A DNA stretch of 36,365 nt, taken from positions 1 to 36,365 of the forward strand of contig REAS01000046.1 of the NCBI GenBank assembly GCA_004294495.1. The letters run 5' to 3'. Positions 1 through 36,365 of the stretch are shown one piece after another (positions within the stretch are counted from its first letter, which is position 1; every line of letters starts with the position of its first letter). The DNA is from Sphingobacteriales bacterium (lineage in GTDB: Bacteria; Bacteroidota; Bacteroidia; Sphingobacteriales; Sphingobacteriaceae). Both the position numbers and the translations under genes were made by a program. The notes under the pieces are model-generated. The model saw only the letters and a program-made list of their open reading frames with translations, ran no database searches and was not told the origin of the DNA.

Positions 1-5
1 TGGTG

Positions 6-49
6 TCATTTTTTTTTTATTGGACACAATTTGTCCATCAAAAAAATGA
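6..49. repeat. Nested inverted repeat beyond the ATPase break
   Basis: An outer perfect 10-bp inverted repeat, TCATTTTTTT (6-15) and AAAAAAATGA (40-49), encloses an inner one, TGGACA (21-26) and TGTCCA (32-37). It lies just past the premature end of the P-type ATPase reading frame. It could be a terminator, or the edge of inserted or rearranged DNA that cut the gene. The sequence alone does not decide between these. Confidence 0.45.
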
Positions 50-80
50 TTTTTTATTTACGCTAATATAGCACTTTTTT

Positions 81-1508
81 TTAAAAGCGGTTGCCCTGAA
101 GTAATCCTTTAAATTCAAATTTAAAATCTTGCTGTTTTTTTGGAAAGTTATTGCCATCAAATTTAGTTTCGGCTAAGCCTAAAATTCTATATCCATCGTT
201 TGTTAAATTATCAATAGCGTGTTTAATTTGTTTTATTTGGGTAGAATTTAATTGGGAAAGTTGCATTAGTGCCTCGGGAGCACCTTTTGCCGCAATAATA
301 CGTTCACCTGTTTTGTTCTCGAAAACGTGGGTCATCATTGGCGGGTGGCCACTTAAAGGGTATTCGTGTATTAGTTTGTAATTTGGTCTTTCATCTTTAG
401 GAAAATTATTTAAATAGGATTGATGTAGCGCTTTTTCCATTGGATCGAACGGGATAGGTTCGCTTGCAAACATTGCCAACCTAATGATAGATTTTTCGTC
501 ATCTCCAAAATTTGTTTCGTCATCCCAAATTTTATCTGTTTTAAGTATAAAAAGTTTAGCTAGGCTCATTGTGTTTTCGGTAATTGTGCCAGTTTTATCG
601 GTACAAATTACGCTTGCACTACCTAAGGTTTCAACGGTTTTCATTTGTTTAACCACGATTCCTTTTTTCATTAATCGCCAGGCGCCTAATGCCATAAAAG
701 ATGTAAAAGCAACAGGTATTTCTTCGGGCATAATACTCATTGCTAGGGTTAAAGCTTTAAGTAAACTATCTAAAAAGCTAAAACTGTTAAAATAATTTAC
801 TCCCCAAACGGTAAAAAAAATAACTACCCCAACCAACAACATTTTTTTTACAAAATCGGCAATTTGTATTTCTAAAAAGGTTTTTTCCTCTTTTATGCTA
901 TCTAAACTTTCACCTATTTTACCTAACTTGGTTTGGTTACCAATAGCTGTTATGGTTGCTATAGCCAAGCCACTGGCAACGTTTGTGCCTTTAAAAATTA
1001 ATTTATCGGTGGTGGTTTTATCTTTATAAACCGTAAGTGCTTCGCCGGTTAGTATAGATTCGTTAACCGAAAAATCGTTTGAGTGTACAATAACGGCATC
1101 GGCAGCTATTAAAGCACCCTCATCAACCATTAAACTATCACCCACTACAAGGTCTTCGCTTTTTATTTCTTGTGTTTTTCCATCCCTTATTACTTTAGCC
1201 TTTTGCTGGGTAAAAGTTTTTAGTTTTTCTAATGCATTATGGCTTCTAGCGTTTTGGTATGATGAAATTGCAATTACAAATACTATTGCCGAGGTAAGAA
1301 ATATACCGTCGGATAAACTGCCATTAACAAAATAAATAGTTGCAGCAATAAAAAGCAAAATTATCATCGGGTCTTTTGCAAAACTTAAAATAGCAGCAAA
1401 AAACTTATTACTTTTTTTATAAACTAAGCTATTACTGCCATATTCTTTTCTTGATTGCAATACTTGGTTAGCTGTTAAGCCATTGATATTATAATTGTTG
1501 TGGGTCAT
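81..1508 (-). pseudogene. Cation-transporting P-type ATPase, C-terminally truncated
   Basis: This is the N-terminal half of a Ca2+/cation-type P-type ATPase, which pumps ions across the inner membrane through an aspartyl-phosphate intermediate. Visible are an N-terminal cation-ATPase domain (about 1-40), membrane segments near 36-82 and 220-280, the actuator motif TGEA (154-157), the M4 motif PEEIP (261-265) and the phosphorylation motif DKTGT (Asp304). Family proteins run to about 830-900 residues. This one ends at 475, where homology stops after FKGLL (about 465-469) and is followed only by six unrelated residues and a stop. The ATP-binding domain is incomplete, and the GDGxND hinge and M5-M10 are missing, so it should not pump ions. 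It is the last gene of a run with the J-domain protein and the 49-aa peptide. The cut could be a real insertion or deletion, or a rearranged sequence edge. Confidence 0.85.
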
Positions 1509-1522
1509 ATTATTATGTCAAG

Positions 1523-1672
1523 TTAAATATCTACATCATGTTGTTTGGGTTTTGGATAATCGTTATTAAGGTTGTTTTCGAATCGTTTTTCGTCTTTTTT
1601 ATTTCTTAATATCAAGAAAACAATAATTGCCATAACAGCAACTGCTACTAAAATTACTGTGGTTAAATTCAT
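1523..1672 (-). CDS. 49-aa single-pass membrane peptide
   Basis: A short ORF begins MNLTTVILVAVAVMAIIVFL, giving one hydrophobic segment (about 3-22), then the basic stop-transfer RNKKDEKR and a polar, Asn/Pro/Lys-rich tail ending HDVDI. It fits a small inner-membrane protein with a cytoplasmic tail. It sits 52 nt after the J-domain gene and 14 nt before the ATPase start, all on the minus strand, so it is probably co-transcribed with them. A role as a small ATPase partner is suggested only by position. No family is recognised. Confidence 0.65.
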   Translation of the reverse strand: MNLTTVILVAVAVMAIIVFLILRNKKDEKRFENNLNNDYPKPKQHDVDI

Positions 1673-1724
1673 AATTATATAGTTAAATGATTTATTTTGA
1701 TAATTTTAAAAACATTGTTTACCT

Positions 1725-2594
1725 CTAATTTTTACTATTTGCTAGTTGTAAAAAAAGTTCTTTTTGTTTTTCTGATAAATTGGTGGGTAATTTAACTTCG
1801 TAGGTAATGTACAAATCGCCTATTTCCCCTTCTTTTTTGTAAACTGGAAAACCTTTACCCTTTAACCTTATTTTTGTGCCAGGTTGGGTTTCGGGGGCAA
1901 CTTTTAATTTTACTTTTCCGTTTAGGGTTTCAACTGTGGTTTCGCCACCTAAAACTGCCGTGTACAAATCAATACTTGCGGTTGTGTTTAAATCGTTACC
2001 CAATCTATTAAAGTTTGGCTGGTTTGCAATAATAAAAGTAATGTATAAATCGCCGTTTGTTCCGCCGTTTACGCCAACAGCACCCTGACCTTTTAATTTT
2101 ATAACTTGCTGGTTTTGTACACCAGCAGGTACAGTTATGCGTAAATTTTTGCCATTAACATTAAGCGTTTGTTGGTGATTTTGTAAAACATCAGTTAAGG
2201 CAAGTTTAATTTCTGTTTGATAATCTTGCCCACGGTATTTGGTTTGATTTCCCCTTCCGCCTCCGCTAAACATAGATTCGAAGAAGCTAGAGAAATCGCC
2301 CTCGTTATTGTAGTTATAATTTGGGTTGCCTTTTTGTTGTTTATTTTGTTGCTTAAACTGGTCGGCTTGTTTCCAATCTTTACCATATTGGTCGTACTTC
2401 TTTCGTTTTTCGGGGTCGCTTAAAACCTCATTTGCTTCGTTTATTTGTTGAAACTTGCCTTGCGCTTCTTTATCGTTAGGGTTTAAATCGGGGTGCAGTT
2501 TTCTTGCAAGTTTTCGGTATGCTTTTTTAATATCTGCATCGGTTGCATTTTTATTTATTTCTAATATTTTGTAGTAATCAATAAAATCCATCAT
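1725..2594 (-). CDS. J-domain co-chaperone, CbpA/DnaJ type without zinc finger
   Basis: A 289-aa J-protein that would stimulate the ATPase of DnaK (Hsp70) and hold unfolded clients. The J domain covers about 4-70, with the HPD triad at 34-36. A Gly/Asn/Gln-rich linker follows (about 75-125). The two DnaJ C-terminal beta domains run from about 130 to 280, with motifs such as [19 protein letters not shown] and LKGKGFP. The four CxxCxGxG zinc repeats of classical DnaJ are absent, which points to the CbpA class. The protein starts MMDFIDYYK, so either Met is possible. It heads a run with the 49-aa peptide and the truncated P-type ATPase, and is transcribed divergently from the Omp85-like gene. 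Confidence 0.9.
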
Positions 2595-2727
2595 ATTTTT
2601 TTAAAAGAATTACAAATATACTTAAAGCAAAAAGTATGCAGGAAACCTATTTTTGGTTGAAATAATTTTTTAATTATAAATTTTATATAATGGAAGGATA
2701 AAATTAACTTAGAAAATATTTTAAACT

Positions 2728-3852
2728 ATGAAATTTCTCTTCTCTTTTTTACTTTTACTAACTTATATACTTGTACCAGCTCAAACAAAATTACTGAAAA
2801 AGTTATTTCCAAATGATACCACTAGGCATAACAGTTTTTTGCCAGTGCCGGCACTAGGATATTCGCAAGAAGCTGGTTTTCAGGTTGGTTTGGCAGGTAT
2901 TTTTTCATTTTATAACGAAATTAAAAATCCAGTTAATAAAGCATCAACTGTTTTTACCAATTTTATTTACAGCACAAAAGGGCAAAACCGAATAACGCTT
3001 AAAAGTGATATTTGGACAAAAGGTAATGCTTTCCATATAATTGGCGACGTTAGGATTGCCCGTAGTTTATTTGATTTTTATGGTTTAGGTAACCAAACAA
3101 ATTTTGCCAACAAAGATAAAATTCTACAAAAACAACTCAGGTTTGGTTTAGAAGTTGAAAAAGAATTTTTTAAAAATTTGTACTTAGGCTTAGGTGCCGA
3201 GTTTGATAATCAAAAATTTGAAGATGTAGAACAAGGTGGTATTTTTTCTTTAAATGCACCTATTGATAGAAATGGGGGCAAAGCTGTTTTTTTGAAATTT
3301 ACTCAGTTTTATGATACCCGAAATAACAGTATTTATCCCGATAGGGGGGTATTTGTACGAAGTAGGGTTGGTTATGCACCCGATTTTTTTGGCGATAATA
3401 ATTTTAAGGGAAACCATATTGATGTTGATTTTAGAACATATAAAAAATTATCTAATAAATTGATTTTGGGTTTTAACGTGAATTTAGAAAAGTTAAATTA
3501 TGCTAACAATGTTGAAGCATTTTATTTTCAACCTCAAATAGGTGGCGACCAAATGATGCGAGGGTATTATTTAGGTAGATATAGGGCGCCAAACTTAGTA
3601 GCTACGCAGGCAGAATTAAGATATCGAATAATACCTCGATTTGGCATTGTAGGCTTTGCAGGTACGGGTACAGTTTTTAACAATAAACAATTTGATGCAA
3701 AATATCTTAAACCAAATTATGGTATTGGTACACGTTTCTTTTTTGATTTAGAGAAAGCTTTAAGTTTACGAATTGATTATGGGTTTGGCGAAAAACCTCT
3801 GGGCGAAAAAAGAATATCGGGGTTTTATGTGGCTTTAGGCGAATCGTTTTAA
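2728..3852 (+). CDS. Omp85/BamA-type outer membrane beta-barrel protein
   Basis: A 374-aa protein with an N-terminal signal peptide (about 1-18, ending PAQ). The body has alternating hydrophobic and aromatic strands typical of a beta barrel. The motif GGDQMMRGYYLGRYR (near residue 272) matches the conserved loop-6 RGY region of the Omp85 surface-antigen domain, and the C-terminus ends in Phe as is usual for outer membrane barrels. It is too short to carry the five POTRA domains of BamA, so it is an accessory barrel-only member. Such proteins are common in Bacteroidota and their cargo is mostly unknown. It is a single gene with its own upstream region, and its 3' end converges on the GYF-RDD gene 21 nt away. 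Confidence 0.8.
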   Translation: MKFLFSFLLLLTYILVPAQTKLLKKLFPNDTTRHNSFLPVPALGYSQEAGFQVGLAGIFSFYNEIKNPVNKASTVFTNFIYSTKGQNRITLKSDIWTKGNAFHIIGDVRIARSLFDFYGLGNQTNFANKDKILQKQLRFGLEVEKEFFKNLYLGLGAEFDNQKFEDVEQGGIFSLNAPIDRNGGKAVFLKFTQFYDTRNNSIYPDRGVFVRSRVGYAPDFFGDNNFKGNHIDVDFRTYKKLSNKLILGFNVNLEKLNYANNVEAFYFQPQIGGDQMMRGYYLGRYRAPNLVATQAELRYRIIPRFGIVGFAGTGTVFNNKQFDAKYLKPNYGIGTRFFFDLEKALSLRIDYGFGEKPLGEKRISGFYVALGESF

Positions 3853-3873
3853 ATCTGAGTAAAGCAAATTTTT

Positions 3874-4482
3874 TTAAATCAATCTATCTTTTATAACCAA
3901 AGTTCCGGCAATTACATCGTGAAAACATTGTTGTTTCGTATTTAAAAAACTGTATAAATAGCCAATAAAAAAAGGGAGACTACTTAAAATTTTTGATAAA
4001 TTTCTTAAAATAATTGAAGTGCCGTTTGGTTTTTGTCCTTTTAAGTTAGTAACTTTTAAACTTAATAGTTTTTTTCCAATTGTAGCTTGCCAGTAAATTT
4101 CCATAATTACTTGGTAGCCAAATTTTGAAACTGGAGAAATTGTAATACTGTAAATTAATAGTTCAACAATTTGGGTTTGATTGTTGGTTAATGATATATA
4201 TAATAAATCAATTGTTAAAATGCTGCCAATAATAATAAACCAATCTATTACCGCAGCAAGTAGGCGTATATCAAAGCCAGCAAAATATTGCGGAGCGGTA
4301 AATTGGGGTTTTAAGCTTAATAAATTGCGTATTTCTTCTATTTCGTGTGCCTGTTTAAAATCGTCCATACCTGTTTTTTTAAGGAAACTGTTTGGCGATA
4401 TTTGTTGTACCAATAATTGTTGCAAAGTAAAAGGCCCTTCTGGTTTTCCATTTACAACCAAATAATAAGCATCATTGGCCAT
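3874..4482 (-). CDS. GYF-RDD domain membrane protein
   Basis: A 202-aa protein with two parts. Residues 1-55 contain YLVVNGKPEGPFTLQQL, typical of the bacterial GYF_2 domain, a cytoplasmic peptide-binding module. Residues about 66-200 form an RDD domain with the signature FDIRLLAAVIDW, several hydrophobic spans, and GKKLLSLKV between them. RDD proteins are inner-membrane proteins of mostly unknown function; some affect ion or osmotic tolerance. It is the last gene of a minus-strand run, with only 3 nt between the LiaF-like stop and its ATG, so translational coupling is likely. The neighbours suggest an envelope-stress context. Confidence 0.8.
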   Translation of the reverse strand: MANDAYYLVVNGKPEGPFTLQQLLVQQISPNSFLKKTGMDDFKQAHEIEEIRNLLSLKPQFTAPQYFAGFDIRLLAAVIDWFIIIGSILTIDLLYISLTNNQTQIVELLIYSITISPVSKFGYQVIMEIYWQATIGKKLLSLKVTNLKGQKPNGTSIILRNLSKILSSLPFFIGYLYSFLNTKQQCFHDVIAGTLVIKDRLI

Positions 4483-4485
4483 AAA

Positions 4486-5430
4486 TTAATACCTTACAAC
4501 CTCAAAACTACTTAAACCACCTTTTAAATTAATGTTTATTTTATTACCGGCTTTTGCAAAATTTGGCGTTTGATAAATTCCTTTACCTAAATTGGTAAAA
4601 CCTTCAAAATCTTTTGATGATAAGCCCGATGTTACTTTAATTTGGCAGCCCGATGTTTCTGGTATTTTAATCTCCACACTAGATACGCCAGTTTCGGCAC
4701 TTAAAGTTGTGTTGTTAAATTTATTACCTAAAGTAATTTCAAATGCTGCGGCACCGCCTTTTAATGTTGCCTTACTAATTTTAAAATTACTTAAATCAAG
4801 TACCATCTCGCCAGCGCCAATATTTGCTTCTACATTCCAAATTGGGTTTACGTTTAACGCCATTTCAATATCGCTTAAACGGTTGCTTTTAAAAGTGTTG
4901 TTATTGTTTTTATTATTGTTTAATTCTAGCGTTACGCTGGTATCCGTTTCGGTTTTTTTGAGCATAAACTTTTTAAACGATCCTTTTACATCTGCATCAA
5001 AAAGTTGGTTGGTACTATCGGTAATACTAAACGAACCAGCCGCTCCATTAATAATTAATGTTGCAGTTTTGTACCGAGTGTCATAATCTTCGGTGTAGTT
5101 GGTAAGTTCGGTGTTATCAAGTTCGTTATCGCTTTCTTCTTCATTATTATCAAAAAAATCGAAACTGTAATTTTGTTTTTCTGTTGTAGTTTGTAACCCT
5201 TTGTAGGTAAGTAAACTTAATACAGCAGCAGTAAAAACGGCTACTAACGGAATTCCAATCTTAGGATTTATTTTGGCACTTATAATATTTATACCTATTA
5301 AAATTAATATAACAGGCCAAAAACGCCATATTTGAGACCATGCAAATTCAATAATATTAAAGTTTTCGAGCAGTAAAAGCGTACCGAAAAATATGAGAAT
5401 AATTCCCCAAAATATTTTTTTAGATTTCAT
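4486..5430 (-). CDS. LiaF-like membrane protein with C-terminal beta domain
   Basis: A 314-aa protein. The first 70 residues form a LiaF-type transmembrane region (DUF5668-like), with LLLLENFNII followed by RFWPVILILIGINII, then a further membrane segment near 57-76. An acidic Asn/Glu/Asp linker (about 90-120) leads to a beta-rich C-terminal domain (about 120-314) of the kind annotated as cell-wall-active antibiotics response or toastrack adhesin-like. In Firmicutes, LiaF holds the LiaRS envelope-stress system in check. No two-component system is in this window, so only the architecture is claimed here. It is 12 nt downstream of the PspC gene and 3 nt upstream of the GYF-RDD gene. Confidence 0.75.
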   Translation of the reverse strand: MKSKKIFWGIILIFFGTLLLLENFNIIEFAWSQIWRFWPVILILIGINIISAKINPKIGIPLVAVFTAAVLSLLTYKGLQTTTEKQNYSFDFFDNNEEESDNELDNTELTNYTEDYDTRYKTATLIINGAAGSFSITDSTNQLFDADVKGSFKKFMLKKTETDTSVTLELNNNKNNNNTFKSNRLSDIEMALNVNPIWNVEANIGAGEMVLDLSNFKISKATLKGGAAAFEITLGNKFNNTTLSAETGVSSVEIKIPETSGCQIKVTSGLSSKDFEGFTNLGKGIYQTPNFAKAGNKININLKGGLSSFEVVRY

Positions 5431-5442
5431 AATGTTGGTAAT

Positions 5443-5973
5443 TTATAACGTTTCGTCTATTTTTTTCTCGGGTTCAATCATAGGTTCAGGCTCTGTAGTT
5501 TTTTTAAAGTCTGTGGTATCAAATTGCTTTTCTGCAGCTTCTTTTTTTGCACCTTTAACTAAAATGCTCAATCCAATAAACACAAATATTAAAGGCCAAA
5601 GTTTGCTTATATTAAACCAATCTGGTATTATATTAAACTCATCTAATAAAAAATAAGATCCTAAAGCAATCATAATTAAACCCCCAATTAAGCTGCCATT
5701 AATTTTTTCTTTTTTACGTTTTGTTTTTTTTAAATCGTTATACACAAAATCCTCAACTATGGGTGGTTGTGTATCAAAACTAAAACTGTTACTGTTTTCG
5801 GGTACAGCAATCCATAAAATTAAATAAATCCATAAGCCCCCACCACCAAAAAAAGTGGCTAGTACAAATGCAATACGCACCCAAGTAACTTCTAATTGAA
5901 AATATTGTGCCAAGCCAGCGGCTACGCCAGCTATCATTTTATCGTTCAGGTTTCTCGTTAATTTCTTCGACAT
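5443..5973 (-). CDS. PspC-domain membrane protein with second LiaF-like segment
   Basis: A 176-aa protein. Residues about 3-60 are a PspC domain: KLTRNLNDKMIAGVAAGLAQYF followed by WVRIAFVLATFFGG and WIYLILWIAVPE. PspC is an inner-membrane component of phage-shock or envelope-stress responses. After a basic stretch (KKTKRKKEK) a second membrane region (about 93-140) reads LLDEFNIIPDWFNISKLWPL, closely resembling the LiaF-type segment of the next gene. The C-terminal tail is charged and Pro/Glu-rich. It lies 22 nt after the SDR gene and 12 nt before the LiaF-like gene. The shared segment suggests that the two proteins associate in the membrane (inference). Confidence 0.85.
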   Translation of the reverse strand: MSKKLTRNLNDKMIAGVAAGLAQYFQLEVTWVRIAFVLATFFGGGGLWIYLILWIAVPENSNSFSFDTQPPIVEDFVYNDLKKTKRKKEKINGSLIGGLIMIALGSYFLLDEFNIIPDWFNISKLWPLIFVFIGLSILVKGAKKEAAEKQFDTTDFKKTTEPEPMIEPEKKIDETL

Positions 5974-5995
5974 TTTTTTTTAATTTAATTTTCGG

Positions 5996-6694
5996 TTACG
6001 ATTTTACTAAAAGTGATTTAATAATTATTTGCTCGGTATAAGCATTAGCACTCATATTTAAAGCATTAGATAATGCAATAGCAATATCATTGGCTTGTAC
6101 AAAATTTTGTGGTACACCACCTAAGCCCTCCCAAGAGTACGTATAAGTTGCACCAGGCAAAATTGCCGTTACTTTTACACCAAATTCTTTTAATTCTTCT
6201 CTCATCACATTATTAAGACTAAGCATTGCAGCCTTTGTTACACAGTACGAGCCAGCGTGAGGTAGGGTTTCTAAACTTGCTACCGAGCATATATTAAAAA
6301 TATGCCCAAAAGCGTTGTCTCGCATAGTTTTACCAATAATTTTATAAAAATAGTAAGCCGATAATAGGTTAGTATTTATTTGCGATAATAGTACTTCATC
6401 ATCTTCATCTAAAATAAATGAGGGTTTAAAAACACCTACATTGTTTACTAGCACATCAATTTTGCCAATGGTTTGTTGAGCCAAAGTTGTAAAATTTATT
6501 ACCTCTTGTTTTACTCCACAATCGCAAGGCATTGCAAAAATTTGTATGTTATATAGGGCTAATATTTGTTTTTTTAGAATCTCTAATTCAACACTATTGC
6601 GAGCGCACAAAGCTAAATTATGGCCATTTTTTGCCATTTCTAAGGCAACAGCTTTTCCAATACCTTTGCTTGCGCCTGTAATTAATACATTCAT
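5996..6694 (-). CDS. Short-chain dehydrogenase/reductase (SDR)
   Basis: A 232-aa classical SDR, an NAD(P)-dependent oxidoreductase. The nucleotide-binding motif TGASKGIG sits at 6-13 and NNVG in the middle. The catalytic Ser is in SVASLETLPHAGS, followed by the Tyr-x-x-x-Lys pair in YCVTK. Length is normal. The substrate cannot be read from the sequence; 3-oxoacyl reductases and sepiapterin-type reductases look alike at this level. It is the first gene of the minus-strand run that continues with PspC, and it is divergent from mlaE with 81 nt between the two starts. Confidence 0.85.
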   Translation of the reverse strand: MNVLITGASKGIGKAVALEMAKNGHNLALCARNSVELEILKKQILALYNIQIFAMPCDCGVKQEVINFTTLAQQTIGKIDVLVNNVGVFKPSFILDEDDEVLLSQINTNLLSAYYFYKIIGKTMRDNAFGHIFNICSVASLETLPHAGSYCVTKAAMLSLNNVMREELKEFGVKVTAILPGATYTYSWEGLGGVPQNFVQANDIAIALSNALNMSANAYTEQIIIKSLLVKS

Positions 6695-6775
6695 GTTTTT
6701 TGTTTTTTATTAAGCAATTTTAGCTTTAAATAATGGCAATCAATAAAAAAGCTTATTTTTAAAAAATTTTTAATT

Positions 6776-7510
6776 ATGCTATTTTATCATTTCGGTAAAT
6801 ATATACTATTATTAAAATCGGTTTTTAAAAAGCCCGAGAAATTTAGCATCTACCAAGAGGAGATATTTAGAGAAATGGTTGATATTGGTTTAGGCTCTTT
6901 AGGCATTATCAGTATAATATCCGTTTTTATTGGTGCGGTTACTACGGTACAAACTGCTTTTCAGTTAGTTAGCGATTTAATTCCGAAATCGGTAATTGGT
7001 GGTATTACCCGCGATTCTACCATTTTAGAACTTAGTCCAACTATATGCTCCTTGGTTTTGGCGGGTAAAATAGGTTCAAGCATTGCATCGCAAATTGGCA
7101 CTATGCGGGTTACCGAACAAATAGATGCCTTAGAAATTATGGGTATAAACGCCCCAGGTTATTTGATTTTACCCAAAGTTACAGCTGGTATAATTATGGT
7201 GCCCATGTTGGTAATTGTTTCTATTTTTCTGAGTATTACTGGCGGTTATTTAGCAGGTACGGCATCGGGTGCGGTTACAGCAGCCGAGTTTGTACAAGGT
7301 TTAACTACCAATTTTAATCCATTTACAGTTACCATTGCAATGGTTAAAGCCGTAACTTTTGCAATTATTATTACTACTGTATCGGCTTACCAAGGATTTT
7401 ATACAGATGGCGGCGCTTTAGAGGTTGGGCAAGCAAGTACCAAAGCTGTAGTTATTAGCTGTATTGCTATTTTAGCTGCCGATTATATTATAGCACAACT
7501 TTTACTATGA
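6776..7510 (+). CDS. mlaE: MlaE-family lipid ABC transporter permease
   Basis: A 244-aa inner-membrane permease of the MlaE/YrbE family, which moves phospholipids between the membranes with an ATPase and an MCE (MlaD) protein. An amphipathic N-terminus precedes hydrophobic spans at roughly 45-70, 130-165, 190-210 and 220-240. The family-typical central block LAGKIGSSIASQIGTMRVTE (near 96-115) and the following EQIDALEIMGI are clear. It overlaps the ATPase gene by 4 nt (ATGA), a sign of coupled translation. No MCE gene lies in this window, so its partner must be elsewhere. Confidence 0.9.
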   Translation: MLFYHFGKYILLLKSVFKKPEKFSIYQEEIFREMVDIGLGSLGIISIISVFIGAVTTVQTAFQLVSDLIPKSVIGGITRDSTILELSPTICSLVLAGKIGSSIASQIGTMRVTEQIDALEIMGINAPGYLILPKVTAGIIMVPMLVIVSIFLSITGGYLAGTASGAVTAAEFVQGLTTNFNPFTVTIAMVKAVTFAIIITTVSAYQGFYTDGGALEVGQASTKAVVISCIAILAADYIIAQLLL

Positions 7511-8256
7511 TAGATATAACAGATATTAGAAAAAGCTTTGGCGATAACCAAGTGCTTAAAGGTATAAGTGCTACTTTTAAACCCGGCGTTAGTACGTTAA
7601 TTATTGGTGGCTCGGGTTCGGGCAAAACTACTTTAATGAAATGTATGGTGGGCTTACACCAACCTGATAGCGGTATGGTTACTTACGATGGGCGAGATTT
7701 TACTTCACTTTCGTTTGATGAACGTATTGATATTAGAAAAGAAATAGGCATGCTTTTTCAAAGTTCGGCCTTGTTTGACTCAATGTGTGTTGAAAAAAAT
7801 ATATTATTTCCGTTAAATATGTTTTCGGATATGAGTAAAGCCGAGAAAAAAGATCGGGTAAACTTTGTGTTAGAAAGAGTTAACCTTGCGGGGAAAAATA
7901 AATTATTTCCTGCCGAGCTTTCGGGTGGGATGAAAAAGCGGGTAGGTATTGCTAGGGCAATTGCCATGAACCCCAAGTATTTGTTTTGCGATGAACCAAA
8001 CTCGGGTCTCGACCCTAAAACATCTATCTTAATTGACGAATTGATTCAAGAAATTACTGCCGAAAACAACATAACCACCATTGTAGTAACACACGATATG
8101 AACTCGGTTATGGGAATTGGAGAGCATATTATTTTTTTGCATCAAGGGCAAAAATGGTGGGAAGGCTCTAACCAACAAATTACATCAACCAATAATAAAG
8201 AATTAAACGAGTTTGTGTTTGCCACCAAATTAATGGAAACACTTTTAAAAAAATAG
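7507..8256 (+). CDS. mlaF: MlaF-type ABC transporter ATP-binding protein
   Basis: A 249-aa ABC ATPase that powers the lipid transporter. It has Walker A GGSGSGKT (34-41), a Q-loop in LFQSSALFDSM, signature LSGGMKKRVGIARA, Walker B with CDEPNSGLDP and the H-loop His in VVTHDM. These, and the partner permease overlapping it by 4 nt, point to the Mla/MCE lipid-transport family. A methyltransferase gene starts 15 nt after the stop and is probably on the same transcript. Confidence 0.9.
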   Translation: MIDITDIRKSFGDNQVLKGISATFKPGVSTLIIGGSGSGKTTLMKCMVGLHQPDSGMVTYDGRDFTSLSFDERIDIRKEIGMLFQSSALFDSMCVEKNILFPLNMFSDMSKAEKKDRVNFVLERVNLAGKNKLFPAELSGGMKKRVGIARAIAMNPKYLFCDEPNSGLDPKTSILIDELIQEITAENNITTIVVTHDMNSVMGIGEHIIFLHQGQKWWEGSNQQITSTNNKELNEFVFATKLMETLLKK

Positions 8257-8271
8257 CTACAAAAAATATAA

Positions 8272-9165
8272 ATGATTGTGCCACAAATTATTGCCTTAAC
8301 ACCACAGCATTGGAAAGATTACGAATTATTAGACTGTGGCGATTTTGAAAAATTAGAACGCTTTGGCACTTTAGTTTTAATTCGGCCAGAACCACAAGCT
8401 GTTTGGCCGAAATTATGGTCCGAGGCCGAGTGGACAAAACAACACCACATACGCTTTAAAGGTCGCAGTGCAACAGCAGGCGAATGGGTTAAAAAAAACA
8501 AAGATGTACCCGATAGGTGGCATATTGAGTACGCCAACCCCAATGTTAAAATAAAATTTAGATTGGCTTTAACATCGTTTAAACACGTGGGTATTTTTCC
8601 AGAACAGGCCGTAAACTGGGATTATATTTCTGATACCATAAGTAAGTTTAAAACGCCAAACCCTAAAATATTAAACCTTTTTGCGTACACTGGTGGCGCA
8701 TCGCTAATTGCTAAAGCGGCAGGTGCCGATATTACCCACGTTGATTCTATAAAGCAGGTTGTAAGTTGGGCAAGCGAAAATCAAGATATTTCGGGCTTAA
8801 AAGATATACGCTGGGTGGTAGAAGATGCTTTAAAATTTGTTCAACGAGAATTAAAACGTGGCAATAAATACAACGGCATTATTTTAGATCCACCTGCTTA
8901 CGGCCATGGCCCCAAAGGTGAAAAGTGGAAGCTAGAAGATCATATTCAAGAAATGATGAAAGATGTGGTGCAACTTTTACACCCCGAAGAACATTTTTTA
9001 ATCTTAAATACTTATTCCTTAGGTTTTTCATCAATAATTGTAGAAAACTTAATTAAAGCATCGTACCCAAAAGTTAAAAATTTAGAAATTGGTGAACTGT
9101 TTTTAAATGCAAAAAGTGGGGTTAATTTACCTTTGGGAGTGTTTGGGAAATTTAAATCGGTATAG
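8272..9165 (+). CDS. Class I SAM-dependent methyltransferase, RlmI-like
   Basis: A 297-aa methyltransferase. The SAM-binding motif NLFAYTGGASLIAKAAGA (near 138-155) is followed by acidic motif II in THVDSIKQVVSWA. The catalytic-loop motif ILDPPAYGHGPKGE resembles rRNA cytosine-C5 methyltransferases of the RlmI/Methyltrans_SAM group. Its N-terminal 130 residues are rich in Trp and may bind RNA. It is shorter than RlmI (about 396 aa) and no PUA domain is evident, so the exact target is uncertain. It sits 15 nt after mlaF and 65 nt before mazG. Confidence 0.8.
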   Translation: MIVPQIIALTPQHWKDYELLDCGDFEKLERFGTLVLIRPEPQAVWPKLWSEAEWTKQHHIRFKGRSATAGEWVKKNKDVPDRWHIEYANPNVKIKFRLALTSFKHVGIFPEQAVNWDYISDTISKFKTPNPKILNLFAYTGGASLIAKAAGADITHVDSIKQVVSWASENQDISGLKDIRWVVEDALKFVQRELKRGNKYNGIILDPPAYGHGPKGEKWKLEDHIQEMMKDVVQLLHPEEHFLILNTYSLGFSSIIVENLIKASYPKVKNLEIGELFLNAKSGVNLPLGVFGKFKSV

Positions 9166-9230
9166 TATTTTTTTGATTTAGCATCAGCAATAGTAGAAAT
9201 TTAAATACTCTCAAATAATAATTTTTCAAG

Positions 9231-10037
9231 ATGAATATTTTTGATACCCAAAATACAGCTCCCGAAGCTTTTAATCGTTTATTGCATATTATGGATGATT
9301 TGAGGGCTCAATGTCCTTGGGATAAAAAGCAAACGTTAGAAACTTTGCGCCATTTAACTATTGAAGAAACGTACGAACTTTCGGATGCGATTTTAGAAGG
9401 CGATATGCAAGAAGTAAAAAAGGAATTAGGCGATTTATTGCTGCATTTGGCTTTTTATGCAAAAATAGGGTCTGAAACTAACGATTTTAATATGACAGAT
9501 GTAGCCAACGGCATCTGCGAAAAACTAATAAATCGTCACCCACATATTTATGGCGATACCATAGCCGAAACAGAGGAAGAAGTTAAACAAAACTGGGAAC
9601 AAATAAAGTTAAAGGAAGGTAATAAATCGGTTTTATCGGGTGTGCCAAAATCGTTGCCAGCTTTAATAAAAGCATCAAGAATACAAGAAAAAGCCCGTGG
9701 CGTAGGTTTTGATTGGGATAAAAAAGAAGACGTTTGGTTAAAAGTTGAAGAAGAACTTGCCGAATTTAAAGCCGAATTTAACACCGTTGCCAACCAAGCT
9801 GTTGATAAACAAAAAGCCGAAGCTGAGTTTGGCGATTTACTTTTTTCATTAATTAATTACGCTCGTTTTATAGACATTAACCCTGAGGACGCATTAGAAA
9901 AAACCAATAGAAAATTTATAAAAAGGTTTCAATACTTAGAGGCAAAAGCAACCGAAACCGGTAAACTTTTACAAGATATGAGCCTTGCCGAAATGGATGT
10001 TTTTTGGAATGAAGCAAAAAAAATGGGTGCTGCATAA
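9231..10037 (+). CDS. mazG: Nucleoside triphosphate pyrophosphohydrolase MazG
   Basis: A 268-aa, two-domain MazG, which hydrolyses (d)NTPs to the monophosphate and pyrophosphate. It cleans damaged nucleotides and can affect ppGpp levels. The first domain holds LRAQCPWDKKQTLETLRHLT, then IEETYEL and KKELGDLLLHLAF. The second has EEELAEFKAE and EFGDLLFSLINYARF. The paired acidic ExxE...ExxD metal-binding patterns are intact in both halves. Length is normal for the long form. There is no toxin-antitoxin mazEF next to it, so this looks like the housekeeping enzyme. It converges on serS. Confidence 0.93.
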   Translation: MNIFDTQNTAPEAFNRLLHIMDDLRAQCPWDKKQTLETLRHLTIEETYELSDAILEGDMQEVKKELGDLLLHLAFYAKIGSETNDFNMTDVANGICEKLINRHPHIYGDTIAETEEEVKQNWEQIKLKEGNKSVLSGVPKSLPALIKASRIQEKARGVGFDWDKKEDVWLKVEEELAEFKAEFNTVANQAVDKQKAEAEFGDLLFSLINYARFIDINPEDALEKTNRKFIKRFQYLEAKATETGKLLQDMSLAEMDVFWNEAKKMGAA

Positions 10038-10109
10038 TTTAGCTGTTCAATCTTAAATTTTTCATTTGGGTTTAAAGTTTTGTAAAGCAAATTTGTAGTT
10101 GATATGTTA

Positions 10110-10213
10110 GGGCTAGTCTGGCTTTCCATTATAGCTTTTTTAAATTTTTTATAGCGCTTTTAAGCTGCGCTTAAGCACTACAAAAAATTTAAAAAAGGCT
10201 GCCACTGCAATCC
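10110..10213 (-). repeat. Dispersed hairpin repeat, copy A (inverted)
   Basis: Read on the minus strand, this element starts GGATTGCAGTGG and ends GACTAGCCC, the same termini as the copy at 15054-15137. Its middle is a long inverted repeat: arm 10133-10159 pairs with 10173-10200, with one unpaired base and two G:T-type mismatches. It fills most of the 244-nt gap between the convergent mazG and serS genes and would act as a strong bidirectional RNA hairpin. Shared ends with a different middle suggest a small mobile or REP-like family (inference). Confidence 0.65.
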
Positions 10214-10281
10214 AGTTTATTTATGCGGGTTTAGTGCTACTATTATAGAATTGAAGTACGGTTTAAATTAAATATTTTCAA

Positions 10282-11553
10282 CTAATCTATCAACCTAAAC
10301 CCAGTATACGGCACTAAACACTCCGGAACAATTATGCCATTTTCGGTCTGAAAGTTTTCTAAAATAGCTGCTACAATACGTGGCAAAGCCAAAGCACTTC
10401 CATTTAAAGTATGCGCCAGTTGTGTTTTAGTTTCGTTGCCTTTGTACCTTAGTTTTAAACGGTTACTTTGAAAAGTTTCGAAGTTTGAAACCGATGAAAC
10501 CTCTAACCAACGTTTTTGGGCAGCACTCCACACTTCCATATCGTAAGTTAAAGCTGAAGCAAAACTCATATCGCCACCACATAAACGTAACACACGGTAT
10601 TGTAAATCCAATTTTTGCAATAAATTTTGAACGTGAATGCTCATTTCTTCCAAAATCTCGTACGATTTTTCGGGTTTTACTACCTGCACAATTTCAACCT
10701 TATCAAACTGGTGCAAGCGATTTAAGCCGCGTACGTGTGCACCATAAGAACCAGCTTCGCGGCGAAAGCAAGGCGTATAGCCACAATTTTTAATGGGTAA
10801 ATCTTCTTCTTTAACAATTACATCTCGGTATAAATTGGTAATTGGCACCTCGGCAGTGGGTATTAAATACAAATTATCAACACCGCAAAAATACATTTGC
10901 CCTTCTTTATCAGGTAATTGCCCAGTACCAAAACCCGAAGCTTCGTTAACCAAAAGCGGTAGCATTAATTCGTCGTAACCCGATTTTTCGGCCTCCGCTA
11001 AAAAAAAGTTTATTAAAGCCCTTTGTAATTTTGCGCCTTTGCCTTTATAAACTGGGAAACCAGCGCCAGTTATTTTAACGCCTAATTCAAAATCTATCAA
11101 GTTATATTTTGCAGCTAACTCCCAATGAGGTAAAGCATTTTCAGGTAAATTTGGGGCATCGCCAAAGCTTAAAACAACTTCGTTTTCTTCGGGAGTTTTG
11201 CCTTTTGGTACGCTGGTATGTGGTAAATTTGGTAGTAAAACAAGCTTTTGCTGTAAATCTTGTTCTGTAAAAGAAATTTGAGCGAGTAAATTTTTTATAT
11301 TTTCTTTAACGGCAACGGTAGTAGATTTTATAATTTCAGCCTCGTCACGTTTGCCGGCTTTCATTAGTTCGCCTACTTGTTTTGCTGCTGTATTTGCATC
11401 GGCTTGTAAAGTCTCTACTTCAAGTTGCAAAGTTTTTCTAGCATCATCTAAACCTAAAATCTCATCAATCAACTGTAAATCATTAAAGTTTTTTACACTT
11501 AAACGCTCTAAAACTAAACTCTTATTCTCTTTAATATAATTTACTTGCAGCAT
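10282..11553 (-). CDS. serS: Serine--tRNA ligase
   Basis: A 423-aa class II aminoacyl-tRNA synthetase that charges tRNA-Ser (and tRNA-Sec where present). The N-terminal 110 residues form the long helical arm that grips the tRNA variable arm. The catalytic core carries the serine-site motif TAEVPITNLYRD, class II motif 2 in CFRREAGSYGAHVRGLNRLH with QFDKVE after it, and motif 3 near the end around LNGSALALPRIVAAILEN. Length is normal. It starts MLQVNYIKEN, 18 nt downstream of a TATATTTG promoter element. A REP palindrome lies directly upstream of that promoter. Confidence 0.97.
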   Translation of the reverse strand: MLQVNYIKENKSLVLERLSVKNFNDLQLIDEILGLDDARKTLQLEVETLQADANTAAKQVGELMKAGKRDEAEIIKSTTVAVKENIKNLLAQISFTEQDLQQKLVLLPNLPHTSVPKGKTPEENEVVLSFGDAPNLPENALPHWELAAKYNLIDFELGVKITGAGFPVYKGKGAKLQRALINFFLAEAEKSGYDELMLPLLVNEASGFGTGQLPDKEGQMYFCGVDNLYLIPTAEVPITNLYRDVIVKEEDLPIKNCGYTPCFRREAGSYGAHVRGLNRLHQFDKVEIVQVVKPEKSYEILEEMSIHVQNLLQKLDLQYRVLRLCGGDMSFASALTYDMEVWSAAQKRWLEVSSVSNFETFQSNRLKLRYKGNETKTQLAHTLNGSALALPRIVAAILENFQTENGIIVPECLVPYTGFRLID

Positions 11554-11570
11554 TGTTTTTTGTATTTGCG

Positions 11571-11578
11571 CAAATATA
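11571..11578 (-). promoter_or_regulatory. Predicted -7 element of serS promoter
   Basis: Reverse complement reads TATATTTG, a perfect match to the Bacteroidota TAnnTTTG -7 box, 18 nt before the serS ATG. At the expected -33 position (11598-11600) the minus strand reads GGA, not TTG, and the REP palindrome starts 2 bp further upstream at 11602. Confidence 0.55.
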
Positions 11579-11601
11579 TAAAATTTTATTTTTTTTCTCC
11601 T

Positions 11602-11645
11602 CCGTTGGCTGAAGCCAACGGGAAATGATACTTTGCAATGTTAAT
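11602..11645 (+). repeat. REP element, plus orientation, left of RAYT
   Basis: Perfect palindrome CCGTTGGCT-GA-AGCCAACGG (11602-11621) followed by a conserved tail including ATACTTTGCAATG. The copy at 12241 matches 38 of the first 44 bases in the same orientation. The tail word TACTTTGCAATG occurs again at 11689-11700, 60 bp downstream. REP palindromes next to a RAYT gene are the expected target and product of that transposase. Confidence 0.85.
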
Positions 11646-11716
11646 ATTGATGAGTATAATTTTTATCAAATCAAGCCAATTGTTATTATACTTTGCAATG
11701 TGGTTTTCGGATATTT

Positions 11717-11745
11717 CAATTGCCGTTATTTTCAGTCAACTGAAT
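11717..11745 (-). repeat. Degenerate REP element, inverted orientation
   Basis: CAATTGCCGTT (11717-11727) followed by a decayed second arm resembles the copy at 12445-12469 closely (same leading CAATTGCCGTT, then CAG and CAAC at matching places). The right part has become a different palindrome, TTCAGT-CA-ACTGAA (11731-11744). It lies 55 bp before the RAYT start. Confidence 0.5.
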
Positions 11746-11800
11746 GAGAAATAATTTTGAAAAAAATAATTATATTTCAATTTTATTTTAAACAGAAAAT

Positions 11801-12235
11801 ATGAGTTGGGTTAGCATTTATGTACACTTGGTGTTTGCTACAAAAAACCGAGAAGCATTTTTAAATTCTTTAGATTTAAGAAAAAAAGTTTTTCAACATA
11901 TTAAAACCAATACCGATAAAAAAGAAATTTGGTTAGATTGTGTTAGCGGTTGGCAAGACCATGCCCATTGTTTAATATCGCTGGGACGAGACCAAAACAT
12001 TGCAAAAATTGCGCAACTAATTAAAGGCGAATCGGCTCATTGGATTAACCATAACAAGTTAACCGAAAATAAATTTATGTGGCAAGACGATTATTGGGCT
12101 GTTGGCGTAAGCGAAAGCCAAGTAGAAAGAGTTAGAAAATATATACACAAACAAGAAGAACATCACTCAAAAAAATCGTTCATTGATGAAATAAAAGAGT
12201 TTGAAACAAATTATAAATGGGTTAAAAATGATTAA
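11801..12235 (+). mobile_element. REP-associated tyrosine transposase (RAYT, Y1_Tnp family)
   Basis: A 144-aa Y1 transposase of the IS200/IS605-related group. The HUH metal-binding pair is His54-Ala-His56 in QDHAHCLISL. The single catalytic Tyr is Tyr114 in VRKYIHKQEEHH. The N-terminus, SWVSIYVHLVFATKNRE, is typical of the family. These enzymes cut and join single-stranded DNA at hairpins, and RAYTs are linked to REP palindromes. All expected residues are present, so it may be active. Matching REP copies in the same orientation lie 180 bp upstream (11602) and 6 bp downstream (12241), with inverted and decayed copies further out. No tnpB or IS605 ends are seen. Confidence 0.88.
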
Positions 12236-12240
12236 CCCAT

Positions 12241-12284
12241 CCGTTGGCTAAAGCCAATGGGAATTGATATTTTGCACCGTTAAT
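12241..12284 (+). repeat. REP element, plus orientation, right of RAYT
   Basis: CCGTTGGCT-AA-AGCCAATGG (12241-12260) is palindromic with one G:T-type mismatch. It is followed by the tail GAATTGATATTTTGCA, matching the left copy at 11602. It begins 5 bp after the RAYT stop codon, so RAYT lies between two direct REP copies 639 bp apart. Confidence 0.8.
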
Positions 12285-12354
12285 TTTCGTGGTAATTAGG
12301 TATAAACTTACGTATCTATATTTATCGCCGTAAATCTAAAAGCGAATAACATTA

Positions 12355-12388
12355 ATACAATCAATTCACGATGGCTTCTGCAAACTAA
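12355..12388 (-). repeat. Decayed REP element, inverted orientation
   Basis: The stretch has ACAATCAATT at its left end and then a broken palindrome containing ATGGCTTCTGC. This resembles the two better copies at 12445 and 12503, with several changes. It seems to be an old copy of the same unit. Confidence 0.4.
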
Positions 12389-12437
12389 TAAAATTTCAAA
12401 TTAATTTTTGCACAATATAAAAATACCGCACTCACAA

Positions 12438-12469
12438 CACAATCAATTGCCGTTTGCGTCAGCCAACGG
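12438..12469 (-). repeat. REP element, inverted, upstream of rsmI
   Basis: ACACAATCAATT (12438-12449) is followed by an imperfect palindrome (12450-12469; CCGTTTGCG-TC-AGCCAACGG). The same arrangement recurs 58 bp downstream inside rsmI. The TC loop is the reverse complement of the GA loop at 11602, so this copy is inverted relative to those flanking RAYT. Confidence 0.7.
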
Positions 12470-12491
12470 AAAATTAAGGAAGAAAGAAAAT

Positions 12492-13199
12492 ATGACACAA
12501 TCAATTACCGTTGGCTTCAGCCAACGGGACCCAGGAAAATTATACCTAGTACCCACGCCAATTGGCAATTTAGAAGATATTACACTTAGAGCTATAAGGG
12601 TTTTAAAGGAAGTAGATTTAATTTTGGCCGAAGATACCCGTACATCGGCACCTTTGTTAAAGCATTTTGGTATCGATAAAAAAGTTTACGCCCATCACCA
12701 ACATAACGAGCATAAGGCTGTTAACGAAATTGTTAGGTTTTTAAACGAAGGGCAAAATGTAGCTTTAATATCCGATGCGGGTACGCCAGCCATAAGCGAC
12801 CCTGGTTTTTTGCTGGTAAGGGCAGTTATAAAAGCGGGCTTGGTAATCGAGTGTTTGCCAGGTGCAACAGCATTTGTGCCGGCCTTGGTAAACTCGGGCT
12901 TACCTAACGATAGGTTTTGTTTCGAAGGATTTTTGCCTGTGAAAAAAGGCCGACAAACCCGTATGAAAGAGCTGGTAACAGAAACACGTACTATGATTTT
13001 TTACGAATCGCCACATCGTTTGTTAAAAACTTTAGAAGAATTTAAGCTTTATTTTGGCGAAGAAAGACAAGTTTCTGTTTCCCGTGAGTTAACAAAAATG
13101 TTTGAAGAGAATGTAAGAGGCACTTTACCCGAGATAATTTCACATTTTGAAAACAATATCTTAAAAGGAGAATTTGTTATTTGCGTAGCGGGATTGTAG
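12492..13199 (+). CDS. rsmI: 16S rRNA (cytidine-2'-O-)-methyltransferase RsmI with REP-derived N-terminus
   Basis: A tetrapyrrole-methylase-fold enzyme that methylates the 2'-OH of C1402 in 16S rRNA. Its family start KLYLVPTPIGNLEDITLRA and the glycine-rich SDAGTPAISDPG motif are intact, as are EDTRTS and FYESPHRL. With the ATG at 12492 it has 235 aa. AAGGA at 12476-12480 could serve as its ribosome binding site. The family normally starts about 2-4 residues before LYLVPT. Here 15 residues precede KLYLVPT, and residues 5-13 (ITVGFSQRD) are encoded by and around a perfect REP palindrome (12508-12527). A more upstream TTG (12408) is also in frame but less likely. Confidence 0.93.
   Translation: MTQSITVGFSQRDPGKLYLVPTPIGNLEDITLRAIRVLKEVDLILAEDTRTSAPLLKHFGIDKKVYAHHQHNEHKAVNEIVRFLNEGQNVALISDAGTPAISDPGFLLVRAVIKAGLVIECLPGATAFVPALVNSGLPNDRFCFEGFLPVKKGRQTRMKELVTETRTMIFYESPHRLLKTLEEFKLYFGEERQVSVSRELTKMFEENVRGTLPEIISHFENNILKGEFVICVAGL
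12508..12527 (-). repeat. REP palindrome inside the rsmI coding region
   Basis: Perfect palindrome CCGTTGGCT-TC-AGCCAACGG lies 14 nt after the chosen ATG, preceded by ACACAATCAATT as in the copy 58 bp upstream. It is read in frame as part of rsmI. A stable 9-bp hairpin this near the start codon could hinder ribosome loading. Confidence 0.85.
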
Positions 13200-13251
13200 C
13201 ATTTAAAATGATAATTGTAAAATTATTATTTGGGCGTTTAAACACGCTTTC

Positions 13252-13313
13252 GGCTGTATCTTTTTTTATTATTTCTCCCCTTTGGGGTCGGGGGATAAAA
13301 AAAGGATGCCGCC
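13252..13313. repeat. Imperfect inverted repeat after rsmI
   Basis: GGCTGTATC with a T-run (13252-13269) pairs imperfectly with an A-run and GGATGCCGCC (13295-13313). The loop contains a small hairpin CCCC-TTT-GGGG (13277-13287). It lies between rsmI and lnt in a 173-nt gap and could end rsmI transcription. The outer words resemble dispersed Bacteroidota repeats, but this cannot be shown from one copy. Confidence 0.45.
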
Positions 13314-13372
13314 TCAATCGTTAACGCAAAGCAATTTAAATTAAAATATCGCCTTTAAGGCACAAACAAAAA

Positions 13373-14998
13373 ATGAAAAAACACTTTACCTTATCTTTAC
13401 TATCTGCATTTTTATTGTGGTTGGCTTGGCCGCCAATGCCTTACACTTCGGTTTTACTTTTGGTTGCTTTTGTGCCTTTATTGGTAGCATTAAATAATAT
13501 ACAGTCATCGGCGCAAGCCAAAAAAACTAAAACTGTTTTTTATGTAGCTGGCTTAACTTTTTTGGTGTGGAATACGAGTTCGATTTACTGGGTTTTTAAT
13601 TCGTTAAATGCAGTAATGCCTACACCAATTGCTTGCCTTTTAGCTTTAATACCGTTTGGTTTAGCCGCTTTGTTAATGACACTTAGTTTTGTTTTTTACA
13701 GCAAAGCACAAACTAAAACCAAGCCCATAATTGCCGATATTTTATTAATTAGCTTTTGGGTTTGCTACGAATATTTACACCAAAGTTGGGATTTAAAATT
13801 CCCGTGGATGACGCTTGGAAACGGCTTTGCCAGCACACACCAAATAGTGCAATGGTACCAATATACAGGCGTTTATGGTGGTACAGTATGGGTTTTGGTA
13901 AGTAATATTTTAGTTTTTAGGCTTTGGGTACAGCTGCAAAATAAACCTCAAACCAATAAAAAGCAATTACAAACATTAGTTGCAATTTTGGGGTTATGGT
14001 TGGTAATACCAATTGCTTCATCACTAATTATTTACAACAATTACACCGAAGAAATTAACCCTTGCAACGTAGTAATTGTACAGCCAAATATAGACCCTTA
14101 CTTAAAATACGGAGGCTTAACCGCTCAAGAACAGCTTAACAAATTAACCACTTTAAGCCAGCAAAAAGCTTTGGTAAATACCGAGTTTTTTATTTGGCCC
14201 GAAACCGCACTAACAGGCCTAACCCACGAACAAGATTTTAGAAATACGCAAAATTATATTACTGCCAAACAATTTTTAAAACCCTATAAAAACGCCACTA
14301 TAATTACGGGTGCCGAAACTTACTTAACCTATCAAAACGCCAAAACCCAATCGGCAACGTACGATAATGGTAGTAAAATTTATTACGATAATTTTAACAC
14401 GGCCATAGCAATTGAAAACAGCGAAAGGTTGCAATTTTACCATAAATCTAAACTAGTGCCAGGGGTAGAAAAAATGCCATTTACTACACTTTTAGGATTT
14501 TTAAAACCTTTGTTCGAGAAGTTTGGAGGTACCACCGGCGGCTACGGTTACCAAAGCCAACCCAATAATTTATACGCACAAAGTGGTGTGGCGGCATCGC
14601 CAGTTATTTGTTACGAATCTATTTGGGGCCAATGGGTTGCACAATATATACAACAAGGCGGGCAATTTATTGCCATTATTACAAACGATGCTTGGTGGGG
14701 AAATACGCCCGGAAAAAATCAACATTTACAATACGCAAAACTTAGGGCAATAGAAAATAGGCGTTGGGTGGTACGTTCGGCAAATACAGGTTTATCGGCA
14801 ACTATAAACCAACGTGGCGATGTGGTGCAGCAAACCCAATGGTGGCAGCCTGCCGTAATTAACCAAAATATTAACCTTAATAATAACCTCACTTTTTATA
14901 CCCAATACCCCGATATTTTGGTGTACCCTTTTATTTTAATGGGATTGTTGGGGATGGTTTATTTAATTTTTGTTGGTTTACGAAGCAAACGAAAATGA
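13373..14998 (+). CDS. lnt: Apolipoprotein N-acyltransferase
   Basis: A 541-aa inner-membrane enzyme that adds the third acyl chain to the N-terminal Cys of lipoproteins. About six to seven hydrophobic segments occupy residues 1-230, and another lies at the very C-terminus (about 515-535). The periplasmic nitrilase domain between them holds all three catalytic residues: Glu in WPETALTG, Lys in YHKSKLVPGVEKMPF and Cys in VICYESIWG. NDAWWGNTPGKNQHLQYAKL is also typical. Length is normal. Several lipoproteins of the kind it would modify are expected, including the one at 27669-29120. Confidence 0.96.
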   Translation: MKKHFTLSLLSAFLLWLAWPPMPYTSVLLLVAFVPLLVALNNIQSSAQAKKTKTVFYVAGLTFLVWNTSSIYWVFNSLNAVMPTPIACLLALIPFGLAALLMTLSFVFYSKAQTKTKPIIADILLISFWVCYEYLHQSWDLKFPWMTLGNGFASTHQIVQWYQYTGVYGGTVWVLVSNILVFRLWVQLQNKPQTNKKQLQTLVAILGLWLVIPIASSLIIYNNYTEEINPCNVVIVQPNIDPYLKYGGLTAQEQLNKLTTLSQQKALVNTEFFIWPETALTGLTHEQDFRNTQNYITAKQFLKPYKNATIITGAETYLTYQNAKTQSATYDNGSKIYYDNFNTAIAIENSERLQFYHKSKLVPGVEKMPFTTLLGFLKPLFEKFGGTTGGYGYQSQPNNLYAQSGVAASPVICYESIWGQWVAQYIQQGGQFIAIITNDAWWGNTPGKNQHLQYAKLRAIENRRWVVRSANTGLSATINQRGDVVQQTQWWQPAVINQNINLNNNLTFYTQYPDILVYPFILMGLLGMVYLIFVGLRSKRK

Positions 14999-15053
14999 GA
15001 AATTAAGGCTTTTTAAGGCAACCTTAATACAACCACCAGCCCTGCGTAAACTA

Positions 15054-15137
15054 AACCCGATTGCAGTGGAAAGCCCGAAGAGCGGTGGTCAAAAGCCTTT
15101 TGGGCGGACTTGGAACGTAAAGCGGGACTAGCCCCAA
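15054..15137 (+). repeat. Dispersed hairpin repeat, copy B
   Basis: The element starts AACCCGATTGCAGTGG and ends AAAGCGGGACTAGCCCC. These ends match copy A (10110-10213, inverted), while the middle differs. The two ends are themselves partly inverted repeats (about 14 of 22 positions). It occupies the 327-nt gap between lnt and gpsA; no gene is seen elsewhere in that gap. Confidence 0.6.
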
Positions 15138-15325
15138 CCTATAAAAAACTAGCCTTGCTTTTCAAAAAAGAAATAAGCAAAATGTTTTTTTATAACCATT
15201 GTTATACCTTTTCTAACTACATTTTTGCGTTTTGATAACAAAATCTGTGTTGCACCCTACCAAATCAAACATAAATTATTAATTTGTGCCTCCTTTCCTT
15301 TTTTACCTTGGCAGGATTTTTTTTT

Positions 15326-16333
15326 ATGGATAATAATACAATGAATATAGCCGTAGTTGGTGGCGGCAGTTGGGCAACAGCATTAATTAAAATGTTGTAC
15401 GATAACCGAACGCCCAAAAATATTAGCTGGTGGATGCGCTGCCAAACTTCGATAGATCATATTAAAAAGTTTCACCATAACCCTAATTACTTATCGTCGG
15501 TTGAGGTTAAAATTGCTGATGATGCCATAAGTTCTCATCTTCCATCGTTAATTAAAAACGCCGATACCATACTTTTAAACGTACCTGCTGCATTTTTAAA
15601 AGATGCTTTAAAGGATATTAGTGCTGATGATTTAAAGGGTAAAAAAATTGTTTCGGCTATTAAAGGTATTGTGCCCGATGAAAATTTAATTATTGCCGAT
15701 TTTATGCATCAAAAATACGGCATACCTTTAAATGATATGGTGGTTATTAGTGGCCCTTGCCATGCCGAAGAAGTGGGTTTAGAGAAATTATCGTACCTAA
15801 CTATAGCATCGTTAGATGCCCATTTTGCGCAAATATTTGCCAACAATATAAATACAAGATATGTAAAAACCACCATATCCGATGATATTTATGGTACCGA
15901 ATATGCCGCCGTTTTAAAAAATATTTACGCAGTTGCAAGCGGTATTTGCCATGGCGTGGGCTTTGGCGATAATTTTCAGGCGGTATTAATTTCTAATGCA
16001 ATTCGCGAAACCGAACGCTTTTTAAAAGCCATACACCCAATTGATAGGGATATTAAAGAAGCCGCTTATTTGGGCGATTTATTGGTAACGGCATATTCGC
16101 AATTTAGCCGCAACCGTACTTTTGGCAATATGATAGGGAAGGGGTACACGGTAAAATCGGCACAGTTAGAAATGAACATGGTTGCCGAAGGCTATTATGC
16201 CGTAAACTCGGTACACCAAATTAACAAAAACCACCAAGTACATTTGCCTATTGCCCATGCGGTATACCAAATATTGTACAATAAACAATCGCCCAAAACC
16301 ACTATGCAAAATTTAGCTAACCAGCTTTCTTAA
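15326..16333 (+). CDS. gpsA: NAD(P)-dependent glycerol-3-phosphate dehydrogenase
   Basis: A 335-aa enzyme that reduces dihydroxyacetone phosphate to sn-glycerol-3-phosphate, the backbone of phospholipids. The dinucleotide-binding motif is VVGGGSWATALIKML. ISGPCHAEEV, the catalytic-Lys region VLKNIYAVASGICHGVGFGDN, and the C-terminal AYLGDLLVTAYSQFSRNRTFG are all family hallmarks. I start at ATG 15326, which has AGGA 9 nt upstream; ATG 15341 (MNIAVVGGG) is also possible. The longer frame from 15284 adds an unlikely hydrophobic leader. A hydrolase gene follows after 9 nt. Confidence 0.9.
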   Translation: MDNNTMNIAVVGGGSWATALIKMLYDNRTPKNISWWMRCQTSIDHIKKFHHNPNYLSSVEVKIADDAISSHLPSLIKNADTILLNVPAAFLKDALKDISADDLKGKKIVSAIKGIVPDENLIIADFMHQKYGIPLNDMVVISGPCHAEEVGLEKLSYLTIASLDAHFAQIFANNINTRYVKTTISDDIYGTEYAAVLKNIYAVASGICHGVGFGDNFQAVLISNAIRETERFLKAIHPIDRDIKEAAYLGDLLVTAYSQFSRNRTFGNMIGKGYTVKSAQLEMNMVAEGYYAVNSVHQINKNHQVHLPIAHAVYQILYNKQSPKTTMQNLANQLS

Positions 16334-16342
16334 AATTTTAAA

Positions 16343-17158
16343 ATGCCTTTTTTTGAAAATAATTTTGCCCGTTTACATTATTACGAATACGGCACAGGAA
16401 CCGAAATTTTAATAGCTTTTCATGGCTTTGGTATGCGAGGCAATCAGTTTAGCAAACTAGAAAATGCTTTAGGCAACAGGTATAAAATTTATAGTTTCGA
16501 TTTGTTTTTTCATGGCGAAACTATACTTATAGACGATACCGTAAACACCATACGTAAAGGGTTAAATGCCCCCGAAATTGCCCACACTATTGATGATTTT
16601 TTAACATCGATTGGTAAAAAAAACACAACGTTTTCGTTACTCTCGTACAGCATTGGTGCAAAATTAGCTTTAGCGGTACTGCAAACTATCCCCCAAAGGG
16701 TAAAAAATGCCTATTTTATTGCCGCCGATGGTTTTGAAACCAACCCCATTTTAAAAATTTGTAGCAGCAAACATATAAATAATTGGATGCTTAAATTGGT
16801 GTATAATCCCAAAGTTTTAAACTACATTTTAAATAAGCTGCATAAATATAAATACGTTGACGATGCCTTACACCGCATTTTAAGTTTCGAGTTTAGTACC
16901 GAACCGTACCGTATGATATCGTATAAAACCATAACCTACTATTCGCGGTTAAAATTTAAAAGGCAACATTTAGCGCAATTAATTAATGAAAACAATATAG
17001 AAGCCCATTTTTTTTTCGGCAAAACCGATAAACTTTTTCCGGCTGGTATTGCACAACGTTTTGGTAAACTGCTTACAAATCCTAATATTCATGTTTTTAA
17101 CCAAGGCCACGAATTAATAAACGACGATTTAAATACTTATTTAAAGAATTTAGTGTAG
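16343..17158 (+). CDS. Alpha/beta-hydrolase fold protein
   Basis: A 271-aa alpha/beta hydrolase. The oxyanion-hole motif FHGFG lies at 26-30. The nucleophile elbow is SYSIG with Ser103 as the likely nucleophile; the usual first Gly is replaced by Ser. The catalytic His is probably in NQGHELINDD near the C-terminus, and an acidic residue lies in FFGKTDKLFP. No signal peptide is seen, so it is cytoplasmic. The substrate is unknown. It starts 9 nt after gpsA and is probably co-transcribed, which makes a lipid or ester substrate plausible but unproven. Confidence 0.8.
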   Translation: MPFFENNFARLHYYEYGTGTEILIAFHGFGMRGNQFSKLENALGNRYKIYSFDLFFHGETILIDDTVNTIRKGLNAPEIAHTIDDFLTSIGKKNTTFSLLSYSIGAKLALAVLQTIPQRVKNAYFIAADGFETNPILKICSSKHINNWMLKLVYNPKVLNYILNKLHKYKYVDDALHRILSFEFSTEPYRMISYKTITYYSRLKFKRQHLAQLINENNIEAHFFFGKTDKLFPAGIAQRFGKLLTNPNIHVFNQGHELINDDLNTYLKNLV

Positions 17159-17516
17159 TTTGTTCTTCTTTTTCTCAAACTGTGGTATAGAAAAATTTCC
17201 CATTAAATATGTCTACGATAGGGGACGGCCTAGCTGTTGTTTGGAGAGGGAGGCCAATAAATTTTTTGTAGAAACTAACATAACGCACCAAATAAGCAAG
17301 TCGCAGCGTGTTGCACAAACGATGTTAAGGCACTAACTTTGTTACCACGCCTTGAATTGCGCCGTTAAAAATTTATGGAGCATACCCGACAAACAATTGC
17401 AAGCCTTGATTTTTTCTTTCTTTTTCATCAAGGAAAAAGAAATTAAAAAAAAATGTCTAATTGTTAGATATGATTAAACCGCTAATTAGCATTAAAATAA
17501 AATATTTAAAAAACCA
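17159..17516. other. Intergenic region with repeat fragments, no gene
   Basis: This 358-nt stretch lies between the hydrolase gene and the rpsT promoter, and no convincing ORF or tRNA was found in it. It holds the 19-bp word at 17216-17234, which recurs at the window end (36333-36351) with one change, and a perfect hairpin TTTCTTTTTC-ATCAAG-GAAAAAGAAA (17417-17442). It looks like a patchwork of repeat remnants. Confidence 0.5.
17417..17442. repeat. Perfect 10-bp stem hairpin
   Basis: Arms 17417-17426 and 17433-17442 are exact complements around the loop ATCAAG. An A-run follows on the plus strand. It could terminate transcription from upstream, or be a dispersed repeat. Confidence 0.5.
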
Positions 17517-17547
17517 TTTGTATTTTAGTTTTTTAGGCTTATATTTG
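17517..17547 (+). promoter_or_regulatory. Promoter of rpsT, Bacteroidota type
   Basis: TTTG at 17517-17520 and TATATTTG at 17540-17547 are separated by exactly 19 nt, matching the -33 TTTG / -7 TAnnTTTG consensus. It is the clearest promoter in the window and predicts an rpsT leader of about 40 nt. Confidence 0.85.
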
Positions 17548-17551
17548 CAAT

Positions 17552-17563
17552 CCGTTAAAACGG
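17552..17563 (+). promoter_or_regulatory. Small palindrome at the start of the rpsT leader
   Basis: CCGTT-AA-AACGG lies at or just after the predicted transcription start. It could be a leader hairpin affecting stability or S20 feedback control (inference; S20 autoregulation is known in E. coli). Confidence 0.4.
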
Positions 17564-17593
17564 GATAATTAATAAGAGATAACGAGCTAAAAA

Positions 17594-17845
17594 ATGGCAA
17601 ATCATAAATCAACACTAAAAAGAATAAGATCAAACGTAGCTAAACGCTTACGTAACCGTTACCAAGCTAAAACTACTAGAACCTTTATTAAAAGGTTAAG
17701 AGCTTCGGTTACTAAAGAAGAAGGTTTGGCTTTATTGCCTAAAGTATCTTCGATGTTAGATCGTTTAGCCAAAAAAAATGTAATTCACAAAAATAAAGCT
17801 GCAAACAACAAATCTAAACTTGCAAAATTTGTAAACGCTTTGTAG
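17594..17845 (+). CDS. rpsT: 30S ribosomal protein S20
   Basis: An 83-aa, very Lys/Arg-rich helical protein of the 30S subunit that binds 16S rRNA and helps assembly. The start MANHKSTLKRIRSN and the C-terminal IHKNKAANNKSKLAKFVNAL are family hallmarks. Length is normal. It has its own promoter (17517-17547) and is followed by a strong terminator at 17862-17898, so it is a single-gene unit. Confidence 0.97.
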   Translation: MANHKSTLKRIRSNVAKRLRNRYQAKTTRTFIKRLRASVTKEEGLALLPKVSSMLDRLAKKNVIHKNKAANNKSKLAKFVNAL

Positions 17846-17861
17846 GCAAACAAAATATTTT

Positions 17862-17898
17862 AAAACGGAGATTGATTTTTTATCAGTCTCCGTTTTTT
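17862..17898 (+). terminator. Rho-independent terminator of rpsT
   Basis: The stem AAACGGAGATTGAT pairs with ATCAGTCTCCGTTT across a short T-rich loop, with one G:T-type pair, and a run of nine T follows. It starts 16 nt after the rpsT stop codon. Confidence 0.9.
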
Positions 17899-17932
17899 TT
17901 TGTCTTACTTTTTTGTTATACATTGCCTTAAT

Positions 17933-18634
17933 ATGCAACCTTACGAAGATAAAATAACCATAAAAAATTGGGCCGAGGAAGATAGACCACGAGAAAAACT
18001 GCTTTTAAAAGGTAGGAGGGCATTAACCGATGCCGAGCTTATTGCAATTTTAATTGGGTCGGGTAGTGTTACCGAAACAGCTGTAGAGTTAAGTAAACGC
18101 ATTTTACACCAATACAGCAATGATTTATCGGTACTGGGCAAACAATCGGTAACCGAGCTTTGCAAATTTAAAGGCATTGGCGAAGCTAAAGCAATAGCCA
18201 TAATTGCTGGTTTAGAACTTGGCCGTCGTAGGCAAGATACCGCCGAACCCGAGATGGTAAAAATTACGCATTCTAAAAATATTTTTGATGTACTGTGTTA
18301 CGATTTTAACGATATTTTACACGAAGAGTTTTGGATTTTGTTGCTAAACAGAAGCAACTTCGTACTATCTAAACACAAAGTTAGTAGCGGTGGTACGGCT
18401 GGTACTGTTGTAGATGCACAAATTATTTTTAAAATTGCTATTCAAAACAATGCATCATCGTTAATTTTAGCCCACAACCACCCATCGGGCAGTTTAAAAC
18501 CTAGCCAAGCAGATATAAAACTTACAAAAAAAATGGTTGAAGCCGGTAAAATGTTAGACATACAAGTTTTAGACCATTTAATATTTGCCGAAAAGCATTA
18601 TTTTAGTTTTGCCGACAATAGTATGTTGGTATAA
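17933..18634 (+). CDS. radC: RadC family JAMM-domain protein
   Basis: A 233-aa RadC-like protein. A helix-hairpin-helix region (CKFKGIGEAKAIAI, 77-90) precedes the JAMM/MPN domain, with HNHPSG (His181, His183) and Asp194 forming the metal site and an acidic Glu near 131-132. JAMM proteins are zinc-dependent isopeptidase-like enzymes. The role of RadC is unsettled, and the old DNA-repair link has been withdrawn. I start at ATG 17933 because a more upstream TTG lies inside the rpsT terminator. It ends 89 nt before pheT, which has its own promoter signal. Confidence 0.92.
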   Translation: MQPYEDKITIKNWAEEDRPREKLLLKGRRALTDAELIAILIGSGSVTETAVELSKRILHQYSNDLSVLGKQSVTELCKFKGIGEAKAIAIIAGLELGRRRQDTAEPEMVKITHSKNIFDVLCYDFNDILHEEFWILLLNRSNFVLSKHKVSSGGTAGTVVDAQIIFKIAIQNNASSLILAHNHPSGSLKPSQADIKLTKKMVEAGKMLDIQVLDHLIFAEKHYFSFADNSMLV

Positions 18635-18668
18635 ATGTGCAAAAAATTTAATGTTTCCCTTAAATTCC

Positions 18669-18676
18669 TACTTTTG
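18669..18676 (+). promoter_or_regulatory. Predicted -7 element upstream of pheT
   Basis: TACTTTTG matches TAnnTTTG, 47 nt before the pheT ATG. The expected -33 position reads TTT within TTTAATG, so the match is partial. Confidence 0.5.
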
Positions 18677-18723
18677 CAAATAATTATAAAAATATAATAA
18701 CAAATATTGCCTCAATTTAAAAA

Positions 18724-21126
18724 ATGAAAATATCGTACAACTGGCTTAAAACATTTATAAACACCAATTTAGAGCCTCAACAAATATCAACCATCTTAAC
18801 AAATATAGGTTTAGAGGTAGAAAGCCTAGACGAAGTGCAAGCCGTACCTGGCGGTTTAAAAGGTTTGGTGGTAGGCCACGTTTTAACCTGTGTACAACAC
18901 CCCAATGCCGATAGATTACGCATTACCCAAGTTAACGTAGGTTTAGAAAATCCTTTGCAAATAGTTTGTGGTGCGCCAAATGTTGCGGCTGGGCAAAAAG
19001 TAATTGTTGCCACGGTGGGTTGTACCGTTTACCCCTTGGCGGGAGATGCTTTTGCGATTAATAAATCTAAAATACGTGGCGAAGTATCGGAAGGGATGAT
19101 TTGTGCCGAAGACGAAATAGGCTTAGGCAAAGGCCATGATGGTATTTTGGTTTTACCTGAAGATACCGAAATAGGTTTGCCAGCTAAAAATTATTTTAAA
19201 TTAAATGATGATTATTTGTTTGAAATTGGGCTTACCCCCAACCGGGCCGATGCTACATCGCACTTGGGCGTAGCTCGAGATTTAGCCGCATATTTAAAAA
19301 CCAATATTACCAAACCTAACGTTGATGCATTTAAAACCGATAATGAAAACCTTTTTATACATGTTTTGGTTGAAGATGAAATAGCTGCACCACGCTACTC
19401 GGGCTTAACTATATCGGGCATTACGGTAGCGCCATCGCCTAAATGGCTTACCGAAAAACTGGCTGTAATAGGTGTTAAAGCCATTAACAATGTGGTTGAT
19501 GCTACCAATTATGTTTTACATGATTTAGGGCAGCCTTTACACGCTTTTGATGCCGATGAAATTGCTGGTCATAAAATTATAGTAAAAAAATGTGCCGAGG
19601 GGACTTTATTTACCACTTTAGATGGTGTAGAGCGTAAGTTAACTGCCAACGATTTAATGATTTGTGATGCCGAAAAACCATTGTGTATTGCCGGTGTTTA
19701 TGGCGGTTTACAATCGGGCGTAAGCCAAAAAACCACTTCCATATTTTTAGAGAGTGCGTATTTTAATGCGGTATCGGTACGTAAAACATCTAAACTACAT
19801 AACTTAAAAACCGATGCTTCTTTTAGGTTTGAGCGTGGTACCGACCCGGAGATTACCGTTTACGCTCTTAAGCGAGCAGCTTTATTAATTCAGGAACTGG
19901 CTGGTGGTACCATATCGTCGAACATTTTTGATAACTACCCCAACCCAATACCTGCTTTTGATGTTGAACTTAGCTACGCTCATGTACAACAATTGATAGG
20001 AAAAAACATCCCGGAAACGGAAATAAAAGCCATTATACAAAGTTTAGCCATTGATATTGTAGTCGAAGACAGCCAAAAACTACAACTAAAAATACCCACT
20101 TACCGTGTAGATGTTACCCGCGATGTTGATGTTATTGAAGAGATTTTAAGAATTTATGGTTACGATAATATTGAAATTCCTGCTAAAATAAACGCATCGT
20201 TAAACAACATTAGCAAGCCCGATAAAGATACTTTACAAAACCACATTGCCGATAGTTTAAGTGCTAATGGTTTTTTTGAGATGTTAAGCAATTCGCTTAC
20301 AAAATCATCGTACCCAAATAACCAAAACGAAACCATTAAGATACTAAACCCATTAAGCTCGGATTTAGATGTAATGCGACAAACTTTGTTGTATAATGGT
20401 TTAGAGGCCATTAGCTATAATCAAAATCGCAAAGCTAGCGATTTAAAATTGTACGAGTTTGGTAAAACCTACCATTTAATTGATGAAAAATTTAAAGAAA
20501 TAAACCACCTTTCACTTTTTATTACAGGCAATTTACAGGCCGAAAACTGGCAGCAAAAACAAACAGAGGTTTCGTTTTTTAACACCAAAAACTGGGTTGA
20601 TGGCGTTTTATCTCGCTTAGGCATCAATAACTTAATTACCGATGATGGTGCAAACCCACATTTTGCGTATAGCCTGCAATATAAAAAAGGCGACAAGGTT
20701 TTAGTAGAGTTTGGTGCCGTAGCAAAACCTATTTTAAAAAGTTTTGGTATTGATAAACCTGTTTTTTACGCTAATTTTAATTGGGATTTAGTTTTAAAAA
20801 CGGTAAAAAACAATAAAATATTTTTTCAAGAGATATCTAAGTTTCCGGCCGTAAGACGAGATTTATCTTTGCTGATAGATACCGATATTACTTTTGCCCA
20901 ACTGCATAAAATAGCCTCTAAAACCGAAAAAAGTCTTTTAAAAACCGTAAACGTTTTTGATGTTTATGTGGGCGATAAACTCCCGGAAGGAAAAAAATCG
21001 TATGCCTTAAGCTTTATTTTACAAGACGACGATAAAACCCTAACCGATAAACAAATTGATAGCGTAATGCAAAAGTTGATATTTAATTTAGAAAAAGAAG
21101 CAAAGGCGGAGGTTAGGAAGGGGTAG
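18724..21126 (+). CDS. pheT: Phenylalanine--tRNA ligase beta subunit
   Basis: An 800-aa subunit of the alpha2-beta2 PheRS. It begins MKISYNWLKTFI, then the OB-fold tRNA-binding domain (about 40-155, GLVVGHVLTC onward). Next come the B3/B4 editing region (NNVVDATNYVLHDLGQPLHAFDAD), the B5 domain near 400-480 (YRVDVTRDVDVIEEILRIYGYDNI) and the C-terminal anticodon-binding FDX-ACB domain (KFPAVRRDLSLLID). Length is normal. No pheS is in the window, so the subunits are encoded apart. The stop codon is followed 9 nt later by the first decamer of the S23 array. Confidence 0.97.
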   Translation: MKISYNWLKTFINTNLEPQQISTILTNIGLEVESLDEVQAVPGGLKGLVVGHVLTCVQHPNADRLRITQVNVGLENPLQIVCGAPNVAAGQKVIVATVGCTVYPLAGDAFAINKSKIRGEVSEGMICAEDEIGLGKGHDGILVLPEDTEIGLPAKNYFKLNDDYLFEIGLTPNRADATSHLGVARDLAAYLKTNITKPNVDAFKTDNENLFIHVLVEDEIAAPRYSGLTISGITVAPSPKWLTEKLAVIGVKAINNVVDATNYVLHDLGQPLHAFDADEIAGHKIIVKKCAEGTLFTTLDGVERKLTANDLMICDAEKPLCIAGVYGGLQSGVSQKTTSIFLESAYFNAVSVRKTSKLHNLKTDASFRFERGTDPEITVYALKRAALLIQELAGGTISSNIFDNYPNPIPAFDVELSYAHVQQLIGKNIPETEIKAIIQSLAIDIVVEDSQKLQLKIPTYRVDVTRDVDVIEEILRIYGYDNIEIPAKINASLNNISKPDKDTLQNHIADSLSANGFFEMLSNSLTKSSYPNNQNETIKILNPLSSDLDVMRQTLLYNGLEAISYNQNRKASDLKLYEFGKTYHLIDEKFKEINHLSLFITGNLQAENWQQKQTEVSFFNTKNWVDGVLSRLGINNLITDDGANPHFAYSLQYKKGDKVLVEFGAVAKPILKSFGIDKPVFYANFNWDLVLKTVKNNKIFFQEISKFPAVRRDLSLLIDTDITFAQLHKIASKTEKSLLKTVNVFDVYVGDKLPEGKKSYALSFILQDDDKTLTDKQIDSVMQKLIFNLEKEAKAEVRKG

Positions 21127-21134
21127 GGGGAATA

Positions 21135-21447
21135 GTTGTAAGTCAAAATAGTTAATTAGTCGTAAGTCAAAATTGTCGTAAGTCAAAATAGTTAATTAGT
21201 CGTAAGTCAAAATAGTCGTAAGTCAAAATAGTCTTTACCATCGTTCAATTAAAGACTATCTACACCAGATAAATGACTTACGACTAAAAAAGACTTACGA
21301 CTAAAAAAAAGACTATCTACACCAAACAAATGACCTACGACTATAAAAAACCAAACAAATGACTTACGACTAAAATAACTTACGACTAAAAAAAGACTAT
21401 AACACGCCAAAAAAATGACTTACGACTTAAAAAAGACTTACGACTAA
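21135..21447. repeat. Left decamer array of the S23 element
   Basis: Five copies of GTCGTAAGTC (starts 21135, 21159, 21175, 21199, 21215; the first has one change) run at alternating 24- and 16-bp steps, giving a 40-bp higher unit. A hairpin follows (arms 21228-21237 and 21250-21259). Then come seven copies of the reverse complement GACTTACGAC (starts 21275, 21292, 21332, 21361, 21377, 21417, 21435; two have one change). Between them are spacers of two recurring types, containing CTATCTACACCA or CTATAACACGCCA. The array fills the space from pheT to the S23 start. Confidence 0.9.
21214..21286 (+). repeat. 73-bp core repeat, left copy
   Basis: This 73-bp block recurs at 21859-21931 with a single change (G at 21268 against A). 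It folds as a 12-bp outer stem (21214-21225 with 21274-21285) and a 10-bp inner stem (21228-21237 with 21250-21259) around the loop CCATCGTTCAAT. Confidence 0.9.
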
Positions 21448-21452
21448 ATACT

Positions 21453-21812
21453 ATGATTATAAACAAATTCGAAGATATTATTGCTTGGCAAAAGGCGCAA
21501 GATTTAGCAGTTGAAATCTATTTTATTTTTAAAGATTCTCGAGATTTTGGCTTTAAAGACCAAATACAAAGGGCTTCTGTTTCGGTATCAAATAATATTG
21601 CAGAAGGTTTTGATAGAATGAGTGATAAAGAATTTGTTAGATTTTTATATATTGCATTAGCATCTTGTAGCGAAGTAAAATCAATGTTATATTTAACAGA
21701 AAGATTGAATTATTTAAACAAAGAACAAACCAAGCCGATTATTGATAAAACAAACGAAATTGGCAAAATTATAAGAGGGTTAATAAAAGTGTTGTCGGTA
21801 AAATTAATTTAG
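21453..21812 (+). CDS. Four-helix-bundle protein, S23/IVP family
   Basis: A 119-aa protein of the 23S rRNA intervening-sequence (S23/IVP) family, related in fold to Avd of diversity-generating retroelements. Hallmarks are the N-terminal IIAWQKAQDLAVEIYFIF (about 9-26), QIQRASVSVSNNIAEGF (37-53, with the conserved NIAEG) and FLYIALASCSEV (64-75). The family is helical and basic, and is thought to bind nucleic acid; its function is not established. There is no rRNA here. Instead the ATG lies 8 nt after the last decamer of the left array, and the TAG stop overlaps the first decamer of the right array, so gene and arrays form one unit placed between pheT and the zapA cluster. Confidence 0.88.
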   Translation: MIINKFEDIIAWQKAQDLAVEIYFIFKDSRDFGFKDQIQRASVSVSNNIAEGFDRMSDKEFVRFLYIALASCSEVKSMLYLTERLNYLNKEQTKPIIDKTNEIGKIIRGLIKVLSVKLI

Positions 21813-22205
21813 TCGTAAGTCGATTTAGTCAAGATAGTCAATCAGTCGTAAGTCAATTAGTCGTAAGTCAAAATAGTCTTTACCATCGTTCAATTAAAGA
21901 CTATCTACACCAAATAAATGACTTACGACTATCTACATCAAACAAATGACTTACGACTAAAAAAGACTTACGACTAAAAAAACTATCTACGCCATACAAA
22001 TGACTTACGACTATAACACGCCAAAAAAATGACTTACGACTATTTTGACTTACGACTATAACACAGCAAACAAATGACTTACGACTAAAAAAATGACTTA
22101 CGACTGAAAAAAGACTATAACACGCCAAACAAATGACTTACGACTAAAAAAAGACTATCTACACCAAACAAATGACTTACGACTTAAAAAAGACTTACGA
22201 CTAAA
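21812..22205. repeat. Right decamer array of the S23 element
   Basis: Three GTCGTAAGTC copies (starts 21812, 21845, 21860), the same central hairpin, then eleven exact GACTTACGAC copies (21920, 21948, 21965, 22002, 22031, 22047, 22076, 22095, 22135, 22174, 22192). The spacers are the same two types as on the left. The final 34 bases match the end of the left array, so near-identical sequence precedes both the S23 ATG and the ATG at 22209. Confidence 0.9.
21859..21931 (+). repeat. 73-bp core repeat, right copy
   Basis: Direct copy of 21214-21286 with one difference, 645 bp downstream. It carries the same two-part stem and the loop CCATCGTTCAAT, and the two copies bracket the S23 gene. Confidence 0.9.
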
Positions 22206-22208
22206 GCC

Positions 22209-22499
22209 ATGTCCGAAATCTCTCAAAAATTAAACTCCGTTTTAGAACGAACCCAAAAGTTGGTTGAATTTGCGCAAGCATTACAAGAGCATAACGACTT
22301 ATTAAGTTTAGAAAACCAAAACGTAAAAAATGCACTGCAAACCAGTGAAAATAAGTGCAAAGAGGTGGATGAAAAGCTGCGAATTTTACAGCTTGCAAAA
22401 AGTTTTGAAGGTACAAATGAAAAAACACTTGATATGAAGCAAAAAATTAACGATTTTGTGCGAGAAATTGATAAGTGCATAGTATTGCTAAAAAAGTAA
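22209..22499 (+). CDS. Small coiled-coil protein upstream of zapA
   Basis: A 96-aa, charged, helical protein with heptad-like spacing of Leu/Val through residues 5-70 (KLNSVLERTQKLVEFAQAL, LLSLENQNVKNAL). It has no signal peptide or membrane segment. No family is recognised. It is 21 nt upstream of zapA, so it may be a division-linked partner, comparable in size and coiled-coil character to ZapB, but there is no direct evidence of homology. The S23 repeat array ends 3 nt before its ATG, so the array has replaced or displaced its native upstream region. Confidence 0.75.
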   Translation: MSEISQKLNSVLERTQKLVEFAQALQEHNDLLSLENQNVKNALQTSENKCKEVDEKLRILQLAKSFEGTNEKTLDMKQKINDFVREIDKCIVLLKK

Positions 22500-22520
22500 T
22501 AGGTGAAATAAAACACTCTG

Positions 22521-22811
22521 ATGGGAGAAATCTCTATAAAAATAAATATTGCCGACCGTATTTATCCTTTAACAATAAATACTGAAGAAGAGGAAATTGT
22601 GAGGCGAGCAGCCAAAATGATAAACGACCGTATAAAAGAGTTTCAAGACAATTATGCGGTAAAAGATAAGCAAGATTTGCTTTCTATGTGTGTGTTGCAT
22701 TACGCAACTAGTACCATAAAAGCAGAAAAAAAAGTTAGTACTTCAGATACTAACATTGCCGACCAAGTTTACAAATTGGATAGTTTGCTAGATGATTTTT
22801 TTGGAAAATAA
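22521..22811 (+). CDS. zapA: Cell division protein ZapA
   Basis: A 96-aa ZapA, which binds and bundles FtsZ at midcell. The start ISIKINIADRIYPLTI is the N-terminal beta part, followed by EEEIVRRAAKMINDRIKEFQ and the C-terminal helix that forms the coiled-coil tetramer. Length is normal. It follows the small coiled-coil gene by 21 nt. rny lies 168 nt downstream. Confidence 0.88.
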   Translation: MGEISIKINIADRIYPLTINTEEEEIVRRAAKMINDRIKEFQDNYAVKDKQDLLSMCVLHYATSTIKAEKKVSTSDTNIADQVYKLDSLLDDFFGK

Positions 22812-22890
22812 GTTCGTAATAGGCTATTATACAGGATTTTACAATCTAACGATTGTTGAATTATTGTTTTATGATAAAGTTTAAATAGTG

Positions 22891-22898
22891 TAATTTTG
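22891..22898 (+). promoter_or_regulatory. Possible -7 element for rny
   Basis: TAATTTTG fits TAnnTTTG and lies 81 nt before the rny ATG. The nearest TTG is 24 nt upstream rather than about 19, so the match is weak. The 168-nt zapA-rny gap also holds ACAATC-TAAC-GATTGT (22841-22856), a possible weak hairpin, and nothing else clear. Confidence 0.35.
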
Positions 22899-22979
22899 CT
22901 TTTAAACTTTTTTACTTGGCTTTAGCAATCGCTATGTAGCTGTCTTATAATTTATCTTTTTATTATTTGAATTAAAATT

Positions 22980-24533
22980 ATGGAAATAATTATTTATGTG
23001 GTTATTGCATTTGCCGGTGGCATTGGTGCAGGCCGTTACCTTTTACGTAGCTTGCTAAAAAAGCAAGAAATAGCAGCCGAAATTAAAGTAAAAACAATTT
23101 TACAAGATGCCGAAAACAATGCCGAACTTTTAAAAAAGAACCGGTTGTTAGAAGCTAAAGAAAAGTTTTTACAACTAAAATCAGATCACGAGCAAGAGGT
23201 TAATCAAAAAAACATTGGTATTAGTCAGCGAGAAAATACGTTGAAACAAAAAGAACAATCTTTAAATCAAAAGTTAGAAAACCAAAACCGTAAAGATCAA
23301 GAGTTGGATACCCAAAAAATCCATTTCGAAAAACAAACCGAAATTGTATTAAAAAAACAACAAGAAGTTGAAGTTCTAAAAAATCAACACATTACCCAAT
23401 TAGAAGCCATTGCTGGGCTTACCGCCGAAGAAGCAAAAAGCCAAATGGAGGCCAACTTAAAGGAAGAAGCTCGCAGTACGGCTATGGCTCAAATTAAAGA
23501 TATTGTTGATGAAGCCAAACTTACCGCCGCAAAAGAAGCTAAAAAGGTAGTAATACAAACCATACAACGTACCGCAACCGAATCTGCAATTGAAAACACT
23601 GTTTCTATTTTTAATATTGATAACGATGAAATTAAAGGTAGAATTATTGGCCGAGAAGGTAGAAATATTAGAGCTTTAGAAGCAGCAACAGGTATAGAAA
23701 TTATTGTTGATGATACACCAGAGGCAATTATCCTATCGGGATTTGACCCTGTACGTCGCGAAATTGCTCGTTTAGCTTTACACCGTTTAGTTACCGATGG
23801 ACGTATTCACCCTGCCCGAATAGAGGAAGTAGTAGCTAAAACTCAAAAACAAATAGAGGAAGAAATAGTAGAAATTGGCGAACGTACAGTTATAGATTTA
23901 GGCATTCACGGTTTACACCCCGAGTTAATTAGAATGGTTGGCCGTATGCGTTACCGTTCATCGTACGGGCAAAACTTATTGCAACACTCACGCGAAGTTG
24001 CTAACTTTTGTGCAACCATGGCAAGCGAATTAGGTTTGAACGCTAAAATGGCTAAACGAGCGGGCCTATTACACGATATTGGTAAAGTACCCGATGATAA
24101 CCCCGAATTGCCACACGCTATTTTAGGTATGCAGCTTGCCGAAAAATACAAAGAACATCCAGAAATTTGCAATGCCATTGGTGCCCACCACGATGAAATT
24201 GAAATGACATCAATGATATCGCCAATTATACAAGCTTGCGATGCCATATCGGGTGCAAGGCCAGGTGCAAGACGAGAAATTGTTGAAAGCTATATTAAAC
24301 GCTTAAAAGAATTGGAAAGTTTAGCATTATCGTACCCTGGGGTTGAGAAAACATTTGCCATACAAGCAGGCCGAGAGTTACGTGTTGTTGTAGAAAGCGA
24401 AAAAATTACCGATGCTCAGTCCGAAATTTTGGCTGCAGATATATCAAATCGTATACAAACCGAAATGACCTACCCCGGCCAAATTAAAGTTACTGTAATT
24501 AGAGAAACCCGCTCTGTAGCCTACGCTAAGTAG
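22980..24533 (+). CDS. rny: Ribonuclease Y
   Basis: A 517-aa membrane-anchored endoribonuclease that starts mRNA decay. An N-terminal transmembrane helix (about 3-20) precedes a long charged coiled coil (about 30-190). The KH RNA-binding domain holds [19 protein letters not shown], and the HD nuclease domain has the metal-binding His-Asp in LLHDIGK and [10 protein letters not shown]. The conserved C-terminus ([20 protein letters not shown]) is intact. Length is normal. It is transcribed as a separate unit from zapA or with it. Confidence 0.96.
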
Positions 24534-24672
24534 AATTTTTTAATAACAACAAATGGTAAACTAAATATTAATTAATTTGGTTTGCCATTTTTGCTTTTAG
24601 CGAAATGTAACAACATTTTCCTGTCGTAATTTATTGATTGTTATATAGATATATTTATCTGTTGATTTTAAA

Positions 24673-24739
24673 TTAACATTAGCATCACCTTTACTTAATC
24701 CTTAGTTAACATACAGGTAACATTTGGCTAATACTTTTG
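24673..24739 (+). promoter_or_regulatory. PHO-box-like heptamer array and -7 box upstream of TonB receptor
   Basis: Five heptamers lie at exact 11-bp steps with 4-bp spacers: TTAACAT (24673), ATCACCT (24684), TTAATCC (24695), TTAACAT (24706), GTAACAT (24717). A TAnnTTTG-type box, TACTTTTG, follows at 24732-24739. No TTG lies at the proper -33 position, which is covered by the last two heptamers. This is the layout of an activator-dependent promoter with direct-repeat sites, as for PhoB. Confidence 0.6.
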
Positions 24740-24760
24740 TGCAAATTAAAAACAACAAAA

Positions 24761-27559
24761 GTGAAGCAAAAGAATTTTAAAATTTTATTAAGTATTGTTT
24801 TTTTACTAACCACACTAGGTTTTAATGCAATTGCCCAAACAGGCAAAATTGCTGGTAAGGTAAGTGATAAAGCAACAGGCGAAACCTTAATAGGCTTAAC
24901 AGTTGGTGTTGAGGGTACTATGAAAGGAGCATCAACCGATATTGAAGGTCGTTATAGTTTAACTTTACCAGTTGGTGTTTATAGCTTAACATTTAGATAT
25001 ATAGGTTATCAAACTAAAACCGTGACTGGTGTAACAGTTAGTGATGGAAAAGTTACTAGTTTAGATGTTATTATTCCTGAAATTTCTAGCCAAAGTTTAA
25101 AAGAAGTTGTAGTAACCGCAAGTTTTAAGCAAGAAACGGTTGGAGCATTGTATGCGCAGCAGAAGAATAGTGCAAGAGTTTCTGATGGAATTTCTGCCGA
25201 GTCTATTAGAAAATCCCCCGATAAAAATACTGGCGAAATCCTTAAGCGTGTAAGTGGAACAACCATACAAGATAATAAATTTGTAATTATCAGAGGTCTT
25301 GCAGATAGATATAATTCTGCCTCACTAGATAATGGTGTTTTGCCAAGTACCGAGCCAAACAGAAAAGCTTTTTCTTTTGATATTGTACCATCCAATATGG
25401 TTGACAATATTGTAATTAGTAAAACGGCAACTCCAGACCTGTCTGGCGATTTTGCCGGCGGATATGTACAAATTTTAACAAAAGACATACCAGATAAAAA
25501 TTTTGTAAATTTTGGTATGGGTTATGGGTATAATACTCAAACAACATTTAAAAATTTTCAAAGTAGTAAACGCAATACTTCCGATTATTTTGGCTTTGAC
25601 AACGGGGAGAGAACACTAGCTGCAAATTTTCCGACAACAAATAAAATAGTAAACAATTTACTTACTCCGCAACAAAATATCAATGCATTAAAATCTTTGC
25701 CTCAGGATTTCAATGTTTATAATTCATCTGCACCATTAAATCAGAATTATCAATTTAGTATTGGTAAAGTTAAAGAATACGAAAAAACAGGTAATAAAAT
25801 TGGAGCAATTTTAGCCTTAACCTACAGAAACTCTCAAAATACAAATTTGGGAATTGACAGAAATTATCACGTTTATAATTTTAAAGATGATCAGTATAAG
25901 TTTTCCACAAACGTAGGTGCTCTTGTTAATTTGGCCTATAATTTTAAGAAAAGTAGAATTACGCTAAAAAATATTTTTAACCGTACTTTCGATGATCAAT
26001 ACACTTACAGGTCTGGAAGTAATGTAGCATTAAACGGAGATATTAAATTTTACGCTTTCGATTTAATTCAAAAATCTCTTTTTAAAACAGCTTTAGAGGG
26101 CGAACACAAAGTTGGTGAGCAAAATTCAAAATTTAAGTGGACTTTGGGTTTTGCAAATGTAATAAACGACCAACCTGATCAACGAAAAGTTAATTATATA
26201 AGAAATGACGCTGACAAAATAACTTCACCAGATGCTTATTATGCTTCGGTTACTAACATTGGTAAAGAAAATACACGATTATCGTCTTACCTAAAAGAAA
26301 ATATATTCTCTGCCGAAATTGGCTTTACCAAACCCATTAAATTTTTTAAAAATACTGCAACTTTTAAAACTGGCTTAACTAGTACATACAGAAATAGGGA
26401 TTTTAATGTAAGATTTTTAGGTGCTCAATTAATACCCGACTTTGATCCGTCGGTGGATAATTTAATCAGAATTAGACCTTTACAAAGTATTTTTGGTTTA
26501 GATCTTATAAATCAAGGAAAATATAAGTTAAATGAAATAAATAACGATGGAGATTCTTATGATGCTAATTCAATTGTAAATGCAGCCTATGCAATGTTGG
26601 ATAACAAGATTGGGAAAAAATCGAAAATTATTTATGGAATTAGGGTAGAGCAGTTTTCATTAAAGCTAAACACCGCTAAAACACCTAACATTGTTGAACA
26701 AAATTTTACAGATATACTACCATCTGTAAATTATGTGTATAGCGTAACAGAAAAAAGCAACTTTAGAGCTGCATATTTTAGAACTTTAGCAAGACCAGAG
26801 TTTAGAGAATTAGCTCCTTTTGCCTTTTACGATTACGAAAGAGCCTCAAATGTACAAGGTAACCCAAAACTTCAAAGAGCTATTATTGATAATGCAGATT
26901 TAAGATTTGAGTTTTTCCCTTCTCCAGGTCAAATAATGTCGGTGTCTGCATTTTACAAGAAATTTAAAAATGCAATTGAGAATAGTTTATATGATGCAAA
27001 CTCAACACCAGATGTTTCATATTTTAACGCCGATAAAGCAACGGTATTTGGTTTAGAATTTGAATTTAGAAAAGATTTGTCATTTATAGGAACTAATAAA
27101 GCTTTGAAAAATACAAGTATTTATACCAACCTATCTTTAATAAAATCAAAAGTAAAAAATCCAATAAATAGTAGTTTTATTGAATCAGAACGACCAATGG
27201 CAGGTCAATCCCCGTATGTTATAAATGCTGGCGTACAACATACCGCATTAAAAAACAAACTAAATCTTAACCTTCTTTATAATAGAATTGGCAAAAGAAT
27301 TATTGTTGCGGGGGGGCAACAGTTTGAGAGCGCATATGAAGCACCTCGTAATATATTAGATTTTCAACTAGGGTTAAAAGTTTTAAAAGCTAAAGGCGAA
27401 TTTAAATTAAACGCAAATGATATTTTAAACAACTACAATGATGTTTATTTAAATTCTCGTGATAGTAAAACAAACGTTCAATCATTAACAAATAATTACA
27501 CTATCGGAAAATATAAAACAGGTATTAGTTACTCATTATCATTTAATTATAATTTTTAG
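24761..27559 (+). CDS. TonB-dependent outer membrane receptor
   Basis: A 932-aa receptor that imports a ligand across the outer membrane using TonB energy. After a signal peptide (about 1-26, ending AIAQ) comes a carboxypeptidase-regulatory-like domain (about 28-115: GKVSDKATGETLIGLTVGVEG). The plug domain follows (TGEILKRVSGTTIQDNKFVIIRGL), then the C-terminal 22-strand barrel ending in Phe. I start at GTG 24761, since the longer frame begins with TTG inside the promoter. The gene is followed by a lipoprotein gene, and both have similar heptamer arrays upstream. It is not a SusC/RagA with a SusD partner; the lipoprotein is of another type. Confidence 0.9.
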   Translation: MKQKNFKILLSIVFLLTTLGFNAIAQTGKIAGKVSDKATGETLIGLTVGVEGTMKGASTDIEGRYSLTLPVGVYSLTFRYIGYQTKTVTGVTVSDGKVTSLDVIIPEISSQSLKEVVVTASFKQETVGALYAQQKNSARVSDGISAESIRKSPDKNTGEILKRVSGTTIQDNKFVIIRGLADRYNSASLDNGVLPSTEPNRKAFSFDIVPSNMVDNIVISKTATPDLSGDFAGGYVQILTKDIPDKNFVNFGMGYGYNTQTTFKNFQSSKRNTSDYFGFDNGERTLAANFPTTNKIVNNLLTPQQNINALKSLPQDFNVYNSSAPLNQNYQFSIGKVKEYEKTGNKIGAILALTYRNSQNTNLGIDRNYHVYNFKDDQYKFSTNVGALVNLAYNFKKSRITLKNIFNRTFDDQYTYRSGSNVALNGDIKFYAFDLIQKSLFKTALEGEHKVGEQNSKFKWTLGFANVINDQPDQRKVNYIRNDADKITSPDAYYASVTNIGKENTRLSSYLKENIFSAEIGFTKPIKFFKNTATFKTGLTSTYRNRDFNVRFLGAQLIPDFDPSVDNLIRIRPLQSIFGLDLINQGKYKLNEINNDGDSYDANSIVNAAYAMLDNKIGKKSKIIYGIRVEQFSLKLNTAKTPNIVEQNFTDILPSVNYVYSVTEKSNFRAAYFRTLARPEFRELAPFAFYDYERASNVQGNPKLQRAIIDNADLRFEFFPSPGQIMSVSAFYKKFKNAIENSLYDANSTPDVSYFNADKATVFGLEFEFRKDLSFIGTNKALKNTSIYTNLSLIKSKVKNPINSSFIESERPMAGQSPYVINAGVQHTALKNKLNLNLLYNRIGKRIIVAGGQQFESAYEAPRNILDFQLGLKVLKAKGEFKLNANDILNNYNDVYLNSRDSKTNVQSLTNNYTIGKYKTGISYSLSFNYNF

Positions 27560-27631
27560 TTAACATAAATTTAATCACACTTAACATTATGATAACTTAC
27601 ATTTTACATTTTAGTAAATTACAATTAACAT
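27560..27631 (+). promoter_or_regulatory. PHO-box-like heptamer array upstream of lipoprotein gene
   Basis: Starting directly after the receptor stop codon, TTAACAT-like heptamers occur at 27560 and 27571 and then, at exact 11-bp steps, at 27581 (TTAACAT), 27592 (ATAACTT), 27603 (TTTACAT), 27614 (GTAAATT) and 27625 (TTAACAT). TTTG follows at 27633-27636. No clean -7 box is visible before the ATG at 27669. Confidence 0.55.
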
Positions 27632-27668
27632 CTTTGAATAAATTAATTAACAATAATATAATAACAAA

Positions 27669-29120
27669 ATGAAAAAACAAGCGATTATTTTAGCAATGGC
27701 GGCACTAGTTTTTAGTGCAACATCGTGTAAAAAAAGTAAAGTAGATGAACCACAGGTTGTAATACCTAGTTCTACAATTGAGGTAACAGCTGATATCACC
27801 ACTAACACAGCTTGGTCTGCAGATAAGATTTACCTTTTAAAAGGCATTATTAATGTAAACAGCGATGCCACATTAACAATACCGGCAGGTACTTTAATTA
27901 AAGGAGATAAAGCATCAAAATCTTGTTTGGTTATAAATAGAGGTGGTAAAATTGATGCCCAAGGTACAATTGATAAACCTATCGTATTTACTTCTAATCA
28001 ACCAGTTGGTGCTCGTTCTTCTGGCGATTGGGGTGGCGTAATTTTGTTAGGTAAAGCGCCTAATAATCAAGCTTTAAACCAAAGTATCGAAGGTATTCCA
28101 ACTGATGCTTCAGGTAAAGCGTCGTACGGTGGTACTGATGCAGCTGATAATTCAGGTACTATGAAATATGTACGTATTGAGTTTGCGGGTGTGCCACTAT
28201 CCCCAGATAATGAAATAAATGGTTTAACTTTTGGGTCTGTGGGCTCAGGTACAACTATTGATTATATTCAGGTAAACCGTTCAGGCGACGATTCATTCGA
28301 GTGGTTTGGTGGTACAGTAAACTGTAAGCACTTAATAGCTGTAGCTGGTTTAGATGATGATTTTGATACTGATTTTGGTTACTCTGGTAAAATACAGTTT
28401 GCTTTAGGTGTTCGTTATCCTAACATTGCCGATGTTTCTGGCTCAAATGGCTTTGAGTCTGATAACGATGCTTCAGGTTCTGTTAAATTACCAAACACAG
28501 GCGCAATTTTCTCTAATATTACACTTGTAGGACCAATATTTAGTTTAACAACTGCACAGGTGCCTAATAGCATAAATGCAAATTATCAACATGCATCACT
28601 TATTAGAAGAAACTCTTCATTAAGTGTATTTAACTCAGTGTTAACGGGCTTTCCTGAAGGTGTAAGTTTTGATGATTCTAAAGTTGAAGTTGCAAAAGCA
28701 ACATCCAATAATCTAGTTACAGGCCGCAGTGCTTTTGAAAACAATATTATTTATGGTTGTAATACTAAATCAAATGAGGTTAAAGGTTCTAATAAGCTTG
28801 ATTTTGAAGTTACATTAAGAGCTAACAATACTTTTGATGCAACAAAACTAGCTAGTGATATATATACAGATGCTTACAAATATCCTGCTGATATAGTATC
28901 TCTTACTTCAGGTAAAATAGGTGTGCCTGATTTTACTCTTAAAGCAGCTTCTGCAGCTTCATCAGGTTCAATGTTTACTAATGCCAAAATAGCTTCAGAT
29001 ACTTTCTTCGAAAAAGTTGATTATCGTGGTGCGTTTGGTACTACAAATTGGGCTGCTGGTTGGGCAAATTTCGATCCCCAAACTATGCCTTATGATGCGC
29101 CGGGTAAAGTTAATAAATAA
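27669..29120 (+). CDS. Surface lipoprotein, probable beta-helix, partner of TonB receptor
   Basis: A 483-aa lipoprotein. The lipobox SATSC places the lipidated Cys at about residue 20, followed by KKSK. The body has repeated short beta segments such as LTIPAGTLIKGD and VINRGGKIDAQGTIDKPIVFTS, and a DWGGVILLG block, a pattern of right-handed beta-helix proteins. GDDSFEWFGGTVNCKHLIAVAGLDDDFDTDFG has many acidic residues that may bind a metal or ligand. It directly follows a TonB-dependent receptor and shares its type of regulatory array, so the two probably act together in surface capture and uptake. If the arrays are PHO boxes, the ligand would be a phosphate compound (inference). Confidence 0.78.
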   Translation: MKKQAIILAMAALVFSATSCKKSKVDEPQVVIPSSTIEVTADITTNTAWSADKIYLLKGIINVNSDATLTIPAGTLIKGDKASKSCLVINRGGKIDAQGTIDKPIVFTSNQPVGARSSGDWGGVILLGKAPNNQALNQSIEGIPTDASGKASYGGTDAADNSGTMKYVRIEFAGVPLSPDNEINGLTFGSVGSGTTIDYIQVNRSGDDSFEWFGGTVNCKHLIAVAGLDDDFDTDFGYSGKIQFALGVRYPNIADVSGSNGFESDNDASGSVKLPNTGAIFSNITLVGPIFSLTTAQVPNSINANYQHASLIRRNSSLSVFNSVLTGFPEGVSFDDSKVEVAKATSNNLVTGRSAFENNIIYGCNTKSNEVKGSNKLDFEVTLRANNTFDATKLASDIYTDAYKYPADIVSLTSGKIGVPDFTLKAASAASSGSMFTNAKIASDTFFEKVDYRGAFGTTNWAAGWANFDPQTMPYDAPGKVNK

Positions 29121-29142
29121 TAGTTTACTTAATTATTGATGC

Positions 29143-29187
29143 AAAAAACCCCGAACCCTTATAATAAAGGGTGCGGGGTTTTTTTTT
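29143..29187. terminator. Bidirectional terminator between lipoprotein gene and miaA
   Basis: ACCCCG and ACCCTT arms pair with AAGGGT and CGGGGT with one A/G mismatch, flanked by an A-run on the left and nine T on the right. It serves the two convergent genes. Confidence 0.9.
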
Positions 29188-29190
29188 AAA

Positions 29191-30102
29191 TTAAAACTTT
29201 ACCATATCACCCTTAATCATCCCCAACACCTCACCCACCTCCTCAGGCTCAAACCATTTAACCTCCTCATCTCGCCTAAACCACGTTAACTGCCTTTTGG
29301 CAAATCGGCGGGTGTTTTGTTTAATAGCTGCTACGGCGTTTTCTAAGGTTGTTTTATCATCTAAATATTCAAAAAGTTCATGATAGCCAACTGTATTTAG
29401 GGCATTTAAGTGTTGGTATGGTTTGGCTAAAGTTACTTCAGCTAATAAACCGTTAAACATCATATCGTCTACACGTTGGTTAATTTTATTGTAGAGTAAC
29501 TCTCGGGAAGTGTTTAAACCAATTTTAATTACATTAAAATCTCTTTTATTTTTTTTGTTGGTTTGGTACGATGAAAAAGTGTTACCAGTGCCACGTATAA
29601 CTTCTAAAGCTCTAATAATACGTTGTGGGTTTTGTGTATCTATTTGGCTATAATAAACAGGGTCGGCTTTTGATAGTTGGTTTTGTAGTTCAATAATACC
29701 AAAATCTTGTAACTCTTGGTTTAGTTGAGCTCTAATATCGGGGTTTACGGTGGGTAGTTCATCAAAACCTTCTAAAACAGCTTTTACATATAAGCCCGAG
29801 CCACCAACCAAAACAACAGTCTGGTGGGTTTTAAAAAGCGTGTCAATAACTTTTAAGGCTTCTTTTTCAAACGAGCCTACACTCACCACATCGGTTACCG
29901 AATGTGAATTGATGAAATGATGTTTTACGCTAGCTAATTCTAGTTGGCTAGGTTTTGCGGTGCCAATGCTTATTTCTTTGTAAAACTGCCGAGAATCGGC
30001 TGATATAATTTCTGTACCAAAATGTTGCGCTACCCTAATTCCTAATGCTGTTTTACCAATGGCTGTTGGGCCAACTATGCAAATTAGGGTTTTGGATTTC
30101 AT
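29191..30102 (-). CDS. miaA: tRNA dimethylallyltransferase
   Basis: A 303-aa enzyme that adds a dimethylallyl group to A37 of tRNAs reading UNN codons. The P-loop GPTAIGKT (11-18) is followed by the motif ISADSRQFYKEISIGTAKPS and DPVYYSQIDTQNPQRIIRALEV. The C-terminal QNTRRFAKRQLTWFRRD is characteristic. Length is normal. It converges on the lipoprotein gene with a shared terminator. The stretch upstream of it (30103-30300) shows no gene. Confidence 0.96.
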   Translation of the reverse strand: MKSKTLICIVGPTAIGKTALGIRVAQHFGTEIISADSRQFYKEISIGTAKPSQLELASVKHHFINSHSVTDVVSVGSFEKEALKVIDTLFKTHQTVVLVGGSGLYVKAVLEGFDELPTVNPDIRAQLNQELQDFGIIELQNQLSKADPVYYSQIDTQNPQRIIRALEVIRGTGNTFSSYQTNKKNKRDFNVIKIGLNTSRELLYNKINQRVDDMMFNGLLAEVTLAKPYQHLNALNTVGYHELFEYLDDKTTLENAVAAIKQNTRRFAKRQLTWFRRDEEVKWFEPEEVGEVLGMIKGDMVKF

Positions 30103-30300
30103 TGGGTTTGAATAAATATTATTAGGTATTTTAAGGGGCTATTTTATTGGGTATAAACGTCCCTTTTGCTTTTTAATTTTAGTTTCCCTGAAAGCATTAT
30201 TTAGCTATTTTCAACAGAGGTGTAAATTGTAAAGCCGACATAAAAGTGGTTTAAAGTTCAAATCTACTTTGGGCATTGTTTTTTGTAAAGCAATGTACAG

Positions 30301-30474
30301 CTATACAAGTTGTTCACTCCCTTTTCTAATTGGGTGCTTTGGTTTGGCTATAGGTTTGCTGTTTTTTAGCTTGTAATTCTTTATGTGGTTACTTATAGCA
30401 ATTTCTTCGGCAATTGTTAAAGGTCTACTTTCAATGATAAAATCTACACCTTTTGGTTCTTTAATGTGGCCCAT
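30301..30474 (-). CDS. 57-aa small protein in toxin-antitoxin-like run
   Basis: A short ORF starts MGHIKEPKGVDFIIESRPLT and ends in a basic tail rich in Lys and Pro. Its ATG lies 2 nt after the stop of the GNAT-like gene, a sign of translational coupling. The size, charge and position suit an antitoxin or nucleic-acid-binding partner, but no family is recognised with confidence. It is the last gene of a compact minus-strand run. Confidence 0.65.
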   Translation of the reverse strand: MGHIKEPKGVDFIIESRPLTIAEEIAISNHIKNYKLKNSKPIAKPKHPIRKGSEQLV

Positions 30475-30476
30475 AA

Positions 30477-31007
30477 TTATGCGTTTTTAAAATACTTTTC
30501 TACTAAAGTTAATGAAGCTTTTGTTTCTAATATCATTAAATTATTTCCAAAATGATAAGCTCCTAAAGTTTTCTGATAATGTTCTATTAATTTTGTTTTA
30601 GCGGTAAAAGATAAAAATCCGTTAAACCCGCGTTGAAAAGAAACTTTGCAAGCAAATGCAATTAAATTACCTGCAACACCTTCGTATATTTTGTTTCGCC
30701 CGAGATTGAAAGGTGCACTTTCAATTAAGTTCATATAAATGTGATCAGATTTAATGGTAAAACTAATTAACCCCTGAATGATGTTAATATTGTTTATGAT
30801 TGTTAATTTATAAACTTCTTTGTTGTTGTTTGCAAGTTCTTGTTTCCAATTAAATTGCCAACCAAATTTCTTAGTTGATTGTTTACAATCTTTTGTTGTA
30901 AAAGCCGAAACCTCTGTTTGAAAACTATCTCCCGATATGGTATTTTCTATTGAGTTAGTTAACTTGTCAATAATGAAATCTAACTCATTATTTTTTTCTT
31001 TTTTCAT
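30477..31007 (-). CDS. GNAT-like protein in toxin-antitoxin-like run
   Basis: A 176-aa protein. Its C-terminal half has GVAGNLIAFACKVSFQRGF, then FLSFTAKTKLIEHYQKTLGA, which fits the acetyl-CoA-binding loop and the later beta-alpha region of GNAT acetyltransferases. The N-terminal 60 residues are not recognisable and the catalytic residues cannot be assigned. Some GNATs in type II toxin-antitoxin pairs acetylate aminoacyl-tRNA; that role is only suggested here by the neighbours HigBA and the 57-aa protein. The first 20 nt overlap the end of the 33-aa ORF. Confidence 0.6.
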   Translation of the reverse strand: MKKEKNNELDFIIDKLTNSIENTISGDSFQTEVSAFTTKDCKQSTKKFGWQFNWKQELANNNKEVYKLTIINNINIIQGLISFTIKSDHIYMNLIESAPFNLGRNKIYEGVAGNLIAFACKVSFQRGFNGFLSFTAKTKLIEHYQKTLGAYHFGNNLMILETKASLTLVEKYFKNA

Positions 31008-31089
31008 TAATCAGATTTATAAATTTCATTACTTCATTGTAAGCTTCCATTCGTCCGGCTTTAACAAAATTATAATATATCTGTTGCAT
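30988..31089 (-). CDS. 33-aa ORF between HigA-like and GNAT-like genes
   Basis: The peptide starts MQQIYYNFVKAGRMEAYNEV and ends NEKRKK. It begins 7 nt after the HigA stop and overlaps the GNAT-like start by 20 nt in another frame. It may be a real micro-protein or a coupling leader for the GNAT-like gene. Support is position only. Confidence 0.4.
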   Translation of the reverse strand: MQQIYYNFVKAGRMEAYNEVMKFINLINEKRKK

Positions 31090-31096
31090 TTATAAT

Positions 31097-31417
31097 CTAA
31101 AAAGCTAATTTTTTATTTGATAATTCTACATTGAAATTAACTTTTGCACCTAAAGCATCAAATACTTTTAAAATTGTTTCAAATCTTGCATTTTTAACAC
31201 TATTTTCAATTTTAGAAATTTGAGCTTTTTGTACCCCAACCAATTCGCCCAATTGTTCTTGCGTTAAATTCCGTTCTTGTCTTACTTGTTTAATTGTATT
31301 TCCAAGTAAGTCAATTCTTAATTCGTTTTCAAATTTATCCCTTTTACCCGTCCCAATTTTTCCAATGTGTTTATCAATCATTGTGTCAATTGAAACTGTT
31401 TTATATTTTTTAGTCAT
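31097..31417 (-). CDS. higA: HigA-like XRE-family antitoxin
   Basis: A 106-aa protein with an N-terminal extension and a helix-turn-helix of the Cro/C1 (XRE) type at about 41-95: IKQVRQERNLTQEQLGELVG, then VQKAQISKIENS. It starts 4 nt after the RelE-type toxin gene, in the toxin-first order typical of HigBA. It should bind and neutralise the toxin and repress the operon, perhaps at the inverted repeat at 31802-31817. Confidence 0.85.
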   Translation of the reverse strand: MTKKYKTVSIDTMIDKHIGKIGTGKRDKFENELRIDLLGNTIKQVRQERNLTQEQLGELVGVQKAQISKIENSVKNARFETILKVFDALGAKVNFNVELSNKKLAF

Positions 31418-31421
31418 TTTC

Positions 31422-31766
31422 TTACTTTTTAAGTTTGTGTTTTAAATATCCTATTCTAATACTTTCTGCTTTTTTAATTTCTTTTGCAGGTGTTTTTTGA
31501 GTTTTTTTCAAAATTCCGTGAGTTGCAATAACCAAAGTTTCTTCTCCGTTTTTCCTGTCCCAAAAAGAAAATAAGCGATAGGCTATTCCATTATATAAAG
31601 TTCTAAATTCCCAAATATTGTCATTAAGTTTTTTGAATAGTTCTTTTTCATTGGTTGTTTGAGCTTTTTTAAGATTGTAGTATATTTTTTCTCTTACTTT
31701 GTCGTCAAGATTTTCTAAAAACTCAATTGCGTCTGGCAATAAATCTATCTCAAAATTCAGTTTCAT
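31422..31766 (-). CDS. higB: HigB-like RelE/ParE-superfamily toxin
   Basis: A 114-aa protein of the RelE/HigB (phage Gp49-like) group. LPDAIEFLENLDDKVREKI, then DNIWEFRTLYNGIAYRLFSFWD and LVIATHGILKKTQKTPAKEI are typical of the family. Such toxins are ribosome-dependent mRNA interferases. The likely active-site region is the Arg/Tyr-rich central beta strands and the Lys-rich C-terminus. The antitoxin gene follows after 4 nt. It heads the five-ORF minus-strand run. Confidence 0.85.
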   Translation of the reverse strand: MKLNFEIDLLPDAIEFLENLDDKVREKIYYNLKKAQTTNEKELFKKLNDNIWEFRTLYNGIAYRLFSFWDRKNGEETLVIATHGILKKTQKTPAKEIKKAESIRIGYLKHKLKK

Positions 31767-31801
31767 TCAAGCTATGCTATTTATCTTGTTAAAGATGTAT
31801 A

Positions 31802-31817
31802 TTTCCCAATTAGGAAA
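31802..31817. promoter_or_regulatory. Possible HigA operator
   Basis: TTTCC-CAATTA-GGAAA is an inverted repeat with 5-bp arms, 36 bp upstream of the toxin start. XRE antitoxins bind such palindromes to autoregulate. Assignment is by position only. Confidence 0.4.
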
Positions 31818-31970
31818 CAACTATTAACATCATTTTATTCAAATTTATGTTTTAGAAACTTTCTTTTAAAGTTACTTCGAACTTAAAAACATATTCGAAA
31901 TTAATATATCTCTAATCTCTATTAAATTTTAAAGTATTGTGTATGTAGATTTTAAATATTACAGCCACTT

Positions 31971-32591
31971 CTACACTTCTTTATAATCATCTTCGTCAAA
32001 ACCCTCATTATCAGCAAACTCATCTCCAAATTCGTTTTCCTCCGATTCTTCGTCTTCTGGTTGACCTTCAACGCCTTTAAGCTCGCTTAGTTCATCATCA
32101 TCGGCAATAGTGGCATCATCATCATCAAATAAATCTGATACGTCATCTTCAATACCAACGTCCTCAGGATCTAAAAAAACAGGGGTTATTCTTGGTGCTT
32201 CACCTACCGATTTAAATAAACTAGGAAAAACAGCATTTGGGTTATTCTCTAAAATTTTAATTAGTTGAACATGAAACTCAAACGGTTTTTCGAAATTATA
32301 GATGTAGTAAAATTTTTGGTGAGGGTCGTCTATAAAACGGCTAAGCTTAGCATCCTCCATAAGGGTGATTTTATCTAAACTTTTTTTATCGGAAGGTAAA
32401 TAGGCAATTTCCTCGTTTTTAATCCATTGGTCGTTACTTACATAAAACGATGATGGTTTTTCGGGAGTATAACCCGTAGCTTGGTGAATTGCAAAATGCA
32501 AATCTTTAAAAGTTTGTACTGATTTTATATCAATTTCCCTAATCACTTCGTCGTAATCTTCAAACGAAACTCTAAATCTATAAACTGCCAT
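31971..32591 (-). CDS. Plasmid pRiA4b ORF-3-like protein with acidic tail
   Basis: A 206-aa protein. Residues about 1-130 match the pRiA4b ORF-3-like family (also labelled IS1096 passenger TnpR-like): MAVYRFRVSFEDYDEVIREI, TFKDLHFAIHQATGY, FYYIYNFEKPFEF. The C-terminal 60 residues are extremely acidic (runs of Asp and Glu), which is unusual for DNA-binding proteins and suggests a binding or masking tail. Function of the family is not known. It starts 41 nt after the CCA-adding-type gene and is probably co-transcribed with it. Confidence 0.75.
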   Translation of the reverse strand: MAVYRFRVSFEDYDEVIREIDIKSVQTFKDLHFAIHQATGYTPEKPSSFYVSNDQWIKNEEIAYLPSDKKSLDKITLMEDAKLSRFIDDPHQKFYYIYNFEKPFEFHVQLIKILENNPNAVFPSLFKSVGEAPRITPVFLDPEDVGIEDDVSDLFDDDDATIADDDELSELKGVEGQPEDEESEENEFGDEFADNEGFDEDDYKEV

Positions 32592-32632
32592 TGTGCAAAA
32601 ATATTTATTATTTACAAAAACTAAAACCTTTT

Positions 32633-34039
32633 TTATAGAATCACAGAAATCAGACCAATTTCTTCTCCTTTTTTTAACATAAATGCAAAAGCATCGTTTC
32701 GGTTATTGGTTATTTCGCCCTCTAATATTGCTTCACGAATTTGGTTTTTTATAATACCAACTTCTTTACCGGCTTTAATGTTAAAAGTTTGCATAATATC
32801 TTCGCCAGTTATTGGTGGCTGCCAGTTTCTAATTTGGTCTCGTTCTTCAACATCTTTTAATTTTTGTTTAACTAGCTCAAAATTATTTCTATATTTTTTT
32901 ATTTTGTATTCGTTTTTGGTGGTAATATCGGCTTGGCAAAGTTTCATTAAGGCTTCAATATCATCCCCAGCTTCAAAAAGTAAACGGCGTACGGCCGAGT
33001 CGGTAACAATTTCTTGTGCCAAAACAATGGGCCGTAGGTGCAATTGAACTAGCTTTTGCACAAACCGCATTTTTTCGTTTAGCGGGAGTTTTAAAGCATC
33101 AAATATTTTGGGTACCATACGGGCACCTTTATCTTCGTGGCCATGAAACGTAAAGCCATGTCCTGCTTCAAACCTTTTGGTTGCAGGTTTGGCTATATCG
33201 TGTAAAATTGCTGCCCAGCGTAGCCAAAGGTCATCGGTACTGGTACATATATTATCTAACACTTCTAGGGTATGGTAAAAATTATCTTTGTGCGATTTTC
33301 CGTTGATTGTGTCAACACCATGCAATCCCGCCATAAGCGGAAAAATTAAATGCAACAAACCTGTATCAAATAAATATTTAAACCCTATTGATGGTTTTGG
33401 AGACAATATAATTTTATTCAACTCATCGGTTATGCGCTCTTTTGATACTATTTCAATTCGCTCTTTATTGTTTTTTATGGCTTCAATAGCTTCATTATCA
33501 ATAGTAAAATTTAGTTGAGTAGCAAAACGTATAGCCCGCATCATACGCAAGGGGTCGTCGCTAAAAGTTTCTATTGCTGCAAGTGGTGTTTTAATCAGTT
33601 TGTTTTCTAAATGTTTTATCCCAGCAAATGGGTCTATTAATTGTCCATAATCAGCTTCGGATAAACTAATCGCCATTGCGTTAATGGTAAAATCTCGCCG
33701 TTTTTGGTCATCGTCTAAAGTTCCGTTTTCAACAATTGGTTTTCTAGAGTCGGCTCGGTACGATTCTTTTCTAGCACCCACAAACTCTACCTCCAAATCG
33801 TTATATTTTAGCATGGCAGTACCAAAATTTTTAAAAACTGCTACATTAGTTTTAAGTTGTAAGCCAACCTTTTCGGCAAAATCTGGGCCGTTACCCAACA
33901 CCAAAATATCTATATCTTTAGATGGTCTATTAAAAAAAATATCCCTTACAAAGCCACCAATTACAAACACACTCACTTTATTTTGCTGTGCAACTTCACT
34001 AATGATTTTAAAAATAGGATGTTTTAAGTGTTGTATCAT
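32633..34039 (-). CDS. cca: CCA tRNA nucleotidyltransferase with HD domain
   Basis: A 468-aa enzyme of the poly(A)polymerase/CCA-adding class, which builds or repairs the tRNA 3' CCA end. The nucleotidyltransferase motif GGFVRD (28-33) is followed by the metal-binding DID in SKDIDILVLG and by RRDFTINAMAI. The RNA-binding middle has DDPLRMMRAIRFATQ. A C-terminal HD phosphohydrolase domain holds WAAILHDIAKP. CCA-adding, A-adding and poly(A) polymerase enzymes look alike; CCA addition is the most likely as no second enzyme is seen. Length is normal for the HD-containing type. Confidence 0.9.
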   Translation of the reverse strand: MIQHLKHPIFKIISEVAQQNKVSVFVIGGFVRDIFFNRPSKDIDILVLGNGPDFAEKVGLQLKTNVAVFKNFGTAMLKYNDLEVEFVGARKESYRADSRKPIVENGTLDDDQKRRDFTINAMAISLSEADYGQLIDPFAGIKHLENKLIKTPLAAIETFSDDPLRMMRAIRFATQLNFTIDNEAIEAIKNNKERIEIVSKERITDELNKIILSPKPSIGFKYLFDTGLLHLIFPLMAGLHGVDTINGKSHKDNFYHTLEVLDNICTSTDDLWLRWAAILHDIAKPATKRFEAGHGFTFHGHEDKGARMVPKIFDALKLPLNEKMRFVQKLVQLHLRPIVLAQEIVTDSAVRRLLFEAGDDIEALMKLCQADITTKNEYKIKKYRNNFELVKQKLKDVEERDQIRNWQPPITGEDIMQTFNIKAGKEVGIIKNQIREAILEGEITNNRNDAFAFMLKKGEEIGLISVIL

Positions 34040-34379
34040 TTTTGATTTAAAGTCACTAAATTACCTTTTAAATTGTAGATTTTAAAATTCGACTATTTTT
34101 GGAACATTATAGATTTTTGGATTTTGAAATTGTTTATTACAAAATGTTAGAGTTTTTCTTATTTTTTTATTACTTGAATTGTAGCTTCTAAAAGTTATCT
34201 CTTATTAAACTAGCTTAATTGTTGCATTATTTACGAAATATAAAGTTCACGCTGTGTTCTATGTTTACATTTTACAAATATTTATGTTTACATATTTAAT
34301 TTTTCAATTTTTATCTTTATAATTGTGTCTTATGAATTCAAATATTGTTTCAATTTTTTAATTTTTATTTAATATCCTA
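34040..34379. other. AT-rich intergenic region before secreted protein gene
   Basis: This 340-nt stretch has no convincing gene. It holds the word ATGTTTACAT twice in direct orientation (34261-34270 and 34284-34293, 23 bp apart), which may be a regulator site for the downstream gene. No clear TAnnTTTG/TTTG pair was found. Confidence 0.4.
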
Positions 34380-36041
34380 ATGAAAAAAATTTTCTTATTC
34401 CTTTTTTTTATAATTTGTTTTAAAACAAACCAAGCACAATACAAGGTAGATACTATGTGTGGTGTTAAAGTTAAATTAGATAAAAGTGGCAAATTATTAA
34501 GTAGATATAAACCCAATATACCAGGTGGGGGCTATATTACAGGTGTTAAACTTGCTGTAGATTTTTGGAAAAGCTGCCCCAATAATCCAGTAAACAATTT
34601 ACCACTATATATAACGCATTGTTCTATGTACAGAGACGGTAAAGGGGGCTATTATGGTTCAACTTGGCCACATAATCCAGTTTGTGTAAATGCTGGTATG
34701 GTGCAAAGTTTAGCTATTGATTGGTTAAATTACTCGGGCGATACTACAGTTATTTCTTTAACAAGAAAAGGACTGGATCACCAAATAGATAATGGTACAA
34801 CGCCATCAAATTGGGATTGGGCAAATGTACCTTACGCAAGTTCTGATGCTGGAGATGCTGTTTATAAAGGCTCATCTAAATTTGATGCCGCTACTACTGA
34901 TGAAGACATGGGTAGAGGCGATGGTTCTTACTCGTTGGAGGTAGATAAAATAGGCGAAATGGGCATGGGTTATTTGAAATTTTATGAAATAACAAACGAA
35001 AAAAAATATCTATTGGCCGCAATAAATTGTGCCGATGCATTAGCTAAACATGTACGAATTGGTACCAATATAGGTAATGTATTAAATTGGAAAACTTTGG
35101 CTATTACATCTCCATGGCCTTTTAGGGTAAAAGCACAAACAGGTGAAGTGCAAGAAGCATATACATCACACGTGATAGAAAACCTGCGATTAATGGATGA
35201 GTTATTGAGAATTAAAGCCAAAATAAACTTATCAGTTGCTAAAGTTAATGAATACCAAAAAACAGCTAAAATAGTTACAGAATGGTTGTACTCGGTTGAA
35301 GGTCCTGTTAAAACATCTATTTGGAAAGGTTATTTTGAGGATATACGGTGGGATCCAATTAATTTGAACCGAGTAAATAATTCACCAATGGAATTTGCAA
35401 GATTTTTAATTAAAAACCCAGCTATTGATAGAAATATAAATACCACAGTACCCGCTTTAATTTGGTGGGTAAAAAATACATTTGGCGAACCAGGTATGAA
35501 TGCCATTAACGAACAAACAGGATGTTACCAACCTATGGGTAGCCATACCGCTAGATATGCTTCTATTTGTGCATTATGGTACGAGCGTACTGGAGATAAA
35601 TGGTTTAAAGAAGAAGCATACCGACATTTTAACCATGCAAATTACATGGTGCATCCTGATGGTGTAGTGGATGTTGGTCATAGTTGGGGTGGCGAAGTTT
35701 GGTTTAGCGATGGTTATACTGATTATATTCGCCATTTTATGGAAGGACTTGCAGCAATACCCGAGTGGGCACCTGCAGGCGAAAACCATTTGCTAAAATC
35801 ATCGTCGGTAGTTACAAAAATAAAGTACCAAAAAAATCAAATTACCTATACCACTTTTGATAGCACAGCCGCCGAAGTATTTAGGTTAGCCAAAAAACCA
35901 GTGGTAGTTACGGTAAATAACACTATAGTAAAGGAGGGTAAAACATTAACCACCCAAAATTATACTTGGCAACCGCTAACAGTTGGTGGCGTATTAAAGA
36001 TAAACCATAGTAGCGGTAATAATATTAAGGTGGTTTTTTAA
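34380..36041 (+). CDS. Secreted protein, probable alpha/alpha-toroid enzyme
   Basis: A 553-aa protein with a signal peptide (about 1-19, ending NQAQ). The body shows repeated helical pairs such as GMVQSLAIDWLNYSGDTTV, KIGEMGMGYLKFYEITNEKKYLLAA and ICALWYERTGDKWFKEEAYR. Conserved Trp and acidic residues between them are the style of six-hairpin (alpha/alpha)6 glycoside hydrolases and polysaccharide lyases. The last 75 residues are beta-rich. I cannot assign a family or substrate. It has its own upstream region and is followed by a strong hairpin. A role in extracellular or periplasmic polysaccharide use is inference. Confidence 0.6.
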   Translation: MKKIFLFLFFIICFKTNQAQYKVDTMCGVKVKLDKSGKLLSRYKPNIPGGGYITGVKLAVDFWKSCPNNPVNNLPLYITHCSMYRDGKGGYYGSTWPHNPVCVNAGMVQSLAIDWLNYSGDTTVISLTRKGLDHQIDNGTTPSNWDWANVPYASSDAGDAVYKGSSKFDAATTDEDMGRGDGSYSLEVDKIGEMGMGYLKFYEITNEKKYLLAAINCADALAKHVRIGTNIGNVLNWKTLAITSPWPFRVKAQTGEVQEAYTSHVIENLRLMDELLRIKAKINLSVAKVNEYQKTAKIVTEWLYSVEGPVKTSIWKGYFEDIRWDPINLNRVNNSPMEFARFLIKNPAIDRNINTTVPALIWWVKNTFGEPGMNAINEQTGCYQPMGSHTARYASICALWYERTGDKWFKEEAYRHFNHANYMVHPDGVVDVGHSWGGEVWFSDGYTDYIRHFMEGLAAIPEWAPAGENHLLKSSSVVTKIKYQKNQITYTTFDSTAAEVFRLAKKPVVVTVNNTIVKEGKTLTTQNYTWQPLTVGGVLKINHSSGNNIKVVF

Positions 36042-36082
36042 GGCACTAATTTTTATTTTGCAAATTTGAAACTAAGGTTTCA

Positions 36083-36135
36083 AAATTTTAAACAGGAAGC
36101 CTTCGCTCAAAGCGAAGTCTTCCTGTTTAAAATTT
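36083..36135. terminator. Long 25-bp hairpin after secreted protein gene
   Basis: Arm 36083-36107 pairs with 36111-36135 around the loop CAA, with 24 of 25 positions complementary and a single C/T mismatch at 36100/36118. It starts 41 nt after the stop codon. The T-tract is short, so it could also act as an RNA-stabilising hairpin. Confidence 0.75.
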
Positions 36136-36137
36136 AC

Positions 36138-36232
36138 ATCAAAAATCATCAATCTAAAATAGGCAAATTGTCTGAATTAAGATTAATAAATGAGTAGGAA
36201 GCAAGGGCAATCAAAAATCATCAATCAAAAAT
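36138..36232. repeat. Two copies of a short AT-rich word
   Basis: ATCAAAAATCATCAATC occurs at 36138-36154 and again at 36210-36226, 72 bp apart, each followed by a short A/T run. No gene is visible in 36042-36365. Confidence 0.45.
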
Positions 36233-36332
36233 AACAAATCCGCTTTACTGTCTTAATTAGCATAAATGGCTCTTCGCCAAAAACTGTGGATGGACTTTTA
36301 ATAATAGGATTTATTTACATTGAACAGGTGTG

Positions 36333-36365
36333 CGATTGGGGACGGCCTAGCCTGCCTGCCGGCAG
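36333..36365 (+). repeat. Repeat fragment cut by the window end
   Basis: The 19-bp word ending GGGGACGGCCTAGC (36333-36351) matches 17216-17234 with one change. It runs into CTGCCGGCAG (36356-36365), a perfect palindrome that ends exactly at the window edge, so the element probably continues beyond it. Its GC content is well above the surroundings. Confidence 0.55.

Follow-up and report, generated by a model that had tools for sequence, protein, structure and literature searches.

S23-family genes inside inverted heptamer arrays as candidate small mobile elements

The stretch of DNA analysed here (the window) comprises 36,365 nucleotides of contig REAS01000046.1, from a Sphingobacteriales bacterium, and holds an S23-family gene enclosed by two repeat arrays, inserted between pheT and a small gene that precedes zapA. 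All four genes lie on the forward strand: pheT (18724..21126), 5' neighbour of the insertion; the S23 gene (S23 / 23S rRNA IVP; 21453..21812), which is intact and encodes a four-helix-bundle protein of 119 aa matching TIGR02436 and PF05635; a small conserved gene, here called x (22209..22499), on the 3' side; and zapA (22521..22811; PF05164). Both pheT and x were assigned from their open reading frames and from the pheT-x-zapA synteny of relatives, in which x is kept 5' of zapA. The arrays are built from the decamer GTCGTAAGTC, matched 26 times with at most one mismatch at 21135-22201 (8 copies on the forward strand and 18 on the reverse, three of them with one change), against a chance expectation of 0.57 for the whole window, and none of 100 shuffles reached 26. 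Each array runs through forward copies, a hairpin and reverse copies. Array 1, located by repeat matches as was array 2, starts with five forward copies (21135..21224, forward strand), followed by a central hairpin (21228..21259, forward strand) of ATAGTCTTTA / TAAAGACTAT, with a 10 bp stem and a 12 nt loop, and by seven reverse copies (21275..21444, reverse strand); array 2 has three forward copies (21812..21869, forward strand), its central hairpin (21873..21904, forward strand) and eleven reverse copies (21920..22201, reverse strand). The hairpins sit inside a 77-nt core (21210-21286 and 21855-21931) that is 97% identical between the two arrays. The gene fits tightly between them: 8 nt lie between the end of the last array 1 copy (21444) and the ATG, and the stop codon (21810-21812) overlaps the first copy of array 2 by one base (21812). 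In all these respects (the copies and their orientation, the order within each array, the two contacts with the gene and its S23/IVP identity), an earlier sequence-only reading of the window proved accurate.

The repeat unit itself exceeds the decamer, since a longer form, the 12-mer AGTCGTAAGTCA, can be recognised; the window repeat is a dimer of the heptamer AAGTCGT, the decamer being one local variant of a repeat whose period is 7 nt and which in close homologues of the window S23 gene occurs as plain (AAGTCGT)n. In the window arrays there are furthermore higher-order units, ~16 and ~40 nt long. Besides the short repeat, a longer unit of ~40 nt, GACTATCTACACCAAACAAATGACTTACGACTAAAAA, was noted in the reverse halves (21287-21450 and 21920-22205), and it is present as well in solo arrays (that is, forward-hairpin-reverse arrays standing alone) elsewhere in the genome. 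Folded as RNA, array 1 is predicted to reach -90.5 kcal/mol (z -12.9) and array 2 -79.3 kcal/mol (z -8.9). Known families of structured RNA were discarded as an explanation, since Rfam gave no match for the region; a defence system was likewise rejected, PADLOC giving no match, and so was a CRISPR, unique spacers and cas genes being absent at the locus. The window also encodes a Y1 (IS200/REP-associated-like) transposase (11801-12235), and around it the palindrome CCGTTGGCT..AGCCAACGG occurs four times within 11602-12527, in what looks like a separate RAYT/REP-type system. This transposase was rejected as the mover of the S23 arrays, because its flanks bear that different and unrelated palindrome.

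The protein scores above the curated cut-offs of both families (PF05635, E 5.1e-35, 120.3 bits with a curated cut-off of 33.8; TIGR02436, 117 bits with a cut-off of 24), and its AlphaFold model, based on an alignment from which four plasmid sequences were left out, shows four helices with a pLDDT of 96. The best structural matches are Xcc0516 (2gsc, TM 0.82-0.86) and BT_0352 (2rld, TM 0.76-0.80), followed by Avd (4dwl, TM 0.75-0.79) and by the ribonucleoprotein of a diversity-generating retroelement (DGR; 8ub7); a PHROG search gave a weak match to Avd as well. The S23 protein is maintained by purifying selection, given a median dN/dS of 0.08 over 26 pairs, although stop codons interrupt the frame in a minority of the copies. 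The S23 element encodes no catalytic protein. To our knowledge there are no nucleases among the proteins of the S23/Avd fold, nor do we know of any catalytic activity of S23, or of a function for this family, in spite of the decades for which it has been known from 23S rRNA intervening sequences. The kinship of PF05635 with Avd has been described before (PMC10053308).

The comparison with related genomes shows that the feature is an insertion. The gap between pheT and x measures ~1.08 kb in the window versus 6-64 nt in most relatives, with the same order pheT-x-zapA, so that the insertion between pheT and the zapA cluster claimed from the sequence alone has its counterpart in empty sites. In several other relatives the gap is of about 100-720 nt, in some of them filled with other sequence, and sister genomes carry a solo array of another heptamer directly 5' of x, without S23. 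The second of the two S23 genes of the genome lies between leuC and leuD and is accompanied by a repeat of another type, AGCCCGA. That junction is occupied by S23 in two sister genomes too, and in many relatives by solo inverted arrays of other heptamers without S23; its gap is 686-735 nt with S23 versus 3-32 nt in short-gap genomes. In two loci (L209 and L217) the same element stands at unrelated sites, with 86% identity over 424 bp and a likeness that ends at the outer repeats. Classical insertion sequences and MITEs have fixed terminal inverted repeats and a target-site duplication; the inverted arms present here consist of variable heptamers, and no empty site was near enough for a duplication to be read.

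The arrays are also dispersed. AGTCGTAAGTCA occurs 96 times in the genome, in ~20 places, and only in one of them, that of the window, is there an S23 gene. Taken literally, these ~19 decamer arrays without the gene (counted by sequence pattern) versus one with it speak against the link between gene and arrays that the sequence-only reading had drawn; they are read here as solo copies. The genes adjoining them are of mixed orientation. Some solo arrays at contig ends (L038 3050-3162, L039 3289-3391, L040 3242-3368 and L049 1-90) abut a common sequence, TGTCTCGTCCTGAAA..GTTTACAC, which is probably an insertion-sequence terminus.

How general this arrangement is was evaluated on 151 S23 loci, mainly from Bacteroidota (71 from the genome of the window and its relatives, 80 from further genomes), with start codons and neighbouring genes assigned by simple rules. 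Inverted repetition was scored as the best local alignment between the 200 nt upstream and the reverse complement of the 200 nt downstream, using as controls shifted windows from these loci and the RbfA genes of the same genomes (a small set, n=28). The median score of 150 S23 loci was 33, that of the shifted windows 17 and that of RbfA 18, and a score of at least 30 was reached by 59% of the S23 loci versus 0/354 shifted windows and 1/28 RbfA genes. The result was replicated in 48 separate loci (median 30.5; at least 30 in 52%, versus 0/92 shifted windows), and so was the period-7 signal, seen as identities at lags 7, 14 and 21 of 0.385, 0.360 and 0.348 versus 0.28-0.29 in the control. About a quarter to a third of the S23 loci score below 24. 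Beyond this sample, 10 of 12 further genes (11 from cyanobacterial and Azospirillum plasmids and one from Riemerella) score at least 29, values that stand without a matched control, with AGTAGGG, GGGTGTA and GGGAACA among their motifs.

The decamer, in turn, had to be rejected as a hallmark of S23, since AGTCGTAAGTCA appears 0-5 times per genome in 99 relatives, yet S23 is present in 73 of 100 genomes; what the loci share is the period of 7 together with the inverted arrangement. Among close relatives the number of S23 copies is patchy, from 0 to 10. Inverted arrays beside S23 are common at other loci, as the earlier reading expected, and the same element does occur at unrelated sites, but the arrays at other loci are mostly short, with period 7 and a lineage-specific sequence of their own. 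For this reason the feature in the window does not stand alone as the distinct element that had been proposed; it is an enlarged instance of an S23 arrangement that is very common.

The heptamer varies by locus, but it tracks the lineage of the S23 protein, even across unrelated insertion sites. The number of 8-mers that two flanks have in common in the same orientation rises with S23 identity (rho 0.20, 0/500 permutations, with host phylogeny partly controlled), versus rho 0.02 in a reversed-sequence control; the correlation is kept in a subset of one locus per genome (rho 0.30, 0/999 permutations) and among pairs with unrelated neighbour genes (rho 0.17, 0/500 permutations). At unrelated sites, at least eight common 8-mers were found in 54% of the pairs with 70-75% protein identity and in 85% of those with 75-80%, versus 8% in the control, and S23 pairs of one genome with less than 40% identity share no more 8-mers than the control. 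The nearest homologues of the window S23 belong to other families, and their repeat is AAGTCGT or a close variant. Among the 14 genomes with the motif at an S23 flank, nine have between 10 and 128 copies elsewhere and the other five have either none or one; in 36 genomes with a related S23 but other flanks, almost all have 0-2 copies, the exceptions having 7 and 39 (p 1.8e-6). A random panel of 394 other Bacteroidota yielded at least five copies in two genomes only (8 and 11), both with S23 genes that are only distant (35-45%). Because of these two genomes the reciprocal link, from motif to S23 lineage, is loose, and together with the five of 14 that hold at most one other copy they imply that dispersal and S23 are not strictly coupled. 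The pairing of heptamer and protein drifts as well, as seen in two Parapedobacter loci (L201 and L207) whose S23 copies are 81% identical and whose heptamers differ.

With regard to the transcript, 116 of the 144 S23 loci with both neighbours called have the gene in the same direction as both neighbours and 8 have it opposed to both, which amounts to 94% sense orientation at same-direction junctions. The neighbouring genes are close, at median distances of 62 and 52 nt. In the predicted RNA, the 120-nt arms pair over at least 15 bp at 83% of the S23 loci versus 21% of RbfA genes, and this predicted stem would close off the S23 ORF in a layout like that of the 23S rRNA intervening sequences.

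These intervening sequences (IVS) are the closest known counterpart. They contain an S23p ORF in Coxiella and Leptospira (PMC4990558), and in Coxiella this ORF lies inside a 28-bp inverted repeat, is cut out with it by RNase III, and is preceded by tandem heptamers (GACAGAT) whose number varies, two or three being present (PMC4990558). A sense-strand S23 ORF between stem-forming inverted repeats is common to both, as found at the window locus, and the Coxiella heptamers just 5' of the ORF add to the likeness. Unlike the IVS, the feature described here lies between pheT and the zapA-linked gene and not inside a 23S rRNA gene, the host transcript being an mRNA between protein genes; its ORF is intact and belongs to a family under purifying selection, its arms have expanded into long arrays, and solo arrays are scattered through the genome. 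REP/REPIN sequences and their RAYT genes offer a different parallel, with a single gene surrounded by lineage-specific inverted repeats and many apparently non-autonomous copies of the flanking repeat dispersed elsewhere. However, RAYTs are Y1 HUH nucleases, and the gene between the repeats is here PF05635, not Y1_Tnp, with no catalytic activity that we know of. Tandem heptamers, finally, are found between genes in cyanobacteria (STRRs) and as TAACTGA repeats in Beggiatoaceae, Cyanobacteria and Bacteroidetes (PMC4679880, where S23 is not mentioned). They resemble the present repeats in being intergenic and patchy between phyla, and several S23-flanking motifs are of their type (e.g., AGTAGGG, or TAACTGA-like), although the repeats described here are the inverted arms of an S23 element. 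We know of no origin assigned to the heptamers reported from cyanobacteria and from Beggiatoaceae.

Taken together, the S23 gene between inverted arrays of heptamer period is interpreted as a small mobile, or recently mobile, element, similar to an IVS placed in mRNA and accompanied by non-autonomous solo copies, a reading to which we give slightly better than even odds (roughly 0.55). Mobility on an evolutionary scale is the best reading of the data; present mobility, and the chemistry by which the element would transpose, are inferred, no transposition having been seen. According to this model, the element would land mostly between genes of the same direction and be read together with those genes; pairing of both arms in the RNA would then hold the S23 ORF in a loop and keep the adjacent ORFs intact. 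What the S23 protein recognises is probably its own heptamer, in DNA or RNA form, and RNase III may process the stem in the mRNA. The arms alone would spread as non-autonomous copies, which is how the solo arrays may be understood because the motif is abundant mainly where S23 carries it, and the element of the window would be an overgrown one, with one complete solo array on either side of the gene.

The main rival reverses the order of events: replication slippage and recombination would enlarge heptamer repeats of the host, into which S23 would merely insert or in which it would survive best. It accounts for the many solo arrays, which in this genome exceed those bearing S23, for the solo arrays, built of other heptamers, that occupy the pheT-x and leuC-leuD junctions of sister genomes in place of S23, and for the units of ~16 and ~40 nt, such as recombination would give. 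It does not account for a motif that tracks the S23 lineage between unrelated sites, nor for different S23 lineages of one genome using different motifs, and the flanks are inverted arms around a gene, with a likeness between elements that stops at the outer repeats; we consider it unlikely, though the likeliest of the rivals. Rather less probable is that S23 is a domesticated RNA regulator that binds heptamers in mRNA and controls the processing or translation of operons, the repeats being regulatory sites as proposed for TAACTGA in Beggiatoaceae, where they lie upstream of start codons (PMC4679880). The sense orientation and the closeness to start and stop codons would suit such a role, and so would the predicted pairing of the arms, the purifying selection and the fold in common with Avd, part of the DGR ribonucleoprotein; nonetheless, a presence as patchy as 0-10 copies among close relatives, insertions between unrelated housekeeping genes, internal stops in a minority of copies and a set of target genes with nothing seen in common are hardly expected from it.

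That fold raises another possibility, namely that S23 is an Avd-like partner of a reverse transcriptase copying the element via RNA. The structural matches to 4dwl (TM 0.75-0.79) and 8ub7 and the weak PHROG match to Avd agree with it, and a strong sense bias would suit an RNA intermediate. However, unlike in a diversity-generating retroelement, a search for RVT_1 gave no match in this genome (92% complete), by which a retroelement with a resident reverse transcriptase was rejected, and no reverse transcriptase adjoins the S23 genes inspected, so this explanation appears very improbable. As for chance or an assembly artefact of low-complexity sequence, A/T-rich intergenic DNA readily forms simple repeats, but the controls from the same loci and genomes give no signal, which refutes it, and the pattern is found in complete plasmids as well; its probability is practically nil.

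Returning to the reading as a mobile element, it can be extended, in a tentative manner and with less than even odds, to S23 as a widespread class of minimal mobile elements with no recognised recombinase, each made of a nucleic-acid-binding four-helix protein and of cognate heptamer arms that it would recognise and help to spread, with the 23S rRNA IVS, the cyanobacterial heptamers and the TAACTGA repeats all as its products. The pieces have been published separately (S23 in rRNA IVS, the Coxiella heptamers, the TAACTGA repeats, the STRRs and the PF05635-Avd kinship), and the open-licence literature yielded no paper that links STRRs to S23 and none that joins S23 genes with inverted heptamer arms in general. 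On the present data, S23 genes are the ones enclosed by inverted heptamer arrays, a setting found in three phyla or more, and the heptamer changes with the protein. This ties together three puzzles reported separately (23S rRNA intervening sequences, cyanobacterial heptamers and Beggiatoa heptamers), provides a candidate explanation for many intergenic repeats, and opens a direct test, the binding of its own heptamer by each S23. If true, mobile elements would be possible with a tiny protein lacking a known catalytic domain.

Some settings of S23 genes in other genomes are worth recording. An S23 gene at the sufB-sufC junction apparently occurs in several families of the class (L054, L056, L058, L061 and L079, genes named by eye), as either an old inherited insertion or a repeated target. 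In a layout that is similar across several genomes (L166, L167, L168 and L186, by eye), the element lies between a small helix-turn-helix regulator and a downstream gene resembling restriction-modification ones. Two cyanobacterial S23 genes are located in CRISPR loci, one between cas10 and the Cmr3 gene of a type III-B operon (L363, 1-3318) and another between cas6 and cas4 (L357, 380-2544). Lastly, L212 (CP034120.1, labelled Glaciecola amylolytica, a label that may be wrong) holds a Bacteroidota-type S23 element interrupted by an in-frame stop, and in its family 86 of 100 genomes have S23 genes.

Follow-up and report, generated by a model that had tools for sequence, protein, structure and literature searches.

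A putative extended Pho box on a Bacteroidota-type promoter upstream of a TonB-dependent receptor gene

Layout of the locus

The window considered here is a stretch of 36,365 nucleotides from a Sphingobacteriales bacterium of the family Sphingobacteriaceae (assembly GCA_004294495.1, contig REAS01000046.1, positions 1 to 36,365 of the forward strand). It encodes a TonB-dependent receptor, followed by a lipoprotein that is taken to be its partner (Table 1). The fold of the latter is probably a beta-helix. The receptor promoter lies downstream of a gene for RNase Y and carries a ladder of five heptamers, the starts of which are separated by exactly 11 bp. Four of the five are good matches, and the remaining one, at 24684, is degenerate. 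An 8-bp spacer, TTGGCTAA, separates the last heptamer from the -7 box TACTTTTG. Bacteroidota promoters normally have a -33 element, and in the receptor promoter sequence there is no TTTG at that distance from the -7 box. The initial annotation had described five TTAACAT-like heptamers in exact 11-bp phase, ending beside a TAnnTTTG-type -7 box devoid of a -33 element; this description holds to the base, with the qualification that the unit at 24684 is degenerate.

The list of open reading frames places the start of the receptor at TTG 24737, a codon that falls within the -7 box, and this start was rejected in favor of GTG 24761. In most orthologs of the family (L171-L200), the GTG start sits in a conserved leader, often CAAAAGTGAAA. 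An ORF caller favoring the upstream TTG would annotate across the -7 box.

A second phased array precedes the lipoprotein gene. It consists of two pairs of heptamers, each with 11-bp periodicity, and of a weaker inferred promoter, the two heptamers of which are in phase with those at 27581 and 27592. Arrays are found before the same lipoprotein gene in several relatives (L010, L014, L106, L157, and L160).

Table 1. Features of the receptor-lipoprotein locus, in window coordinates. Slots are counted upstream from the -7 box, offsets are those at which TAAY was counted in the 30 orthologs, and scores are from the leave-one-out heptamer matrix.
Feature	Position	Strand	Score (bits)	Remarks
Vestigial slot 6, TTGATTT	24662-24668	+	0.5	Equivalent slot (offset -69) filled in 24/30 orthologs
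Slot 5, candidate PhoB half-site TTAACAT	24673-24679	+	9.2	TAAY (offset -58) in 26/30 orthologs
Slot 4, degenerate half-site ATCACCT	24684-24690	+	0.7	TAAY (offset -47) in 4/30 orthologs; likewise degenerate in 26/30
Slot 3, candidate PhoB half-site TTAATCC	24695-24701	+	4.6	Filled (offset -36) in 28/30 orthologs
Slot 2, candidate PhoB half-site TTAACAT	24706-24712	+	9.2	Offset -25; 29/30 orthologs, 29/29 DUF47 promoters
Slot 1, candidate PhoB half-site GTAACAT	24717-24723	+	7.8	Offset -14; 30/30 orthologs, 29/29 DUF47 promoters
-7 promoter element TACTTTTG	24732-24739	+		Fits TAnnTTTG; in 30/30 family orthologs
TonB-dependent receptor gene	24761-27559	+		932 aa, GTG start; CarboxypepD_reg-like PF13715, Plug PF07715, OMP_b-brl_3 PF14905
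Two 11-bp pairs before lipoprotein gene	27560-27598	+		TTAACAT 27560, TTAATCA 27571; TTAACAT 27581, ATAACTT 27592
Weaker inferred promoter	27603-27636	+		TTTACAT 27603, GTAAATT 27614, 8 bp, -7-like CATCTTTG 27629-27636; spacing by eye
Lipoprotein gene, receptor partner	27669-29120	+		483 aa; no Pfam match; relatives beside most receptor loci

Strength and conservation of the array

The heptamer matrix used to score the slots was built from 29 orthologous promoters, leaving out the receptor promoter of the window itself. The four-slot sum of the receptor array, 30.6 bits, is the highest in the window on either strand, compared with a mean best score of 9.2 bits and a maximum of 20.5 bits in 100 simulated windows. 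The second-best independent array of the window, at 27581, scores 21.1 bits and is the one located before the downstream lipoprotein gene.

Conservation was assessed in 30 receptor orthologs of the family, the window's own included, that were chosen by protein similarity alone. Their promoters were anchored on the TAnnTTTG nearest to the gene start, and TAAY was counted at each offset. The phase of the array accounts for 141 counts and any other phase for at most 9, and pairs of TAAY 11 bp apart number 106, as opposed to 1.9 in shuffled sequences. From the occupancy of the individual slots (Table 1), it follows that the true layout is one of six slots, the fourth of which is degenerate nearly everywhere.

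Enrichment of 11-bp TAAY pairs persists among 28 loci drawn from across the class (37 versus 1.5). TAnnTTTG is present in just seven of these loci, in most of which the array lies at least one unit further upstream, typically 19 bp from the -7 box. Loci from other families of the class in which the displacement is a single 11-bp unit, from 8 to 19 bp, are L237-L239 and L243-L245; the helical face is kept. The 8-bp spacing is also found in orthologs from Mucilaginibacter, Flavihumibacter, Pedobacter, Leadbetterella, Pseudarcicella, and Lacihabitans. In a control covering the 142 genes of 17 loci, every one of the 17 receptor genes has a ladder of at least three slots; such ladders are otherwise present only at three lipoprotein genes, one phoB, and five other genes. 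A protein of ∼130 residues with a CCYV-like motif, encoded near the receptor in Mucilaginibacter (L009:11162 (-), L011:4324 (-), and L012:9488 (+)), has an 11-bp ladder of its own and is a candidate member of the Pho regulon.

Genes that share the pattern

Genome-wide scanning was carried out by pattern search rather than with the matrix. The strict pattern, KTAAYRY-N4-KTAAY...TAnnTTTG with the -7 box at 8-bp spacing, occurs at only two sites in the 2.38-Mb genome from which the window derives, whereas the reversed pattern does not occur at all. Less stringent searches were of little use: the loose pattern TTAACAT N15 TTAA, which dispenses with the -7 box, is uninformative because it gave 18 matches compared with 15 for its reverse, and because allowing one mismatch in the -7-box pattern gave 40 matches compared with 39 in the control, exact matches alone are counted. 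Behind three relaxed matches in the same genome (on contigs C189, C178, and C5), there is no correctly placed phosphate gene.

One of the two strict sites is the receptor promoter. The other (C131:8590) precedes an operon, here called DUF47-PiT, that encodes a DUF47 protein (PF01865) and a PHO4-family phosphate permease (PF01384) and lies directly behind a gene for a PhoR-type histidine kinase. The genome search proposed in the initial annotation, for arrays upstream of phosphate genes, therefore returned this operon as the sole other strict match. Among 30 DUF47 loci chosen by protein, 29 have TAnnTTTG, and the basic pair of heptamers is present in every one of those 29; no other target carries the pattern as constantly as the DUF47-PiT promoter behind phoR. 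A search of the genome for PhoU found none.

Across 61 genomes of the family, the strict pattern has 105 matches in 54 genomes, compared with five for the reversed pattern. Strict matches are missing from the other seven genomes, although most of these encode PhoB. The genes behind the matches include DUF47-PiT (41 cases), orthologs of the receptor (11) and of its lipoprotein (3), and at least nine phosphoesterases or nucleases assigned by Pfam. The types confirmed by Pfam in relatives comprise alkaline phosphatase, type I phosphodiesterases, metallophosphoesterases, a phosphoesterase, an exo/endonuclease-phosphatase, and a secreted endonuclease. Thus, the expectation that phosphatase genes would carry arrays is borne out in relatives (alkaline phosphatase, phosphodiesterases, and metallophosphoesterases) but not in the genome of the window, where no strict match precedes a phosphatase gene. 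About 40% of the family matches precede genes without an evident role in phosphate metabolism, ECF sigma factors among them; at the latter, the matches could reflect either a cascade or a related motif.

Relatives in which the array is located before ECF sigma factor genes are L069, L112, L117, L125, L134, L135, and L148, and at L117 the sigma factor gene is divergent from that of a phosphodiesterase with its own array. Such arrangements make phosphate-controlled sigma cascades in these relatives possible. Strict arrays are also carried by the DUF2490 genes of two relatives (L095 and L096); no clear array was seen before the DUF2490 copy of the genome studied here. It is possible that DUF2490 contributes an outer-membrane component to the phosphate response.

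The candidate regulator

Four OmpR-type response regulators are encoded in the genome. Nine loci of other lineages carry a regulator gene next to that of the receptor, and one of the four regulators (C28:3166-3858) shares 51-63% identity with its product, compared with 27-38% for the remaining three. The initial annotation had named either a Bacteroidota version of PhoB or another OmpR-family activator, and this disparity resolves the choice towards PhoB. In these nine loci, phoB adjoins the receptor, and in one locus it is DUF47-PiT that does so. At a Flavobacterium locus (L016), the gene order is phoR, phoB, receptor, lipoprotein. Comparison with sequences in the PDB places the C28 regulator nearest to MtrA, BaeR, and RegX3; because full-length similarity alone does not give the name PhoB, that name is taken from gene neighborhood. 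The pairing of this PhoB with the array is likewise proposed from the genes that surround it. PhoB is conserved in 59 of the 61 family genomes and is therefore so nearly universal that its co-occurrence with the arrays is uninformative.

In the genome studied here, phoB stands alone on contig C28, adjoining neither phoR nor the receptor gene, and phoR directly precedes DUF47-PiT (L057:7516-10334, on C131), with no phoB beside it. The two unlinked proteins, PhoB of C28 and the PhoR-like kinase of C131, would presumably function as a pair. Such a split between phoB and phoR seems to be usual in the family (L067 and L072).

A Pho box reading of the array

Several properties of a Pho box come together at this locus. 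The receptor array consists of tandem 7-bp direct repeats with 4-bp spacers, in 11-bp units; an array of the same kind precedes phosphate transport genes (DUF47-PiT) in the same genome; and that genome encodes both a PhoB-type regulator (C28) and a PhoR-like kinase (C131). Arrays before phosphatase genes occur in relatives, namely at alkaline phosphatase (L168), phosphodiesterases (L117 and L120), and metallophosphoesterases. The heptamer itself is TTAACAT/GTAACAT and not the proteobacterial CTGTCAT. The earlier reading of the array as a PhoB-type Pho box is well supported by this combination, and, arguing from sequence and gene context, we consider it very probable that the array is an extended Pho box and that the receptor-lipoprotein pair belongs to the Pho regulon and is activated upon phosphate starvation. 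Points against it are the seven family genomes that lack a strict match, the ∼40% of family matches at genes of no evident phosphate role, and the separation of phoB from phoR and from the receptor gene in the genome studied here.

From this we infer PhoB binding, recruitment of polymerase, induction at low phosphate, and the nature of the cargo, as follows. At low phosphate, phosphorylated PhoB (C28:3166-3858) would bind the 7+4-bp units head to tail, as tandem dimers each covering 22 bp. Slots 1 and 2 would form the basic dimer site, and slots 3-4 and 5-6 could hold further dimers, slot 4 being weak. The nearest dimer, 8 bp from the -7 box, would stand in for the missing -33 element and recruit RNA polymerase carrying the main sigma factor of Bacteroidota to the receptor promoter. 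PhoB bound at the second array would drive transcription of the lipoprotein partner; the presence of this array (27560-27636) suggests that the receptor and lipoprotein genes have separate promoters, each putatively controlled by phosphate. Activation of both promoters by PhoB would place the pair, like DUF47-PiT, in the Pho regulon. The difference between a single dimer site at the transporter and as many as three at the receptor may determine the order in which the two respond. The pair most likely takes up phosphorus-containing compounds, a guess that derives from its regulation.

Three other explanations of the array must be weighed against this one. The array might be bound by a different OmpR-family regulator, with the phosphate genes being only part of its regulon. 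The 7+4 tandem layout is, after all, common to OmpR-family regulators, the motif of Riemerella anatipestifer PhoP was compared with ArcA (PMC9603813), and many family matches precede ECF sigma factors and other receptors. However, there are only four such regulators to choose from, a single one of which has a close receptor-adjacent counterpart, and the target kept most constantly is the DUF47-PiT promoter behind phoR, making this alternative unlikely. Repression rather than activation of the receptor by a Pho box would find a parallel in R. anatipestifer PhoP, some direct targets of which are raised and others lowered (PMC9603813), but the array takes the place of the -33 element, at a constant 8 bp from the -7 box, and leaves that box uncovered, which is the position of an activator, and the matching receptor of Flavobacterium johnsoniae is induced at low phosphate (PMC8115612). 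We rate repression as more improbable still.

Given the high AT content of the window, in which TTAA words are frequent, a chance array might be invoked, or curvature arising from phased A/T tracts without the involvement of any specific regulator. This explanation is already contradicted by the distance between the receptor array and the best simulated window, by the scarcity of matches to the reversed pattern in the 61 genomes, by the conserved occupancy of the slots in 30 orthologs, with the other phases empty, by the excess of 11-bp TAAY pairs over shuffled sequences, and by the lack of ladders at ordinary genes nearby; its probability is negligible.

Extended beyond this locus, the reading of the array as a Pho box raises the prospect of an operator that is resolved to the base and holds for much of the Bacteroidota. 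It would consist of TTAACAT units in 11-bp phase, set 8 or 19 bp from a TAnnTTTG -7 box; the transporter would have a single dimer site and the receptor three, the number of sites setting the order of induction, and arrays also precede ECF sigma factor genes. We regard the odds on this broader proposal as evenly balanced. If it is true, the arrays at ECF sigma factor genes would put further nutrient-uptake loci under phosphate control by way of a cascade. The pattern is specific enough that a plain search yields two sites in the genome, both of them sensible. With it, the members of the Pho regulon in Bacteroidota, among them receptors and lipoproteins of unknown function, could be listed from sequence alone.

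Comparison with known systems

The Pho box is a known kind of operator, of which the sequence and geometry described here, on a Bacteroidota promoter, represent a variant for which we found no such description. The PHO box of Escherichia coli PhoB comprises CTGTCAT direct repeats in 7+4-bp units (PMC4415409). Like the receptor array, it has 7-base repeats and 4-base spacers, with several 11-bp units in a row, and takes the position of the upstream promoter hexamer. It differs in that the array has TTAACAT in place of CTGTCAT, a Bacteroidota-type -7 box (TAnnTTTG), and up to six units. The initial annotation was correct that the heptamer departs from CTGTCAT, but it resembles both the PhoP box of Bacillus and the PhoP core of Riemerella. 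The former consists of tandem TT(T/A/C)ACA repeats (PMC6327384), a half-site nearly the same as that of the array (TTAACA), although Bacillus belongs to another phylum, with another promoter type, and its promoters retain a sigma-A -35 region.

Within the Bacteroidota, phosphate control is known from expression studies (PMC8115612) and from the binding of PhoB to a pst promoter, namely that of pstC in Bacteroides fragilis (PMC3547664). In the searchable literature, we found no operator for this phylum that had been defined to the base and linked to phosphate genes. The DAP-seq motif of R. anatipestifer PhoP has the core TTTAACA (PMC9603813), the same as that of the array and from the same phylum, and one of the targets bound in EMSA is a TonB-dependent receptor. 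The motif was published as ArcA-like and as that of a virulence regulator; the 11-bp ladder, the spacing to the -7 box, and phosphate genes were not its point (PMC9603813), and its authors gave it no Pho-box reading. Both this and the rise of pstS in a double mutant of R. anatipestifer (PMC5399024) speak against the Pho box reading. The array, for its part, suggests that the Riemerella motif may be a Pho box.

The closest parallel to the locus as a whole is the phoBR-TBDT-lipoprotein FII cluster of F. johnsoniae, Fjoh_0543-0546. In this cluster the receptor has the same domains, with a lipoprotein of the same kind behind it, and these two genes, Fjoh_0545 and Fjoh_0546, located beside phoBR, are up by 8.0 and 9.9 log2 units, respectively, at low phosphate (PMC8115612); the available part of the source yielded no promoter motif for the cluster. 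The order at the Flavobacterium locus L016 is that reported for Fjoh_0543-0546 (PMC8115612). The receptor-lipoprotein pair of the window differs in not lying beside phoBR, and its 483-residue lipoprotein is related in position to lipoprotein FII of F. johnsoniae.
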